This document shows positions 1 through 64,000 of a DNA stretch of 64,000 nucleotides, piece by piece. Every line of letters begins with the position of its first letter. The first letter of the stretch is position 1. The notes below the pieces were generated by a model. It was not told the origin of the DNA. It saw nothing but the letters and a program-made list of their open reading frames with translations, and searched no databases. The stretch is from positions 957,501 through 1,021,500 of the forward strand of contig CP074575.1 of NCBI GenBank assembly GCA_018394315.1, written 5' to 3'. Both the position numbers and the translations under genes were made by a program. The DNA is from Mycoplasmatota bacterium (GTDB lineage: Bacteria > Bacillota_I > Bacilli_A > MAG-NZ).

Positions 1-1
1 A

Positions 2-1807
2 GCATACGGTCGTAAAGGTGAAGCTATTATTAAAATGAACTATGAAGCGATTGATAAGGGTGCTGAGGGATTAGTTGAAGTAACGGTTAATCCTGAGTGG
101 GCAAGCTTAGAAGTTGAATCTAAAGTTGATAATTCATATAGACCAACATATGTTAAAGATATTGCTGATCCTGTAAGTGCTATTAAAGGTTATGATTTAC
201 CTGTATCTGCATTTAATGATTATGTAGATGGTAGAATGATCAATGGTTCTACTGCTTATGAAAAACGTGGTGTTGCTGTTGAAGTGCCTGTTTGGCTTAG
301 CGAAAATTGTATTCAATGTAATCAATGTTCGTTTGCATGTCCTCATGCAGTAATTAGACCATTCTTAGTTGCTAAAGAAGAAGCTGAAAAAGCTCCTGAA
401 GGTTCTGTGTTACTAAAACCTATCGGTAAAGGATTAGATGGATTAGAGTATACTATTCAAATTTCAACATTAGATTGTACTGGATGTAACTTATGTGTAA
501 ATGTTTGTCCTGGGAAAAAAGGAAATAAAGCATTAGAAATGATTCCAATTGGAGATGCATTAGATAAAGATCAAGCTGTTCAAGCTGAATACTTCTTTAA
601 CGAAGTAACTTATAAAGAAGACATTTTAGATAAAAAACAAAATGCTAAAAATTCTCAATTTGCAAAACCATTATTTGAGTTCTCTGGTGCATGTGCTGGA
701 TGTGGAGAAACTCCATATGTAAAATTAACTACTCAATTATTTGGAGATAGAATGACTATTGCGAATGCAACAGGATGTACTTCTATTTATGGTGCAAGTT
801 TCCCTGCAACGCCTTATACAACTAACTCTTGTGGAAAAGGACCTGCTTGGGCTAACTCATTATTTGAAGATAATGCTGAATTTGGATATGGTATGCGTAT
901 TTCAAATGAAACATTAAGAGATCAATTACAAAACTTATTAATTGATGCTAAAGAAGAAGTTTCTAATCCAGAGTTTGCTGGTTTAGTTGATAAATGGATA
1001 GAGAATAGAAGAAGTGGTGATGTTACTGCTGAATTAGCTCCACAAATCATAAACATTCTTGAAAATGAGTGTTGTGGAAGCGGATGTAGCTGTGGACATG
1101 TGGCAGTAAACAATGCTTTAGAATTAAAAGATTACTTAATTAAGCGTTCAAATTGGATCTTTGGTGGAGACGGTTGGGCATATGATATTGGTTATGGTGG
1201 TTTAGATCACGTAATAGCTAATTCAGATGATGTTAATATTTTAGTAGTTGATACTGAAGTTTACTCTAATACTGGAGGGCAATCTTCTAAGTCTTCTCAA
1301 ACTGGGTCAATCGCTAAATTTACAGCTGCTGGTAAACCTGGTAAGAAAAAAGATTTAGCTGCTATCGCTATGACATATGGTCATGTATATGTTGCACAAG
1401 TTTCACATGGTGCATCACAAGCGCAAGTTATTAAAGCTATGAGAGAAGCAGAAGCTCATGATGGACCATCAATTGTTATTGCATACTCTCCATGTATTGC
1501 TCATGGGATTAAAGGTGGATTAGGTAATACATTTGAACAATCTAAATTAGCAACGATGTCTGGATATTGGCCGACATTTAGATATAACCCTAGCTTAGCT
1601 GAAGAAGGGAAAAATCCGTTTGTTATAGATTGTAAAGAACCAGATTGGGATAGATATCATGACTTCTTAATGAATGAAGCTAGATATTCACAATTAACAT
1701 TAGTTAATCCTGAAGAAGCTGAAGATTTATTAAATAAAAACAAAGCTGAATCTATGAAACGTTGGGAAATGTACAAACGTTATGAAGCAATGGATTGGAG
1801 CAAATAA
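2..1807 (+). CDS. nifJ: Pyruvate:ferredoxin (flavodoxin) oxidoreductase, C-terminal half
   Basis: Oxidises pyruvate with CoA to acetyl-CoA and CO2, passing electrons to ferredoxin or flavodoxin; a cytoplasmic enzyme of anaerobic fermentation. The frame is open to the left edge, so the true start lies outside; about 600 of the usual ~1170 residues are present. Seen: two ferredoxin-like cysteine motifs (CIQCNQCSFACP and CTGCNLCVNVCP), the CAGCGETPY segment holding cysteines for the proximal cluster, and the thiamine-diphosphate site GDGWAYDIGYGG followed by NTGGQSSKS. A hairpin terminator follows at once, so this is the last gene of its transcript. Family assignment is secure. Confidence 0.97.
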   Translation, partial: AYGRKGEAIIKMNYEAIDKGAEGLVEVTVNPEWASLEVESKVDNSYRPTYVKDIADPVSAIKGYDLPVSAFNDYVDGRMINGSTAYEKRGVAVEVPVWLSENCIQCNQCSFACPHAVIRPFLVAKEEAEKAPEGSVLLKPIGKGLDGLEYTIQISTLDCTGCNLCVNVCPGKKGNKALEMIPIGDALDKDQAVQAEYFFNEVTYKEDILDKKQNAKNSQFAKPLFEFSGACAGCGETPYVKLTTQLFGDRMTIANATGCTSIYGASFPATPYTTNSCGKGPAWANSLFEDNAEFGYGMRISNETLRDQLQNLLIDAKEEVSNPEFAGLVDKWIENRRSGDVTAELAPQIINILENECCGSGCSCGHVAVNNALELKDYLIKRSNWIFGGDGWAYDIGYGGLDHVIANSDDVNILVVDTEVYSNTGGQSSKSSQTGSIAKFTAAGKPGKKKDLAAIAMTYGHVYVAQVSHGASQAQVIKAMREAEAHDGPSIVIAYSPCIAHGIKGGLGNTFEQSKLATMSGYWPTFRYNPSLAEEGKNPFVIDCKEPDWDRYHDFLMNEARYSQLTLVNPEEAEDLLNKNKAESMKRWEMYKRYEAMDWSK

Positions 1808-1818
1808 ATAAACTTTTG

Positions 1819-1841
1819 GGTGTGTGATAACACACCTTTTT
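1819..1841 (+). terminator. Rho-independent terminator after nifJ
   Basis: Perfect 7-bp stem GGTGTGT/ACACACC around a GATA loop, followed by TTTTT. Confidence 0.9.
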
Positions 1842-1903
1842 CTTGTTAGAATGATTATCATTTGATATAATGTTTGATGTATATAAGATTAAAGAGGTGT
1901 ATC

Positions 1904-3049
1904 ATGAAGAAAATAATAAGTATTATGTTTTTGTTGCTTTTAGTAGGTTGCTCTAAAGATGAGAACGATGGATTACTATATAAGTATGTTGGAATTTATG
2001 ATGAATACTTAAATACTACCACTTATATTACAATTTACCATAATGAAAACTATTACACAAAATATGAGAATAAGGTTGATGATGGTGTAAAGTTTAGTGA
2101 TATAGTAGAATTTCAGGGTATTGAAGATATATTATTAGAATCACATAATGTATTTGATGCCCACAGTAATGAGAGTGAACTAGGAAAACTGAACAATTTT
2201 GCACATATAGCACCTGTAAAGGTTAGTGAAGAGTTGTACGATATGATAAAACAAGCTTTATATTTTGCTGAAACCTCGGATGGTGCTTACGATCCAACTG
2301 TAGGTCCATTAGCGGATTTATGGGGGATAGATGAGACTTCTTGGTTTATGGGAGGAACTATTCCAAGTGAAAGTGCTATTAATGATACGTTAGAGTTTGT
2401 TGATTATAAAAAGGTAATTATCGATGACGCTAATAAAACCGTATTTTATGAACAAGAAGGTGTGAAATTAGACTTAGGTGGAATTGTAAAAGGGTACGTT
2501 ACAGAGCGTATAAGAGATTATCTTACAAGTAAAGGTGTCAATAATGGAATAGTTAATGTAGGCTCTAGTTCCCAACTTACTATCGGTACTAGGTGTGTTG
2601 CATCTGAAGAATTGAATGGTGAAGTTACACTATATGAGGACACGGGTAATCCATGGAATATAGGTACTAGTGATCCATTTGATTTATGGGCAATGAATGA
2701 TCCAATTGGCGTGTTTCCTTTAGTCGATAAGGCACTATCAACAAGTGGGAGTGCTCTTCAGTTTTTTGAAATAGACGGAGAGAGATATCATCATATTTTT
2801 GATACAAAAACTGGTTACCCCGTTGATAATGAATTGATTGTAGTTCAACTTCAATCTGATAATTTAGTTGGAGTTGATGCAGTTTCAACAATGATTTATG
2901 TATTAGGTTTAGAAGAAGGAATGGAATATATTGAGAGTATAGATGGAATGGATGCAATTTTTATTACATATGATAAGGAAATCTATATCAGTAGCGGTTT
3001 TGATGGATATAAAATTACTACTGGTGGTTATGATCTTAAAACAAAATAA
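1904..3049 (+). CDS. apbE: ApbE-family FAD:protein FMN transferase, lipoprotein
   Basis: Attaches FMN from FAD to Thr or Ser of exported target proteins, acting on the outer face of the membrane. ATG 1904 is chosen because AAAGAGGTG precedes it and the product then begins with a lipoprotein signal whose lipobox LVGC puts the lipidated Cys at residue 16. About 381 residues. Family features visible: DGAYDPTVGPLADLWG, LDLGGIVKGY and the C-terminal DAVSTMIYVLG region with the metal-binding Asp. The NxGG(N/S) turn of many homologues appears as NVGSSSQ. It stands alone between two hairpins. Flavin supply may come from ribU near 47 kb (inference). Confidence 0.93.
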   Translation: MKKIISIMFLLLLVGCSKDENDGLLYKYVGIYDEYLNTTTYITIYHNENYYTKYENKVDDGVKFSDIVEFQGIEDILLESHNVFDAHSNESELGKLNNFAHIAPVKVSEELYDMIKQALYFAETSDGAYDPTVGPLADLWGIDETSWFMGGTIPSESAINDTLEFVDYKKVIIDDANKTVFYEQEGVKLDLGGIVKGYVTERIRDYLTSKGVNNGIVNVGSSSQLTIGTRCVASEELNGEVTLYEDTGNPWNIGTSDPFDLWAMNDPIGVFPLVDKALSTSGSALQFFEIDGERYHHIFDTKTGYPVDNELIVVQLQSDNLVGVDAVSTMIYVLGLEEGMEYIESIDGMDAIFITYDKEIYISSGFDGYKITTGGYDLKTK

Positions 3050-3069
3050 TCTTAGTAAGTACTAAATAT

Positions 3070-3094
3070 GTTGATAGACGTTTTGTCTATCAAC
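3070..3094 (+). terminator. Hairpin after apbE
   Basis: Perfect 10-bp stem GTTGATAGAC/GTCTATCAAC with a GTTTT loop. Only ATTTCTT follows, so it is a weaker intrinsic terminator. Confidence 0.65.
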
Positions 3095-3255
3095 ATTTCT
3101 TATGAACTAAAGAAACAGAATTATTTATCTTTTATTAGTTAAGTAATATCAAAAAGTTTGTGTATTATTAGACTTGATAATAGGGAAAATATATAATATT
3201 GTAGTAAGGTTATGAATTGATAATCTACCAAAACATTTTTTGAATAGGTGATAAA

Positions 3256-4077
3256 ATGAAACCAACATTAGAAATAAAAGACTTAAAAGTTAACGTAGAA
3301 AATAAAGAAATATTAAAAGGCGTAAATTTGGAGATAAAAGGTGGAGAGGTTCACGCGATAATGGGACCAAATGGAACAGGTAAATCCACACTATCAATGG
3401 CTGTCATGGGTCATCCAAGATACAATGTGACTTCTGGAAGTGTTATGCTAGATGGTGAAAATGTACTTGATATGAGCGTAGATGAAAGAAGTAGAAATGG
3501 TCTATTTTTAGCTATGCAGTATCCAAAGGAAGTAAACGGAATAACAAATGCTGATTTTGTTAGAACTGCACTTAATAAAAGAAGAGAAGGTTCAGAAATC
3601 AGTTTCGTTAAGTTTTTCAAGAAGTTTGAAAAAGCAGTTTCAGAACTAAAAATGCGCGAAGATCTACCACATCGTTATTTAAATGAGGGATTTAGTGGTG
3701 GAGAAAAAAAACGTAACGAGATATTGCAAATGAAGGTATTAGAACCAAAGATAGCTATTCTTGATGAGATTGACTCTGGGTTAGATGTAGATGCATTAAG
3801 AATTGTTGGAGAAAATGTAAGTTCAATGGTTAATGATAACTTTGGGTGTTTATTAATTACTCATTATCAGAGATTATTAGACCATATTAAACCTGATTTT
3901 GTTCACGTGATGATTGATGGTGTTATTGTAAAAACAGGTGGACAAGAACTTATCAAGAAAATAGATGAAGAAGGTTATGACTGGGTAAGAGAAGAATTAG
4001 GTATTGAATTTGAGCTAGAATTAGATGAGAAAGTGATTTTGGGTAATTGCGCAGTTAGCGGCACGATTAAGGAGTAG
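3256..4077 (+). CDS. sufC: Fe-S assembly ATPase SufC
   Basis: Cytoplasmic ABC-type ATPase of the SufBCD scaffold, which builds Fe-S clusters. 273 residues, slightly longer than the usual ~250. Walker A GPNGTGKST lies near residues 36-44, the signature is FSGGEKKRNEI and Walker B is AILDEIDSGLD. AGGTGA precedes the ATG by a few bases. First gene of the sufC-D-S-U-B operon; SufD starts four bases after this stop. About 200 bp of AT-rich sequence lies upstream; TATAAT-like strings occur there, but I could not settle on one promoter. Confidence 0.97.
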   Translation: MKPTLEIKDLKVNVENKEILKGVNLEIKGGEVHAIMGPNGTGKSTLSMAVMGHPRYNVTSGSVMLDGENVLDMSVDERSRNGLFLAMQYPKEVNGITNADFVRTALNKRREGSEISFVKFFKKFEKAVSELKMREDLPHRYLNEGFSGGEKKRNEILQMKVLEPKIAILDEIDSGLDVDALRIVGENVSSMVNDNFGCLLITHYQRLLDHIKPDFVHVMIDGVIVKTGGQELIKKIDEEGYDWVREELGIEFELELDEKVILGNCAVSGTIKE

Positions 4078-4081
4078 AATG

Positions 4082-5344
4082 ATGTTTGATATTGATATTG
4101 AAAAAATTTTCTCTCATAATCCAAATTCTGTTTTAAATTATCGTAAAGAATCTGTAGCAGATATTGACGCTTTAGAATATCCTAACTTGGGGAAGTTAAA
4201 AATTAGTGATTTTATAAGGAAAGATTTGAAGATTCAAAATGTTTTTATAAATAAATCATATACAGTTCCTAAACAGATTCAAAATATTGTTAAAGATGAA
4301 GATAATGTAATAATATTAAAAGATGGAAATATTATTTATGAAAATCTAGGTGATAGATTCAATGATATTTATATAAACGATTTTAATTCTGCTTTTGAAG
4401 AGAAACCTGATGTCGTACTTGATTTCTTAAAGCAAGAAAAAAATAAGTTAAAGCAGAATAAACTTACTGCTTTTAACAGAGCATATTTAAATAGCGGGAT
4501 TTTAATAGATATACCAAGAAAAACTTCACTTGATGAAATTAAATTATTTTATTTGCAAGAAAACGCAGATATGATTCATAGAACAGTGGTAATAGCTGGT
4601 GAGAGAAGTGATGTAAGAATTGTTGAATATTTTGTGAATAATACAGATTGTACAGCTAATATCGTAACAGATATTTTTGCCAAAGAGAATGCGAAAGTTA
4701 ACTATTTCTCTGTAGATAGATTTTCAAGAGAAGCTAGAGTTTATAATGCTTTTAGAAGTTATGTTGAAAAAAGTGCTTACTTAGATGTTACTCGAGCTGT
4801 GTTATCTGAAGCTAACGTTATTTCTGATACTTTAATTAACTTAGTAGCGATGGGCGCAGAAGTAGAAGTTAAATCTATTGCAATTTCAGAAAATAATCAA
4901 ATTCAAAATATTAATACTGAAACACATCATTTAGCTAAGAATACATATAGTCAAATTACTAATCAAGGTGTATCAACCGACAATTCGAAGTTAGTATTTA
5001 ATAATACAGGTAAGATATATAAAGGAATGAGCTCTTCAAAGGCTTTCCAAACTTCTAGAGGAATAATTTTAAGCAAAAAAGCCTCTTTAAGTGCTAATCC
5101 TTTCTTGTTAATTGATGAATATGATGTTGAAGCTGGTCATGGAGCAACAATTGGTAAGTTTGATGACGATAGTTTATTCTATTTGATGAGTAGAGGATTA
5201 ACAAAAAGTGATGCAGAAAAGCTAATCATCGCTGGATTTATAGCGCCAATCTTAGACGGAATCGAAAATGAATTCCTTAAAGAAGAGATTAAGCATATTA
5301 TAGACTATAAGCTTAGAGAAAAAAAATATTCTGAGGGTGAATAA
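4082..5344 (+). CDS. sufD: Fe-S assembly protein SufD
   Basis: Beta-helix subunit that pairs with SufB and binds SufC in the SufBCD scaffold. Two ATGs are adjacent (4079 and 4082); the second is preferred because AAGGAG at 4069-4074 is then seven bases away. About 420 residues. The C-terminal block [20 protein letters not shown] is the family hallmark shared with SufB. The stop overlaps the RBS region of sufS, which fits translational coupling. Confidence 0.96.
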   Translation: MFDIDIEKIFSHNPNSVLNYRKESVADIDALEYPNLGKLKISDFIRKDLKIQNVFINKSYTVPKQIQNIVKDEDNVIILKDGNIIYENLGDRFNDIYINDFNSAFEEKPDVVLDFLKQEKNKLKQNKLTAFNRAYLNSGILIDIPRKTSLDEIKLFYLQENADMIHRTVVIAGERSDVRIVEYFVNNTDCTANIVTDIFAKENAKVNYFSVDRFSREARVYNAFRSYVEKSAYLDVTRAVLSEANVISDTLINLVAMGAEVEVKSIAISENNQIQNINTETHHLAKNTYSQITNQGVSTDNSKLVFNNTGKIYKGMSSSKAFQTSRGIILSKKASLSANPFLLIDEYDVEAGHGATIGKFDDDSLFYLMSRGLTKSDAEKLIIAGFIAPILDGIENEFLKEEIKHIIDYKLREKKYSEGE

Positions 5345-5345
5345 A

Positions 5346-6533
5346 ATGTATAAAAAAGATTTTCCAGTACTAAATAAAGGTATCACTTATCTTGATAGTG
5401 GTGCATCAAGTTTAAAGCCTTCAATAGTAATGGAAGCTATGAATGATTACTACAATAACTATGGTGTTAATGTTCATCGTGGTGTATATGAGATAAGTCA
5501 TATTGCTACTGAGATGTATGAAGCAGCAAGGGAGAGAGTTGCTGGTTTTATTAATGCAGATACTGAAGAGGTTGTTTTTACTAGAGGTGCTTCAAGCTCA
5601 CTTAATATAGTAGCAAGTAGCTATGGGTTAGCAAATGTAAACGAAGGTGATGAGATTATTCTATCTGAATTAGAACACCATTCACATTTATTACCATGGC
5701 AAAATGTTGCTAAAGTTAAGAAAGCAAAATTAGTGTATATTCCTTTAACAAAAGAGGGAAGAATAACAGTTGATAACTTTAAATCAGTTTTAAGTGATAA
5801 GACTAAGGTAGTTGCACTTACATATGTTTCAAATGTTATGGGTTATGTTTCTCCTTTAGATGAAATTATTAATATAGCACATCAAAATGAAATTGTTGTT
5901 TCAGTTGATGCTGCTCAAGCTGCACCACATAAGAAAATTGACGTGAAAAAGCTTGACTGCGATTTTCTTTCATTCAGTGCTCATAAAATGTGTGGACCAA
6001 CAGGAGTTGGTGTACTATATGGAAAGAAAGAATTGTTAAATTCTATGGACCCAATTGAGTTTGGTGGAGATATGAATGATGATGTAGGACTATATGATGC
6101 AACTTTTAAAGATGCGCCATATAAATTTGAGACTGGAACTATGCCGATAGCCGAGGTCATTGGTTTTAAAACGGCTGTTGAGTACTTAGAAAGCATTGGG
6201 ATGGATGAAATACAGCGCCACGAGAAGACATTAAGAGACTATGCAGTTGAAAAAATGTTAAAAATTGATGGAGTTAAGGTATACAATAAAGATTCTGAAA
6301 CAGGAATCCTTGCCTTTAACATAGAGAATGTTCATCCACATGATGCAGCAAGTGTGTTTGATAAAAATGGTGTTTGCTTACGTGCTGGACATCATTGTGC
6401 TCAACCCTTAGTTAATTGGTTGGGTGAAGTAGCAACATTAAGAGCATCATTTTATATTTACAATACAAAAGAAGATGTAGATAAATTTATTGAATCTGTT
6501 ATTGAAGCAAGAGACTTCTTTGGGCAGTTTTAA
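5346..6533 (+). CDS. sufS: Cysteine desulfurase SufS
   Basis: PLP enzyme that takes sulfur from cysteine and passes it to SufU. ATG 5346 is preferred over an in-frame GTG at 5337 because GAGGGTG sits about six bases before it. 395 residues. The PLP lysine is in SAHKMCGPTGVG, and the active cysteine is in RAGHHCAQP near residue 355. The RGVYEISHIA segment near the N-terminus is also typical. Overlaps the sufD stop region and lies 18 bases before sufU. Confidence 0.97.
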   Translation: MYKKDFPVLNKGITYLDSGASSLKPSIVMEAMNDYYNNYGVNVHRGVYEISHIATEMYEAARERVAGFINADTEEVVFTRGASSSLNIVASSYGLANVNEGDEIILSELEHHSHLLPWQNVAKVKKAKLVYIPLTKEGRITVDNFKSVLSDKTKVVALTYVSNVMGYVSPLDEIINIAHQNEIVVSVDAAQAAPHKKIDVKKLDCDFLSFSAHKMCGPTGVGVLYGKKELLNSMDPIEFGGDMNDDVGLYDATFKDAPYKFETGTMPIAEVIGFKTAVEYLESIGMDEIQRHEKTLRDYAVEKMLKIDGVKVYNKDSETGILAFNIENVHPHDAASVFDKNGVCLRAGHHCAQPLVNWLGEVATLRASFYIYNTKEDVDKFIESVIEARDFFGQF

Positions 6534-6551
6534 TTTTACGAGGGGATCAAG

Positions 6552-6980
6552 ATGAGCGATTTAAATAATTTGTATAGACAGGTAATTATGGATCATTATA
6601 AAAACCCTAGAAATAAGGGTTTAGTTGGTGATGCTAATTATAAAAAATTTCATGTAAAGAATCCTTCATGCGGTGATGATATTACTGTACAAACCAAAGT
6701 AGCTGATGGTACTATTCAGGATGTTAAACATGATGGAACTGGTTGTAGTATTTGTTGCTCTAGTGCTTCTGTCATGAGTGAAACTCTAATGGGTAAAAAG
6801 GTTACTGAAGCTGAAGATATAATAGATAATTACTATAATATGATCAAAGGGAAAGAGTACGATGAAGACCTTGATATGGGTGATGCAATCGTTTACTCTG
6901 GAGTTGCTAATTTTCCTGCTAGAGTAAAATGCGCAACAGTTGCTTGGCAAGCTGCTGAGGAGTCTTTGAAGAATGAATAA
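6552..6980 (+). CDS. sufU: Sulfur relay protein SufU
   Basis: Zinc-dependent sulfurtransferase that accepts sulfur from SufS. It is IscU-like in fold but works as a carrier in Bacillota. 142 residues. Cysteine ligands are visible in [18 protein letters not shown] and [14 protein letters not shown] precedes the ATG. Its last eight bases overlap sufB, so the two are probably coupled. Confidence 0.96.
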
Positions 6981-8382
6981 AACTAAGGATAGAATTAAAG
7001 ATATAGTTACTGATTATAAATATGGGTTTAAAACTGAGACTAATTCTATATCAGATACGGGAAAAGGGGTATCTAGAGACGTTGTTAAACAAATATCAGA
7101 ACTAAAGAATGAACCTGAATGGATGAAAGAGATTCGGTTAAAGGCCTATGATTATTTTGTACAAGCCAAGAATCCTCAATATGGGCCTAACTTAGATGAT
7201 ATTGATTTTGATGAGTATACTTATTATATTAAGCCAAGTGAAAAAACGGAGAATTCATGGGATGAAGTCCCTGAAGAAATCAAGGATACTTTTGATAAAC
7301 TAGGAATACCAGAAGCAGAACAAAAATACTTAGCTGGTGTGTCTACACAATTTGAGTCTGAAGTTGTTTATCACAACACGATTAAAGAGTTAGAAGAACA
7401 AGGCGTGATTTTTTGTGATACAGATACTGCTTTAAGAGAGCATCCTGAATTATTAAAACAATACTGGGGGAAAGTAATTCCTGCTAATGATAATAAATAC
7501 GCTGCACTTAATACTGCGGTATGGTCTGGTGGATCTTTTATTTATGTTCCAAAAGGAGTAAAGATAGAAAAACCACTTCAGTCCTATTTCAGAATTAACT
7601 CTGAACAAATGGGCCAATTCGAAAGAACATTAATTATTGTTGATGAAGGTGCTAGTGTCCATTATGTTGAAGGGTGTACTGCTCCCTTATATTCAAAGGA
7701 AAGTCTACATGCTGCTGTTGTTGAAATCTTTGTGAAAGAGGGTGGATATTGCAGATATTCTACAGTTCAAAATTGGTCGGGTAACATTATAAACTTAGTT
7801 ACAAAACGCTCAAAAGTATATGCTAACGGACATATGGAGTGGATCGATGGTAATATTGGTTCTGGAAGAAATATGAAATATCCAGCTTGTCTATTAGTTG
7901 GTGAAGGCGCAAAAGGAACAACTGTTTCAATAGCTTTTGCTGGGAAAGATCAATACCAAGACACAGGAGCAAAAATGATTCACTTAGCTCCAAACACTTA
8001 TAGTAGTATTGTTTCTAAATCACTGTCTAGAGGTGGAGGAAAAGTTAACTACCGTGGTACAGTTAAACATGGTAAGAATGCATATGGCGCAAGGAGTAAT
8101 GTTGAGTGTGATACGATTATTTTAGATGATATTTCATCTAGTGATACAATACCACTAAACATTGCGCAAAATGATGAAGTAACTATTCAGCACGAAGCAA
8201 CAGTATCTAAAGTTTCAGATGAACAATTATTTTACTTAATGAGTAGAGGTTTATCAGAAGAAGAAGCTTTAGAGATGATTGTTATGGGATTCATTGAGCC
8301 GTTTGCCAAGGAGTTACCGATGGAATATGCAGTTGAATTAAATCAACTTATAAAGTTAGAAATGGAAGATTCAATAGGTTAA
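6973..8382 (+). CDS. sufB: Fe-S assembly scaffold SufB
   Basis: Main scaffold subunit on which the nascent Fe-S cluster is assembled with SufC and SufD. 469 residues, normal length. It has the central beta-helix and the terminal [18 protein letters not shown] block matching SufD. GAGGAG at 6957-6962, inside sufU, serves as RBS. Last gene of the operon; a strong terminator starts at its stop codon. Confidence 0.97.
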
Positions 8383-8405
8383 GAGGATTTTAGGATCCTC
8401 TTTTT
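8382..8405 (+). terminator. Terminator of the suf operon
   Basis: Seven-bp stem AGAGGAT/ATCCTCT with a six-base loop and a T-run. Confidence 0.9.
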
Positions 8406-8473
8406 ATGTATCAAATATGCGATTTAATCATAATAATTAATGATGGATATTATTATTCATCATGAGGTGAAAT

Positions 8474-9178
8474 ATGAATTATGAAGTGTATGGATCTGGG
8501 CAAGATGTGCTTTTATTACATGGGTGGTCACAAGACTTAAATAGTTTGAAAGGTATTGGAGATTTATTAAGTAGTAAGTATAAAGTATGGTTGCTTGATT
8601 TACCAGGATTTGGAGAAAGCAAGATAAATTACCCGTATGATTTAGACGATTATGTACTAGAGCTTAGGCATTTTATTAACACTAATAAGATTGAAAATCC
8701 AATTCTAATAGGTCATTCACATGGTGCAAGAATCGTTATAAAATATTCTGCGATTTATGAAGTAGAAAAAATCGTTTTAATAGACGCTGCTGGGATTGTT
8801 AGAAGAGGTCCGATTTATTACTATAAAGTATATTCTTATAAGTTGTTAAGAACATTGCTTAATTTACTTGGCCAAAAGAAGATGATAGAAAAGCTTAGAA
8901 AGAAAAGAAGTTCGAGTGATTATAATAATGCCAGTGTTATGCTAAGGGAAGTTTTAAAAAGGGTATATATTGACATTAGAGGTTATTTAAAGTTGATAAA
9001 AGCAGAAACATTGATAATTTGGGGAGAAAGTGACACCATTACACCTATAAAAGATGCGAAAATAATGAATAAGTTTATAGAACATTCTGGTTTGGTAATA
9101 ATACCTAATGCAGGACACTTTTCATTTTTAGATAGTCCTGTCATGTTTATGAAAATTTTAGAAAGTTATTTACTTTAA
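8474..9178 (+). CDS. Alpha/beta-fold hydrolase
   Basis: Cytoplasmic hydrolase of unknown substrate, 234 residues. Oxyanion region LLLHGWSQD, nucleophile elbow GHSHGAR, acid residue around GESDTITP and histidine in NAGHFSFLDSP form a full catalytic set. GAGGTGA precedes the ATG. It lies ten bases before a MurF-like gene, which is followed by ddl, so the three look like one operon and the hydrolase may act in cell-envelope metabolism (inference). The upstream gap carries ATGATG...CATCAT dyad symmetry (8440-8463) next to the RBS. Confidence 0.85.
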   Translation: MNYEVYGSGQDVLLLHGWSQDLNSLKGIGDLLSSKYKVWLLDLPGFGESKINYPYDLDDYVLELRHFINTNKIENPILIGHSHGARIVIKYSAIYEVEKIVLIDAAGIVRRGPIYYYKVYSYKLLRTLLNLLGQKKMIEKLRKKRSSSDYNNASVMLREVLKRVYIDIRGYLKLIKAETLIIWGESDTITPIKDAKIMNKFIEHSGLVIIPNAGHFSFLDSPVMFMKILESYLL

Positions 9179-9188
9179 GAGGTGAAAT

Positions 9189-10688
9189 ATGAATTACACA
9201 TTAATAGTAGTTTCTTTGTTTTTAATCTACAGAACTTATGATTCATTATATAAACTACAGTTAACCGGATATCACAGTCGTGATTATTTTAAATGGATTA
9301 AATCAAACTTCATTAGATATCATGAAATAGTTTTATATTTGACATTGCCATTCTTGATGTATACTGAGTATTTACTTATAAGACTAATAGTTTGTGGTTA
9401 CATACTATATATATTTATATCGAAAAAGAAGAATAGAAAAAAATTAATGTTGACACCAAGAATAGGAAGATTACTAATGATTAATATCATTCTATTTTCT
9501 GCTAGTGTTTTCTTACTCAACTATAAAACATCAATATTTAATGGGATATTCTTAATCTCAGTATTTAATTACATCATTACAATGATAAGTAATTACATCT
9601 TGTATCCGTTTGAAAAACATGTTCACACGAAATTTAAGAATGAAGCTATTAAAAAAATAAATGAGTCAGAAGTAGAGGTAATTGGAATAACAGGTAGTTA
9701 CGGGAAAACTACAGCGAAAGAATACTTGTATACACTACTGTGCAACTACTTCAAGGTTAGAAAGACACCTGATTCTTATAATACTCCTATGGGCATAAGT
9801 AAGACTGTAAACGAAAAGTTGAAGTTTAATGATGAAATATTCATTGCAGAAATGGGTGCAAGAAGAGTAGGAGAAATAGAAGAAATATCAAAAATGATTA
9901 GGCCAAAATATGGTGTACTTACCTGGGTTGGTGTACAACACTTAGAGACTTTTGAGAGTATAGAGTCAATAACTAAAACTAAGTTTGAATTAATCGAATC
10001 TCTTCCTGAGGATGGAGTTGGGTTCATAAATACTGATTGTGAGGCGATTAGAAATTATAAAATTCAAAATAGTTGTAAGATAGTTACATTTGGGTTAGAA
10101 GATGCTGACTACACTGCTAGGAGTGTTAGTTATACTCAATATGGAATGAAATTTGATGTTTACTTCAAAGATGAATTTTTGATTAGCCTTACTCCTAAAG
10201 TATTAGGAAAATATAATATATATAATATCTTAGCTGCGGTTGCAGTTAGTAGAGAATTAGGATTAACAGAGAACCAAATTGAAGTAATGACATATACATT
10301 ATCAACTGTTAAAAATAGATTAGAACTAAAGAGAAACGGTAGACTAACGATTATAAATGATACATATAACTCTAATCCTTTAGGATTTGAGATGGCTCTT
10401 GATGTACTAGAACTAATGGAAGGCGATAAGTACTTGATTACACCTGGAATGGTTGAATTAGGTAGCCAAGCAGAGATTGAGCATAGGAATCTAGCAACTA
10501 AAATTGATGAAACTTGTGATGTGGTTATCCTTACTAGTGAGAATGCTAAATACTTAGGAAAACACATTAACAACAATAATCTCTTTGCAGTTGAAAGTAT
10601 TACTGAAGCTATGAAGCTATTTAATAGAATTTATGATGGTAAAAGGGCAACTCTATTATTAGAGAACGACTTACCAGATAATTATTGA
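9189..10688 (+). CDS. murF: Membrane-anchored MurF-like Mur ligase
   Basis: Probably adds D-Ala-D-Ala to UDP-MurNAc-tripeptide. 499 residues. The first ~140 are hydrophobic, with segments near 1-15, 45-77, 96-112 and 117-140, where ordinary MurF has a soluble substrate-binding domain. The Mur ligase core follows: P-loop GITGSYGKTT (about 166-175), FIAEMGARRVGEI, GVQHLETF and NDTYNSNP, ending in LLLENDLPDNY. Coupling to ddl (the stop overlaps the start region) supports the D-Ala-D-Ala step. A membrane-bound Mur ligase of another specificity remains possible. Confidence 0.82.
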   Translation: MNYTLIVVSLFLIYRTYDSLYKLQLTGYHSRDYFKWIKSNFIRYHEIVLYLTLPFLMYTEYLLIRLIVCGYILYIFISKKKNRKKLMLTPRIGRLLMINIILFSASVFLLNYKTSIFNGIFLISVFNYIITMISNYILYPFEKHVHTKFKNEAIKKINESEVEVIGITGSYGKTTAKEYLYTLLCNYFKVRKTPDSYNTPMGISKTVNEKLKFNDEIFIAEMGARRVGEIEEISKMIRPKYGVLTWVGVQHLETFESIESITKTKFELIESLPEDGVGFINTDCEAIRNYKIQNSCKIVTFGLEDADYTARSVSYTQYGMKFDVYFKDEFLISLTPKVLGKYNIYNILAAVAVSRELGLTENQIEVMTYTLSTVKNRLELKRNGRLTIINDTYNSNPLGFEMALDVLELMEGDKYLITPGMVELGSQAEIEHRNLATKIDETCDVVILTSENAKYLGKHINNNNLFAVESITEAMKLFNRIYDGKRATLLLENDLPDNY

Positions 10689-10696
10689 GGGGGACT

Positions 10697-11728
10697 ATGA
10701 GAGTAGGAGTAATCTTTGGGGGACACTCTGTAGAACACGATATTTCAATAATATCGGCTGTTCAAGTTATGAATCAAATTAGATATCTTTGGGAAGTAGT
10801 TCCTATATATATATCTAAGAATAATGAGATATTTGTAAGTAAACAATTCTTTAGTATAGATGAATTTAAGAAAAATAAGAAAAGAGCAAAGTACCATTTC
10901 GTTAAAGGTGGAGTTAAAAGAATATTCAAAAAGAAATTGGATTTTGCATTTTCTGTTGTACATGGGAAAAATGTTGAAGATGGATCTATTAAAGCTCTGT
11001 TAGATTTCTATGAAATTCCAAGTAGTTCTAGTGGACTTATACCAAGTGCAATATGCCAGGATAAAATAATACTGAAGGATATTTTAAAGTTTAACGGTAT
11101 TGATGTTATAGATTATCGCTGGTTTTATAATTATGAATGGTTTAATAACTATAAGTCTGTTTTAAAAGAAATAGAAGAACTGGATTACCCAGTTGTGGTT
11201 AAACCTGCATCACTCGGGTCAAGCATTGCAATAAAGGTTTGTAACAATCAAGAAGAACTGATTGATGGAATTGTAGTAGCATTAAAATACGATGATAAAA
11301 TACTGATTGAGAGTTATATTGAAAAGGTCGAATATAACATTTCAGTTATGGGAAAAGGAGATAATGTAAGTGTAAGTGGAGTAGAAGAAATAAATGAAAA
11401 AATATATACTTTCGATAAAAAATATCAGAATAAATTCCAAAGAAATAAAATGGTTCAAGACGAAGAAATTCAAAAACTTGGAAGTAAAGTTTTTAAAATT
11501 TTGGGACTATCAGGAGTAATAAGAATAGACGTTTTTAAAGGAGATAAGTTATATATTAATGAGGTAAATACTATTCCTGGATCACTCAGCAATTATTTAT
11601 GGGATATCTCTAATGAGGAATTTTATAAGAAACTTATTTCAATTGGTTTAGAAGAAGATGAGTTAGTTAAATCATTTGAGTCGAGTGTACTTCAAAATCA
11701 ATCAAATAAAATGGGAAAGTTATTGTAA
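10697..11728 (+). CDS. ddl: D-alanine--D-alanine ligase
   Basis: ATP-grasp enzyme that joins two D-alanines for peptidoglycan. ATG 10697 is chosen because the product then starts MRVGVIFGGHSVEHDIS, the family N-terminus, with GAGGGGG just before it. 343 residues. ATP-grasp residues are in VVKPASLGSSI, and the metal/substrate loop is INEVNTIPGSLS. The PGSLSNYLW end of that loop departs from the more common PGFT(S/P), so the second-residue specificity (D-Ala, D-Ser or D-lactate) cannot be fixed by eye. Last gene of the hydrolase-murF-ddl unit. Confidence 0.9.
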   Translation: MRVGVIFGGHSVEHDISIISAVQVMNQIRYLWEVVPIYISKNNEIFVSKQFFSIDEFKKNKKRAKYHFVKGGVKRIFKKKLDFAFSVVHGKNVEDGSIKALLDFYEIPSSSSGLIPSAICQDKIILKDILKFNGIDVIDYRWFYNYEWFNNYKSVLKEIEELDYPVVVKPASLGSSIAIKVCNNQEELIDGIVVALKYDDKILIESYIEKVEYNISVMGKGDNVSVSGVEEINEKIYTFDKKYQNKFQRNKMVQDEEIQKLGSKVFKILGLSGVIRIDVFKGDKLYINEVNTIPGSLSNYLWDISNEEFYKKLISIGLEEDELVKSFESSVLQNQSNKMGKLL

Positions 11729-12060
11729 GATAAATTTCCTTTTCTTATGGTTTTGCAATTTTAAAAAAGGAGGATTATCTGAGATAAACAAATAATAGAC
11801 ATTTACAAGCCTATTTCTAGTTTACTAGGATTCGGTTCTCTTCAGACTCAATATTGAGTTTGAAGAAACTGGTTCATTATTTTACTTTTTTGATTTGTAT
11901 ATTTTCGGGTTTGGTCAAAACATGTTAGAATTATATAAGTATATCTACTAGCTGGTAATATCGTTTCTTAGGGAATTAGCACAGGAACATGTGGAAAAAC
12001 AATTAATATAATGTGGGGTATTGGAGTTGATCCTTATCTACCATAATATCAGGAGGAAAA
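11729..12060 (+). other. Intergenic stretch with a long palindrome
   Basis: No gene seen. At 11839-11866 TCTTCA-G-ACTCAAT is followed directly by ATTGAGT-T-TGAAGA, an almost perfect palindrome with no loop. It could be an operator or a cruciform; no T-run follows. The rest is AT-rich and featureless. Confidence 0.55.
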
Positions 12061-12525
12061 ATGAGAACAAACTTACTTCTTATTGTAATTATATGTATGC
12101 TTAGCGCTTGTTCATATTTAGAGGACGAAAGTTCTGTAGAGATAATAAAGAGGAGTCAAAACATTGTGGTCACTCTAGTACACAAAGAGACATACTCTGA
12201 GGAAGAGGATATACAATATGACCTTATTCTAGAATATATAGGAGAAGACAATCCAATAGAGCTTGAGTATGGTATAACAAGATTTGTAATTGAATCTAGT
12301 GAGGCAGGAGTGAATACATATATCATGGATAAGAGATGGTATAATAAGAAGCCTTTTCATGATAAAGTTGCTTCTCTGGATCAAGATAACTACTATAGGA
12401 CCGCAATTGATTGTCCCTTTGAAGTAGCACAAGCAGAGTATGAAGCAACTGTTACAATAGAAATTGTCATTAACTCGGAAATAGAAAGCTTTTCATTCTA
12501 TAAAATACCACTAAGAGTTCAATAA
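12061..12525 (+). CDS. Small lipoprotein of unknown function
   Basis: 154 residues. The signal peptide ends in lipobox LSAC, giving a lipidated Cys at residue 17, so it sits on the outer face of the membrane. AGGAGG precedes the ATG. The mature part looks all-beta (alternating hydrophobic strands, such as YDLILEYIG and EATVTIEIVIN). This resembles the single-domain Ig-like or BsuPI-like proteins often found in such lipoproteins, but I do not recognise a family. Confidence 0.75.
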   Translation: MRTNLLLIVIICMLSACSYLEDESSVEIIKRSQNIVVTLVHKETYSEEEDIQYDLILEYIGEDNPIELEYGITRFVIESSEAGVNTYIMDKRWYNKKPFHDKVASLDQDNYYRTAIDCPFEVAQAEYEATVTIEIVINSEIESFSFYKIPLRVQ

Positions 12526-12594
12526 AAATAATAGTTAAGGATATTTACTATTATGTCTAAAAGGGTATATACAATCAAAAAAGGAGTAAAAAAA

Positions 12595-12701
12595 TGAACT
12601 GCACCCCAAACTTGGAGGAAACTAACCAAGTAGGAAATGGGTGTAGTTTTTATATGCCAAGATATCAAGAAGTATTTAAAAAAGAGATAGCTAATAACTA
12701 G
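12595..12701 (+). mobile_element. Remnant of the left end of an IS3-family (IS150-type) element
   Basis: Begins with TGAACTGCACCCCAAACTTGG, which matches the usual IS150-type terminal repeat. Complementary ACCAAGT and GGGTGTAG follow, giving the nested hairpin typical of these ends. The first codons of an orfA-like frame (MPRYQEVFKKEI) follow from 12654 and stop at TAG 12699-12701. The intact element at 47825 has the same arrangement. Everything beyond is lost. By chance or not, the remnant also lies in a 35-codon open frame from ATG 12594 with AAGGAG before it. Confidence 0.7.
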
Positions 12702-12830
12702 AAGATAACTCGACCAGTCTTTTATTTTCGTTGATCCGATTCTCCTAAGTCACCTCATAATGACTTACAAACTGTAGACAATTCTATCGTTCTTCTGTAT
12801 ATATTATTAATCAGTAGTGTTTAGATAATG
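12690..12830 (+). repeat. Diverged intergenic repeat, copy 1
   Basis: Part of a degenerate repeat. Core here: GATCCGATTCTCC, then a hairpin TAAGTC-(10 nt)-GACTTA at 12746-12767, then ACTG. The same hairpin recurs at 16554-16575, and the GAT-CGATT-TCC part recurs at 13620. With the IS remnant it fills the gap 12526-13047, where no real gene is seen. Confidence 0.4.
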
Positions 12831-13047
12831 AGCTTATGAACTATGTTAATGTATTTTATTTCTAGTAAATGTAGTGATATAAGGTTTTGAGGAGTTGGAA
12901 TAATGATAATTATCACTTCAGTTGTTGAATTTTTTTTCGCTACTTGTATAACCAATATCATATCTAGTTACTTCATAAAATATAATTATTTATTGATAAA
13001 ATAAATAATGATAAAATAAACATATAAAGAATAAGTGAGGTACTTTT

Positions 13048-13515
13048 ATGAAACGAGTAACAATACTCTTTTTAAAGATAGCTGTTATTATTATTGGAAT
13101 TCCGGTTATTGCTTTGTGTATATTTGGTTTGCCTTGGGTAGCTAATGAAGCAGCAGAAACTCATCAAGAGTTGGTCTGTTTTATATATTCTGGAATAATA
13201 GGTATTTATGTATCGGCGATATTTTTTTTCGTTGCATTGTATCAGGCTATAAGAATTTTAAGCTATATTGAGAAGAAGAAAGCTTACTCGGAATTATCTG
13301 TAAGATCATTAAAAAACATAAAATATTGTGCAATCACAATCAGTATCTAGTCAGTATTAGGCATGCCACTCTTTTACATCATAGCAGAGATAGACGATGC
13401 CCCAGGTATCATATTAATCGGATTGGTCTATACTTTTGGCTCAATTGTGGTTGCGGCCTTTGCTGATGTTCTTCAAAACATCTTTAAAGATGCTATAGAG
13501 ATGGATATCAAATAA
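13048..13515 (+). pseudogene. DUF2975-type membrane protein interrupted by in-frame TAG
   Basis: The frame opens at ATG 13048 (MKRVTILFLKIAVIIIGIP) and meets TAG at 13348-13350 after 100 codons. The same frame then stays open for 54 more codons (SVLGMPLFYIIAEIDDAPG... to MDIK) and ends at TAA 13513-13515. Together the two parts make a ~155-residue protein with four hydrophobic segments and the ALYQAIRILSYIEKKKAYSELSV loop region I associate with DUF2975. The small HTH regulator that often follows such genes is absent. Either a point-mutation pseudogene or a truncated functional protein. Confidence 0.75.
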
Positions 13516-13582
13516 GAATTTAATAAACTTATACTGTGATAATTTTGCGCAATAAAATGTGCGGGTTCATCCGTACCATATA

Positions 13583-13690
13583 TGGCTAACTAGAAGGTAA
13601 CAATACTTTTTTTACATGGATTCGATTATCCGCATCACAAATAATGCAACCTGGAAGAAAAGTCTTCAAGTTTTTTATTTCTAAGCTATG
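13583..13690 (+). repeat. Diverged intergenic repeat, copy 2
   Basis: CTAACTAGAAGGTAAC and GGATTCGATTATCC resemble the sequence around 12690-12745 with small gaps. A hairpin at 13651-13670 (GAAGA/TCTTC core) followed by TTTTTT could end the upstream transcript. Confidence 0.35.
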
Positions 13691-13697
13691 GTATAAT
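13689..13697 (+). promoter_or_regulatory. Extended -10 promoter for the APH-type kinase gene
   Basis: TGGTATAAT is an extended -10 (TGn plus TATAAT), about 48 bases before the start codon. No clear -35. Confidence 0.5.
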
Positions 13698-13744
13698 CCT
13701 ATTGAATGAGAAAACTGAGAGACTAAGTAGATAGGGAGAAATAA

Positions 13745-14665
13745 ATGAATAGTAGTGATTTAGCAAAAATATTAACAACCTATAATATTACAGTAATAAA
13801 TTCTGAACGTCTAGAGTCTACAAATAATGTGTATAAGATTTGTGATTCTAATAACATGGTCTATATATTCAAAGAAATTAGGGATAAAGATAAACTTAAT
13901 CTTATTTTAACTATTTCTAATAAATTAAATAAACACGGAATAAATATATCAAAGCCTATTCCGAACAACAGTGGAAGGTATTATGTTGACGTTGAAGAAA
14001 AAATTTATTACTTGAGTAATTATATTGAGGGCGAAACACTCAGTCATGAGTTTATTAACAATAATGATTTCATTGTTGAAATATATGGCGAAGTTTTAGG
14101 TAGAATACATATGTCTTTGAATGAAATTATTAGCGAAGCTGATCATACTAGTTTAGTTAAGGATGTATTTGAGTGGGGTATACCTATAATTAAGAAAAAT
14201 AATCCTGGAGATAGTCTCTTTACTAAGATAGAGAGAAGATTAATCGTGGAGTTTAATTCTGTCGTCATTGGTTTTGATTATCAATATATTCACAGAGATT
14301 ATCATCCAGGAAATGTATTATTTCAGGATGGCAAATTCTCTGGAATCATCGACTTTGATATCAGTGTTAAAGGTATGAGGATATTTGATGTTTGTTACTT
14401 TCTAACAAGTACTTTGGCAGATATATTAAGTGACGAGGAAAAGATAAATAGATGGCTAGTTTATAAGAACAAGTTCTTAATGGGATATGAAAAAACAAAC
14501 AAACTACATCAATGCGAGAAAGATTCAATATGGTATATAATGCTTGGGATAGAAATTATATTCGCTGCATGGTTTTTCGAAAACAAAGATAATAAACGTG
14601 CTAACTATGCATTAGACATACTAAAATGGATTTATTTAAATGAGGAAAAGATTACTGCGACCTAG
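13745..14665 (+). CDS. Aminoglycoside phosphotransferase/choline kinase-fold protein
   Basis: Small-molecule kinase fold, 306 residues. The catalytic loop HRDYHPGNVLFQ and the metal-binding GIIDFDIS motif are intact (about residues 180-205). The N-lobe is weak in motifs, as usual in this family. Substrate unknown: homologues phosphorylate aminoglycosides, homoserine, choline or sugars. A GGGAG site precedes the ATG. It is followed by a beta-lactamase-fold hydrolase and an acetyltransferase, a run of small-molecule-modifying enzymes. Confidence 0.82.
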   Translation: MNSSDLAKILTTYNITVINSERLESTNNVYKICDSNNMVYIFKEIRDKDKLNLILTISNKLNKHGINISKPIPNNSGRYYVDVEEKIYYLSNYIEGETLSHEFINNNDFIVEIYGEVLGRIHMSLNEIISEADHTSLVKDVFEWGIPIIKKNNPGDSLFTKIERRLIVEFNSVVIGFDYQYIHRDYHPGNVLFQDGKFSGIIDFDISVKGMRIFDVCYFLTSTLADILSDEEKINRWLVYKNKFLMGYEKTNKLHQCEKDSIWYIMLGIEIIFAAWFFENKDNKRANYALDILKWIYLNEEKITAT

Positions 14666-14791
14666 CATTAAAAAGAAATTTATTGAATTCATTGATTTAC
14701 AGGAGTGGGAAGTCTATAATACTGGTATACCTACTTTTTATTGCGTAGTAGAGGTTTTGAAGTATTCTTAAATAAATTTGGGAGGGTAAAT

Positions 14792-15796
14792 ATGTTAGAA
14801 AGAAAAGCTAGAGAGATAGATAAATTGTTAGTTGAATCGAATTTTAGTGGATCAGTATTAGTGGAAGTTGGAGATAATGTGATTTTATCTGAAGGTTATG
14901 GTATGGCTAATGTAGAACTGAGTGTTAAAAATACTAGAGAAACTAAATTTAGAATAGCTTCAATAACAAAACAGTTCACTGCTGCTGCTATTTTACAGTT
15001 AGTTGAGAAGAAGTTATTAAACTTAGATGATAAGCTCAGTAGTTATATTAAAGATTATCCAAATGGTGAAAATATTACGATTCATCATTTATTGACTCAC
15101 TCTTCAGGCATCAGCAACTTAAACTTGGAAGATGACTTTTGTGAAATTTTGAAGGAAGATAATCCACTTCTAGGACTAATCGATAAAGTGAAAGCTCAGC
15201 CTTTTGAATTTTCTCCAGGAGAAAAGTTTTCTTATTCAGCTTCGGGTTACTTAATTTTGAGTTACATTATTGAGACTGTTTCAAATAAGACTTATGATGA
15301 ATATTTGCAAGAAAATATATTTGACAAATTATCAATGAAAGATAGTGGTTATGATTTCTATAAACACATAATAAAAAATAGAGCTAGTGGTTATGAACTA
15401 GAAAATGATGAGCTAGTTAATAGCGATTTTGTTGATATGAGAATTGCTAGTGGAGGGGGAGCTTTATACTCTACTGTAGAGGACCTTCACAAGTGGAATG
15501 TATCCCTACTTGGTGAGAAAGTAGTTAATAAGGAATCATTAAAACTTATGTTCACTAATCACATTCAGATTAATCAGTATGTTCATTATGGATATGGGTT
15601 ATTCTTAGCCTTTGGTGAAATTTCAGGAAAAGATAGACATATGAATTATCATTCTGGTGGTGGTGCTGGATTTCGCTCAATTAATAGTGTTTATTTAGAT
15701 GATGACACGAAAGTTATAATTCTGAGTAATTTGAATGACAAAACGATATTTAACAAAGTTAGTTCTGGAATAGGTAATATAGTTTTATCTGATTAA
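14792..15796 (+). CDS. Beta-lactamase-fold serine hydrolase (class C/PBP4*-like)
   Basis: 334 residues from ATG 14792, chosen for the GGGAGGG seven bases before it; a longer in-frame start lacks an RBS. Catalytic residues: SxxK in ASITKQF, the Tyr motif in YSASGY and a terminal HSGGGAGF. No signal peptide is visible, so it appears cytoplasmic. That argues against a secreted beta-lactamase and for an esterase or peptidase role. Confidence 0.85.
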   Translation: MLERKAREIDKLLVESNFSGSVLVEVGDNVILSEGYGMANVELSVKNTRETKFRIASITKQFTAAAILQLVEKKLLNLDDKLSSYIKDYPNGENITIHHLLTHSSGISNLNLEDDFCEILKEDNPLLGLIDKVKAQPFEFSPGEKFSYSASGYLILSYIIETVSNKTYDEYLQENIFDKLSMKDSGYDFYKHIIKNRASGYELENDELVNSDFVDMRIASGGGALYSTVEDLHKWNVSLLGEKVVNKESLKLMFTNHIQINQYVHYGYGLFLAFGEISGKDRHMNYHSGGGAGFRSINSVYLDDDTKVIILSNLNDKTIFNKVSSGIGNIVLSD

Positions 15797-15881
15797 CATA
15801 AGCTGATATAAAGCAACTGATAGGATGAACGAAGTAGTAGAACACAAAGCAATCATAGAATGAAGACACTAGGAGGAAATG

Positions 15882-16430
15882 ATGAGGCAAGTTACGAAAT
15901 ACTTATATCAACTTGATAATGGTGAAAATATCGAAATTAGATTGTTAAAGTCAAGTGATTCGATTCAGCAACTAACAAGATTACTAAATAAATCATATAA
16001 GTCACTATATAATATGGGGCTTAAGTATGTTGCTGCAACACAAGATGATGATACTACAGTCAGGAGAGTACAAAAAGCATACAAGTGTTTTGTCGGTATT
16101 ATCAATGGGAAAATTGTTGCTACTATATCACTATACAAGCCGAGTCACTCTACAGCGTGCAAGTGGTATAGCCAAGACTTCGTTGCAAAATTTGGGCAAT
16201 TTGCTGTTTTGCCTGGGCTGCAGAAAATTGGTATTGGGAGAAAACTGATGAATATTGTTGAACATGAAGCAAGTAAGATTGCTAATGTTAAAGAACTAGC
16301 ACTTGACACAGCTGAGACTGCTTATCACTTGATTGATTATTATACTAAGAAAGGTTATATATATATTGAGACTGTAAGCTGGAGTCAAACTAATTATAGG
16401 AGTGTTATATTAAGTAAGGAAGTAATTTAA
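15882..16430 (+). CDS. GNAT-family N-acetyltransferase
   Basis: 182 residues. The acetyl-CoA binding segment GLQKIGIGRKLM follows strand FGQFAVLP, as in GNAT motif A. ATG 15882 is preferred over 15879 for its spacing from GGAGG at 15872-15876. The substrate cannot be told; the ELALDTAETAYHLIDYYTKKGY tail is common in small-molecule acetyltransferases. A separate RBS and an 85-base gap separate it from the hydrolase upstream. Confidence 0.85.
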   Translation: MRQVTKYLYQLDNGENIEIRLLKSSDSIQQLTRLLNKSYKSLYNMGLKYVAATQDDDTTVRRVQKAYKCFVGIINGKIVATISLYKPSHSTACKWYSQDFVAKFGQFAVLPGLQKIGIGRKLMNIVEHEASKIANVKELALDTAETAYHLIDYYTKKGYIYIETVSWSQTNYRSVILSKEVI

Positions 16431-16755
16431 TTTATATTAATATCTATCGAAACTTAAAGCATAGTACGACTAAAAAAAAAGCCGTATCATAAACAGTGAA
16501 GACAAGATGGTATGTGTATCAAAGTTAACTTCTTAAGTTACACATAGGCACCTTAAGTCGCCCCACTGAGACTTACGACTGGCTAGTTCTAGATGAATCA
16601 GTCATCTCATTTTGCTAGTGATATAATTATAAACAAGGGGCTGTATCGTTAATAATTGAGATTATAAGTAATTGTGGAAAAATAATACTATATTAAAATG
16701 ATTTGGATTCTTTGCAACACAACCATACTTTTTAATACAACAGGAGGAGGAATTT
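16431..16755 (+). repeat. Intergenic stretch with diverged repeat, copy 3
   Basis: No gene. At 16554-16575 TAAGTC-(10 nt)-GACTTA matches the hairpin of copy 1. The segment from GGCACCTTAAG to about 16640 (CACTGAG, CTGGCTAGTT) is partly echoed at 20440-20520. The last 20 bases carry the AGGAGG RBS of the ABC gene. Confidence 0.4.
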
Positions 16756-18549
16756 ATGAATAAACCTAAATATGGTGTATTTAGTAATATATTCTTTATT
16801 ACAAAGGGTATATTGCGAATAGATAGAATTCTACTGCTATCACTGATAGCTTTAATTTTTGCAATGGTAGTTCAGCCTATTATCATTATTTACATGCCCA
16901 AATTTATCATTCAATATTTTGAAGAGAACCGTCCGGTTAAGGATATATTATTACTTATATTTTATTTTGGAATTGTTTCATTGATTGTTGGGCAAATACG
17001 AAGCTTTGCTGATGGCTATTTCCCAAGAAAGAAATCTCACTTCCGCAGTATGAAATTGGGAGCAGAAATGAGTTTAGCATCTTTGCATGTAAATTATAAG
17101 TATCTATCATCTCAGCAGGGACAATTAGAAATTCGGAAAGCACGCCATGCAATGAGTCGGCCAACAACTGGTGTTGAGGATATGGTCGTTCGAATAGTGG
17201 AGTGCAGTGCCAATCTAATAGGTGCAATAATTTATGTCATTATTCTGTCTTCACTCGATCCATTAATCATAATAGGACTAATAGGCTGCGGTATTATCAG
17301 TTTTATTGCAGGAAACAGAGTTAATAAGTTTAGACAAAAGAACAAGGATACAATAAGTAAAATTCAAAAAAAGCATTATTATGTTATAGACACTACAAAA
17401 GACATAAAGTATGCAAAAGACATTAGAATGTATGGCATGTTTGATTTTCTTGTTAATTTAGGACAGAAATATATCAATAGTGAAATTAGCTGGGAAAAGA
17501 AAATATCATCACGTGTATTCATAAGTAGCATTGTTGATGGTATTATAGCATTTTTACGTGATGGATTTGCCTACATTTATTTAGTGTTTCTAGTGATTCA
17601 GGGCTCATTACCTGTATCCGAGTTTATTCTGTATATAGGTTCTATAGCGGGACTTTCTATGTGGATTAGTAACTTTGCTAATAATACAATAATACTTGCA
17701 GCAGATTCACTTGAGGTTTCAGATTATAGAGTATTTATGGATAAAGCAGAAGAGAGCCTTAACTCGAAGCTACCTGATAAAACTGTTGATGTACCTGTAT
17801 CAATTGAGTTACAGGATGTAAGTTTTGCATATGATGATCATATTATATTTGATAAATTTAATCTTAAAATAGAAAAAGGGAAAAAAGTAGCGTTGGTAGG
17901 TATTAACGGTGCGGGGAAATCTACTTTGATTAAACTCATATTAAATCTTCTAGAGCCTGACAACGGACAGATTTTATTAAATGGGATAGACTCAAAAGAA
18001 ATAGACATTAATAAATACCTTGAACAATTTTCCGTTGCTTTTCAGGATGCTTTAATCCTTGCTTACGGTATTGATGTCAATATCTCTATGAAATCTAGTG
18101 AGGAGACTGATCAAAATAAAGTTGACGATGTGATAAAACTTGCTGGACTTCAGGAGAAGGTAAATAGTCTAGAAAAAGGCAAATATACTAGTGTTGAAAA
18201 ATATTTAGATAGCAGTGGAACAGAACTCTCAGGAGGAGAGCGACAGAAACTTATATTAGCTCGTGCACTATACAAAAATGCCCCAATACTGATCTTGGAC
18301 GAGCCATCGTCTGCATTAGATCCTATAGCTGAGGCACAGTTATATGAGAAGTATCATGATATGACAAAAGATAAGACATCAATTTATATTTCACATCGTT
18401 TATCCAGTACTAAGTTCTGTGATGAAGTGCTACTGCTGGATAACGGTAATATTATAGAGCGTGGTACACATGAGGAGCTTATGCAGCTAAATGGTAAATA
18501 TGCTCATATGTTTGAAGTGCAAAGCCATTACTATAATGAAAAAAATTAG
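16756..18549 (+). CDS. ABC transporter, fused permease/ATPase, first subunit
   Basis: Type IV exporter half-transporter, 597 residues: a six-helix membrane domain (about 1-330) and an ATPase domain with Walker A GINGAGKST, signature LSGGERQKL, Walker B ILILDEPSSALD and ISHRLSS. Both catalytic Glu and switch His are present. The second subunit begins ten bases after its stop, so the pair probably forms a heterodimeric exporter of a peptide, lipid or drug. No precursor peptide gene is seen nearby. Strong AGGAGGAGG RBS. Confidence 0.93.
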   Translation: MNKPKYGVFSNIFFITKGILRIDRILLLSLIALIFAMVVQPIIIIYMPKFIIQYFEENRPVKDILLLIFYFGIVSLIVGQIRSFADGYFPRKKSHFRSMKLGAEMSLASLHVNYKYLSSQQGQLEIRKARHAMSRPTTGVEDMVVRIVECSANLIGAIIYVIILSSLDPLIIIGLIGCGIISFIAGNRVNKFRQKNKDTISKIQKKHYYVIDTTKDIKYAKDIRMYGMFDFLVNLGQKYINSEISWEKKISSRVFISSIVDGIIAFLRDGFAYIYLVFLVIQGSLPVSEFILYIGSIAGLSMWISNFANNTIILAADSLEVSDYRVFMDKAEESLNSKLPDKTVDVPVSIELQDVSFAYDDHIIFDKFNLKIEKGKKVALVGINGAGKSTLIKLILNLLEPDNGQILLNGIDSKEIDINKYLEQFSVAFQDALILAYGIDVNISMKSSEETDQNKVDDVIKLAGLQEKVNSLEKGKYTSVEKYLDSSGTELSGGERQKLILARALYKNAPILILDEPSSALDPIAEAQLYEKYHDMTKDKTSIYISHRLSSTKFCDEVLLLDNGNIIERGTHEELMQLNGKYAHMFEVQSHYYNEKN

Positions 18550-18558
18550 AGGTAGTAT

Positions 18559-20421
18559 ATGAAAAGAAAGAATAAGAAAATTAAATTAAATTTGTCATCA
18601 GTAATTACTGCTTTGAAAAAGATTAATGAAATACGTAAAGAATATATAAGAGTGTTGTTTATTAATGCAGTTCTACAAGCGGCAAGACCATTTATACCTA
18701 TCATACTTTCTGCTAGAATATTGGATGAACTCCTAGGAGATAGAAACACTACAACACTTTTAACACTAGCATTAATACTAGTTGGATTAATGCTTGTAAC
18801 CCATGTACTACAGGGATATTTTACTAAAAGATATAATGATGAAACTATGCTTCTTACTAATAACTATTATTTCGAGCTGTCAAAAAAGAGTATGAAATTA
18901 GATTATGAGCAGATAGAGAAAAAGGAAACTTTGGATTTACTTCAGTTTATCCAAGAAGCAGGTAATAACTATATGGGAATATGGCATATCGCTGAATACT
19001 TACAAAAGGGCCTATTAGCAATATTAGAGATCATCATTGCAACTAGTCTGATAATGACCATGTTTACTAACAACGTCAACACATTAGTTGATGAAAACTT
19101 ATCATTTATCCAATCACCGATTACTTTTATTATTCTTGGATTGTTACTTCTGACCGGCATAATTATTATTAGTATTATCCAGGGGAAACTAGGAAAAATT
19201 GCTGCTGATGATGTGAAGAGTGGTGTTGGATCAAATAGAATATTTGGATATTTATTCTTTCATGTTAGCTATAATTATGAGAATGGTAAAGATATAAGAT
19301 TATACAGTGCACAAAATATGCTTAATGAAAAAATCAGGAATTTCGTCGAACCTAACTGTCAAGTTTCTGTAGATAACTTTATTAAACCTAATGCAAAGTA
19401 TTTATCGTTACTCAATCTTGTCAATGTTATAATGTTGGTCGCTGTCTATATGTTTATAACCTTAAAAGCATATATTGGTGCAATCACAGTCGGAGCCATC
19501 TTTATACAGATAAACGCTATTATGAAGTTGTATCAATCAATAGGAAGCTCTTTAAAGCAATATAATATGTTAAAAGCCGCTTGTGAACATTTTAAAAACA
19601 GTATTCAGTATTTTGATCTACCAGAGATGAAAAAAATAGGTACAAAAAAAGTTAATCTAGATGATGAATTAATATTTGAGTTTAAAAACGTATCTTTTAT
19701 GTACCCATCAACAGATACTTTAGTTCTTGACAATATAAATTTGACAATTAATTCAGGTGAGAGGTTGGCTGTCGTTGGTATGAATGGTGCTGGTAAGACA
19801 ACAATGATAAAGCTTTTATGTAGGCTATATGATCCGACAGAGGGCATCATTACACTAAACGGCATTGATATCAGGCAGTATGACTTCGATGACTACATCA
19901 AACTATTTTCAGTGGTATTTCAAGACTTTAGATTATTTTCGTTTAATGTTGACCAAAACGTTGCATCCAGTGAAACTGTGGATCAGAATAAACTGGAGGA
20001 ATGCTTAAACAATTCAGGGCTTGGAAACATCGCTGAGGAGTTGAATGGTGATTATCAGGTATCAGTAGGTAAGAATTTTGATGAGGATGGTAGGGATTTT
20101 TCAGGTGGAGAAAAACAAAAATTAGCTATAGCAAGAGCATTATATAAGGATGCACCTATTGTTGTGTTGGATGAACCAACTGCTGCATTAGACCCTATTG
20201 CAGAGTTTGAGATTTACTCGAAATTTAATAAACTAGTAGGAGATAAAGCTGCAGTTTTTATTTCTCATAGATTATCGTCATGTAAATTTTGTCATAACAT
20301 TGCGGTATTTGATAATGGGCATATTGTTCAGTTCGGAAGTCATGATTCACTGTTATCAAACTCTGAAGGAAAGTATTACGAACTCTGGAATGTGCAAGCA
20401 GAGCACTATATTTACGATTAG
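18559..20421 (+). CDS. ABC transporter, fused permease/ATPase, second subunit
   Basis: 620 residues, same layout as the partner upstream. Walker A GMNGAGKTT, signature FSGGEKQKL, Walker B IVVLDEPTAALD and ISHRLSS. Both subunits keep canonical catalytic residues, unlike the many heterodimers with one degenerate site. The ATPase domains of the two are clearly paralogous (both have DPIAE after Walker B). AGAGGTAG serves as RBS. A hairpin terminator lies 130 bases downstream. Confidence 0.93.
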   Translation: MKRKNKKIKLNLSSVITALKKINEIRKEYIRVLFINAVLQAARPFIPIILSARILDELLGDRNTTTLLTLALILVGLMLVTHVLQGYFTKRYNDETMLLTNNYYFELSKKSMKLDYEQIEKKETLDLLQFIQEAGNNYMGIWHIAEYLQKGLLAILEIIIATSLIMTMFTNNVNTLVDENLSFIQSPITFIILGLLLLTGIIIISIIQGKLGKIAADDVKSGVGSNRIFGYLFFHVSYNYENGKDIRLYSAQNMLNEKIRNFVEPNCQVSVDNFIKPNAKYLSLLNLVNVIMLVAVYMFITLKAYIGAITVGAIFIQINAIMKLYQSIGSSLKQYNMLKAACEHFKNSIQYFDLPEMKKIGTKKVNLDDELIFEFKNVSFMYPSTDTLVLDNINLTINSGERLAVVGMNGAGKTTMIKLLCRLYDPTEGIITLNGIDIRQYDFDDYIKLFSVVFQDFRLFSFNVDQNVASSETVDQNKLEECLNNSGLGNIAEELNGDYQVSVGKNFDEDGRDFSGGEKQKLAIARALYKDAPIVVLDEPTAALDPIAEFEIYSKFNKLVGDKAAVFISHRLSSCKFCHNIAVFDNGHIVQFGSHDSLLSNSEGKYYELWNVQAEHYIYD

Positions 20422-20439
20422 AGTATATTCATATAGCCT

Positions 20440-20530
20440 AGATGGCAACTTAGCACACTGAGGCTGGTTACTCTAAATGGGTGATTTATAACTTCTGTAA
20501 TATCACTAATGGAAATAATGATTTGATTTA
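20440..20530 (+). repeat. Possible diverged intergenic repeat, copy 4
   Basis: GGCAACTTA, CACTGAG and CTGGTTA occur in the same order as at 16547-16595. Similarity is weak and by eye only. Confidence 0.25.
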
Positions 20531-20548
20531 AAACATATAATTACGCTT

Positions 20549-20574
20549 AAAGAAGAACAGTTGTGTTCTTCTTT
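20549..20574 (+). terminator. Terminator of the ABC pair
   Basis: Eleven-bp perfect stem AAAGAAGAACA/TGTTCTTCTTT with a GTTG loop; the 3' arm is T-rich. Confidence 0.8.
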
Positions 20575-20653
20575 ATTGATGTTATATTTTATTTGTGTGC
20601 TGACTAATGGACGCCTTCTGTATACCTTGTCGGATTAAGATGATTAGTAATAA

Positions 20654-20681
20654 TTGTTTAAAATAATGAACATGATATAAT
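20654..20681 (+). promoter_or_regulatory. Promoter of the Ig-like lipoprotein
   Basis: TTGTTT, 16-base spacer, TATAAT; 24 bases before the start codon. Confidence 0.7.
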
Positions 20682-20705
20682 TTATTAAGGATGAGGTGAT
20701 GATCC

Positions 20706-21317
20706 ATGTTAAGAACATTACTAGTTATTTTTTCATTGTTTTTTTTAACGGCTTGTAAAGATAATATATTTGGTCCAGTTGAGGTGACGGGTGTAAGTAT
20801 TAAAGAAATGTCTACTAAGCTGGAAATTGTGATTGATTGGGATGAAGGATATGTGACTACTTCAAAAGTATACGTAGATGTATACCCAAGTAATGCTGAT
20901 AATAAAAAAGTTTTCTATACATCAAGTAATGAAGATGTAGCGAAAATAACAGAAGAAGGAGTGATACATCCAGAAAGACCTGGAACTACTGAAATTGTAG
21001 TTACAACTGAGGATGGAGGATTTTCTGATTCGATAGAGATTGCTGTAGAAACTGTGTATAAAAATAATGCTCCAATCATAGAAGGTACATCTGATTTTGT
21101 TATTACTGTTGGTAGTGATTTGCCTGATTTTCTTGATGGTGTTAGCGTTTGGGATGATTTAGATCCTAATTTAATCGAATCACTAGAAGTTGACTCTAGT
21201 TTAGTTGATGTGAATACAGTAGGAAAATATATTGTAATATATAAAGTAGTGGATTCTGGTAATCTTGGAAACCGTAAAGTAGTTACTGTTACCGTCAAAG
21301 AAGCAGGAATAGACTAA
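20706..21317 (+). CDS. Lipoprotein with two Ig-like domains
   Basis: 203 residues. Lipobox LTAC gives a lipidated Cys at residue 17. Residues about 28-112 look like a Big_2-type domain (VFYTSSNEDVAKITEEGVI, GTTEIVVTT), and about 117-198 resemble the DUF5011 Ig-like fold (NTVGKYIVIYKVVDSGN... VTVTV). Such proteins usually bind the cell surface or other proteins; no enzymatic motif is seen. The gene's last ~50 bases and its 3' flank are duplicated at 22147-22240. Confidence 0.82.
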   Translation: MLRTLLVIFSLFFLTACKDNIFGPVEVTGVSIKEMSTKLEIVIDWDEGYVTTSKVYVDVYPSNADNKKVFYTSSNEDVAKITEEGVIHPERPGTTEIVVTTEDGGFSDSIEIAVETVYKNNAPIIEGTSDFVITVGSDLPDFLDGVSVWDDLDPNLIESLEVDSSLVDVNTVGKYIVIYKVVDSGNLGNRKVVTVTVKEAGID

Positions 21318-21358
21318 AATGAACAACAAAGGAAATAGTTTCCGATTTTAATAACTGT
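21267..21358 (+). repeat. Direct repeat, copy A
   Basis: Covers the end of the Ig-like lipoprotein gene and ~40 bases beyond. It matches 22147-22240 with a handful of differences (shared blocks include AGTTACTGTTACCGTCAAAG and ATGAACAACAAA). Confidence 0.85.
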
Positions 21359-21434
21359 CTAACTGATATTGAACACCTTTTTAGTTACAGATTGAACATG
21401 TGATAGTATTAGAGTAAATCTAAAGGAGACCTGT

Positions 21435-21986
21435 ATGAAAATATTTTATATCGGTATACTAATGATATTATTGATGTTAATAAGTGGTTGTGATCAGAAT
21501 GAAAATACTACTGATTTCTTAAGTAATTATGATAGTACCAAATACGTCAGTTATACTAACGATGATGGTGTGTTTAAAGTAACCTTGTTTATTCAAGAAG
21601 GTCCCTATTATCATGATAAACATATAAATATCTATTCGACGTTAGAATATTTTGGTGATAAGGAATTAGTAGAGATCTGGCATGGTATACCCTATTTTAG
21701 TTATGCGATCTTTGATGAAAAAGATTATTATAGTGAAGCTATAACTTTTACTATTTTAAAGAGGACAGTATTAGAATAGGGAGTTATTTATACTATTCCG
21801 TTCAAAAAAGCTGGTGGTTATTCACAAGACGACCCAGATGCTGATTTTTGGGAAGTATATTATAATGATAAAGAGCTAAAGTTACCTACTGGAGAATATC
21901 AAATAACTGCTTCTTGTGATTTTTGGTTAACACAAGGTGGTTCTTCCTATGAAAATAGTATTATGATTGAAATTGAAGTAAATTAA
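21435..21986 (+). pseudogene. Small lipoprotein gene interrupted by in-frame TAG
   Basis: The frame starts MKIFYIGILMILLMLISGCD (lipidated Cys 19) behind an AAAGGAG site and meets TAG at 21777-21779 after 114 codons. It then continues open for 68 codons (GVIYTIPFKKAGGYS... LPTGEYQITASCDFW... SIMIEIEVN) to TAA 21984-21986. The tail has the beta-strand pattern expected of an Ig-like lipoprotein, so the two parts belong together. Probably a point-mutation pseudogene; a shortened secreted protein is possible. Confidence 0.75.
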
Positions 21987-22332
21987 CTTCAATTTTTTAC
22001 TTTAAATAATTTGATAGCATCATGAATTACGCGTCTTTCCGATCTCCAACACCGTTAGCATTCCTCATTCTACCAACCGCTTCCTTGAAATAAAGATACT
22101 TATAGTGTATAGTGTAAGAAATATTAGAAATTGTGATTAATAGGGAAGAAACCGTAAGGTAGTTACTGTTACCGTCAAAGAAGCAGAATTAGATTAAAAT
22201 GAACAACAAAAAGGAAATAGTTTCCGAATTTAATAACTGTCAAAATTGATGGTAAACCACTTAAAGAACTAAATTCTGAAATAATGAAGTTACTTACTAA
22301 TAAAACTTTTAATCGGACAAGAGGTAATATAA
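21987..22332 (+). other. Intergenic relic region
   Basis: 22028-22085 is clearly richer in G+C than its surroundings. On the minus strand it reads as a short coding-like frame (FKEAVGRMRNANGVGDRKDA, then stop). 22147-22240 is copy B of the direct repeat. 22221-22343 is an open plus-strand frame without a start (VKIDGKPLKELNSEIMKLL...), perhaps the tail of a lost gene. Together these look like debris of deleted genes. Confidence 0.5.
22147..22240 (+). repeat. Direct repeat, copy B
   Basis: About 93 bases matching 21267-21358, including the final codons and stop of the lipoprotein gene, but with no gene in front of it. It suggests a former tandem copy of that gene. Confidence 0.85.
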
Positions 22333-23286
22333 ATGAAATATAATAGCTATAGTCAATTAGAAGAAGATTTTAAAGTACTAATCGAACAAGAAAAATATAT
22401 CGAAGCAGTAAATTTATTGGGAAAAGCATCTAAACTTCTCCCCATTAAGGAGTTTGAGGAAAACTATTTTGACATTGTGTTTGGTAGAGCACGGTTTTTA
22501 ACAAACTGTAAATTGTATGAACAGTGTATAAAGATTTTAATTAATTTAGTCGACCAGGGGTATGCATGTCCATTGAATTGGGAACGTTTTGAACCTTTAA
22601 AAAATGATATAAGATATGACGAACTTAAACAAAAGAACGAACAATTAATAAAGTGGATTGGAAGAAAATCAAAGCCAACATATGTCGTTCATCTCCCAGA
22701 AGGGTATACTGAAAATAAAGAGTATCCATTGTTTATTAACCTTCATGGAGATGGAGAAAACATAAAAAATCACAGCAGTTATTGGAAACCCAGTACGTTT
22801 CTTAAAAGAGATTTTATTGTTGTATATCCTCAATCCTCACAGGTGGCATATCACAATTCTTTTGGATGGCTTGAAAATCCTCTTAAAGCCAGAAGTGAAG
22901 TCAAAGATGTATTTAATCTAGTGTCACAGCAATACTCAATAGATGAAGATTATATAATTATTGGTGGCTTTTCTGGTGGAGCGATAACAGCCTTAGATAT
23001 TACATTGGCTAATGAGTTTCCTGTTAAGGGCTTTATTGCTTTATGCCCATCAAAAACACCACAATCATTTACAAAACAAAATGTTAAGTACGCTAGTGAT
23101 AAGGGTATAAAGGGTGTATTCATGGAAGGGGAATATAATATACCAGTACCCGATGAAGAAGAAATGATTAATGTGTTTAAAGAAGTAGGATTATCATATC
23201 AATACTATATTAATAAGAAAATAGGACATTGGTATCCAAAAGATTTTAGTCAGAAATTAGAAGAAGCATTGAAGTTTATACTATAG
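22333..23286 (+). CDS. Alpha/beta hydrolase (esterase/depolymerase-like)
   Basis: 317 residues. The first ~110 are helical and TPR-like (FLTNCKLYEQCIKILINLVDQGY). The hydrolase part starts at YPLFINLHGDGE (oxyanion region), has the nucleophile elbow GGFSGGAI and ends with a catalytic His in IGHWYP. No signal peptide, so cytoplasmic. The layout resembles Bacillota phospholipase/carboxylesterase-like proteins; substrate unknown. AGAGGTAA precedes the ATG. Confidence 0.82.
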   Translation: MKYNSYSQLEEDFKVLIEQEKYIEAVNLLGKASKLLPIKEFEENYFDIVFGRARFLTNCKLYEQCIKILINLVDQGYACPLNWERFEPLKNDIRYDELKQKNEQLIKWIGRKSKPTYVVHLPEGYTENKEYPLFINLHGDGENIKNHSSYWKPSTFLKRDFIVVYPQSSQVAYHNSFGWLENPLKARSEVKDVFNLVSQQYSIDEDYIIIGGFSGGAITALDITLANEFPVKGFIALCPSKTPQSFTKQNVKYASDKGIKGVFMEGEYNIPVPDEEEMINVFKEVGLSYQYYINKKIGHWYPKDFSQKLEEALKFIL

Positions 23287-23561
23287 ATATATAATATTTT
23301 TTTCCTTCTTTACTCCTTAACAAGATAATTTTGAGAACGATTATCGATATTTAATCTAAAAGGAATCCTCATAAGTAGAAGATTGATTTAGGAAGGCTTT
23401 ATTACTTTCCTAGTAAGATAAGAAAGAGCATCCATCAAAGGATTGAAAATCCATGCTACAGTTTTTCCTAAAAGAAATGAAAAGTAGACATAGTTCGACA
23501 ACCTTCGTTGTAACATTATTGATATACTATTTAGGAAAAAAAAGCGAGAGGAGTGTTAATT

Positions 23562-23795
23562 ATGAAAATGACGTTTGGTTTTCTATACTTAATTTTAGGA
23601 GGAGCACTTATAATTTATGGATTAATAATTTCGCGACGAGCAAATACTTATTATACGAAAAACCCTAATAAAGTAAATATTGGAGCAGTTATAAGCGTAG
23701 CAGGAATATTAGTAATGATGGTTGGAATTAGCTTCTTTACGGAATATTTATCCCCGCCTTGGGTAGATAAGTATTGGAACCGTTTAACGAATTAA
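23562..23795 (+). CDS. Small two-helix membrane protein
   Basis: 77 residues. ATG 23562 follows GAGAGGAG at a normal distance. Two hydrophobic helices (about 4-24 and 42-62) are joined by a basic loop (SRRANTYYTKNPNK). Family not recognised. It stands alone; the 275 bases upstream hold no other supported gene. Confidence 0.65.
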   Translation: MKMTFGFLYLILGGALIIYGLIISRRANTYYTKNPNKVNIGAVISVAGILVMMVGISFFTEYLSPPWVDKYWNRLTN

Positions 23796-23851
23796 TTATG
23801 TCAGTATAATATGATATACTGCTTATAGAGATCTGCATTACAAGAGGGATT

Positions 23852-24027
23852 ATGAAGAGAGTAAGTATTACATATGAAAGATTAGGTGGTATTTTTCTTG
23901 TATTACTTCTATTACTAGATAAACTATATATATTTCAGTCATTGAACTTATATTTTTTTTTAACTTAAGTTTGTTGATTTATTTAGCAACGATATTTCTA
24001 ATTAAAATTTGGTCAGTGGCGCATTAG
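23852..24027 (+). pseudogene. Small membrane protein frameshifted at a poly-T run
   Basis: ATG 23852 with AAGAGGG before it opens a 38-codon frame ending at TAA 23966. A run of nine T at 23953-23961 lies just before the stop. One extra T would join it to a hydrophobic frame (NLSLLIYLATIFLIKIWSVAH) ending at TAG 24025, giving a ~58-residue two-helix protein. Either decay, phase variation or a homopolymer sequencing error. Confidence 0.45.
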
Positions 24028-24114
24028 GATTAATATGGCTCTTAATCCTTATATCTGATATCTACTAGTTTTTTAGAAGCCGTGTATCTAAACTGTATTC
24101 AATGGAGGGTCTTT

Positions 24115-24363
24115 TTGAAGAGAGTGAGAGCAAATTTATTAAGAGTGTTGGAATCGAATGACAAATTATTAAAAATAATCTGGATTTATTTTTGGGTGAT
24201 CTCAATAGGTGTTTTTATTTATAGTTTTGCATTTATAGGCTCAAGTGTTATGTTAGTTGCACTGATTGAATTATTTTGGTTTTGGGTAAAAAATGTATTT
24301 TGTATATTAGTTCTTTACTTGCTAGTTACTATAAGAATGAATTTAAGGGAAAAAGATTTATAG
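24115..24363 (+). CDS. Small two-helix membrane protein, TTG start
   Basis: 82 residues from TTG 24115, which is correctly spaced from GGAGGGT at 24104-24110; upstream in-frame starts lack an RBS. It begins MKRVRANLLRVLESND and then has two hydrophobic helices (about 22-43 and 50-72). The MKRV start recalls the frameshifted small gene just upstream, so the two may be related. Function unknown. Confidence 0.55.
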   Translation: MKRVRANLLRVLESNDKLLKIIWIYFWVISIGVFIYSFAFIGSSVMLVALIELFWFWVKNVFCILVLYLLVTIRMNLREKDL

Positions 24364-24505
24364 GATTAAGCAAATCATTTTAAAGAAAGAATGTCATTGC
24401 TTAAACGCTGACTGAAGCTCAATAAATTAGTTATATGTAAAGGAGATATGATATTCTACTCTCCTTTATTTAGCAAAGTATAATTATATAAGGGTGGTGA
24501 GTTTA

Positions 24506-25396
24506 ATGAAAAAAGTATTACTTTTAATATTTATGTTTTTATTAACAGCCTGTGATAAAACAACTGAAACTAATTTTAATAAAGATTGTAATGAAGATGT
24601 TTGTGCGTTTGCTGAATTTAATAGATATGAGCAGGGAACAATGGTTGTTGATGTAAAGTGGATAAACAACAATGAATATAGAGTAGGACCTGGAGAAGCT
24701 TACACTTTACAAAAGAAAGTAAATTTGAACTGGAAAACAATAAGAAAAGATCCATTAAGGGATAACGACGGAGTTAGAGGCTTTATGGACCCGAATAGTA
24801 CAGAAGTTCATAAGTATTCTTTATATAAGTTTACCGACGGTTTAACAAAAGGAAAGTATAGAATTGTTACTGATTTCTTAACTTTAGAAGATAACGGAAC
24901 AATAAAGCGTGACATGGAAATATACTTTGAATCGACTAGTGAAGGTATAGTAGACCCAAGCTTAGAAAATCAAGAAAAGTATTGGGAAGAAGCAGAACAA
25001 AAGTATGATGAATTAATTGGTATATCAATGGATATAGAAAAAGATACTTATGAACAGGGTGTTATGGAAGTGAAGGCTATTATTACTAATGAGATTGATG
25101 ATGAATTTACCTATGGAGAAAGCTTTTCTATAGAAAAGAAAATTGAAGGCGTTTGGAAAAATGTAATAAAGGATTTGAAATTTGAAGGGGTTCCGTTCAT
25201 TGACATTGGTTACTTTTTTGATAACAATACTAATGTGGAGTATAAGTATAACTTAAATCCTTATACACATGGTTTAAATGCGGGTGAATATAGAATCAAG
25301 ACTGATGTGATTAGAGATACAGTAGACGGAAAAGAAAACAAGGTCGATATTCATGATAGATTATTCCAAGTATATGGATACTTTGAAGTTAGGTAG
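24506..25396 (+). CDS. Lipoprotein with two Big_14-type Ig-like repeats
   Basis: 296 residues from ATG 24506 (AGGGTGGTG upstream). Lipobox LTAC, lipidated Cys 16. Two halves repeat one another: NRYEQGTMVVDVKWINNNEY... YTLQKKV... GKYRIVTDF and KDTYEQGVMEVKAIITNEID... FSIEKKI... GEYRIKTDV. This matches the Ig-like domain (Big_14) also found next to BlaR1 and in Bacillota lipoproteins. An acidic linker (about 150-175) separates them. No catalytic motif; a surface binding or sensing role is inferred. Confidence 0.82.
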   Translation: MKKVLLLIFMFLLTACDKTTETNFNKDCNEDVCAFAEFNRYEQGTMVVDVKWINNNEYRVGPGEAYTLQKKVNLNWKTIRKDPLRDNDGVRGFMDPNSTEVHKYSLYKFTDGLTKGKYRIVTDFLTLEDNGTIKRDMEIYFESTSEGIVDPSLENQEKYWEEAEQKYDELIGISMDIEKDTYEQGVMEVKAIITNEIDDEFTYGESFSIEKKIEGVWKNVIKDLKFEGVPFIDIGYFFDNNTNVEYKYNLNPYTHGLNAGEYRIKTDVIRDTVDGKENKVDIHDRLFQVYGYFEVR

Positions 25397-25404
25397 TGTC
25401 TTAT

Positions 25405-25515
25405 ATGAACATCTATTATTCAATAAGAATGGGTGATGCTTTAAAAGCGGTTTGGGATGGAACTACGACTTTAGAAGAACCACAAGTTGAGATTGTATCA
25501 CTTGATGATGCTTGA
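25405..25515 (+). CDS. Possible short open frame or gene remnant
   Basis: 36 codons (MNIYYSIRMGDALKAVWDGT...) eight bases after the lipoprotein stop. No good RBS. It may be the eroded end of another gene. The following hairpin ends the unit. Confidence 0.2.
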   Translation: MNIYYSIRMGDALKAVWDGTTTLEEPQVEIVSLDDA

Positions 25516-25540
25516 ATGGAAGAATACAATAAATAACACT

Positions 25541-25566
25541 GGTAGACATAGTCTACCGTTTCTTTT
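25541..25566 (+). terminator. Terminator after the Big_14 lipoprotein
   Basis: Seven-bp stem GGTAGAC/GTCTACC with an ATA loop, followed by GTTTCTTTTTT. Confidence 0.85.
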
Positions 25567-25661
25567 TTGTGATTAAATTTTTCACGATATTTTATATTGT
25601 TTTTTGCTTTTTGAATAATGCTAAATATTAGAAATTTTTTAAAGAATTACTTGTTAATTAA

Positions 25662-25670
25662 TGATATAAT
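25662..25670 (+). promoter_or_regulatory. Extended -10 promoter of the jet operon
   Basis: TGATATAAT, 54 bases before the jetA ATG; a second overlapping TATAAT follows at 25670. No convincing -35. Confidence 0.5.
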
Positions 25671-25724
25671 ATAATGAAATGAGTGTTATGTTGGTAAGAT
25701 TTGTCAAACTTAGGAAGTGATTTA

Positions 25725-27155
25725 ATGAACATATTTGATGTAATACCTGAAAAGTTTTTTTCGCTCTTAGCGTCAAAGAATAAGGTCATTTACAGTAAGT
25801 GTATAAAACTGATTTTTGATAGAACTAAAAATGAAGTTTCTTTCAGTTATTCTAGAAGTGATGTTGTTGAAGATATCGTTGAGGTGTTAGAAAATGAACA
25901 TTTGAGCGATTTTGATGAAATTGAAGATGTTAAGACGCATTCATATAAAGATAAAGCTAATGTTATTTTAAGGAAACTTAAAGAATATGGTTGGATTATT
26001 GAGGGACTAAATACTGATTATACAAAAACAATTTTCTTTCCAACCTATGCATTACCTTTTATAGATGCAATAGATAATATTTATGAAAATACGCAGCAAG
26101 TTATATCTTTTGATAATGATGATACTTATACAGAATTTAACTATTCTACTAAAGTTGAAATCGAAGGTTATGCTTATACAATTTACTCATTACTTAATAA
26201 TACTTCGAATTTAAAGAAGAGCACTGTTTTACTACAAACTACAGAAAATATTAAGTTGTTACTTAATTCACTTAAACAACTTAACTATAAAATTAAGTCA
26301 TACTCAGATAGTGTAAAAATATTAACAAATATTGAGGATGCGATTAGAGATTTCTTCACTGAATATACTCAAGAAGTTTTATATAAGAATTATCATAAGA
26401 TCAAAACACTAGATAATATCAGTAAGTATAGAAGTAAAATAATTACTAATTTATCTAGTAAATTAAGAAATGATTTATTTATAAAAACTGTCTCAAAAGA
26501 GCTAGTCTCAAATGATTATTTTGAGACAGTGACTATTGCTTCAGAGAAAGTAAGAGAGATGCTCCATTTTTGTATAGATTCTTTACAAAATGTTGACGAA
26601 ATAGTGAAAGTTATCGAAGAAGAAAACTATATGTATACAAATATAATTCTAAAGAAGACGAAATTCATGATTAAGAATTATGACGATGGAGAAGGTTATT
26701 TAAAGTCGATTCTTAAAAAAGTAGTTGAAGATATCAAAAAGGAAGAAGAGTATGAATTACCTGAGTACTTTGATAAATTGTTTACATTATTTTCAGCTAA
26801 TTATATCGATAACGAGTCATTATATAAACCAAGAAAAACTAGAACAGTATTTAAGCAATCTAGAATAGCGGTTGATGAAAAAATAAATATTGTAGATATA
26901 AATATATTAGATAAACTTAGTAGTTCTGGTCATTCGCTTAAATTTATAGATAAATATGTAACTGAGTTACTTGGTGAAAAGATAGAGATTAAAATTGAGG
27001 AAATTCCACTTAATACAATTTCTGATTTCATAATACTGATCTATATGATTATATACGCATCGAAAAGCGACAAATATTCGGTTGATTATTTTGATGATGA
27101 AATAATTGTTAATGGCGTTAAATTTAGAAAATTTTCAGTTAGGGGGAACTCTTAA
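25725..27155 (+). CDS. jetA: Wadjet/Mks SMC complex subunit JetA (kleisin, MukF-like)
   Basis: 476 residues from ATG 25725 (AGGAAGTGA upstream). It begins MNIFDVIPEKFFSLLASKNK, the characteristic JetA N-terminus (DUF5716 family), which links the SMC heads and binds JetB. Winged-helix-like ends and a helical middle are expected. It overlaps jetB by one base (TAATG), the same junction as jetC with the stub after it. First gene of the operon. Family call rests on the N-terminal motif and on the JetB- and JetC-like genes behind it. Confidence 0.88.
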   Translation: MNIFDVIPEKFFSLLASKNKVIYSKCIKLIFDRTKNEVSFSYSRSDVVEDIVEVLENEHLSDFDEIEDVKTHSYKDKANVILRKLKEYGWIIEGLNTDYTKTIFFPTYALPFIDAIDNIYENTQQVISFDNDDTYTEFNYSTKVEIEGYAYTIYSLLNNTSNLKKSTVLLQTTENIKLLLNSLKQLNYKIKSYSDSVKILTNIEDAIRDFFTEYTQEVLYKNYHKIKTLDNISKYRSKIITNLSSKLRNDLFIKTVSKELVSNDYFETVTIASEKVREMLHFCIDSLQNVDEIVKVIEEENYMYTNIILKKTKFMIKNYDDGEGYLKSILKKVVEDIKKEEEYELPEYFDKLFTLFSANYIDNESLYKPRKTRTVFKQSRIAVDEKINIVDINILDKLSSSGHSLKFIDKYVTELLGEKIEIKIEEIPLNTISDFIILIYMIIYASKSDKYSVDYFDDEIIVNGVKFRKFSVRGNS

Positions 27156-27781
27156 TGTGGCAACAAGATTACGAAAAACTATCAACTTCAGGTAAAAAGC
27201 AATTTTCCGATGCTGCGAATAAATTATTAGCTGTAAATTTTCTTGTTAAATCAAAACAAGAAAATATAAATAATTACTATTTCATCTCTAAAAACATTGA
27301 TTTATTTACTGAGTATTTCAAGTTTATTGACTGGGAAGTAGAAATAAATAATGATTTAGGAGTAATTTGTATTAAAAATACTCTTAATAGAAATAGGCTT
27401 AATTTGAAGTTGAATGAAACAATTACTTTATTAATATTAAGGTTATTGTATGAACAAAATAGCGATGAAGTAAACTTAGATGATAGCGTAGAAATAAAAG
27501 TCTCTGATATTCATGAAATGTATGCAATCATCGGACTTGAAAATAGGATACTAACTAAGACAGCTATAACTGAGATTTTATCATTATTTAGACGCTTTAA
27601 TCTAATTGAATTAGAAAGTTTAACGTCTTTATCTACTGAGGATAGTATTTTTATATTACCATCGATTCTGATGGCTGTTGAAACTAGTAATATATTTGAT
27701 GTTTATAAGAAACTTAATGGATTTGGAAATGCAGATGGAGGTGATGCTTTTGAAGAAGTTAAAGAAGATAAAGTTGATTAA
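27155..27781 (+). CDS. jetB: Wadjet/Mks SMC complex subunit JetB (kite, MukE-like)
   Basis: 208 residues, DUF4194-like, the winged-helix subunit that binds the kleisin. Segments YYFISKNIDLFTEYFKFIDW and LNETITLLILRLLYEQ fit the family. The start overlaps the jetA stop. It overlaps jetC by about 32 bases, and its 3' end contains the GGAGGTGA ribosome site for jetC. Confidence 0.86.
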   Translation: MWQQDYEKLSTSGKKQFSDAANKLLAVNFLVKSKQENINNYYFISKNIDLFTEYFKFIDWEVEINNDLGVICIKNTLNRNRLNLKLNETITLLILRLLYEQNSDEVNLDDSVEIKVSDIHEMYAIIGLENRILTKTAITEILSLFRRFNLIELESLTSLSTEDSIFILPSILMAVETSNIFDVYKKLNGFGNADGGDAFEEVKEDKVD

Positions 27782-30700
27782 TTGGCATTACTTCATCAAT
27801 GAAACAATTGATATTGAGGGCAATACTCTAATAACAGGGGAAAATGGTGCTGGAAAATCAACTATATTAGATGCAATACAATACGTCCTTTCTCCGGGTA
27901 GACAAAAGTTTAATATTGCTGCTAATGATAAAACAAAGAGAACTGTAAACGCATATGTTAGAGGTAAATTAGGTAGATCCGATCAAAGGTACTTGCGTGA
28001 AGGTGATGTTACATGTCATATATCTTTAGAATTTTTTGATGAACTAACTAATGAATCTTTTGTAGTAGGAACAGTTTTAGATTCTTCTGATACAATCTCG
28101 TCACCTAATTCACTGTTTTATGATTTACCAAATGTTAATATATCAGATGATCTTTTCATTAATGACGATAAGATTCCTTTTAATATTAAAGAATTTAAGA
28201 AAAATGTTAAGGAATCTAAATTACAAAATAAACTGGCAAATACTTTGGTAGCAGCTAGAAAGAATATTGCTTTTAGATTTAATATTTCTGATTATAACTT
28301 TTTTGAGTTATTACCAAAAGCATTAGCTTTTAAGCCGATAAATAACGTTAAGGATTTTATATATTCATATATCTTAGAAGAAAAGGACTTAGATATTGAG
28401 TACTTAATAGGTAATATAAAAACTTATAAGGAATTCATTAATATCTTAGAGGGTGTTAATGAGAAACTTACTGATTTAAAAGAAATTGATGAAACACATA
28501 AAAGTGTAATATCTATTGAAGAAGAGTTTAAAACTATGCTTTACGTATATAAGAAGTGCTTCGTTGATAATCTAGCTGCTCAGATTAAGCTAAATGAAGA
28601 TAATAGAACTTCTTATAGTTCAAAACTTGATTTATTGAGTGAGGAAAAAAGAGTATTAAAAACTGAACTTAATTCAATTATTAGTAAAAGAGATGATGTT
28701 CATCTATCTTTGCTTGTAGATGATGACTACAAAATGCTTAATAGACTAAATAGTGATAAAGAGGAATTATCTAGTAAAATTGAGGGGTTTAGTAGTGTAA
28801 ACTCAAAAATTGATAGAATAATTATTGATGAGTTTCTAAGGGCAGAAAAATTATTAGCTCAAGGATATAGTGATAAGTCGATAAGTAGATTTTTAAACTT
28901 TAAGAATGTTACCTTGGATATATTCAATATAAACGAGTTTATAGATGTGGTTTCAGATTATTATTCATTTATAATTCGAACAAAAAATGCTATTTCAGAA
29001 AGAAAGATTTTAGAGAATGTCAAAAAGGAAATAGTTGAGGAATCTCTAACTGAGATTTATCAAGATATTAAGGTTCTAAATGAGAAGAAGGTTTTAATTC
29101 CTAAAGATGTTTTAGGCTTTAGAAATCGTTTGAAGGAGTTGCTAAAGGAAAGAAGAGACTATGATACTACGCCTATAATCTTAAGTGAAGTATTAGAAAT
29201 AAAAGACAAAAGATGGCAAAATGCAATTGAAGGTTATTTAGGGAGAGATCGATTTAACATTTTAGTTAATCCTGAATTTTTTAATGAGTCATTAAAAATA
29301 TATAAGGAGATTAGAAGTGAGTTTAAGAAGTTCCCTATATCATTAGTAAATACCGAAAAATTAACGAAGTATAAAGATGAAAATATCAGAGGATTAGCAA
29401 GTGAAATTGAAAGTAATTATAGTTATGCAAAGTATTATATTAATTATAGACTTAATAATTTAGTTAAGTGTGAGAATGTTGAAGATTTACCAACTCATAA
29501 TCAGGCTGTTACACCTGACTGTATTATTTATAGGGGATATACTGTAAGTGAGCTGAATAAAAGAAATTATGAGAGGTTATATATTGGTAGTGATGCTCAT
29601 GTAGCGCAGCTTAAACAATCCTATAACTTATTAGATAATAAGAGAAAAGAGCTTGCAGAACATAATAAGATAATTACAAAATATGATGATCTAGTCAAAT
29701 TATTAGATTTACATGATTTAAGTTATGTAAAAGACAGAATTGATGTAAAAATTGAGACATTTAGTAAGATAAATACACTAAATGAGCTTAATGAAACAAT
29801 TAATAATTTAAAAGTTAGTACTGTTTCGGATAAGCAAGAGATTATTAAAAAACTAGAAGAGGAATACGGAAAGTTACAGACTAGACTAGAAAATCTCACT
29901 GAAGAGATATCTTTAATAACTCATAAATTAAGTGAGATTAGTTCTGATGAAGAAGCGCATCTACAGTTAGATGAAGAAAGAATAAAACTAGAAGAATATG
30001 AAGTGGAGATCTCTGTTTTAATGAATGTAGCAAAACAGAAACTTGATAAAGTCTTAGAAGAGAGCAAAGATGATAAATATCTATTAAAATCTCTAGAGCT
30101 TAAACTTAAAACACAAGAGAAAGATTATTTATCAAGAGTGAATGATTTAGTTATATTACAGAGAATGTATTCAACAAATCATAACTTTGAAGCATTAGAA
30201 GGTATTAAAGGTATGGATGCTTTCTTTGAGGAACAACAAAGACTAAGAACATCTCACTTAATTTCATACGAAGAAAAAGTTTATGAATCTAAACATAGAT
30301 CTGAGAGCGAACTTCAAGAGCACTTTATCTTTAGATTGCATGAGAGTTTACTTGAAGCTAGAAGACATTTTACTGAGTTAAATAATTCTCTTAGTGGTGT
30401 TATGTTCGGTACAGATGAGTATGAGTTTGTGTTCAGGCCTAACAGTAAATACTCAGATTATTATGAAATGCTTTTAGATAGTGTTAATTATGAAAGTAAT
30501 ACCGAAGGTTTTTCTAAAGAATTTTTAGATAAATATGGTAAAACTTTAGAAAAACTAACAGAATATATTGTAAGAGAAGATATTAATGAAAAGTTCTTAG
30601 AGGAAATCGTAGACTATAGAACTTATATGGATTACGATATTAGAATAATCCACGGTGATGAGAGCGAGAGTTTGCTGTCGGAAATATCAAGAGAGAAGAG

Positions 30701-31010
30701 TGGAGGAGAAACTCAGATTCCTTACTATGTCGCAATGGCATCTACTTTTATCAAAATATATCAATCAAACAGTGTGAATTCAGATTCTATGGGAATAGTA
30801 TTATTTGATGAAGCATTCGATAAAATCGACAGTACTAGAACAGAAGCTATGATGAATTTCTTGAGTAATTTAGGTCTACAAGTTATCATATCTACCCCAC
30901 CACAAAAAGTAGAAGATATATATCCATTTGTAGATTCGACTTTAGTAGTGACTAGAGACACAGATTATTCTTGGGTATTCACTCTTAATAAGGAAGTGCT
31001 AGAGCAATAA
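27750..31010 (+). CDS. jetC: Wadjet/Mks SMC ATPase JetC (MukB-like)
   Basis: SMC-type ATPase that extrudes DNA loops. TTG 27750 is chosen because GGAGGTGA (27737-27744) is five bases before it and the product then starts MKKLKKIKLINWHYF, as relatives do. 1086 residues. Walker A GENGAGKST at 30-38, long coiled coils around a central hinge, signature SGGET near 984-988 and Walker B GIVLFDEAFDKID near 1015. In standard Wadjet operons the Toprim nuclease JetD follows. Here there is none; an ATG overlapping this stop opens only an 11-codon frame. Confidence 0.92.
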   Translation: MKKLKKIKLINWHYFINETIDIEGNTLITGENGAGKSTILDAIQYVLSPGRQKFNIAANDKTKRTVNAYVRGKLGRSDQRYLREGDVTCHISLEFFDELTNESFVVGTVLDSSDTISSPNSLFYDLPNVNISDDLFINDDKIPFNIKEFKKNVKESKLQNKLANTLVAARKNIAFRFNISDYNFFELLPKALAFKPINNVKDFIYSYILEEKDLDIEYLIGNIKTYKEFINILEGVNEKLTDLKEIDETHKSVISIEEEFKTMLYVYKKCFVDNLAAQIKLNEDNRTSYSSKLDLLSEEKRVLKTELNSIISKRDDVHLSLLVDDDYKMLNRLNSDKEELSSKIEGFSSVNSKIDRIIIDEFLRAEKLLAQGYSDKSISRFLNFKNVTLDIFNINEFIDVVSDYYSFIIRTKNAISERKILENVKKEIVEESLTEIYQDIKVLNEKKVLIPKDVLGFRNRLKELLKERRDYDTTPIILSEVLEIKDKRWQNAIEGYLGRDRFNILVNPEFFNESLKIYKEIRSEFKKFPISLVNTEKLTKYKDENIRGLASEIESNYSYAKYYINYRLNNLVKCENVEDLPTHNQAVTPDCIIYRGYTVSELNKRNYERLYIGSDAHVAQLKQSYNLLDNKRKELAEHNKIITKYDDLVKLLDLHDLSYVKDRIDVKIETFSKINTLNELNETINNLKVSTVSDKQEIIKKLEEEYGKLQTRLENLTEEISLITHKLSEISSDEEAHLQLDEERIKLEEYEVEISVLMNVAKQKLDKVLEESKDDKYLLKSLELKLKTQEKDYLSRVNDLVILQRMYSTNHNFEALEGIKGMDAFFEEQQRLRTSHLISYEEKVYESKHRSESELQEHFIFRLHESLLEARRHFTELNNSLSGVMFGTDEYEFVFRPNSKYSDYYEMLLDSVNYESNTEGFSKEFLDKYGKTLEKLTEYIVREDINEKFLEEIVDYRTYMDYDIRIIHGDESESLLSEISREKSGGETQIPYYVAMASTFIKIYQSNSVNSDSMGIVLFDEAFDKIDSTRTEAMMNFLSNLGLQVIISTPPQKVEDIYPFVDSTLVVTRDTDYSWVFTLNKEVLEQ

Positions 31011-31045
31011 TGTTTAATATATTAGAAGCTTTAAAGGAAGTTTAG
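31010..31045 (+). pseudogene. 11-codon stub after jetC, possible jetD relic
   Basis: ATG overlaps the jetC stop (TAATG), the same coupling used between jetA and jetB, and then MFNILEALKEV is followed by TAG. The next 69 bases hold no jetD-like coding sequence before the promoter region of the next gene. This suggests a fourth gene was once coupled here and was deleted, but the sequence is too short to identify. Confidence 0.35.
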
Positions 31046-31114
31046 CCCTCTTGATGATTTGTGCAAACTACCAACTAACATTTAATTTTCGTTACATTAT
31101 AAAGGGAGTATAAT

Positions 31115-32206
31115 ATGGCAACTTTGAACTTTAAAGGACTTAATAAGATTTATCCTAATGGTGTACAAGCAGTTTATGATTTTGATTTAGAGGTTAAAGA
31201 TAAAGAATTTATTATCTTTGTCGGGCCGTCAGGTTGTGGTAAATCAACTACATTAAGAATGGTTGCAGGACTTGAAGAGATTACATCTGGAGAATTATAT
31301 ATTGATGATATATTAATTAATAATGTAGCTCCAAAGGATAGAAATATTGCTATGGTGTTTCAAAACTATGCTTTGTATCCACATATGACTGTTTATGATA
31401 ATATGGCATTTGGATTAAAATTACGTAAGATGGATAAGGGTGTAATCGAAGAAAAAGTTAATAATGCAGCAAAAATTTTAGGTTTAACTAAATATTTGAA
31501 ACGTAAACCAAAAGCATTATCAGGAGGACAACGTCAGCGTGTCGCGTTAGGAAGAGCTATCGTAAGAAATGCAAAAGTTTTCTTAATGGATGAACCACTA
31601 AGTAACCTTGATGCGAAATTACGAGTTCAGATGCGAGCAGAGATTGGAAAACTACATGCTAAATTAGAAACTACAACCATTTATGTAACGCATGACCAAA
31701 TTGAAGCTATGACTATGGCAAGTAGAATTGTTGTGATGAAAGATGGGTATATTCAACAAGTAGGACCTCCAAAGGAAATTTATGATTATCCAGCTAATGT
31801 ATTTGTTGGTTCATTTATAGGAACACCTCCAATGAATTTCTTTAAAGGAATAATAAAGGATGATAAATTTACTTCAAGCAGTATGGTTTTAACAGTTTCT
31901 AAAGAAAGAGTCGGTGAATTAAAGCGATTAGGTTACGAAAATAAAGAAATATATTTAGGAATTAGACCTGAGCACGTTTATGATAAGAAAAGTAACGAAC
32001 AACATGCTGAAGTTAGTGTTAATTTAGTTGAGTTAGTCGGTTCTGAATCAGTAATACATGCAACAACAGGTGAAACTGACTTTGTGGCTAAAGTTGGAGT
32101 TAGAACTGATATATCAATCGGGGATACTATTAGTGTTTCATTTGACTTAGATAGAGCACATTTCTTTGACGTTAAAACTGAAGAAAGAATTAAGATTAAG
32201 AAATAA
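31115..32206 (+). CDS. Sugar ABC transporter ATPase (MsmX/UgpC type)
   Basis: 363 residues. Walker A GPSGCGKST, Q-loop MVFQNYALYP, signature LSGGQRQRVALGRA, Walker B VFLMDEPLSNLD and a C-terminal TOBE domain (from about residue 240) mark the carbohydrate-importer ATPases of the MalK/UgpC/MsmX group. No permease or binding-protein genes adjoin it, so it may energise several importers encoded elsewhere, as MsmX does. It has its own hairpin terminator. Confidence 0.93.
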   Translation: MATLNFKGLNKIYPNGVQAVYDFDLEVKDKEFIIFVGPSGCGKSTTLRMVAGLEEITSGELYIDDILINNVAPKDRNIAMVFQNYALYPHMTVYDNMAFGLKLRKMDKGVIEEKVNNAAKILGLTKYLKRKPKALSGGQRQRVALGRAIVRNAKVFLMDEPLSNLDAKLRVQMRAEIGKLHAKLETTTIYVTHDQIEAMTMASRIVVMKDGYIQQVGPPKEIYDYPANVFVGSFIGTPPMNFFKGIIKDDKFTSSSMVLTVSKERVGELKRLGYENKEIYLGIRPEHVYDKKSNEQHAEVSVNLVELVGSESVIHATTGETDFVAKVGVRTDISIGDTISVSFDLDRAHFFDVKTEERIKIKK

Positions 32207-32228
32207 GGGACGAATGTTCCTTTTTTTT
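32205..32228 (+). terminator. Terminator after the sugar ATPase
   Basis: AAGGGAC/GTTCCTT stem (one G-T pair), GAAT loop, eight T. Confidence 0.85.
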
Positions 32229-32255
32229 ATAATATTAGTTATTTGGAGGAATTTT

Positions 32256-32630
32256 ATGGAAATAGTATTTATAAAAAGAGTATATGAAGGAATAAAAGTA
32301 TATTATGATCAAAAAGTAAATGTATTAGATGTTTCAATATATAAGTTCTTAAATGACATATGCATAGATAACTTATCAACTTATAAGGGAAGAATTGACG
32401 CAATAAAAAGAAAGTATAATATAAAATCACTAGTACCTCTATATGTATCTGAGGATTGTTTGTTAATCCCTACAACATCAATAAGGAATTATGAGTGTAT
32501 TTGGATAAATTATTTTCAAATTCAAAAAATTAAGACTAGTGAAATATTAATGAATAATAATTGCATAATAAAAGTGAGAAAGAACTTATTTTTAAAACAG
32601 ATAAAGCGATGTGAAGAAATCGCTTTCTAA
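32256..32630 (+). CDS. ComK-like competence regulator
   Basis: 124 residues from ATG 32256 with TTGGAGGA before it. The pattern YKGRIDAIKRKYN...KSLVPLYVSEDCLLIPTTS followed by YECIWINYFQIQKI matches the ComK core, where the family has S-x-EGR, K-x-P, FPT-S and C-x-WI. It is shorter than Bacillus ComK (~190). ComK proteins bind DNA and switch on competence genes. No com genes are nearby, so a role in DNA uptake here is inference. Confidence 0.72.
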   Translation: MEIVFIKRVYEGIKVYYDQKVNVLDVSIYKFLNDICIDNLSTYKGRIDAIKRKYNIKSLVPLYVSEDCLLIPTTSIRNYECIWINYFQIQKIKTSEILMNNNCIIKVRKNLFLKQIKRCEEIAF

Positions 32631-32649
32631 ATGATTAAATCCTTTTTCA

Positions 32650-32658
32650 TGATATAAT
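32650..32658 (+). promoter_or_regulatory. Extended -10 promoter of pgk
   Basis: TGATATAAT, 33 bases before the pgk ATG; the -35 is poor. Confidence 0.55.
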
Positions 32659-32690
32659 TAATTGGATCAAAATGGAAGGAACAATAAAAC

Positions 32691-33887
32691 ATGAAGAATA
32701 CAAAAAAGACAATTAAAGATTTTGAGTTACTAGGTAAAAAAGTACTAATGAGAGTTGATTTTAACGTTCCTATTAAAAATGGTGAGATTACTGATGATAA
32801 CAGAATTGTCCAAGCTTTACCAACGATTAAATATGCATTAGATAATGGGGCAAGGTTAATCTTATTATCACATTTAGGTAGGATAAAAACTGAAGAGGAT
32901 AAGATAAACAAAAGTTTGTTAAATGTTTCAAGAAGACTTAAAGAACTATTATCTAGAGAAGTGGTTTTTGTAGATGAAACAAAAGGAGCTAAATTAGAAG
33001 AAAAAATCAATTCACTTAGCAATGGTGAAGTTTTGATGATTGAAAATACTAGATTTGAAGATTTAAATGATAAGGCTGAGAGTAAGAATAGTGAAGAACT
33101 AGGGAAATATTGGGCTTCACTTGGTGATATATTTATTAATGATGCATTTGGAACTGCACATAGAGCACATGCTTCAAATGTTGGAATTGCTAGTAATATT
33201 TCAGAGTCTGGTGTAGGTTTCTTACTAGAAAAGGAAGTTAAGTATCTAGGAGAAGCAGTTGATAACCCACAAAGACCATTTGTAGCTATTCTAGGTGGTG
33301 CAAAAGTATCAGACAAAATTGATGTTATTGAAAGGTTATTAGAGGTTGCTGATAAAATTATTATTGGTGGAGGGATGGCTTATACATTCTTAAAAGCTAA
33401 GGGTGAAAATATAGGAAGTTCTTTACTTGAATCTGAAAAATTAGAATATGCTAAAGAAATGCTAGATAGAGGTAAAGATAAAATTCTTTTACCAATTGAT
33501 TCTGTATATGGTTCAGAATTTTCAGAGAATGCAACTGCAAGAATTGGTGATTCTAGTTCTGTAAAATCGCATGAACTAGGTTTAGATATCGGTCCTAAAA
33601 CTATCGATTTATTTGAAGAAGAACTAAAAAGTGCTAAGACTGTTGTTTGGAATGGACCTATGGGTGTATCTGAATGGAAACAATTTTCAAAAGGAACAAT
33701 ATCTATATGTGAAGCATTAGCTAATAGTGCCGCTCTTACAATAGTTGGTGGTGGCGATAGTGCGGCAGCAGCAATTAAATTTGGATATGCGGATAAAGTG
33801 AGTCATATTTCAACAGGCGGCGGAGCAAGTTTACAATATTTAGAGGGTAAATCATTACCTGGGTTGGATGCGATTAAAAATAAATAG
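32691..33887 (+). CDS. pgk: Phosphoglycerate kinase
   Basis: Glycolytic enzyme transferring phosphate from 1,3-bisphosphoglycerate to ADP. 398 residues, full length. Visible: RVDFNVP near the N-terminus, LLSHLGR, the [13 protein letters not shown] hinge, WNGPMGV and the nucleotide loop [13 protein letters not shown] lies before the ATG. tpiA follows 80 bases on but has its own promoter; gap is not next to them. Confidence 0.98.
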
Positions 33888-33897
33888 CATTTAATAT

Positions 33898-33925
33898 TTG
33901 ATTATATTAACATTTGATATATAAT
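33898..33925 (+). promoter_or_regulatory. Promoter of tpiA
   Basis: TTGATT, 16-base spacer, TATAAT. Confidence 0.65.
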
Positions 33926-33967
33926 GAGTATGGAAAATATTGGTGATAATTTTTCTAGGAGGGTTAT

Positions 33968-34726
33968 ATGAGAATTCCTATTATTGCTGGAAACTGGAAA
34001 ATGAATAAAACAAGAGATGAGGCATTAAGGTTTATTTATGAAGTAAATAGAGCTATGCCTGATGTAAGTGAAGTGGAAACTGCAATCTTTGCACAGAGTG
34101 TTCATTTAAGATGTTTAGTAAAACGACAAGGTGATAACTTAAAGATTGGATCACAAAATGTTCATTATGAGGAAAGTGGAGCTTTCACAGGTGAAGTTTC
34201 TCCAATTGCTTTAAAAGAATTAGGTGTGACTTATGCATTAATTGGTCATAGTGAAAGACGAAGTTATTATAATGAAACTGATGAGTCTGTAAATAAAAAA
34301 ATCCACAAAGCATTAAGACATACTTTGAGACCAATTGTATGCGTTGGTGAAGTGTTAAGTGAAAGAGAAAGTGGTAAAACTTTTGAAGTGGTTGAGAGAC
34401 AAACACGCCTAGCTTTGGAAGGTCTAACTTCTGAACAAATGGATGAAGTGGTTATAGCTTATGAGCCAGTATGGGCTATTGGAACAGGGAAAACAGCTAC
34501 TCCCAAAATGGCAAACGAAACTTGCAGTGATATTAGAAACATAGTTGAAAAACTGTTCTCTAAAGAAGTAGCTGATAAAGTTCGTATTCAGTACGGAGGA
34601 AGTGTAAACACAGGTAATATTAAAGAACTTATGAGTATGGAGCATATCGATGGAGCACTTGTTGGTGGAGCTTCATTAGATGAATTATCTTTCATAGAAT
34701 TAGTAAATGTCGCAAAAGAAGCTTAA
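33968..34726 (+). CDS. tpiA: Triosephosphate isomerase
   Basis: Interconverts dihydroxyacetone phosphate and glyceraldehyde 3-phosphate. 252 residues. AGNWKMNK at the start, catalytic His in IGHSERR, catalytic Glu in AYEPVWAIGTGK, and the phosphate loops YGGSVN and GALVGGASL are all intact. TAGGAGGG precedes the ATG. The stop codon lies in the loop of the terminator hairpin. Confidence 0.98.
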   Translation: MRIPIIAGNWKMNKTRDEALRFIYEVNRAMPDVSEVETAIFAQSVHLRCLVKRQGDNLKIGSQNVHYEESGAFTGEVSPIALKELGVTYALIGHSERRSYYNETDESVNKKIHKALRHTLRPIVCVGEVLSERESGKTFEVVERQTRLALEGLTSEQMDEVVIAYEPVWAIGTGKTATPKMANETCSDIRNIVEKLFSKEVADKVRIQYGGSVNTGNIKELMSMEHIDGALVGGASLDELSFIELVNVAKEA

Positions 34727-34739
34727 GCTTCTTTTTTTT
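34715..34739 (+). terminator. Terminator of tpiA
   Basis: Self-complementary AAAAGAAGCTTAAGCTTCTT with a long T-run; it includes the tpiA stop codon. Confidence 0.9.
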
Positions 34740-34783
34740 ATATTGATACTTATGGTATACTTTGTGATATAGGGGGAATGTAA

Positions 34784-36082
34784 GTGTTTACTTCAAGTGA
34801 AAAGAGAAAAGCAATTTTATCTATAGTTTTTATGTATTCCTTTATCTTATTATTTCCTGCATTTGGACCGGTTTTAAATAAATTATTCAGTACTAATCAA
34901 AGTGGAATTTATAGTTCAATTTTTTTACTCTTTTTATCAATTGGGTTTTTAATACCATTTGGCAAAATAGATAAAAAGATGATTCATATATATAAATTAA
35001 TAATTATCTTATTGACAGTTTTAATTTTTAATTCTAGTAACTTTGTGATTATATCATTTATATTTCTAGGTCTAATTATCGCAAGATGTATAGTAGGTTG
35101 GATATATACTTATTATTACTTATATCTAGACAAAAACATAAGTCGTTTTTTTGGTTGGATTTTATTTTTAACTTATGGAATACTTTATATTGGAAATGCT
35201 ATTACTCCATCATTACAAAAGAATTTATTGTTTATTTTGATGCTTTTATTTCCAGTAATATCGTTTATCTTTAGTTTAAATAAAAGTGGTTTACTATATA
35301 GTGTAGATTCGGTTTATAAGAATAATAACAAAAGTTCATACAAAAAAATTATAATAATAATATTAATAGTCTATATAGCTGCAGGGACTACTTACAATGG
35401 AATTTACCCAAGGCTAATGATTTATAGTTTATATGAAAGATATTATAATGTGTTGCCTTTTTTACCAGCTGTATTAATAGCCGCATATTTAAATAAAAAG
35501 AGTTCATTTATTTTAATCTATCTTGGGATTATTTTCTTAGGATTTTCATTTATTAGTTTGTTTATTCCTATTGGAGTAGGACAGTATATTCTAGTACAGA
35601 GTAATCTACAGATAGCGTGGGCATTGCTTGATTTTTATGCTTGGTATGCAGGCGCTAAATATGCTATGCACCACAATAATCCTAGACTTCAAGTTATCTT
35701 TATTGCTTCATTTTTGTTAGGCACCTCTCTTGGAAGTTTTGTGAATCAGTATCTAAATTTTAATATACTTGATGATTTTGGGTTTTATCATGCAGTAATT
35801 ACTTTACTTCCCTTATTCGTAGGATTGCTGATCGCATCAACTTTTAATTTAGGAGATGACGAAGAAAGAGTTAATCAAAGTATTAAAGCATATCAATTTA
35901 TAAAAAACGATAACCTTACAAAACGAGAAAAGGAAATTACTAGATTATTACTTCAAGATAAAACTTATTCTGATATTTGTACTGAGTTGAGTATTTCCAT
36001 TAATACTCTTAAAACGCACAGTAAAAGTATTTATAGAAAATTAGGAGTATCGAATAAATCAGAACTTAGTGAGTATTTATAA
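34784..36082 (+). CDS. Membrane-integral LuxR-type regulator
   Basis: 432 residues from GTG 34784 (AGGGGGAA upstream). About the first 360 form ten or more hydrophobic helices. The C-terminus is a LuxR helix-turn-helix: LTKREKEITRLLLQDKTYSDICTELSISINTLKTHSKSIYRKLGV. Such one-protein membrane regulators sense a signal through the transporter-like part. An extended -10 (TGGTATACT, 34753-34761) lies upstream. It is flanked by terminators, so monocistronic; the target is unknown. Confidence 0.85.
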   Translation: MFTSSEKRKAILSIVFMYSFILLFPAFGPVLNKLFSTNQSGIYSSIFLLFLSIGFLIPFGKIDKKMIHIYKLIIILLTVLIFNSSNFVIISFIFLGLIIARCIVGWIYTYYYLYLDKNISRFFGWILFLTYGILYIGNAITPSLQKNLLFILMLLFPVISFIFSLNKSGLLYSVDSVYKNNNKSSYKKIIIIILIVYIAAGTTYNGIYPRLMIYSLYERYYNVLPFLPAVLIAAYLNKKSSFILIYLGIIFLGFSFISLFIPIGVGQYILVQSNLQIAWALLDFYAWYAGAKYAMHHNNPRLQVIFIASFLLGTSLGSFVNQYLNFNILDDFGFYHAVITLLPLFVGLLIASTFNLGDDEERVNQSIKAYQFIKNDNLTKREKEITRLLLQDKTYSDICTELSISINTLKTHSKSIYRKLGVSNKSELSEYL

Positions 36083-36105
36083 AATAACCCCATAAGGGTT
36101 ATTTT
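36081..36105 (+). terminator. Terminator after the LuxR-type gene
   Basis: Ten-bp stem AAAATAACCC/GGGTTATTTT with a five-base loop. U-rich on both strands. Confidence 0.8.
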
Positions 36106-36154
36106 ATTTTAATGGATATTATAATATATTTTTTAAAAAGGAAAGGAGATAAAT

Positions 36155-36691
36155 ATGACATCGAGTGTGAATTTAGTCTTAGCGACTGATAAAAAGGAGG
36201 GATTCTTCAAGTCAGTTCCATGTTATTTAGTTTTCACAAATGATGAGGTAGTATTTGCGTTTTTAAGTAAAGAAAGACAGAAAACCGAAAATGAAGAGGT
36301 TAGAAGAAGGCTTAAAGAAGAGGGTAAGGGATTCTTTAAAGGTACTGCTGCTTTAATGAGTTTTTGGAATACATATGGAGATAGATATTATGATATTTCA
36401 AAAGAAGATATATTAAAAGAGGATGGAAGAAATTTTTCAACTACTCATGATAAAATTGAAAGATTTGTATTTAGGGGAATGAGGAGCAATGTTGATGAAT
36501 CTCAAACTGAAAGTTCGGGGAAAATTGTAATTCTTATGAATGGTGAAAAAATCAAACTAAAGCATAAATACAGAGATCACAATAAAAAGATTAAGGGTAT
36601 CCTAAAGGGGTTATACTCTAATAGACTTAAATATTCAGGGCAACAAGGGTTAACACTTACTTTAGGCAAGAATAAAGATAAGATTACATGA
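36155..36691 (+). CDS. Uncharacterised soluble protein, possibly PH-like
   Basis: 178 residues, AAAGGAGA RBS. No signal peptide. Alternating strands (CYLVFTNDEVVFAFLS, KIERFVFRG, GKIVILMNGEKIKLKH) flank a charged helix, a pattern like bacterial PH-domain proteins, but I do not recognise a family. Its stop overlaps the start of the next gene, so it is translated with the YwaF-like membrane protein. Confidence 0.7.
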   Translation: MTSSVNLVLATDKKEGFFKSVPCYLVFTNDEVVFAFLSKERQKTENEEVRRRLKEEGKGFFKGTAALMSFWNTYGDRYYDISKEDILKEDGRNFSTTHDKIERFVFRGMRSNVDESQTESSGKIVILMNGEKIKLKHKYRDHNKKIKGILKGLYSNRLKYSGQQGLTLTLGKNKDKIT

Positions 36692-37476
36692 TAGAAGTTT
36701 TGCGTAATTTCTTTAAACATACAAATGACTTACCAATTAATCCAAGTTGGGGAATAAAGCCTTTTGGGATATTGCAACTATCTACCGCAATTTTTTGTAT
36801 TATTATAATAGTATCAACTCTATTACTTATTAAGAAAAATAAGGGTAAAGTAAGTTATTACTTAAAGATTTTAAGTGCTATATTGTTATCTTTAGAGCTA
36901 TCAAGGATGATTTGGTTAATCTTAGTTAACCGAGTTGACCTAGCTACTAACTTACCACTTCATTTCTGTTACTTTTCATCACTAATAATATGTTTATCTG
37001 TATTCTTCGATATAAAATTTCTTAAATCATTTTCTTTTCTATATATAATGCCGATGGGATTTGCATCTTTATTTATGTATGATCCTAAAAGTTATCATAT
37101 ATTCAGTTTTGCATATATAGAAATATATATATATCATTCTTTATTAGTAATTATTCCATCAATTGGGATAGTAACAGGTTTACATAAGATAGAAAAAAGA
37201 CATTTTGTTTATTCAGTTTTGTTGTTTGCATTTATTGTTTTAATAGTTTATAAGCTAAATCTTATTATTGGTAATGGTGCTGACTATATGTATTTAATAA
37301 CTGTACTAAATCCCAAACTAGCAACTTATCAAATGCCATTTTATCCATTCTTTAAAGTATTGATGGATAAATTTAGTTATTTTGGTTCACATTTATCAAG
37401 TACGGTAGCATTTATTGTTTTTCCAACCTTAGGATTACTTATTTCAAATATATTTAAAAGGAGAGAAATAAATTGA
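36688..37476 (+). CDS. YwaF/TIGR02206-family membrane protein
   Basis: 262 residues with about seven hydrophobic helices. The LPLHFCYFSSLI segment in the third helix is the hallmark of the YwaF/TIGR02206 group, whose function is unknown. ATG 36688 overlaps the previous stop (ATGA), and its own stop overlaps the next start, so three genes form one unit. Confidence 0.75.
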   Translation: MIEVLRNFFKHTNDLPINPSWGIKPFGILQLSTAIFCIIIIVSTLLLIKKNKGKVSYYLKILSAILLSLELSRMIWLILVNRVDLATNLPLHFCYFSSLIICLSVFFDIKFLKSFSFLYIMPMGFASLFMYDPKSYHIFSFAYIEIYIYHSLLVIIPSIGIVTGLHKIEKRHFVYSVLLFAFIVLIVYKLNLIIGNGADYMYLITVLNPKLATYQMPFYPFFKVLMDKFSYFGSHLSSTVAFIVFPTLGLLISNIFKRREIN

Positions 37477-38168
37477 AATTATTACAAAAGTTATTTTTGT
37501 TTGTTTTTGTAGCCGCTGTGGCTATAGTGTTATACTTATATTCAAGTGCGTTTTGGTTCGGTCCTAAAGATTTAGGAGTGAAATATACTGAGGATGATTT
37601 ATCTCGTATCTCTTTGGCCATTGGTGGAGATAGAATTTATCCAGATGACATGAGTGAGGATGACGATATTTTCGAAGATTATTACCTTAACTATTCTGAT
37701 CCAAAAGCATACAATCTAGAAATAACTGGGCCTGAATTGGGTGCTATTATAGAGGAAATATTACCACCAGCGTTTCCGATAAAAGATTTACAAATGAAGA
37801 TCAATGATGATGACTCGGTTGAAGTAAGTTGTCGAGCTAATATTGGGGTATTAGTAGAACATTTCTTTAGTGATGTAGCAGATGATATTCCTATTAAATT
37901 ACCAGAAAAAGCGAATATCTATCTTAAAGGTAAGCTTGAGACTACTAATGGTGTATCTGAAGTTAATATTGATGAAGCTAAAATTGGTTCAATAAGTATT
38001 CCTAGTAAATATTTAACACCAGAAAAACAAGTATCAATCGCTAGGTACGCAGACAGGTTCCAAACAGCAGTTCCAGGTGTTGTTATTAGGAAACTAAGAT
38101 TCGATAACAATAAAATTATTTTTGATGGAGATTTTCCTGATAGTTACTACATAACATCTAAGGGTTAG
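37473..38168 (+). CDS. Single-helix membrane-anchored protein of unknown function
   Basis: 231 residues from TTG 37473, about nine bases after AAGGAGAG. One N-terminal transmembrane helix (about 5-24), then an extracellular domain rich in acidic residues and beta strands (VSCRANIGVLVEHFF, KANIYLKGKLETTNG). Family not recognised. Last gene of the three-gene unit and followed by a terminator. Confidence 0.65.
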   Translation: MKLLQKLFLFVFVAAVAIVLYLYSSAFWFGPKDLGVKYTEDDLSRISLAIGGDRIYPDDMSEDDDIFEDYYLNYSDPKAYNLEITGPELGAIIEEILPPAFPIKDLQMKINDDDSVEVSCRANIGVLVEHFFSDVADDIPIKLPEKANIYLKGKLETTNGVSEVNIDEAKIGSISIPSKYLTPEKQVSIARYADRFQTAVPGVVIRKLRFDNNKIIFDGDFPDSYYITSKG

Positions 38169-38192
38169 AAAGAAGCAATAGCTTCTTTTTTT
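38169..38192 (+). terminator. Terminator of the three-gene unit
   Basis: AAAGAAGC/GCTTCTTT stem, AATA loop, T-run. Confidence 0.88.
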
Positions 38193-38205
38193 TAGTCATA
38201 TATTT

Positions 38206-38214
38206 TGTTATAAT
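38206..38214 (+). promoter_or_regulatory. Extended -10 promoter of rimM-trmD-rplS
   Basis: TGTTATAAT, 23 bases before the rimM start. Confidence 0.5.
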
Positions 38215-38236
38215 CATATTACTTAGGAGTGATTTG

Positions 38237-38728
38237 ATGGAATTCATTAAATTTGGAAAGTTAGTTAACACACACGGTTTAAGAGGAGAAGTTAAAATTA
38301 ATTCTAAATCGGATTTTAAAAGTGAGCGATTTAAAAAAGGAAATAAGCTTTACATTGACAAATCAATTGAAGTTACAGTGAAGTCTCATCGAACACATAA
38401 GAATCTTGATTTAGTTATGTTTGAGGAATATAGTAATATCAACGATGTTGAAAAATATAAGGGATTAGATGTTTTTGTTAAAAAAGATAATATAAAAAAA
38501 TTAGACGAAGACGAATATTATTTCTTTGAATTAGAAGGCCTAGATGTTTTTGAGAATAATCAATACTTAGGCAAAGTTAAGGAAATAAGAGAAAATCCTG
38601 CAAATCCGATTTTAATACTATCTACGGAGAGTAAAGATGTTATGATACCATTTGTAGCTGAGTTTATTATAAAGGTTGATATTGATAATTCAAGAGTAGA
38701 CATTTCAACCATAGAGGGAATGTTATGA
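38237..38728 (+). CDS. rimM: 16S rRNA processing protein RimM
   Basis: Assists maturation of the 30S subunit head. 163 residues from ATG 38237 (AGGAGTG five bases before). N-terminal [18 protein letters not shown] motif, then a PRC-barrel with [12 protein letters not shown] and MIPFVAEFI. The stop overlaps the trmD start (ATGA), the conserved rimM-trmD-rplS arrangement. Confidence 0.95.
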
Positions 38729-39468
38729 GAATAGATATCTTAACTATTTTTCCCAATATGTTTACAGGGGTTTTAAATGAATCGATTATTAAAAGAGCTA
38801 TTCAAAATAATCATTTAGAAATTAATATTATTGACTTTAGAACTTATTCTAAGAATAAACATTTTAAGGTAGATGATTACCCATATGGTGGTGGACAAGG
38901 GATGGTCTTAACACCAGAACCAATTTATAGTGCTGTAAGAGATATAGAAGGCTGGGAAAAAGCTACTAAAGTAATGATGAGTCCTCAGGGAAATAAATAT
39001 AGTCAAAGTGATGCAAAAAGATATAGTCATAAAGAGCATTTAGTTTTTCTTTGCGGCCATTATGAGGGATTTGATGAAAGAATTAGAGATCTTGTTGATG
39101 AAGAGATGAGTATTGGGGATTACGTTTTAACTGGTGGGGAATTAGCTAGTATGGTTATTGTTGATAGCGTTGTGAGATTACTAGATGGTGTTTTAGGTAA
39201 TGAATTATCACATGAAGAAGATTCTTTTAGTGATGGACTTTTGGAAGGGCCTCAATATACAAGACCAGTTGTATTTGAAGGAATGGAGGTACCTAAAGTA
39301 TTATTAAGTGGTCATCACAAGAACATAAATCTATTTAGAAAAAAAGAATCTCTTAAGAGAACATACTTAAGAAGACCAGATTTACTAACTGGATTGAATG
39401 ATGAAGAAAACATATTGTTAGAGGAAATCAAACTTGAAATAAAATATGATAAAAATCTTGATAAATAG
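38725..39468 (+). CDS. trmD: tRNA (guanine-N1-)-methyltransferase TrmD
   Basis: Makes m1G37 in tRNAs using S-adenosylmethionine. 247 residues, full length. Trefoil-knot motifs are intact: [25 protein letters not shown] and [11 protein letters not shown], followed by QYTRP and VLLSGHH. Translationally coupled to rimM. Confidence 0.97.
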
Positions 39469-39555
39469 TATATATTATGATATTATTTTTAGGCAGTAAA
39501 AAGAGTGTTCCGATGGCTTTTGACTATGAGCACCAATTATAAGGAGCGTGGGATT

Positions 39556-39903
39556 ATGAGTCAACAACTAATTAATGAGATAACAAATGAGTACATGAAA
39601 ACTGATGTGCCAGAGTTTAGACCTGGAGATACTGTTAAAGTTAGTGTTAAAATTAAAGAAGCTAATAGAGAACGTATTCAGATATTTGAAGGTTTAGTTA
39701 TTAAGCGTCAAAATGGTGGAATTAGTGAAACTTTCACTGTAAGAAAAATATCTTACGGTGTTGGTGTAGAGAGAACTTTCCCTATTCATACACCTTCAAT
39801 TGATAGTATCCAAGTTATGCGTCGTGGTAAAGTGCGAAGAGCTAAATTACATTACATTCGTAAATTATCTGCTAAAGCGGCTCGTATTAAAGAACGTAGA
39901 TAA
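39556..39903 (+). CDS. rplS: 50S ribosomal protein L19
   Basis: 115 residues from ATG 39556, chosen by family length and AAGGAG nine bases upstream; an in-frame start at 39505 would add an unsupported tail. [22 protein letters not shown] and [12 protein letters not shown] are typical. The 87-base gap after trmD might hold a leader, but I see no known structure. Followed by a strong terminator. Confidence 0.97.
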
Positions 39904-39904
39904 A

Positions 39905-39928
39905 AAAGGCACAATTGTGCTTTTTTTT
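39905..39928 (+). terminator. Terminator of rplS
   Basis: GCACAATTGTGC palindrome between an A-run and eight T; works on both strands. Confidence 0.9.
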
Positions 39929-39948
39929 TATAGTAATAACTATAGTCT

Positions 39949-40356
39949 ATATAATAATTATTTATGGGGTTTAATATGTTTTGCCAGAAAATAGATAGAA
40001 AAAGTTTTGAGAATTTATTTGAATTAAATCAAATTTGTAGATTATGTTTTACTATTGATTTTTTTTATATCGGTTTCATTAGAGTATATTTTATTTATGC
40101 TGAAAATGATCTAGACGTTTTATGTTTAATTTCGACAATTCTTCATTATGATGATGTCGATATGAATATATTATTTACATTTAGTGATGATTTCCTTGAT
40201 AATCGACATGCTCTCTCATATTATGATTTCGACATTGATAAACTCTTTATTATCGGCGATTTTTACCTTGATTGTCGGAATATGTCTTTGAAATATTATT
40301 GAATCTTTTGGGTGAATATTTTAAAGTGTTTATAGAGAATTATTAGGAGGTAAAAA
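39949..40356 (+). promoter_or_regulatory. Long leader of the cold-shock gene, with a doubtful open frame
   Basis: TATAAT at 39949-39954 may start a transcript with a ~390-base leader. Self-complementary parts compete: TCGACA (40132) pairs with TGTCGA (40155), while ATGTCGAT (40154) also pairs with ATCGACAT (40202). Long structured leaders are known for cold-shock mRNAs. A 112-codon frame (39964-40302) lies inside, rich in Phe, Tyr, Asp and Ile. It lacks a good RBS and looks like no protein I know, so I prefer an untranslated leader. Confidence 0.45.
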
Positions 40357-40557
40357 ATGAAAGGTACAGTAAAGTGGTTTAATAATGAGAAAGGTTATGG
40401 ATTTATTGTAAAAGACACATATGATGACATTTTTGTACATTACTCTGCTATAAACACTAATGGTTATCGTACACTTATAGAAGGTGAGATTGTCGATTTT
40501 GAATTGGTTGAAAGTGAAAAAGGGTTACAGGCAAGTAATGTTGAAAAAATAGCCTGA
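40357..40557 (+). CDS. csp: Cold-shock protein (CspA family)
   Basis: 66 residues, one CSD domain that binds single-stranded RNA. MKGTVKWFNNEKGYGFI holds RNP1, and DDIFVHYSAI holds RNP2. TAGGAGG precedes the ATG. The last third (EGEIVDFELVESEKGLQASNVEKI) is ordinary. It is preceded by a long, probably structured leader. Confidence 0.97.
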   Translation: MKGTVKWFNNEKGYGFIVKDTYDDIFVHYSAINTNGYRTLIEGEIVDFELVESEKGLQASNVEKIA

Positions 40558-40570
40558 TATATATTGTATT

Positions 40571-40651
40571 GTGGTTTACTAATATTGAAAGCCGTAGGTG
40601 GTTTACTAATATTGAAAGCCGTAGGTGGTTTACTTATATTGAAAACCGTAG
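40571..40651 (+). repeat. Three 27-bp tandem repeats upstream of hpf
   Basis: Starts at 40571, 40598 and 40625; the first two are identical and the third has two changes. Each unit can pair GGTTT with AAGCC or AAACC. Each carries TTTACT. In the third, TTTACT (40629-40634), a 17-base spacer and TATAAT (40652-40657) form a promoter for hpf. There are no spacers, so this is not CRISPR. Confidence 0.9.
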
Positions 40652-40681
40652 TATAATTTAATCAAAGATTGGAGTGATAAT

Positions 40682-41224
40682 ATGTTAGTAGAAGTAGTAG
40701 GTAAAAACGGCTTAGAAATTACTCAAGCTATTAATAATTTCGCTACAGAAAAAATGAGTAAATTAGAAAAGTTTTTTAATTATCGCGATGAGTTAAGGGT
40801 AAGGGTCCTATGTAAGGTTTATAACGATCATCATAAAGTTGAGGTTACAATCCCTTCTAAGCATTTTACTCTTAGAACTGAAGTATCAGACAAAGATATT
40901 TATTCAGCTATTGACTTATCTGTTGATAAGTTAGAACGACAAATTAAAAAGTTCAAAACTAAAGTGAATAAGATACTTAAAGATCGTGAAGGTATTTCCG
41001 AGTTCTTCGCAAAAGAACAAGACAGAGATAAAAAAATCGATCCACAAACAGAAATTGTTAGAATTAAATCTTATGACTTAACTCCGATGAATGTTACTGA
41101 AGCAATTGATCAAATGGAAATGGTAGATCATGACTTCTTTATCTTCTTAGATGAGACTACATTAAAGGTTAATGTTCTGTATATTCGTGAAGACGGAAAT
41201 TATGCATTAATAGAAACTAATTAG
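40682..41224 (+). CDS. hpf: Long-form ribosome hibernation promoting factor
   Basis: Dimerises 70S ribosomes into 100S particles when growth slows. 180 residues: an N-terminal S30AE domain (about 1-100) and the C-terminal dimerisation domain starting near EIVRIKSYDLTPMNVTEAIDQMEM. GGAGTG precedes the ATG. A triple repeat with a promoter lies directly upstream, and a terminator follows. Confidence 0.96.
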   Translation: MLVEVVGKNGLEITQAINNFATEKMSKLEKFFNYRDELRVRVLCKVYNDHHKVEVTIPSKHFTLRTEVSDKDIYSAIDLSVDKLERQIKKFKTKVNKILKDREGISEFFAKEQDRDKKIDPQTEIVRIKSYDLTPMNVTEAIDQMEMVDHDFFIFLDETTLKVNVLYIREDGNYALIETN

Positions 41225-41250
41225 GTTGTGAATATCACAACCTTTTTTTT
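41224..41250 (+). terminator. Terminator of hpf
   Basis: GGTTGTG/CACAACC stem, AATAT loop, eight T. Confidence 0.9.
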
Positions 41251-41259
41251 GTCTCTACC

Positions 41260-41288
41260 TTGTAAATATTTGGGTATGGTGGTATCAT
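41260..41288 (+). promoter_or_regulatory. Promoter of secA
   Basis: TTGTAA, 17-base spacer, TATCAT; about 95 bases before the start codon. Confidence 0.6.
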
Positions 41289-41383
41289 AAAGGATGAGAA
41301 AATACACAATTTAATATGCTTATCAAAATGAAAATAATGTCCAGAGGGATTTTTATAAATTAAGTTTTCTAGGAGGAAATTCA

Positions 41384-43870
41384 ATGTTAAAGAGATTATT
41401 TGATTCATCAATAAAAGAGTTAAAAAATTCAGAAAAAATTGCAGATAAAGTAATAGCTTTAGAGTCCAAATATAGAAGTTATTCAGACGAGGATTTGAAA
41501 GCAAAAACTATTGAATTTAGAGAGTTATTAGCTAATGGTAAAAGATTAGATGATATCATAGTTGATGCTTTTGCGGTAGTAAGAGAAGCTGCATATAGAG
41601 TAACAGGAGAATTGGCTTATAAAGTACAGATAATGGGTGCTTGTGTTTTACAGGGCGGTAATATTGCGGAAATGAGAACTGGTGAGGGTAAAACATTAAC
41701 GGGTGTTCTTACAGCTTATTTAAATGCTTTGCCAGGTAAAGGTGTTCATATTATAACTGTAAATGAGTATTTGGCTGCGCGTGAGACAGAAGGTTCATAT
41801 GGAGAAGTTTATAAATTCTTAGGCTTGACTTTAGGTTTAAATATCAGAGCTTTAACAAAGGCAGAAAAACGAGAAGCATATGCATGTGATATTATGTATT
41901 CTACAAATTCTGAAGTTGGATTTGATTATCTAAGAGATCATATGGTTATTTATAAAAAGGATATGGTTCAAAGACCATTAAATTTTGCGATTATTGACGA
42001 GGTCGACTCTATCTTAGTGGATGAGGCAAGAACTCCTTTAATTATATCTGGTGGTCAAAAGAAAACTCAGAGTATGTATAAACAAGCTGATATGGCAGTT
42101 AAGACTTTAAGGGATGATACGGATTATGAAATTGATGTAAAAGCTAAAGGTATTCAATTGACTGATTCGGGAATGAGTAAGATTGAAAAATTCTTTGGAA
42201 TTGATAACTTATATGATTTAAAATTTGTTAGTTTATTACATAGAGTAAACAATGCATTACGTGCTAACTATATAATGGCAAAAGATGTTGATTATGTTGT
42301 ACAAGAAAGCCAAGTAATAATAGTAGATCAATTTACTGGACGTTTAATGCAAGGTAGACAATTCAGTGAAGGGTTACATCAAGCATTAGAAGCTAAAGAG
42401 AACGTTGAAGTTAAAAAAGAAACAACTACTATGGCGACCATTACTTATCAAAATTTCTTTAGAATGTATAAAAAGTTATCAGGAATGACAGGTACGGCAA
42501 AAACAGAGGAAGAAGAATTTAGGAACATTTATAATATGTATGTTGTGGAAGTTCCAACTAATAAACCTATCATTAGAAAAGATATGCCTGACTTGTTATT
42601 TGCAACAATGGAAGCAAAATATAAGGCTATTGCGAAAGAAATTAAAGAACGCCACGTAAAAGGGCAACCAATTCTAGTTGGTACTATCTCGATAGAAACA
42701 AGTGAGTTATTATCAAGACTATTAAATAAACACGGTGTTAAGCATGATGTGTTGAACGCTAAACAGCATGAACGAGAAGCTGATATCATTCTAAATGCTG
42801 GTCGAAAGGGCTCAGTAACGATCGCAACAAACATGGCAGGTCGTGGGACTGATATCAAATTAGGTGAAGGTGTTATTGAACTTGGTGGATTAGCAGTAAT
42901 CGGAACAGAAAGACATGAGTCTCGCCGTATTGATAATCAGTTAAGAGGTCGTTCGGGTCGACAAGGTGATCCTGGTTACACTAGATTTTATTTGTCTGCG
43001 GATGATGAACTAATGGTTCGATTCGGTGGAGATAGATTTAAAATGTTAGTAGAAAGATTATCTGGTGCTGGCTCTGAAAAGCCTATTGAATCTAAAATGA
43101 TCTCAAAGACAGTTGAGTCCGCTCAAAAGCGTATTGAAGGTAATAACTTTGATCAACGTAAAACAATACTTCAATACGATGAAGTTATTAGAAAACAAAG
43201 AGAAGTAATTTATGGTCAAAGAGAGGAACTATTAATCAGTGAAAATGTTGATGATATAGTATTTGGAATGATAGATAATTGTATAACTGATATTGTTTAT
43301 CAATACCAAGGTGATTCTGAGTTCAATTATGAATCTTTAGTAAAAAAAGTAGATGGCGATTTATTTGTTCCAAACACGTTATCACTTGAAGATATTGATG
43401 AATTGGGGATTGATGAAGTTAAGGATGTATTAACTGATACTGTTAAAGAAATACTAACGAATAAAACAAGTAAATTTTCTAAAGAAGTATATAATGAATT
43501 CTTGAAGGTAGTTACTTTAAGAGTTCTAGATACTTATTGGACTGAGCACATAGATCAAATGAGTGCTTTAAGACAAAGCATTAGACTTCAAGCCTACGCA
43601 CAAGTAAATCCGTTAAGGGAGTATCAAAATATTGGATTCCAAATGTACAATGATTTGATATCTAATATTTCTAGAGATGTGACTAAATTTATTTTAAGAG
43701 CTGAAGTTAGAAGTAATCTAGAAAGAAAACAAGTTGCGAAGCCAACCAGAGAAATTTCTGGAAAAGAGGATCAATCAAAAAGAAAACCAGTTACTAGTAA
43801 AAAAGTAGGAAGAAACGAGCCTTGCCCATGTGGTTCAGGAAGAAAGTATAAACAGTGCTGTGGTAAGTAA
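41384..43870 (+). CDS. secA: Preprotein translocase ATPase SecA
   Basis: Motor that pushes secretory proteins through SecYEG. 828 residues. Walker A is in MRTGEGKT (about 98-105), Walker B is in DEVDSILVDEARTPLIISG, and the second helicase half has NMAGRGTDIKLG. The C-terminal zinc-binding tail GRNEPCPCGSGRKYKQCC is present. AGGAGG RBS. prfB follows 24 bases on, the same order as in many Bacillota. Confidence 0.98.
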   Translation: MLKRLFDSSIKELKNSEKIADKVIALESKYRSYSDEDLKAKTIEFRELLANGKRLDDIIVDAFAVVREAAYRVTGELAYKVQIMGACVLQGGNIAEMRTGEGKTLTGVLTAYLNALPGKGVHIITVNEYLAARETEGSYGEVYKFLGLTLGLNIRALTKAEKREAYACDIMYSTNSEVGFDYLRDHMVIYKKDMVQRPLNFAIIDEVDSILVDEARTPLIISGGQKKTQSMYKQADMAVKTLRDDTDYEIDVKAKGIQLTDSGMSKIEKFFGIDNLYDLKFVSLLHRVNNALRANYIMAKDVDYVVQESQVIIVDQFTGRLMQGRQFSEGLHQALEAKENVEVKKETTTMATITYQNFFRMYKKLSGMTGTAKTEEEEFRNIYNMYVVEVPTNKPIIRKDMPDLLFATMEAKYKAIAKEIKERHVKGQPILVGTISIETSELLSRLLNKHGVKHDVLNAKQHEREADIILNAGRKGSVTIATNMAGRGTDIKLGEGVIELGGLAVIGTERHESRRIDNQLRGRSGRQGDPGYTRFYLSADDELMVRFGGDRFKMLVERLSGAGSEKPIESKMISKTVESAQKRIEGNNFDQRKTILQYDEVIRKQREVIYGQREELLISENVDDIVFGMIDNCITDIVYQYQGDSEFNYESLVKKVDGDLFVPNTLSLEDIDELGIDEVKDVLTDTVKEILTNKTSKFSKEVYNEFLKVVTLRVLDTYWTEHIDQMSALRQSIRLQAYAQVNPLREYQNIGFQMYNDLISNISRDVTKFILRAEVRSNLERKQVAKPTREISGKEDQSKRKPVTSKKVGRNEPCPCGSGRKYKQCCGK

Positions 43871-43894
43871 TCTTATATAAGGGAGGGTTTGTTA

Positions 43895-44983
43895 GTGGAG
43901 AAATATGAAATAAATAAATATATAAACATCTTTCAAAATAAGATTAATGCATTTACTGGTATTATAGACTTAGATAAACAAAAGAACATAATAAAAGAAT
44001 TAGAAACTAAGATGAGTGATATTAACTTCTGGAATGATTCAGTTAGTGCTAAAAAAACTGTAAATGAGCTTAATAATGCTAAAGAAAAAATATCTGGGCT
44101 TGAGGAAGTTATAGGTGACTTTAATGAAATATTAGAGTTTATCGAGCTAGATGATGAATCTTTACATAATGATTTAGTCGAAAGTATTTTAAGTTTAGAT
44201 GAATTGATTAATAAACTAGAGATTAGTATTCTTTTATCAGATAAATATGATTCAAATAATGCTATACTAGAGATTCATCCAGGTGCTGGAGGAACAGAGA
44301 GCCAGGACTGGGCTAGAATGCTTTATGATATGTACTTAAAATATACTGATAAGAAGAAATTCAAGGTAGAAGTAATAGATTATATTAACGATGAGAAAGC
44401 TGGCTTGAAAAGTGTTTCATTATTAATTACCGGAAAAGACGCATATGGATATTTGAAATCTGAAGCTGGTGTTCATAGATTAATTAGAATATCACCATTT
44501 GATTCAAACTCTAGAAGACATACATCTTTTGCATCGGTTGATGTAACACCTGAAATTGATGATTCTATTACTATTGATATTAATGAAGATGATTTGAGGA
44601 TAGATACTTTCAGAGCTAGTGGTGCTGGGGGACAGCACATTAATACAACTGATTCAGCTGTAAGGATAAAGCATATCCCTACTGGACTTACAGTAAGTTG
44701 TCAAAGCCAAAGAAGTCAGTTAGCTAATAGAAAGAAAGCTATGGACTTACTTAAGGCTAAGATTTATAAATTAAGAGAAGACGAATTAGAGGAAAACTTA
44801 AAAAATATCAGTGGAGAAAAGATGGAAATAGGTTGGGGGAGCCAAATAAGATCATATGTTCTACATCCTTATAGTTTGGTTAAAGATCATAGAACTAATT
44901 ATGAAGTTGGAAACCCAGATAAAGTACTTAATGGAGAACTTGATGATTTTATTAACGAATATTTAAGAAATAGGGCTAGATAA
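43895..44983 (+). CDS. prfB: Peptide chain release factor 2, without programmed frameshift
   Basis: Ends translation at UGA and UAA. 362 residues from GTG 43895, seven bases after GGGAGGG; a TTG at 43889 is too close. The SPF anticodon-like tripeptide (SPFDSNSRRH, near 199) reads UGA; GAGGQ near 241-246 hydrolyses peptidyl-tRNA. The usual in-frame UGA near codon 25 is absent: IIDLDKQK reads straight through. Its presence shows UGA is a stop here, unlike in most Mollicutes. Confidence 0.96.
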   Translation: MEKYEINKYINIFQNKINAFTGIIDLDKQKNIIKELETKMSDINFWNDSVSAKKTVNELNNAKEKISGLEEVIGDFNEILEFIELDDESLHNDLVESILSLDELINKLEISILLSDKYDSNNAILEIHPGAGGTESQDWARMLYDMYLKYTDKKKFKVEVIDYINDEKAGLKSVSLLITGKDAYGYLKSEAGVHRLIRISPFDSNSRRHTSFASVDVTPEIDDSITIDINEDDLRIDTFRASGAGGQHINTTDSAVRIKHIPTGLTVSCQSQRSQLANRKKAMDLLKAKIYKLREDELEENLKNISGEKMEIGWGSQIRSYVLHPYSLVKDHRTNYEVGNPDKVLNGELDDFINEYLRNRAR

Positions 44984-44984
44984 G

Positions 44985-45830
44985 ATGAATAAAAGAGTTT
45001 TTGAATATGTAATGATTACTTTAGGTGTTACTGCAATGGGATTTGGATTTCACTTCTTTAATGCACCTTATAACTTAGTAATTGGAGGAGTGTCTGGTAT
45101 TGGGATTATTGTAAAGGAGTTATTTAATCTTGATCCAGTACTATCAATTTTAGTATTAAATATATTATTTCTATTATTAGGACTTTTGGTATTTGGGAAA
45201 GGTTTTTTCTTAAAGACAATTTATGGATCCTTACTTTTCCCGCTTTCAATTTATTTAATAGATTTACTAGATAAACTTTATGATGTATCCCCGATTACAA
45301 ATGATGTCTTGCTTGCGGTGATTTTTGCAGCTTTATTAATTGGGATTGGGTTAGGAATAGTTTTACGTTTTGGTGGAACGACTGGAGGTATGGATATCCC
45401 TCAAAAGATTCTTCACCAATATTTAAAAATTCCATTTTCTTATGTAATGTACGTAGTTGATGGAATTATTATAGTTTTAGGCTCAATTGTATTTGGTTTA
45501 GAAATAGGACTATATTCTTTACTAAGTATGCTTTTAATTGGTAGGTTTGTTGATCTTGTATTGATAGGTGGTAAGAATCGTAAGAGTGTATATATAATTA
45601 CGAATTACCCTGACGAGATTAAGCAATCTATTTATGATTCTATAAGACGTGGAGTATCTGAAGTTCCAATAGTTGGTGGGTTTTCAAAGGACAAAAAAAC
45701 AATGTTGTTATGCGTTGTTGAAAATAGAGAATATTATAGTATAGTAACAATAATTAATCAAATTGATAAAAACGCATTTGTTTTTGTTAACAATTCTTCA
45801 GAGGTGTTGGGAGAAGGATTCTATGGTTAA
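44985..45830 (+). CDS. YitT-family membrane protein
   Basis: 281 residues. Five or so hydrophobic helices include the repeated NLVIGGVSGIGII and RFGGTTGGMDI glycine motifs of the YitT (DUF161) family. The C-terminal soluble DUF2179 domain starts near KNRKSVYIITNYP. Function is uncertain (transport is suspected). It starts two bases after prfB and overlaps recX by eight bases, so it shares their transcript. Confidence 0.9.
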   Translation: MNKRVFEYVMITLGVTAMGFGFHFFNAPYNLVIGGVSGIGIIVKELFNLDPVLSILVLNILFLLLGLLVFGKGFFLKTIYGSLLFPLSIYLIDLLDKLYDVSPITNDVLLAVIFAALLIGIGLGIVLRFGGTTGGMDIPQKILHQYLKIPFSYVMYVVDGIIIVLGSIVFGLEIGLYSLLSMLLIGRFVDLVLIGGKNRKSVYIITNYPDEIKQSIYDSIRRGVSEVPIVGGFSKDKKTMLLCVVENREYYSIVTIINQIDKNAFVFVNNSSEVLGEGFYG

Positions 45831-46572
45831 AATATTAAAGATTGAATTAAAGGGAACTAAATACATAGTTACTACAGAGGACGGAGAATATAAATTTACT
45901 GAAGATGTAATTATTAAGTATATAATCTCAAAAAACAAACAATATAGTAAAGAACAATTCGCTGAAATTGTTTCTTTTTCAAATGAGAGTATGTTTTATA
46001 ATAAAGCACTCAAATTTCTCTCTTATAAAGATCGTTCAACTCACGAGGTTAGAGAGTACTTAATTAGTAAAGGCTGTATTGATACTAAACCAATTTTGAA
46101 TAAACTTAAAGATAATAAATTGTTAGATGATTCAAGATATGCACTTAATATGCTAGAGTCTGTGATTTATAATAAAAAAGGACCCATTTATCTTAAACAG
46201 CAACTAATATTAAAGAAAATTAGTGAAGAACTAACTAATGAAATGATTGAGAAATATAGTTACAAGCAGAGAATGGATAATTTGAATCTATTAATTGATA
46301 AGGAGCTTGGTAAAAGATATGTTTCATCTTTTAAGAAGTATCTGAATCAACTAAGAAGTAGATTATCAAGAAGTGGATTTAAATTAAATGAAATAAATGA
46401 TGTTTTAAGTGATAGAATAGATGAAATTAAAGATAATATAGATGAGGATATCTCACTTTTAAAAGAATATCAAAAGTTAGAGAGTAAGGATTTACCAAAG
46501 CATAAATTGATTGCTAAGCTGTGTGGTAAAGGGTTTGATTATCAAAATGTAAAAAATATTGTCAATAAATAG
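45823..46572 (+). CDS. recX: Regulatory protein RecX
   Basis: Modulates RecA filaments. 249 residues from ATG 45823, which sits inside the YitT stop region (GAGAAGGA before it). Helical repeats typical of RecX: ALKFLSYKDRSTHEVREYLISKG, LLDDSRYALNMLES and GPIYLKQQL. The N-terminal beta region is like long RecX forms of Bacillota. recA is not in the window. Confidence 0.88.
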   Translation: MVKILKIELKGTKYIVTTEDGEYKFTEDVIIKYIISKNKQYSKEQFAEIVSFSNESMFYNKALKFLSYKDRSTHEVREYLISKGCIDTKPILNKLKDNKLLDDSRYALNMLESVIYNKKGPIYLKQQLILKKISEELTNEMIEKYSYKQRMDNLNLLIDKELGKRYVSSFKKYLNQLRSRLSRSGFKLNEINDVLSDRIDEIKDNIDEDISLLKEYQKLESKDLPKHKLIAKLCGKGFDYQNVKNIVNK

Positions 46573-46638
46573 TAATTCTTAGAATAATTTCGGATTTCTT
46601 GGGGAAGATATGCGTACACTACACTTAAAGGAGTAACT

Positions 46639-46818
46639 ATGCATACTAGAAGAAGAAAAAAAAAGGATGTTGAGTTCTCAAACGAAATGCTTGTTAGAGG
46701 TAATAACATCGATCCAAAAGTGAAAAAAGAGATTGACAAAAAAATAAAAAATGATAAAATTAATAAGCAATTAAATAATTCTTCAGGGCAGGGTGAAATT
46801 CCCGACCGGCGGTTATAG
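46639..46818 (+). CDS. Possible small basic protein ahead of the FMN riboswitch
   Basis: 59 codons (MHTRRRKKKDVEFSNEMLVRG...), AAAGGAG seven bases before the ATG. The middle is rich in Lys. The last ~12 codons run into the riboswitch, and the riboswitch promoter lies inside the frame. The first 40 residues look protein-like; the tail is RNA structure. Not recognised. Confidence 0.4.
   Translation: MHTRRRKKKDVEFSNEMLVRGNNIDPKVKKEIDKKIKNDKINKQLNNSSGQGEIPDRRL
46733..46760 (+). promoter_or_regulatory. Promoter of the FMN riboswitch-ribU transcript
   Basis: Consensus TTGACA, 16-base spacer, TAAAAT with extended TG; about 22 bases before the riboswitch. Confidence 0.85.
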
Positions 46819-46938
46819 TCCGCGAGCGTAAGCTGATCTGGTGTAATTCCAGAACCGACAGTAAAGTCTGGATGGTAGAAGATATACTTTTTGTGTAAGA
46901 TTCGTCCGAAAGAATTAATTTCTTGCGGATATTTTTTT
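46782..46938 (+). ncRNA. FMN riboswitch (RFN element) with terminator
   Basis: Aptamer 46782-46885: AGGGCAGGGTGAAATTCCC, GACCGGCGGT, AGTCCGCGAGC, CTGATCTGGT, TCCAGAACCGACAGT and GGATGGTAGAAGATA all match the RFN consensus. The expression platform is a hairpin around 46904-46929 (GTCCG...CGGAT with AAGAA/TTCTT) followed by seven T. Binding of FMN should end transcription before ribU. Confidence 0.97.
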
Positions 46939-46954
46939 ATTCAAGGAGGTAATT

Positions 46955-47812
46955 ATGAAAGATTTTTTTAGAAAGAACAGATTATTTTTTGGTGTTGCGG
47001 TGGTATTATTATTAGTTTCATTCTTTGTTAAAATTGTTTTTAGCAAAGAAAATTGGTCAGGAAGCATAGTTTATGAGGGTATGACTGGCGTTAAAGAGTT
47101 TTTGAATTCGCTTGGTGGTAATACAATTTTGAATTACTTTATTGTTGGGTTTTTAATTGTTCTAGCAATAATTATTCTAGCTACACTCTTTACTAAAATA
47201 TCTGATTCAAACAGTGAGATGTCAGATGTGAAAAAACTATCATTAGTAGGTATATTTAGTGCACTTGCATACATCTTTATGTTTTTTGGAATACCATTTA
47301 TCCTTCCATTTTTAAAGGTTGAAATTAGTGTAGTGATAATAATTCTTGTAATGAGCTTTGTAGATTATAAGAGTGGAATTTTAATTGCGTTAATTATTAG
47401 TGTACTTGATTTTCTTGTTAAAGGATCAGCAGTTGGATATCCAATAGATCAATTTGCATATTTTATTGCCGCATTCTTCTTCATTACTCCAATTTTCTTT
47501 ATTAAAAGAAAAACTAAAACTAATAAAGGGATTGCAGTTGGATTAATTACATCAACACTTATTACTACAGTGATTATGGTAATTCTGAATTATATTTGGA
47601 TTCTACCGGTTTATATTAAGTTATATGGATTAGACTCTATTACTCAATATGCAAATGCCGTTGATGTGAATTTAGGAAGTGCTAATCAAGAATTTATCTG
47701 GGTAGCAGTTACTTTTGGAGCTTTCAATCTTGTTAAATGGGGGATTGTAGCTGTTATTGGATACATTTCTTTAAGAACTACAGGACCATTAATTAAATCT
47801 TTGTCAAAATAA
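46955..47812 (+). CDS. ribU: Riboflavin ECF-transporter S component RibU
   Basis: Binds riboflavin for uptake by an energy-coupling factor transporter. 285 residues, longer than the usual ~190-210, because of an extra N-terminal ~90 residues with two hydrophobic helices. The core starts at VKKLSLVGIFSALAYIFMFF and includes the GSAVGYPIDQFAYF loop. The riboswitch directly upstream confirms flavin control. AAGGAGG RBS. Its terminator has been split by an IS element. Confidence 0.92.
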   Translation: MKDFFRKNRLFFGVAVVLLLVSFFVKIVFSKENWSGSIVYEGMTGVKEFLNSLGGNTILNYFIVGFLIVLAIIILATLFTKISDSNSEMSDVKKLSLVGIFSALAYIFMFFGIPFILPFLKVEISVVIIILVMSFVDYKSGILIALIISVLDFLVKGSAVGYPIDQFAYFIAAFFFITPIFFIKRKTKTNKGIAVGLITSTLITTVIMVILNYIWILPVYIKLYGLDSITQYANAVDVNLGSANQEFIWVAVTFGAFNLVKWGIVAVIGYISLRTTGPLIKSLSK

Positions 47813-47869
47813 ATATAGGCTCTATGTAATGCACCCCAAAATCCGGAAATGGATCAGGGGTGTTTTTAA

Positions 47870-48348
47870 ATGGCAAAATATAGTGTACAATTTAAGAGAA
47901 AAATTTTGAATTACTATGAACAGTATGGCCAAGCTGCAACAGTGAAAAAGTTTAATGTCCATGGGCCTACTCTTCATAGATGGAAACGGAAAAGTGAGAC
48001 TGTAGGATTTATGAGAAAGAAAAATAAGACATATACTCAACATGAAAAGCTGGATATCTTAACTTACTATTGGAAGAATGGAATAAGTCAAACTGAATTG
48101 AAGTTTGATATAAATTGTGGAGTAATTCATAATTGGGAACGATTGTTTAGAGAATATGGCGTTGAAGGATTAGCTTATGATGGAAGAGGTAGAAAGCCTA
48201 AAGACCTAGGACCAAAAAAGATGTGAACAAGGATAAAGACTTATTAGATGAAGTTCAGTATCTTAGGATGGAGAATCTTTACTTAAAAAAGCTGGACGCC
48301 TTGGTTCAAGAACGGGAAGAGCGAGAATTGAAGAAAAAATCAAAATAG
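47870..48348 (+). CDS. IS3 OrfA, interrupted by a -1 frame break
   Basis: DNA-binding helper of the transposase. The first frame (47870-48226, 118 residues: MAKYSVQFKRKILNYYEQYG...) has two helix-turn-helix units and stops at TGA 48224. At AAAAAAG 48214-48220 a one-base backward shift enters a frame (DVNKDKDLLDEVQYLRMENLYLKK...) that supplies the expected leucine-zipper tail and ends at TAG 48346. Either one A has been lost or the ribosome slips here as well. Confidence 0.85.
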
Positions 48349-49205
48349 TATATGAACTAAGGCAAGATTATGAGTTTAAAATATTGCCGCTTCTTGAAAT
48401 AGCAGAATTGGCTAAATCAACTTACTACGATGGGGTTAAACGTTTCGATAGAGTAGATAATGATAAGTTTTTAAAGGACAAGATTATAGCTGTTTATAAT
48501 GAAAATTTAGGTAGATACGGTTATAGAAGATTAACTATAGCTTTAAATAAAGATATAGATGTAATTGAAACTTATGGCAATATTAATCACAAAAGAGTAC
48601 AGAGACTAATGAAAGTATTGGGTCTTAGAGCTAAAATAAGAGTTAAGAAATATAGATCATATAAGGGTAAAGAAGGTGTAATAGCTCCTAATATACTTGA
48701 TAGAGATTTTACTTCTCATAAATCTGAAGAAAAAATGGTTACAGATGTAACTGAGTTTAGAGTGTGTAATAAGAAAATATATTTATCACCACTAATTGAC
48801 TTAAACACTTCTGAAGTGGTAAGTTATTCAGTTAGCACATCACCAAGTGTATCTTTTGTCATGGAAATGATGGAAAAAGGATTAACTAAGAAACAATATG
48901 ATAATTTAACAATACACACAGATCAAGGATTTCAATATCAGAATAACAGGTATCAAAATTTTTTAGGATATAAAGGAATAAAGCAAAGCATGTCTAGAAA
49001 AGGTAATTGTTTTGATAATGCAAAAGCAGAAAACTTTTTCTCACAACTGAAAGCAGAATTTTTTCATATTAATCAGTTTAAGTCCATAGAAGAATTCAAG
49101 TTAGGATTAGATAAATATATAAATTATTATAATAACAAAAGAATCGTAACAAAACTAAAAATGGCACCTGTTGAGTACAAGTACCATCAATTAGCAAATA
49201 TTTAA
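48291..49205 (+). CDS. IS3 OrfB, DDE transposase
   Basis: rve-type integrase catalytic domain. The listed start is the slip point: at AAAAAAG 48285-48291 a -1 shift from the orfA tail enters this frame (AGRLGSRTGRARIEEK...), giving the OrfAB fusion usual in IS3 elements. The HTH_21 region YGYRRLTIALNK precedes the triad: Asp in VTDVTEF, Asp in TIHTDQGFQYQ and Glu in NAKAENFFSQLK. The catalytic part is intact. Confidence 0.92.
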   Translation, partial: AGRLGSRTGRARIEEKIKIVYELRQDYEFKILPLLEIAELAKSTYYDGVKRFDRVDNDKFLKDKIIAVYNENLGRYGYRRLTIALNKDIDVIETYGNINHKRVQRLMKVLGLRAKIRVKKYRSYKGKEGVIAPNILDRDFTSHKSEEKMVTDVTEFRVCNKKIYLSPLIDLNTSEVVSYSVSTSPSVSFVMEMMEKGLTKKQYDNLTIHTDQGFQYQNNRYQNFLGYKGIKQSMSRKGNCFDNAKAENFFSQLKAEFFHINQFKSIEEFKLGLDKYINYYNNKRIVTKLKMAPVEYKYHQLANI

Positions 49206-49241
49206 TTTTAAAATTTATTCCGGATAATAGGGGTCAGTACA

Positions 49242-50054
49242 CTATGAGCCTATAATTTTTTTTAGGATATTAACAACACCATTTTCATTATTCGTATCAG
49301 TTACAAGATTAGCTAAATCCTTTATTGCATCTCTGGCATTACCCATTGCAACTCCATAATTAGCATATTGAATCATTTCAATGTCATTACCACCATCTCC
49401 AACAGCGATGGTTTGTTCAATTGGTATATTATAATACTTTCTAACTACTTCTAGTGAAGTTGCTTTACTTGCGTAAGGTGTGTATAATTCAACAACAGTA
49501 TAATCCTTTCTACTTTCTGAGTGCCATATTCTAAAGCCAAGTAAATCGTGATAGTTATTATTTATAAAGTTTTCAAACTCAGAAACAATTTCTTTATTAA
49601 TGAAAAATACTGCACCACTAAGTGGTTCGCTGATTGTTTCACTTAAATCACCCACTACTAATTCATCAACATTTTGACTAAGCCATTTTATTAGTCCTTC
49701 ATTCTCTTTGTATAAATAAACTTTATCTTCTATTTCGCAAAATCCATTAATTATATCATCCTTGAAGTGTTTAAATGTATTTGTAAGATACTCATGATTC
49801 ATCTTGTAAGAGTAATTTGGAAAGTCGGTATTGCTAGGGTGATGTAAAGAAGATCCGCTGTAATTAGCAATTGGAGTATTTAATTCTAACTGGTCATAAA
49901 TTGGTTTAGAAGTTCTGAATGGTCTACCAGTCTGTAGAGTTACGATATGTCCCCTTCTTGAAAGAATTTTTATATATTCTTCTGTTTCTTTTGAAATTTC
50001 ACCTTTATCATTTAAAATTGTTCCATCAATATCAAGTCCAATAAGATATTTCAT
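49242..50054 (-). CDS. HAD-superfamily phosphatase, Cof type
   Basis: 270 residues. The nucleophile motif DIDGTIL is at the start, LQTGRPF carries motif II, and GDGGNDIEMI carries motif IV, as in Cof/YidA sugar-phosphate phosphatases; substrate unknown. The GGGAGG RBS precedes the start on the minus strand. Its stop codon TAG is the complement of the CTA duplicated by the IS, so insertion left the protein unchanged but removed the terminator arm. Confidence 0.92.
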   Translation of the reverse strand: MKYLIGLDIDGTILNDKGEISKETEEYIKILSRRGHIVTLQTGRPFRTSKPIYDQLELNTPIANYSGSSLHHPSNTDFPNYSYKMNHEYLTNTFKHFKDDIINGFCEIEDKVYLYKENEGLIKWLSQNVDELVVGDLSETISEPLSGAVFFINKEIVSEFENFINNNYHDLLGFRIWHSESRKDYTVVELYTPYASKATSLEVVRKYYNIPIEQTIAVGDGGNDIEMIQYANYGVAMGNARDAIKDLANLVTDTNNENGVVNILKKIIGS

Positions 50055-50083
50055 ATTTATAGCCTCCCTTCAACAGTAATAAT

Positions 50084-50112
50084 ATATTATCAATAAATAC
50101 TCTCTATGTCTA
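50084..50112 (-). promoter_or_regulatory. Promoter of the HAD gene
   Basis: On the minus strand: TAGACA, 17-base spacer, TAATAT. It abuts the plus-strand promoter at 50114. Confidence 0.6.
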
Positions 50113-50113
50113 G

Positions 50114-50142
50114 TTGTTAATACTATTAGATTATTGTATAAT
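50114..50142 (+). promoter_or_regulatory. Promoter of the ftsK-rnhB operon
   Basis: TTGTTA, 17-base spacer, TATAAT, 20 bases before the first start codon. Confidence 0.78.
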
Positions 50143-50162
50143 TTAGATTAGGAGAAGATATT

Positions 50163-50930
50163 ATGTTTGATTCATTTGAATGGGAAAAATTAATAAATAT
50201 TTTTAATGTATCTGCTTTTTTGATTGGGATATTCCTAGGTCTTTTTATAGCTGGATTTGTGTACGCTATATTAGTCATAGGTGCAATTAAGAAATCTGAA
50301 AAAATTATTTTAAGAAAGCCTAAAAATACGGATCAAGCAGAATGTTTGAAGTTCGTAAGGCAGGCTAGACATGATTACAGGAAGAGAAAGAGACGCAAAT
50401 CAATGAGCGAGAGATTTACTCTAGCAAAAGATTTAGCGGAGCGGATTTCTTATGAAATAGCTAGATTTCACTTTCCAGATTCAAAACAACCATTTTTAGA
50501 AATATCAACTTATGAAGCATTAGAAAGTATTAAGTATATATGTTCAAGGATTGAACAGATATTAGAAAGAAAGCCATTAAACCAACTGAAGGATTTAAGT
50601 GGTATTCAAGTATTAGCGATGTTTGAGTTTAAAGAAAAGATGGAAGAAAATAAGACTTTGAAATTAGCAAAGATTGCTAATGATTCAACATTACTAAAAG
50701 CCGCGAAAAGTGCAATTAGTTTACTTAGTCCAGCATACCTAGTTAGAAGAACTGTTGTGAATTCAACTATTAACTTATCTATTGATACATTATGTTTAGT
50801 ATTTATAAATATTGTAGGTGAAGAAGTATATAAATTATATAGTAAGCAACTTTTTGAAGATAATGAGATTGAAGAATTATTAGTGGAAGGACTGGATATA
50901 GATGTTCAAGAAAAAAGAAAAGAAGCATAA
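50163..50930 (+). CDS. Membrane protein of unknown function upstream of ftsK
   Basis: 255 residues. One clear N-terminal transmembrane helix (about 16-42), a very basic stretch (RKRKRRK), helices, and a second moderately hydrophobic part near 180-225 (LVRRTVVNSTINLSIDTLCLVFINIVG). Family not recognised. It overlaps ftsK by 29 bases, and that FtsK has no membrane segment. Serving as its membrane anchor is a reasonable guess only. Confidence 0.7.
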   Translation: MFDSFEWEKLINIFNVSAFLIGIFLGLFIAGFVYAILVIGAIKKSEKIILRKPKNTDQAECLKFVRQARHDYRKRKRRKSMSERFTLAKDLAERISYEIARFHFPDSKQPFLEISTYEALESIKYICSRIEQILERKPLNQLKDLSGIQVLAMFEFKEKMEENKTLKLAKIANDSTLLKAAKSAISLLSPAYLVRRTVVNSTINLSIDTLCLVFINIVGEEVYKLYSKQLFEDNEIEELLVEGLDIDVQEKRKEA

Positions 50931-52971
50931 GCCAGAGGCTATAAAGACTCCATTTACTATTCCTGAAATAAAAGGTAAAACTAAGAAAAATAATTATAAA
51001 TCATTTGTGAGCCCATATTTTGGAGATAATGTCAAGGACGAATTAATTGTTCCAAAGAGTACTCTTAAAGGCGACATCAATGAAAGATTTGATGTTTTTC
51101 GTTCTGAGAGAAAAATTAAAGAAGAAAAAAAATATAAAGAGTTTAATATTCTTTCATCTGATGACGTAAGACAAATGCTAAATAAAAAAGGTAGAAATGA
51201 TTCTGTTAGCACCGAGAGATTTCAAAAACTTGAAGAGAAAACTGAGGAGGAAGAAGTATCTATTTCTATTCCATTTGGATTACGAGATGAGTTGGATGAA
51301 GAAAATAAAGAAAATGAAGAGATTAAGTCTAAGGAGGATGTGTATGAGCATATTGAATTAGATGAAAATATCCCACCAGAAGAAAAAGAAGAAGCAGTCC
51401 CCGATGATATATTAAACTTCTTATTCGGTGAGGAAGAAACTGAAGTCTCAAGTAGTAAATCTCAGAAAGTAAGTAATGAAGTTAAGAAAGAGACTACTAA
51501 TCTAGAAGACAGTGAAAGTGATTCTACTTTTAGAAACAAACATGCATATCAAAATTATCAGAATCCAAGCTTAGATTTACTCAAATATCATGATGATAAT
51601 GGTGAAGATGATGCTGAATACTTATATGAACAAGAACAAATTATTAATAACACGTTAGAACAATTTAGAGTTGGAGGAAGGGTTGTTAATTATACTCATG
51701 GGCCAACTGTCACTCAATACGAAGTGAAATTAGATAGTGGTGTTATAATCAGTAAGTTAACTAATATAGCTTCTAACTTAAAAATGAATTTAGCTGCGAT
51801 AGATATACGTATTGAAGCACCAATTCCTGGAAAGACTACTATAGGTATTGAAGTTCCTAATAAAGTTAAAAAACTAGTCAATTTCGGAAATTATATAACT
51901 AAGGAATTTATTGAAAACTCAAAACCACTAGAAGTTACCTTAGGTGTAGATTTAGGTGGAAATGTCATTAATGCTGACATTTGTAAAATGCCACACGGAT
52001 TAATTGCAGGAGCGACAGGAAGTGGAAAATCTGTTTGTATTGATACTATTCTAATGAGTTTATTACTAAAAGCTAATCCCAAGGATTTGAGATTAATACT
52101 AATTGATCCAAAAAGAGTAGGACTAGCTGCCTATAGTAAAATACCTCATTTAGCATCTCCAATTATCCATGACTCTAAAGTTGCAGCTCAGTGTTTAAAA
52201 TGGGCTGTAGATGAAATGGAAAGAAGATATAATTTACTATTTAGTGTTGAGGCAAGAGATTTAGATAGTTATAATAAAAAGATCAAAGAAAGAACAAATG
52301 AAGGATTCGAGCACTTACCTAATATTGTAATTGTTATAGAAGAGATGGCGGACTTAATGAGTCAAGCCTCAAGTGATGTAGAACAATTTGTAATGCGAAT
52401 CGCTCAAAAGGCTAGAGCTGCTGGGATTTATATGTTAATTGCTACACAAAGGCCAAGTGTTGATGTGATTAAGGGTTCTATTAAGTCAAATATTCCTACT
52501 CGTATAGCTCTTAAAGTCGCTTCGAATACTGATTCGATGACGATTATTGATTTTGGTGGAGCAGAGAGTTTACTAGGTAATGGAGATATGCTATTTTCAT
52601 TCGCTGGGCTACCACTTAAACGACTACAAGGAGCATTCGTTTCTGATGATGAAATTGATAGTGTAACGAAATATTTAAGTCAGTATGATAAAGATTATTT
52701 ATTTACCACTGATTCTTTATTAGTTGAAGTAGAAAAATCAAATAGAAATAATGATCTAGATGATATATTTGTTGATGTGGCTAAGTATTGTATAGAAAAT
52801 AATTATGCGTCAATAAATAAAGTTCAACGCGAATTTAATATTGGATATAATCGTGCGAGTGAGATTTTTGCTCAATTAGAAGAAAATGGGATTGTTACAT
52901 CTCCTAATAGTAAAAATCCAAGAAAAGTTATTATTGATATGGATGCATTTTATGATAGATTTGGAGATTAG
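50902..52971 (+). CDS. ftsK: FtsK/SpoIIIE-type DNA translocase lacking membrane helices
   Basis: Pumps DNA at division. 689 residues. Residues 1-230 are charged and acidic with no transmembrane helix, whereas normal FtsK starts with several. The motor is complete: Walker A AGATGSGKSVC near 370 and IDPKRVGLAAY. Walker B reads VIVIEEMADLM, with Glu in the position usually Asp. The C-terminal gamma winged helix (INKVQREFNIGYNRASEIFAQLE) that reads KOPS/SRS-like sites is present. Coupled to the membrane protein upstream and to lepB. Confidence 0.93.
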   Translation: MFKKKEKKHKPEAIKTPFTIPEIKGKTKKNNYKSFVSPYFGDNVKDELIVPKSTLKGDINERFDVFRSERKIKEEKKYKEFNILSSDDVRQMLNKKGRNDSVSTERFQKLEEKTEEEEVSISIPFGLRDELDEENKENEEIKSKEDVYEHIELDENIPPEEKEEAVPDDILNFLFGEEETEVSSSKSQKVSNEVKKETTNLEDSESDSTFRNKHAYQNYQNPSLDLLKYHDDNGEDDAEYLYEQEQIINNTLEQFRVGGRVVNYTHGPTVTQYEVKLDSGVIISKLTNIASNLKMNLAAIDIRIEAPIPGKTTIGIEVPNKVKKLVNFGNYITKEFIENSKPLEVTLGVDLGGNVINADICKMPHGLIAGATGSGKSVCIDTILMSLLLKANPKDLRLILIDPKRVGLAAYSKIPHLASPIIHDSKVAAQCLKWAVDEMERRYNLLFSVEARDLDSYNKKIKERTNEGFEHLPNIVIVIEEMADLMSQASSDVEQFVMRIAQKARAAGIYMLIATQRPSVDVIKGSIKSNIPTRIALKVASNTDSMTIIDFGGAESLLGNGDMLFSFAGLPLKRLQGAFVSDDEIDSVTKYLSQYDKDYLFTTDSLLVEVEKSNRNNDLDDIFVDVAKYCIENNYASINKVQREFNIGYNRASEIFAQLEENGIVTSPNSKNPRKVIIDMDAFYDRFGD

Positions 52972-52974
52972 ACA

Positions 52975-53706
52975 ATGGAAAAAAAGATAATAAGAATGGC
53001 CAATAGGATGTTAGTCTTTTCAATACTAATTTTAGTGATTGATTTATTTAATTCTAATTTAGTTGCTGAGTTTTATAGCTTGTTAGTTTATGTATTAGGT
53101 CTTAGTGGTATTATAATTAGTTTGATTTTGAGATATTTTTCTGGTACTAACTTAATCAAGCAAAGAATGTATGAACTTATTGATACAATAAGCGTAGTTT
53201 GGACGTTCTTCTTAGTGTTCTATGCAGTTACTAGTTTTGTAGCTTATCCAGCTAAGGTAAATGGAAGTAGCATGGAGCCTAATTATAAAGATAAAGACAT
53301 AATATTCATTTGGCATTTGGCATTACAACCTGATAGGTTTGATGTCGTGTTTGTTAATGTATCCGATGAAGACTATTTTCATCCAAGTGACGAATATTTC
53401 TTAAAAAGAATTATTGGTCTACCTGGAGAGAGAGTAGACTATATAGATAATGATTTATATATAGACGGGAAAATGGTAGAGACAGACTTTTTGACTAACA
53501 CTATGACTAATGATTTCACTTTCGAGGAAGTCTGTATAATTAAGAATAAAGATGAATTATGTAATTATAATGTAATACCTAAAGATTATTATTTTGTTTT
53601 AGGTGATAACCGCAGTAACAGTACAGATTCAAGGAGAATTGGGTTAGTACATAAAAGTGATATTTTTGGAAAAACAATTTTCAATTTATCGAAGGTAGTA
53701 AGATAA
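52975..53706 (+). CDS. lepB: Signal peptidase I
   Basis: Cuts signal peptides on the outer membrane face. 243 residues. Two or three N-terminal helices (about 10-85), more than the single helix of SipS-type enzymes. Catalytic Ser near 98 in NGSSMEPNY, general-base Lys near 144 in YFLKRIIGLPGE, and the GDNRSNSTDSR box. It starts three bases after ftsK and ends one base before rbgA. Confidence 0.94.
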   Translation: MEKKIIRMANRMLVFSILILVIDLFNSNLVAEFYSLLVYVLGLSGIIISLILRYFSGTNLIKQRMYELIDTISVVWTFFLVFYAVTSFVAYPAKVNGSSMEPNYKDKDIIFIWHLALQPDRFDVVFVNVSDEDYFHPSDEYFLKRIIGLPGERVDYIDNDLYIDGKMVETDFLTNTMTNDFTFEEVCIIKNKDELCNYNVIPKDYYFVLGDNRSNSTDSRRIGLVHKSDIFGKTIFNLSKVVR

Positions 53707-53707
53707 T

Positions 53708-54556
53708 ATGGATAGAGTAATTCAGTGGTATCCTGGTCATATGCAAAAGGCCAAAAGGCTTATGACAGAGAAAATGAATTTAATAGATGTGGTTTTTGAA
53801 CTTGTGGATGCAAGAATTCCTTTTTCAAGTACTAATCCATTTGTTAATGAAATAATAAAAAATAAGCCTCGAGTAGTTTTACTTAATAAGGCTGATAAAG
53901 CAGATGAAAGAAAAACGAAAGAATGGATTAAGTATTATCAATCTATTGGTGTTATTGCTTTAGCAATAGATTCATTAAATGGTGATGGAGTCAATAAAAT
54001 AATAAATGGAGCAAAAACCGCATTAAAAGAAAAAATTGAAAAAGATAAAGCAAAAGGACTAAAAGAAAAGTCTATTAGAGCTTTAATTGTTGGGATTCCA
54101 AATGTAGGAAAATCAACTTTAATAAATCGACTAGCAAAACGTAAAGTTGCGAAGATTGGTGATAGACCGGGAGTGACAAAATCTGAACAGTGGATTAAAG
54201 TAGGAAATGAATTAGAGTTACTTGATACACCTGGTATTTTGTGGAATAAGTTTGATGAAGTTGAGACTGGTTATAGACTGGCTTTAACTGGAGCAATAAA
54301 AGATGAGATACTACCAATTGATGATGTTGTTATTTATGGTATAAAGTATTATGCGAAAAATCATCCAAATAGAATAATCAAAAGATATAATCTATCTCAA
54401 ACAGATGATCCTATTACTGTATTGGATGAAATAGGTAAATCAAGAGGGTGTTTAAGGGGTAGAGAGATTGATTATGAGCGTGTTTATACTATTTTTTTGA
54501 ATGATTTAAGAGGAGATAGATTAGGGAGAATAACTTTAGATGATGTACCAGTTTGA
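53708..54556 (+). CDS. rbgA: Ribosome biogenesis GTPase A (RbgA/YlqF)
   Basis: Helps late assembly of the 50S subunit. 282 residues with circularly permuted G motifs: G4 LNKAD near 57-61 comes before G1 GIPNVGKST (about 128-136) and G3 DTPG. The N-terminal WYPGHMQKA motif is characteristic. Overlaps rnhB by 17 bases; the rbgA-rnhB order is common in Bacillota. Confidence 0.96.
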   Translation: MDRVIQWYPGHMQKAKRLMTEKMNLIDVVFELVDARIPFSSTNPFVNEIIKNKPRVVLLNKADKADERKTKEWIKYYQSIGVIALAIDSLNGDGVNKIINGAKTALKEKIEKDKAKGLKEKSIRALIVGIPNVGKSTLINRLAKRKVAKIGDRPGVTKSEQWIKVGNELELLDTPGILWNKFDEVETGYRLALTGAIKDEILPIDDVVIYGIKYYAKNHPNRIIKRYNLSQTDDPITVLDEIGKSRGCLRGREIDYERVYTIFLNDLRGDRLGRITLDDVPV

Positions 54557-55151
54557 AAATGAATTATATAGTAAAGGACTTAGATATATTGCTGGTGTAG
54601 ATGAAGTAGGCCGAGGTCCTTTAGCTGGACCTGTTGTTGCCGCTGCAGTTGTTTTAGATAAAGATATAATTATTGAGGGATTAGATGACTCTAAAAAGTT
54701 ATCGGAAAAGAAAAGAAAATATCTATTTGATCAAATTAATTTATACGCTTTGGAAGTAGAATATTGTTTTATTTGGCCTAATGAAATTGATCAAATTAAC
54801 ATACTTGAGGCAAGTAAAAAGGCAATGATGAACTCGATTAACTCCTTGAAGAACTGTGATCATATTTTAATTGATGCTGTTAAACTCGACTATGAGAATT
54901 CAACGAGTATTATAAAGGGAGATTCTAAAAGTGCAAGTATTGCTGCAGCAAGCATTATTGCTAAAGTTATTAGAGATAGATACATGGTCGAATTAGGTAA
55001 AAAATATCCAAGTTATGATTTTGAAAATAATAAAGGCTACGGAACAAAAAAACACATTCTAGCTCTAGAAGAGTTTGGAGCAATAGATGAGGTTCACCGT
55101 AAAAGTTTTGCACCTGTTTCAAGACTAAATCAGGTTAAGTTTAATTTTTAA
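54540..55151 (+). CDS. rnhB: Ribonuclease HII
   Basis: Removes RNA from RNA-DNA hybrids. 203 residues. Metal-binding residues are in AGVDEVGRGPLAGPV, in DSKKLSEKKR, in ILIDAVKL (third Asp) and in the final acidic site near VIRDRYM. ATG 54540 and 54543 are both possible; neither is resolved by the RBS, since the gene begins inside rbgA. Last gene of the operon. Confidence 0.95.
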   Translation: MMYQFENELYSKGLRYIAGVDEVGRGPLAGPVVAAAVVLDKDIIIEGLDDSKKLSEKKRKYLFDQINLYALEVEYCFIWPNEIDQINILEASKKAMMNSINSLKNCDHILIDAVKLDYENSTSIIKGDSKSASIAAASIIAKVIRDRYMVELGKKYPSYDFENNKGYGTKKHILALEEFGAIDEVHRKSFAPVSRLNQVKFNF

Positions 55152-55182
55152 GAGAAATATATAAATGTATAGTAATTATTTA

Positions 55183-55206
55183 AGTAGTATTAATACTACT
55201 TTTTAA
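55183..55206 (+). terminator. Terminator of the ftsK-rnhB operon
   Basis: AAGTAGTA/TACTACTT with a TTAA loop, followed by T-run. Confidence 0.85.
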
Positions 55207-55224
55207 TTTATTTGACAAAAGTGT

Positions 55225-55253
55225 TGACATTACATAAAAATATGATTATAACT
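55225..55253 (+). promoter_or_regulatory. Promoter of topA
   Basis: TTGACA, 17-base spacer, TATAAC. A second TTGACA occurs at 55213. Confidence 0.75.
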
Positions 55254-55277
55254 AATTATGCAAGAGAGGATGATATA

Positions 55278-57317
55278 ATGAACGTTGTGATTGTAGAATC
55301 TCCATCTAAGGCAAGTACGATTGGAAAGTATCTTGGTAGTGACTACAAAGTATTATCGAGTGTAGGTCATATTCGAGATTTGGCTATCTCAGGTCCAGGT
55401 GGATTAGGTCTAGATATAGAAAACAACTTTAAACCTAAATATGCAAATATTAAAGGTAAAGAGAAAATTATAAAAGAGTTAAAGAGTGCTATTAAGAATG
55501 CTGACAAAGTATTTTTGGCTACCGACCCTGATAGGGAAGGAGAGGCAATTAGTTGGCATATTTTTGAAGTGCTTAAATTAAAAAGCGAATTAACTAACAG
55601 AGTAGTATTCAACGAAATAACGAAGAACGCAGTTATAAACTCAATTAATAATCCAAGAAAAATCAATATGGAATTAGTTAAATCTCAAGAAACAAGACGA
55701 ATAATAGATCGAATAATTGGATTTAAACTTTCAAACTTACTTCAAAGAAAAATTAATTCAAAATCAGCAGGACGTGTACAAAGTGTTGCATTAAAACTAA
55801 TTGTTGATCTAGAGAAACAAATTTTAGCATTTGTTCCAGAAGAGTATTGGGAAGTAAAAGCCAATTTTGATGGTCTAATTGCAAAGTTATCAAAGTATAA
55901 AAAGAAGACTTTAAAATTAACTAATGAAAAAGAAGTTAATGAGGTCTTAGATTCGCTAGGTGAGGATTTTATAATCGAAGAAATCCAAAAGTCTGATAAA
56001 AAGAAAGCTAGTAGAGCTCCATTTATCACATCAACCCTTCAGCAAGAAGCCTCTAATAAACTTAATTTTGGTGCTAAAAGAACAATGATGATAGCTCAAA
56101 AATTATATGAGGGTATAGAGATTGGTGGAGAAGTAGTTGGTCTTATTACTTATATGCGTACCGATTCTACTCGATTAAGTAAAGAATTTATATCAACCCT
56201 TAAGACTCACATAACTAATAATTATGGTGAGAACTATTATAAAAACTATTTCATCAAGAATAAGAAAAACGTTCAGGATGCACATGAAGCTATAAGACCA
56301 ACATTCATTAAGTTACATCCAGAAGAAATTAAGAAGTACTTAAAGAATGATGAGTACAAACTATATAAATTAATTTATAATAGAGTGGTTGCTGCTTTAA
56401 TGTCTGATGCAATCTATGAAGAAACTAAACTTAATATTGTTAATAATGATTATTTATTTAATGTAGCGGGTAAAGTTCTCAAGTTCGATGGATTTACTAA
56501 AGTTTACGATTATGATAGTGAAAAAGATAAGTTACTTCCTAAGTTCGAAGAAAATCAAATATTAAAAACAAATGAAGTAATCCCAGAACAAAAGTTTACT
56601 AAACCATCAACTAGATTTACTGAAGCAAGACTTATTAAAAAAATGGAAGAATTAGGGATAGGTAGACCGAGTACCTATGCACAAACTATGGATACTATCA
56701 AGAAGAGAAATTATGTTTCTATTGAAGAAAAGAAATTCATTCCTACTCAACAAGGAATAATGACTACAGATAAATTAGATGAATTTTTTAAAGGAATAAT
56801 AAATGTTGATTATACTGCTAAAATGGAAGATACTCTTGATAAAATAGCAGTCGGAGAGAGTGAAGGTACGGGAGTTGTTGGTGAATTTTATAATGAGTTC
56901 ATTCCTCTGGTAGAAAATGCATTTGAGAAGATGGAAAAGTTGCCACCTAAGAGTGCAGGAAGGGATTGCCCTGAATGTGGATCTGAGCTTGTTGTTAGAA
57001 ACGGCAGATACGGTGAGTTTGTAGCTTGTAGTAATTTTCCTACTTGTAAATTCATAGAAAAGGAAGAGAAGAAGGAAGTAATCTCAACTGGAGTTCAATG
57101 TCCAAAATGTAAAAAAGGGGAAATGGTTGAGCGAACTGCTTTGAAAGGAAAAAACAAAGGGAAGAAGTTTTATGCTTGTAATAATTTTCCTAAATGTAAA
57201 AATCTTTTAACTTATAAACCAACAGGAGAGTTATGCCCTGAATGTGATAGTTTATTAGTTGATTCTCCAAATGGAATAATTTGTAGTAATAAAAGTGAAT
57301 GCGGATACGAAAAATAA
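55278..57317 (+). CDS. topA: DNA topoisomerase I
   Basis: Relaxes negative supercoils. 679 residues from ATG 55278 (AGAGAGGA upstream); MNVVIVESPSKASTI is the usual start. Toprim motif LATDPDREGEAISWH; catalytic Tyr near 292 in TYMRTDSTRLS. Three C-terminal zinc-ribbon-like units: CPECGSELVVRNG, CPKCKKGEMVERT and a shorter CPECDSLLVDSPNG ending in CGYEK. Own promoter and terminator; dprA, often beside it, is absent. Confidence 0.97.
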   Translation: MNVVIVESPSKASTIGKYLGSDYKVLSSVGHIRDLAISGPGGLGLDIENNFKPKYANIKGKEKIIKELKSAIKNADKVFLATDPDREGEAISWHIFEVLKLKSELTNRVVFNEITKNAVINSINNPRKINMELVKSQETRRIIDRIIGFKLSNLLQRKINSKSAGRVQSVALKLIVDLEKQILAFVPEEYWEVKANFDGLIAKLSKYKKKTLKLTNEKEVNEVLDSLGEDFIIEEIQKSDKKKASRAPFITSTLQQEASNKLNFGAKRTMMIAQKLYEGIEIGGEVVGLITYMRTDSTRLSKEFISTLKTHITNNYGENYYKNYFIKNKKNVQDAHEAIRPTFIKLHPEEIKKYLKNDEYKLYKLIYNRVVAALMSDAIYEETKLNIVNNDYLFNVAGKVLKFDGFTKVYDYDSEKDKLLPKFEENQILKTNEVIPEQKFTKPSTRFTEARLIKKMEELGIGRPSTYAQTMDTIKKRNYVSIEEKKFIPTQQGIMTTDKLDEFFKGIINVDYTAKMEDTLDKIAVGESEGTGVVGEFYNEFIPLVENAFEKMEKLPPKSAGRDCPECGSELVVRNGRYGEFVACSNFPTCKFIEKEEKKEVISTGVQCPKCKKGEMVERTALKGKNKGKKFYACNNFPKCKNLLTYKPTGELCPECDSLLVDSPNGIICSNKSECGYEK

Positions 57318-57341
57318 GATAGTATGACTATCTTTTTTTTT
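57316..57341 (+). terminator. Terminator of topA
   Basis: AAGATAG/CTATCTT stem, five-base loop, long T-run that leads straight into the next RBS. Confidence 0.88.
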
Positions 57342-57350
57342 GGAGGAAAT

Positions 57351-57461
57351 ATGGGATTTTTAATTTTAGGTACTGTGGTTTTTCTTATAAGCTTATTTTA
57401 TATAATTACGTTTTCTAAAGATGGATTATTCGAATATGAAGAAAACCTTACCAAGGAGTAA
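57351..57461 (+). CDS. 36-residue membrane miniprotein
   Basis: ATG 57351 has an ideal GGAGGAAAT site. One transmembrane helix (about 2-22, GFLILGTVVFLISLFYIITF), then an acidic tail (KDGLFEYEENLTKE). It starts ten bases after the topA terminator T-run, so it depends on read-through or an unseen promoter. Family unknown. Confidence 0.5.
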   Translation: MGFLILGTVVFLISLFYIITFSKDGLFEYEENLTKE

Positions 57462-57646
57462 GTCTTTTATTCATACTTATATAATGTACAACTTTATCTC
57501 CTTGTCTATAAGCGATGATTCATCATATGCATCAGTTCCACAACAAAGTCTAGATTCTTGTCCTTAAATTTAGTAGAACATGAATAATCTGTTTATTTTA
57601 TATTCTTTTCTTATCAGAAAATATATATATTTTAATAGGTGATAAA

Positions 57647-58915
57647 ATGGATAAGTTCTATTTAATAGGCATTAAAGGTTCAGGAATGAGCTCACTGGCA
57701 AACATCCTTTATGACTTAGGATATGTTGTTGAAGGCTCTGATAAATCTGATCATTTCTTTACTGAAGATTTATTAAGAGAAAAGCAAATTGTTATAAATG
57801 AATATTCAGAAAATAATATTAAGGAAGGCTTTATATATATAAAGGGTAACTCAGTAGACAATGAAGAAGTGATGTGTGTAAAAAACAAAGGGTATAAAAT
57901 GTATTCTTATAATGAGTTCATTAATGACTTTTTCAAAGGAGTTAAAATAGCTGTTTCTGGTACACATGGAAAAACTACTACATGTATGATGATAGCTCAT
58001 ATATTAAAGAGTTATTATAAGACAACTTATTTGGTTGGTGATGGAACAGGTGTTGGAGAAAGAGAGTACACTCATTTTGTATTTGAAGCATGTGAATATA
58101 AAGATCATTTCTTAGCTCATAATGTAGATTATGGAGTAATTACTAACATAGACTTTGATCATCCCGATTATTTTAATAGTCTTTCGGATGTTCAAAACTC
58201 TTTTGATAAATTCTCTTTGAAAGCTAATGAGGTAGTAATAAATGGAAAACACAATGTAAAAAACAATAATCAGACCTCATTTGGATTTAGTAATAATTAT
58301 GATGTATCATGCAAAGTACTTTATAAAGATGAAATGGGTTATAAAATAAAGATTGACTATGGGGAATCTATAGAACTATTCTTACCATTTTATGGAGAGT
58401 ATATGATTGAAAACTTCTTAGCTACATTTACTCTTTGTCTAGTCTTAGGTATACCTATTGATCATATTAATAAGGAAATATTAACTTTTCGATTGCCTAA
58501 GAGAAGGTTTACGGAGTATCTAATAAACAGTCAAGTGGTTATAGATGATTATGCACATCATCCGAACGAAATTAAAGCAAGTTTATCAGCTATAAGACAA
58601 AAATATAGTGATAAGTTGATTGCACTAACATTTCAACCGCACACTTATTCAAGGACAAGAATGTATAAAGATGAATTTGTAGAGATTTTATCTACAGTAG
58701 ATGTTTTGTTTATTGATTCAGTTTTTTCTTCTGCTAGAGAATTAGAGTCTAATGAAGAAATTCTTATAGATTTAATAGAAAATTCTAATAAATACTCTTT
58801 AAATGAGTTGGGGCCATTCATCGGAAAAAAGGATTATATTTTAGTTTTTATGGGAGCAGGTGATATAAACAATGAAATAAACAAGTTATATATAGATAAT
58901 CATTGTTGTTTTTGA
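57647..58915 (+). CDS. murC: UDP-N-acetylmuramate--L-alanine ligase MurC
   Basis: First amino-acid addition in peptidoglycan precursor synthesis. 422 residues. N-terminal nucleotide motif IGIKGSGMSSLA, P-loop SGTHGKTTTC near 104-113, DYAHHPNEI and FQPHTYSRTR mark MurC. AGGTGAT precedes the ATG. It lies in front of ccpA and tyrS, an order recalling Bacillus. Mpl-type ligases share some motifs, but the HHPNEI/HTYSR set favours MurC. Confidence 0.94.
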   Translation: MDKFYLIGIKGSGMSSLANILYDLGYVVEGSDKSDHFFTEDLLREKQIVINEYSENNIKEGFIYIKGNSVDNEEVMCVKNKGYKMYSYNEFINDFFKGVKIAVSGTHGKTTTCMMIAHILKSYYKTTYLVGDGTGVGEREYTHFVFEACEYKDHFLAHNVDYGVITNIDFDHPDYFNSLSDVQNSFDKFSLKANEVVINGKHNVKNNNQTSFGFSNNYDVSCKVLYKDEMGYKIKIDYGESIELFLPFYGEYMIENFLATFTLCLVLGIPIDHINKEILTFRLPKRRFTEYLINSQVVIDDYAHHPNEIKASLSAIRQKYSDKLIALTFQPHTYSRTRMYKDEFVEILSTVDVLFIDSVFSSARELESNEEILIDLIENSNKYSLNELGPFIGKKDYILVFMGAGDINNEINKLYIDNHCCF

Positions 58916-58921
58916 TATAAT
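58913..58921 (+). promoter_or_regulatory. Extended -10 promoter of ccpA
   Basis: TGATATAAT overlaps the murC stop codon, 20 bases before the ccpA start. Confidence 0.5.
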
Positions 58922-58940
58922 GTAGTACCGAGGTGATTAC

Positions 58941-59939
58941 ATGAAAAAGAATAAAACAACTATATATAGCGTAGCAAACAAAGCTCAAGTATCTTTAGCA
59001 ACTGTATCAAGAGTATTAAATTATCCTGAAAAAGTTAAAGAAGAAACAAGGAAAAGAGTTCTAGAAGTTATTGAGGAACTAGATTATCGTCCAAATGCAA
59101 TAGCAAGAGGCTTAGCTTCAAGAAAATCAACGTTTATAGGTATTATAGTACCTGATTTTTCGAGAGGGAGTGTTGCGGAGGCTATTAATGGTATTTGTAA
59201 ATTAGCAAATTCTTATGGTTATCAAATTATGGTGTTTCCTGCTGAAGGTGAAAACCGCGTAGCTAAGGATGTTTGGTCAGATGTAATTGCTTCTCAAGTT
59301 GATGGAGTGCTTTATTTAAATGATTTGCTTATAGAAGAAGATTTAGATCATATTAAGAAGATGAATATTCCAGTTGTTATAGCGAGTAATGTTGTTGACG
59401 ATAGTGAAATAGCAAGTGTTAATGTTGATTATTATGATGCTGCATATACTATTACTAAACTATTAATTGATAGAGGTAGAAAAGATATTTTATTTGCAAC
59501 TACAGCTAGAATATATTCTATGAATAATGAAAAAGAAAGAGGATACTTAGCTGCGATTGAAGAGGCTGGGTTAAATCCTAGAATCTTAAAAACTTCAGGA
59601 AAGCCTAAGTTGAATAAACCGGTTATTAATGAATACTTAGATAATAATAAAATAGATGCTGTTGTTGCGGTAAGAGATTCGATTGCAGTTTCAGTAATGA
59701 ATATAGCTATCGATAGAGGTTATGAGGTTCCAAATAAACTTGAGGTATATGGATTCCAAAACACAAGAGCTGCCCTTTTATCTAGACCACAATTATCTAC
59801 AATTGATTCACCAACTTATGAAATTGGGAAAGTTGCGATGGAAATGTTGACAGTGATGATGGAAGATGATAATGTTAAGGAAATGAAAGTATTAGTTCCT
59901 TATGGCATAGTTGAAAGAGGAACAACTAAAACTAAATAG
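58941..59939 (+). CDS. ccpA: LacI-family regulator, probably CcpA
   Basis: 332 residues. The N-terminal helix-turn-helix TIYSVANKAQVSLATVSRVLN and hinge YRPNAIARGLASRKS are as in CcpA, the catabolite-control protein that binds cre sites with HPr-Ser-P. The effector domain ends in SRPQLSTIDSPTYEIGKVAMEM. The neighbourhood (murC upstream, tyrS downstream) matches ccpA in Bacillus, which supports the name over a sugar-specific repressor. GAGGTG RBS. Confidence 0.85.
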   Translation: MKKNKTTIYSVANKAQVSLATVSRVLNYPEKVKEETRKRVLEVIEELDYRPNAIARGLASRKSTFIGIIVPDFSRGSVAEAINGICKLANSYGYQIMVFPAEGENRVAKDVWSDVIASQVDGVLYLNDLLIEEDLDHIKKMNIPVVIASNVVDDSEIASVNVDYYDAAYTITKLLIDRGRKDILFATTARIYSMNNEKERGYLAAIEEAGLNPRILKTSGKPKLNKPVINEYLDNNKIDAVVAVRDSIAVSVMNIAIDRGYEVPNKLEVYGFQNTRAALLSRPQLSTIDSPTYEIGKVAMEMLTVMMEDDNVKEMKVLVPYGIVERGTTKTK

Positions 59940-59944
59940 ACGAA

Positions 59945-60137
59945 GAATAAGAAGAGTAACTAATATGATGTTAAGTTAAGAGACTTAGTGGTTGGTGGAA
60001 ACTAAGATTAGCAGTTAGTGAAATACACTTAGGAGTTATTCGTATCTTCTGCGATAAAGGAGGTAGAGTGCATAACATACGTTATGAACTAAGGTGGTAC
60101 CGCGAAATCATTCGCCCTTAGATTAGGGGCGTTTTTT
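59945..60137 (+). ncRNA. T-box riboswitch of tyrS
   Basis: The T-box core AAGGTGGTACCGCG is at 60091-60104, preceded by Stem I and followed by a terminator (CGCCCTTA/TAGGGGCG, 60113-60131, then TTTTTT). The probable specifier is TAC (60024-60026) in GAAATACAC, a tyrosine codon, matching the gene behind it. Uncharged tRNA-Tyr should favour antitermination. Confidence 0.95.
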
Positions 60138-60158
60138 ATTTAATTTAGGAGGAATATT

Positions 60159-61394
60159 ATGAATTTATTTAAAGAATTGGAACTTAGAAATTGTATAGCT
60201 CAAGTATCTGATCCTAATATTGAAAATGTTTTGAATAATGAGAAAGTTACTTTCTATTTGGGTATAGATCCAACAGCTGATAGTATGCATGTTGGACATT
60301 TGTTTGGCCTTATAAATTGTAGGAGATTACAATTAGCTGGACATAAACCAATAATACTAGTTGGTGGAGCTACAGGTATGATAGGAGATCCATCTGGTAA
60401 AAGTGATGAAAGAAATTTACTAACTGCAGACCATATTGATAAAAACGTTCTTGCTTTGAGTAAACAAATCTCTAAACTAATTGATGCTAAAATGGTTAAC
60501 AATTATGATTGGACAAAAGAGTATGATGTTATTACATTCTTAAGAGATATTGGGAAATACTTTAATATTAATTATATGCTAGCAAAAGAGTCTGTGAAGA
60601 CAAGACTTGATAATGGAATTTCTTATACTGAGTTTACTTACCAAATAATGCAAGCATTAGATTTTCTTCATTTGTATAAAGATGACAACTGTACTATGCA
60701 AGTTGGAGGCACTGAACAATGGGGGAATATAACTGCTGGTCTTGAACTTATTAGGAAACATATAGGACACGAAGCAAAAGCATATGGATTAAATTGGCCT
60801 TTAATAACAAAAAGTGATGGAACTAAGTTTGGGAAAACAGCAGGTGGAGCTGTATGGCTTGATCCAAAAAGAACATCTCCATATGAGTTTTATCAGTTTT
60901 GGATTAACACTCCTGATGGAGATGTAATAACTTACCTTAAACAATTTACATTCTTATCCTTGGAGGAGATTGATGAAATTGAAAAAGAAATGATAAAAAA
61001 CCCACATCTAAGAAATGCTCAAAAGATTTTGGGTAAAGAAGTGACTTCTTTAGTTCATAGCGAAAAAGCATATACTGATGCTGTTAGAATAACAGAAGCG
61101 TTGTTTAGTGGAAATATTAAAGAATTATCTGCAAGTGAAATAGAAGTAGGATTCAAGGATGTTCCAAGTACCGAGGTTACTGAAGATGTTGGTATTATTG
61201 ATGCTTTAGTAAATTCGAAATTAGCATCAAGCAAAAGAGAGGCTAGACAATTTTTAAGCAGTAATGCTGTTAGTGTGAATGGAGATAAGGTCTCTGAATT
61301 AGATTTTGTTTTAAGAAAAACTGATGCAATTGAAGGAAAGTTCACTGTTATTAAAAGGGGTAAGAAGAAGTACGCTATAGTAAGTTATAAGTAA
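60159..61394 (+). CDS. tyrS: Tyrosyl-tRNA synthetase
   Basis: Charges tRNA-Tyr. 411 residues. HIGH-type motif HVGH near 44-47, KMSKS-type motif KFGKT near 223-227, tyrosine/ATP pocket GVGGTEQWGN-like QVGGTEQWGN, and a C-terminal S4 domain (LASSKREARQFL). AGGAGG RBS. It is controlled by the T-box upstream. Confidence 0.98.
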   Translation: MNLFKELELRNCIAQVSDPNIENVLNNEKVTFYLGIDPTADSMHVGHLFGLINCRRLQLAGHKPIILVGGATGMIGDPSGKSDERNLLTADHIDKNVLALSKQISKLIDAKMVNNYDWTKEYDVITFLRDIGKYFNINYMLAKESVKTRLDNGISYTEFTYQIMQALDFLHLYKDDNCTMQVGGTEQWGNITAGLELIRKHIGHEAKAYGLNWPLITKSDGTKFGKTAGGAVWLDPKRTSPYEFYQFWINTPDGDVITYLKQFTFLSLEEIDEIEKEMIKNPHLRNAQKILGKEVTSLVHSEKAYTDAVRITEALFSGNIKELSASEIEVGFKDVPSTEVTEDVGIIDALVNSKLASSKREARQFLSSNAVSVNGDKVSELDFVLRKTDAIEGKFTVIKRGKKKYAIVSYK

Positions 61395-61424
61395 AAATCC
61401 ATCCTTATAAGGTTGGATTTTTTT
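61393..61424. terminator. Terminator between tyrS and the convergent ATL gene
   Basis: AATCCA/TGGATT outer and CCTTATAAGG inner stems, A-run on one side and T-run on the other, so it works in both directions. Confidence 0.85.
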
Positions 61425-61426
61425 TG

Positions 61427-61717
61427 TTAGATAATGCCTATTATAACTTGACCGTTATCTGAAACTATTAAGCCTTCTGAACGTAATAGTTTAATTTGAA
61501 GATTGAAACTGTATGGATCTTTTATAGAAACTTTCATGCTACTATTGACAACACGGTGCCAAGGTAAGTTATATTTTTTGCTACTTGTATGAAGAATTCT
61601 AGCTACTTGTCTTGCGCCATTGGGATTGCCTGCTAGCTCAGCAACTTCCTTATACGATAAAACATTGCCAAACTTTATAGATTTTATAGTTTCTATTATT
61701 CTTTCTGAAAAATTCAT
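61427..61717 (-). CDS. Alkyltransferase-like (ATL) DNA repair protein
   Basis: 96 residues, only the DNA-binding domain of the O6-alkylguanine transferase family. The active-site PCHRV is PWHRVV here (Trp 53 in place of Cys), so it cannot transfer alkyl groups; such ATL proteins bind O6-alkylguanine and flag it for nucleotide excision repair. NPNGARQVARIL is the recognition helix with its Arg finger. It starts four bases after pepF, probably in one transcript. Confidence 0.88.
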   Translation of the reverse strand: MNFSERIIETIKSIKFGNVLSYKEVAELAGNPNGARQVARILHTSSKKYNLPWHRVVNSSMKVSIKDPYSFNLQIKLLRSEGLIVSDNGQVIIGII

Positions 61718-61721
61718 CTAG

Positions 61722-63482
61722 TTATAGAACTTCTTGTAGCTTATTTATTAATTCGTCCAATCTATTTATAACTGCGACAAATGGATCTTTTGTAGTTAGG
61801 TCTACGCCAGCTTTTTTAACTTGGTCGACAGGATACTCAGACCCACCTGATTTAAGCAATCCTAAATATTTATCTAAAGCACCTTGTTTGCCATTTTTAA
61901 CATCTTCATATATTTTAAGTGATGCTGCATAACTAGTAGCATATTTATAAACATAGAAAGGTGTATAGAATAAATGAGGTATATATGCCCAAACGAACTC
62001 CTTTACTTCCTCATTCTCTAAATCTAAATCATAATACTCTCTATAAAGATTTTTCATTATTGTTGATAGTGCACTATATGTAATTGGATTTCCTTCTTCT
62101 ACTAACTTATGAGCTTGGTATTCATAATCTGCAAATAAGCTCTGTCGATAGAAGGTACCTAAAATATCATCGATTGCTTGTTGAAGTAATACTATTTTTT
62201 CATTATTATCAGTTAAGTTATCGAATAAGTAATCCAATAGCAAATGCTCATTAAATGTTGAAGCTACTTCAGCCACGAATATGGTATAGCCAGCTGTTGC
62301 GAATGGCTGAGCTTTACTTGCGAATAATGTATGCATTGAATGTCCGGCTTCATGAGCTACCGTTAAGACATCTCCTAAAGAGTTATCATAATTCAGTAAT
62401 ATGAATGGATTATATCCATAGATACTTGTTGAGTATGCTCCTGTCCTTTTTCCTGGTTTCTCATAAACATCAACTTGACCATCTTGTAATGCGATTTTTG
62501 CATATTCATTAAATTCACCTGGGATTTTAGAAGCTGCTTTTTCGAATAATTTAAGAGCTTCTTCGTAAGAATAATTGCTTTTTGATTTAACTAAAGGTAA
62601 GAATCTATCATATGTACGATAGTCTGTTATATTAAGAACTTTTTTTCTAAGTTCAATATATTTTTTAATAGGCTTATTGTTTTGTTTTGTAGTGTTAATC
62701 AAAGTTAGATAAACTTCTTTAGGAACGTTATCATTAAATAAGTAACTTTCTAAAGAAGAAGAATAGTTCCTAGACTTTGCATTAGCCCAATCAGCTTGAA
62801 CTCTAGAATCATATATCGCAGCATATGTATTTTTGTGATTAGCGTAATGAGAAAATACAGACTTGAATACATTGAAACGGTCTTCTTGATTTTTTAGTTC
62901 AGCTAAATATTTTCTATAATTACTGTTTGTTACTTCAATTTCTTCCCCATTCGACAAAGTAACCATCTCAGAACTATTATCTGCATTTGCTAGCCCTGAA
63001 TAAAGATTACTAGCTATATTAGATGATTGCGAAAAATTAGCGATAATTGATTCTTTATCTTTATCAAGAATATGTTCTTGCATTCTAAATAAGTTTTCAA
63101 TTTCAAACTTATACTCTTGAAGTTTCTTGCTTTTTTCAAGAAACTTGTTGATTTTATCTTTTCCAGTACTTAATTTCTCTGGTCTACTAAATGCATTTGC
63201 TTGTGTATAATCTGAGTAGACCATCATAATCTCTTTATACTTTTTATCGTTGTGTACATCTTTTGTATTTAAGTCGTTTTGCATATGTGCGTAAACTGCA
63301 AGTTTACGTATTTCCTTGAACAAGTTCTCGTTAAATGTATAGTATTCATCAAATGATTTGAATTCACCTAATTTCGTCTCATAATTTTTAAGTTGTTGAA
63401 TTTGTTTTTTTACTTCATTGAATGAATCACTCCATTCATTCCAACTATTAAATATAGTCGTTAGATCCCATTTTTTTAACAT
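61722..63482 (-). CDS. pepF: Oligoendopeptidase F (M3 family)
   Basis: Cytoplasmic zinc peptidase that cuts oligopeptides. 586 residues. Zinc motif HEAGHSMH near 377, with the third ligand Glu in FVAEVASTFNEHLL. The N-terminal region is helical. GAGGAGGT lies just before the start on the minus strand. It has a clear promoter and is followed by the ATL gene. Confidence 0.95.
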   Translation of the reverse strand: MLKKWDLTTIFNSWNEWSDSFNEVKKQIQQLKNYETKLGEFKSFDEYYTFNENLFKEIRKLAVYAHMQNDLNTKDVHNDKKYKEIMMVYSDYTQANAFSRPEKLSTGKDKINKFLEKSKKLQEYKFEIENLFRMQEHILDKDKESIIANFSQSSNIASNLYSGLANADNSSEMVTLSNGEEIEVTNSNYRKYLAELKNQEDRFNVFKSVFSHYANHKNTYAAIYDSRVQADWANAKSRNYSSSLESYLFNDNVPKEVYLTLINTTKQNNKPIKKYIELRKKVLNITDYRTYDRFLPLVKSKSNYSYEEALKLFEKAASKIPGEFNEYAKIALQDGQVDVYEKPGKRTGAYSTSIYGYNPFILLNYDNSLGDVLTVAHEAGHSMHTLFASKAQPFATAGYTIFVAEVASTFNEHLLLDYLFDNLTDNNEKIVLLQQAIDDILGTFYRQSLFADYEYQAHKLVEEGNPITYSALSTIMKNLYREYYDLDLENEEVKEFVWAYIPHLFYTPFYVYKYATSYAASLKIYEDVKNGKQGALDKYLGLLKSGGSEYPVDQVKKAGVDLTTKDPFVAVINRLDELINKLQEVL

Positions 63483-63500
63483 ATGTACCTCCTCGTATCA

Positions 63501-63529
63501 ATTATATCATAACTCTATTTTGAGAACAA
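63501..63529 (-). promoter_or_regulatory. Promoter of pepF
   Basis: Minus strand: TTGTTC, 17-base spacer, TATAAT with extended TG. Confidence 0.75.
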
Positions 63530-63552
63530 AAAAGCAGATTGAATCTGCTTTT
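63529..63552 (-). terminator. Terminator of trpS
   Basis: AAAGCAGATT/AATCTGCTTT stem with a T-run on the minus strand; it reaches into the trpS stop codon. Confidence 0.85.
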
Positions 63553-64000
63553 ATCTTTTCCTACCTAAACCAAGTTTATTATTTGCTTTCATGATTTTCT
63601 TATACGCAATTTTACTTATTTTGTCACGACCTACATCAAGAATTTCATCAATCTTAGTAGATTTTATGATGTTGTTATATTTTTCTTGAATTGGTTTTAT
63701 TGTAGCTACAACTATATCTGCCAAATCTGATTTAAATTCTCCGTATCCTTTACCTCTATATTTATCTTCAATTTCTTTGATCGATTTCTTAGTTAAAGTG
63801 GAATAAATAGTCATTAAATTAGAGATGCCTGGTTTCTTTTCTAAATCAAATCTTACATCGCTAAAAGAGTCAGTGACAGCACCTTTAATTTTATTCTTAA
63901 TTCTATTTAGGTCATCAAGTAATAATATATATCCTTTATCTGAATCATCAGATTTACTCATTTTGTTTAATGGATCCTGTAAGTCCATAATTCTAGCGCC
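63551..64000 (-). CDS. trpS: Tryptophanyl-tRNA synthetase, C-terminal part
   Basis: Charges tRNA-Trp. The frame is open to the right edge, so the N-terminal half lies outside; about 149 residues are present. Just inside the edge is GARIMDLQDPLNKMSKSD, which holds the KMSKS motif and is diagnostic for TrpS. The rest is the helical anticodon-binding domain. It ends in a terminator directly before the pepF promoter. Confidence 0.96.
   Translation of the reverse strand, partial: GARIMDLQDPLNKMSKSDDSDKGYILLLDDLNRIKNKIKGAVTDSFSDVRFDLEKKPGISNLMTIYSTLTKKSIKEIEDKYRGKGYGEFKSDLADIVVATIKPIQEKYNNIIKSTKIDEILDVGRDKISKIAYKKIMKANNKLGLGRKR

Follow-up and report, generated by a model that had tools for sequence, protein, structure and literature searches.

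In a Mycoplasmatota bacterium, three overlapping genes probably constitute a type I Wadjet operon that has lost its nuclease gene, jetD, and now serves as the only chromosomal SMC complex of the cell, replacing SMC-ScpAB. A wider reading, on which our judgement is evenly balanced, is that SMC-ScpAB has been lost over much of the organism's class (Acholeplasma-, Anaeroplasma- and Izemoplasma-like bacteria and their relatives) and that at least four Jet lineages have been disarmed by loss of JetD and recruited as the chromosomal SMC complex. The operon and its surroundings, within the whole stretch of 64,000 nucleotides that was analysed (hereafter the window), are as follows:

25540-25558, forward strand: terminator-like hairpin and T run (consensus match only), between an upstream lipoprotein-like gene and jetA
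25725-27155, forward strand: jetA, kleisin subunit of type I Wadjet, 476 aa; ATG at 25725, stop ending at 27155
27155-27781, forward strand: jetB, KITE subunit, 208 aa; its ATG overlaps the jetA stop (TAATG)
27744-31010, forward strand: jetC, SMC-like ATPase, 1088 aa; ATG at 27744 (or TTG at 27750)
31010-31045, forward strand: 11-codon open reading frame whose ATG overlaps the jetC stop; unconserved, unlike JetD N-termini and not regarded as a gene
31115-32206, forward strand: malK-type sugar ABC ATPase (PF00005 and OB_MalK), an unrelated neighbour at the place expected for jetD

The three genes are intact and lie head to tail, jetB and jetC overlapping by 38 bases. Their assignment to JetA, JetB and JetC in the initial annotation agrees with the open reading frame calls and with both profile collections: JetA matches PADLOC JetA1 (8.8e-103) and Pfam JetA (PF18982, 9.5e-70), JetB matches JetB1 (1.6e-56) and DUF4194 (3.1e-23), and JetC matches JetC1 (1.9e-275) and SbcC_Walker_B (9.6e-22). 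The proteins thus fall squarely within JetA1, JetB1 and JetC1 rather than outside the Jet/Mks families, and PADLOC recognizes the type I Wadjet trio in one operon. The closest solved structures to the JetC family profile are themselves JetC proteins (PDB 8as8 at 2e-37). The Walker A (GENGAGKST), signature (KSGGETQ) and Walker B (VLFDEAFDK) motifs, which JetC had been said to keep, are all intact in the alignment, and the core of the Muk-Mks-Jet SMC complexes, namely a kleisin, a KITE protein and an SMC ATPase with the three motifs, is therefore present.

The JetD Toprim nuclease is needed for plasmid restriction, and it is this component of Wadjet defence that is missing from the window genome. 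As first described, jetC is followed only by the 11-codon ATG frame and then by the sugar ATPase. The short frame was considered as a JetD remnant and rejected, being missing in relatives of the same genus and the same family; tblastn revealed no convincing JetD remnant in the window. The absence of JetD also extends beyond the locus: in the whole window genome, a single contig of 2.165 Mb, JetD_C (PF09983) gave zero matches, and the family members gave none either. The same search matched 30 of the 395 genomes sampled from the class, which indicates that it works. No jetD gene elsewhere in the genome thus contradicts the proposal.

It had also been suggested that the genome be checked for standard SMC-ScpAB. 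Neither the SMC hinge (PF06470) nor ScpA (PF02616) was matched in the window genome or in its three family members, and a search of the window genome with SMC_N (PF02463) returned frames of RecN- and RecF-like length, JetC itself and a remainder that is mostly ABC-transporter-ATPase-like. No SMC-complex ATPase other than JetC was found in this genome. Each of the four family genomes has ParB, including that of the window (HTH_ParB match at G000:C1:630058-630351); no parS was found in the window. The SMC-less families f1, f12, f14 and f22 retain ParB, with one strong HTH_ParB match per genome, and the SMC-bearing families f7, f13 and f19 mostly have two.

Three explanations had been offered for the truncated operon: deletion of JetD, a nuclease-free form working on the chromosome, or an unlinked effector. 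The first two are favoured in combination, and the third found no support. This preference rests on the lack of JetD, SMC and ScpA in the genome and its family, and on the recurrence of the pattern across the class. In such a complex, JetA (kleisin) and JetB (KITE) would hold JetC dimers together. The dimers would bind DNA and hydrolyse ATP, and we infer from studied relatives that JetABC could extrude loops along the chromosome. When JetD is lacking, completion or stalling of a loop would presumably lead to compaction and aid segregation rather than lead to cleavage.

Across the 395 class genomes, the SMC hinge and ScpA were each found in approx. 180, in nearly identical sets of genomes, with six weak matches (five hinge, one ScpA) not scored as present. 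JetC was found in 115 genomes by a search that scored only the two best candidates per genome. To assess linkage to JetD, a purpose-built JetD profile was run against those class loci that had been fetched: it places JetD beside 15 JetC copies and beside none of the others fetched, while approx. 30 further copies, which were not fetched, count as JetD-less on the basis of the genome-wide JetD_C search. SMC and ScpA are both missing from 93 of the 95 genomes that have JetC and no JetD. Counted by copy, 100 of the 107 genomes with a JetD-less JetC are SMC-less, as are 111 of the 288 without such a copy (Fisher p approx. 3e-25, kinship being ignored). Genomes with a linked JetABCD mostly keep SMC (10 of 15). 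Four SMC-less genomes (G157, G383, G328 and G321) carry a full JetABCD plus a separate JetD-less operon. In another SMC-less genome, G136 (locus L074), just one JetABC was found, and this has an intact JetD linked to it.

The association is, nonetheless, not one of 395 independent points, since SMC loss appears confined to two clades: on an RpoB-RpoC tree its absence covers just these two, and SMC was probably lost twice in the sample. An independent-pairs test yielded only four pairs and was not significant. Repeated loss of JetD is, by comparison, well supported. Placing all JetD-less JetC proteins in one clade was rejected by the AU test (p=7.4e-7), and with it a single origin of the JetD-less form; mapping JetD presence on two JetC trees, both unrooted, requires 6-7 changes. 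The JetD-less groups are the window's family; f9 (which includes an Acholeplasmataceae bacterium); f20-f22 (with Anaeroplasma bactoclasticum in f21 and Candidatus Izimaplasma in f22); f6, f18, f24 and f25; a separate set from f6; and the second copies of f7. The JetC of the window's family is sister (support 97 and 88) to that of the JetABCD operons of f7, the Haloplasma-like family to which a Haloplasma contractile MAG belongs. We infer loss rather than gain because JetD, where present, is homologous and in the same place, and because Clostridia carry it. How JetD loss is tied to SMC loss thus rests on few independent events.

Among the named genomes, JetD stands behind JetC in the Clostridia loci (from Lachnospiraceae and others), with the exceptions of L184, which lies at a contig end, and L151, which is named Eubacterium. 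Loci named as Acholeplasmatales, Anaeroplasma, Izimaplasma or 'Tenericutes' have no JetD, and Anaeroplasma bactoclasticum ATCC 27112 (L181) carries the JetD-less form. In G020:C111 (L009/L033), two frames (L009, 3626-4255 and 4475-4861) take the place of a continuous JetD gene adjacent to JetC, which may reflect a loss in progress or else an assembly error.

A JetABC substitute does not appear to be obligatory, because no JetC was found in 110 of the 211 SMC-less genomes; cells of this class apparently manage without both systems. Genomes with neither SMC hinge, ScpA nor JetC occur in families f4, f12 and f16 and in part of f6 and f14 (for example, G006, G014 and G028). Profile A1, in a search that had no internal positive control, detected no hidden divergent JetC in 80 of the 110 genomes, and the PF13558 matches above cut-off in a sample of them were mostly of SbcC-like frame length, as judged by length only. 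Gut bacteria in which known condensins were not detected have been reported previously (PMC10197239).

Several other roles for JetABC have to be weighed against the favoured one. It might still act against plasmids or phages, whether with the help of a nuclease that is unlinked and unrelated or, as has been proposed for Smc5/6, by compacting and silencing foreign circular DNA without cutting it. Every profile identifies the operon as type I Wadjet, the presence of JetD in nearly all named Clostridia loci makes an ancestral role in defence probable, and an unrelated effector would be beyond the reach of a homology search. However, no conserved fourth gene stands behind jetC across the JetD-less families, and neighbour clustering revealed no replacement effector common to them. 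Gene contexts, moreover, are conserved within families in a way unlike that of a mobile defence island: neighbours are shared in 100 of 177 within-family pairs of JetD-less loci, in 1 of 8 JetABCD pairs and in 0 of 37 mixed pairs. The shared genes, named by eye from sequence, comprise rlmN-prpC-prkC-rpe and glycogen genes (f6 and f18), dnaK-dnaJ (f20 and f22) and ptsI (f9); in the window's own family, the context of jetABC is not conserved. A defence role would also leave the concentration of the JetD-less form in SMC-less genomes unexplained; we consider such a role quite unlikely.

That JetABC is an auxiliary condensin with a special task (at the terminus, in replication-transcription conflicts or at a ParB-linked origin), with bulk folding left to nucleoid-associated proteins, seems unlikely as well. 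In its favour, JetC was not detected in half of the SMC-less genomes, and f7 has a JetD-less copy beside SMC, so that JetABC is not bound to be a general condensin; the retention of ParB would also suit a special task. Against this stands the finding that the only SMC-complex ATPase detected in the window genome is JetC. It is very improbable that the operon is merely a functionless remnant on its way out after a recent loss of JetD. Members of the same clades in which no JetC was found (f4, f16, f12 and part of f6) would fit such decay, but the three intact genes have been retained together down to 52% JetC identity, each ATPase motif is kept in 94-99% of 106 JetD-less sequences, and other families keep the operon in one context across genera. 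Judging from sequence identity, jetABC is kept in the window's family yet evolves faster than RpoBC (76-80% for JetA, JetB and JetC in the genus and 47-52% in the family, compared with 90% and 80%, respectively). Replacement of SMC-ScpAB by a JetD-less JetABC thus remains the favoured reading.

With type I Wadjet (JetABCD, also MksBEFG or EptABCD), the operon shares homologous JetA, JetB and JetC, gene order, overlapping genes and the ATPase motifs; it differs in that JetD is neither linked nor elsewhere and that the genome is without SMC-ScpAB. In most related families, furthermore, the context of the JetD-less operon is conserved rather than variable. In Pseudomonas aeruginosa, MksBEF has a role in chromosome segregation and coexists with SMC-ScpAB (PMC7485682), whereas the window genome has no SMC-ScpAB. 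MukBEF of enterobacteria is likewise a kleisin-KITE-SMC complex and an apparent replacement of SMC-ScpAB (PMC10586767), although the JetC family profile covers only part of MukB and MukB is longer (1482 vs. 1088 aa). On a published proposal, Wadjet is the ancestor of both MukBEF and MksBEF, and the latter arose through loss of JetD (PMC10586767); for MksBEF of Pseudomonas, such a loss has been proposed to have yielded a condensin. The cellular role presumed here is like that of SMC-ScpAB itself, but the family is different, the hinge and ScpA profiles being blank. In the literature consulted, which took in few subscription papers and no preprints, neither a Wadjet without JetD nor a loss of SMC was found reported for these bacteria; this is weak evidence of novelty.

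JetD appears to have been lost repeatedly, in lineages that include cultured members and where no other SMC complex could be detected in the cells. This raises a testable question, namely which changes are needed for a DNA-cutting loop extruder to run a chromosome. It also follows that pipelines calling JetABC a Wadjet defence system may be labelling a condensin.

Family f7 speaks against the favoured reading, with a second, JetD-less JetABC beside SMC-ScpA (L063-L068), and several of its genomes also hold a full JetABCD. In G009, G042 and G052, approx. 16-29 kb of one contig separate the JetD-less JetABC from the match to the SMC hinge.

A column comparison revealed no compact lost patch on the JetD-binding surface. 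Residue 19 of JetB is, nonetheless, Arg in 51 of 61 sequences with JetD and in 27 of 105 without, and in JetD-associated sequences this Arg lies within an F-x-R motif near the N-terminus. A JetD-contacting IFDR motif has been described at the N-terminus of JetB (PMC10586767). Its F-x-R form is the same, a hint from motif form only that the two may be counterparts; a search of the PDB detected no JetB. In the JetB of the window, residue 19 is Asp.
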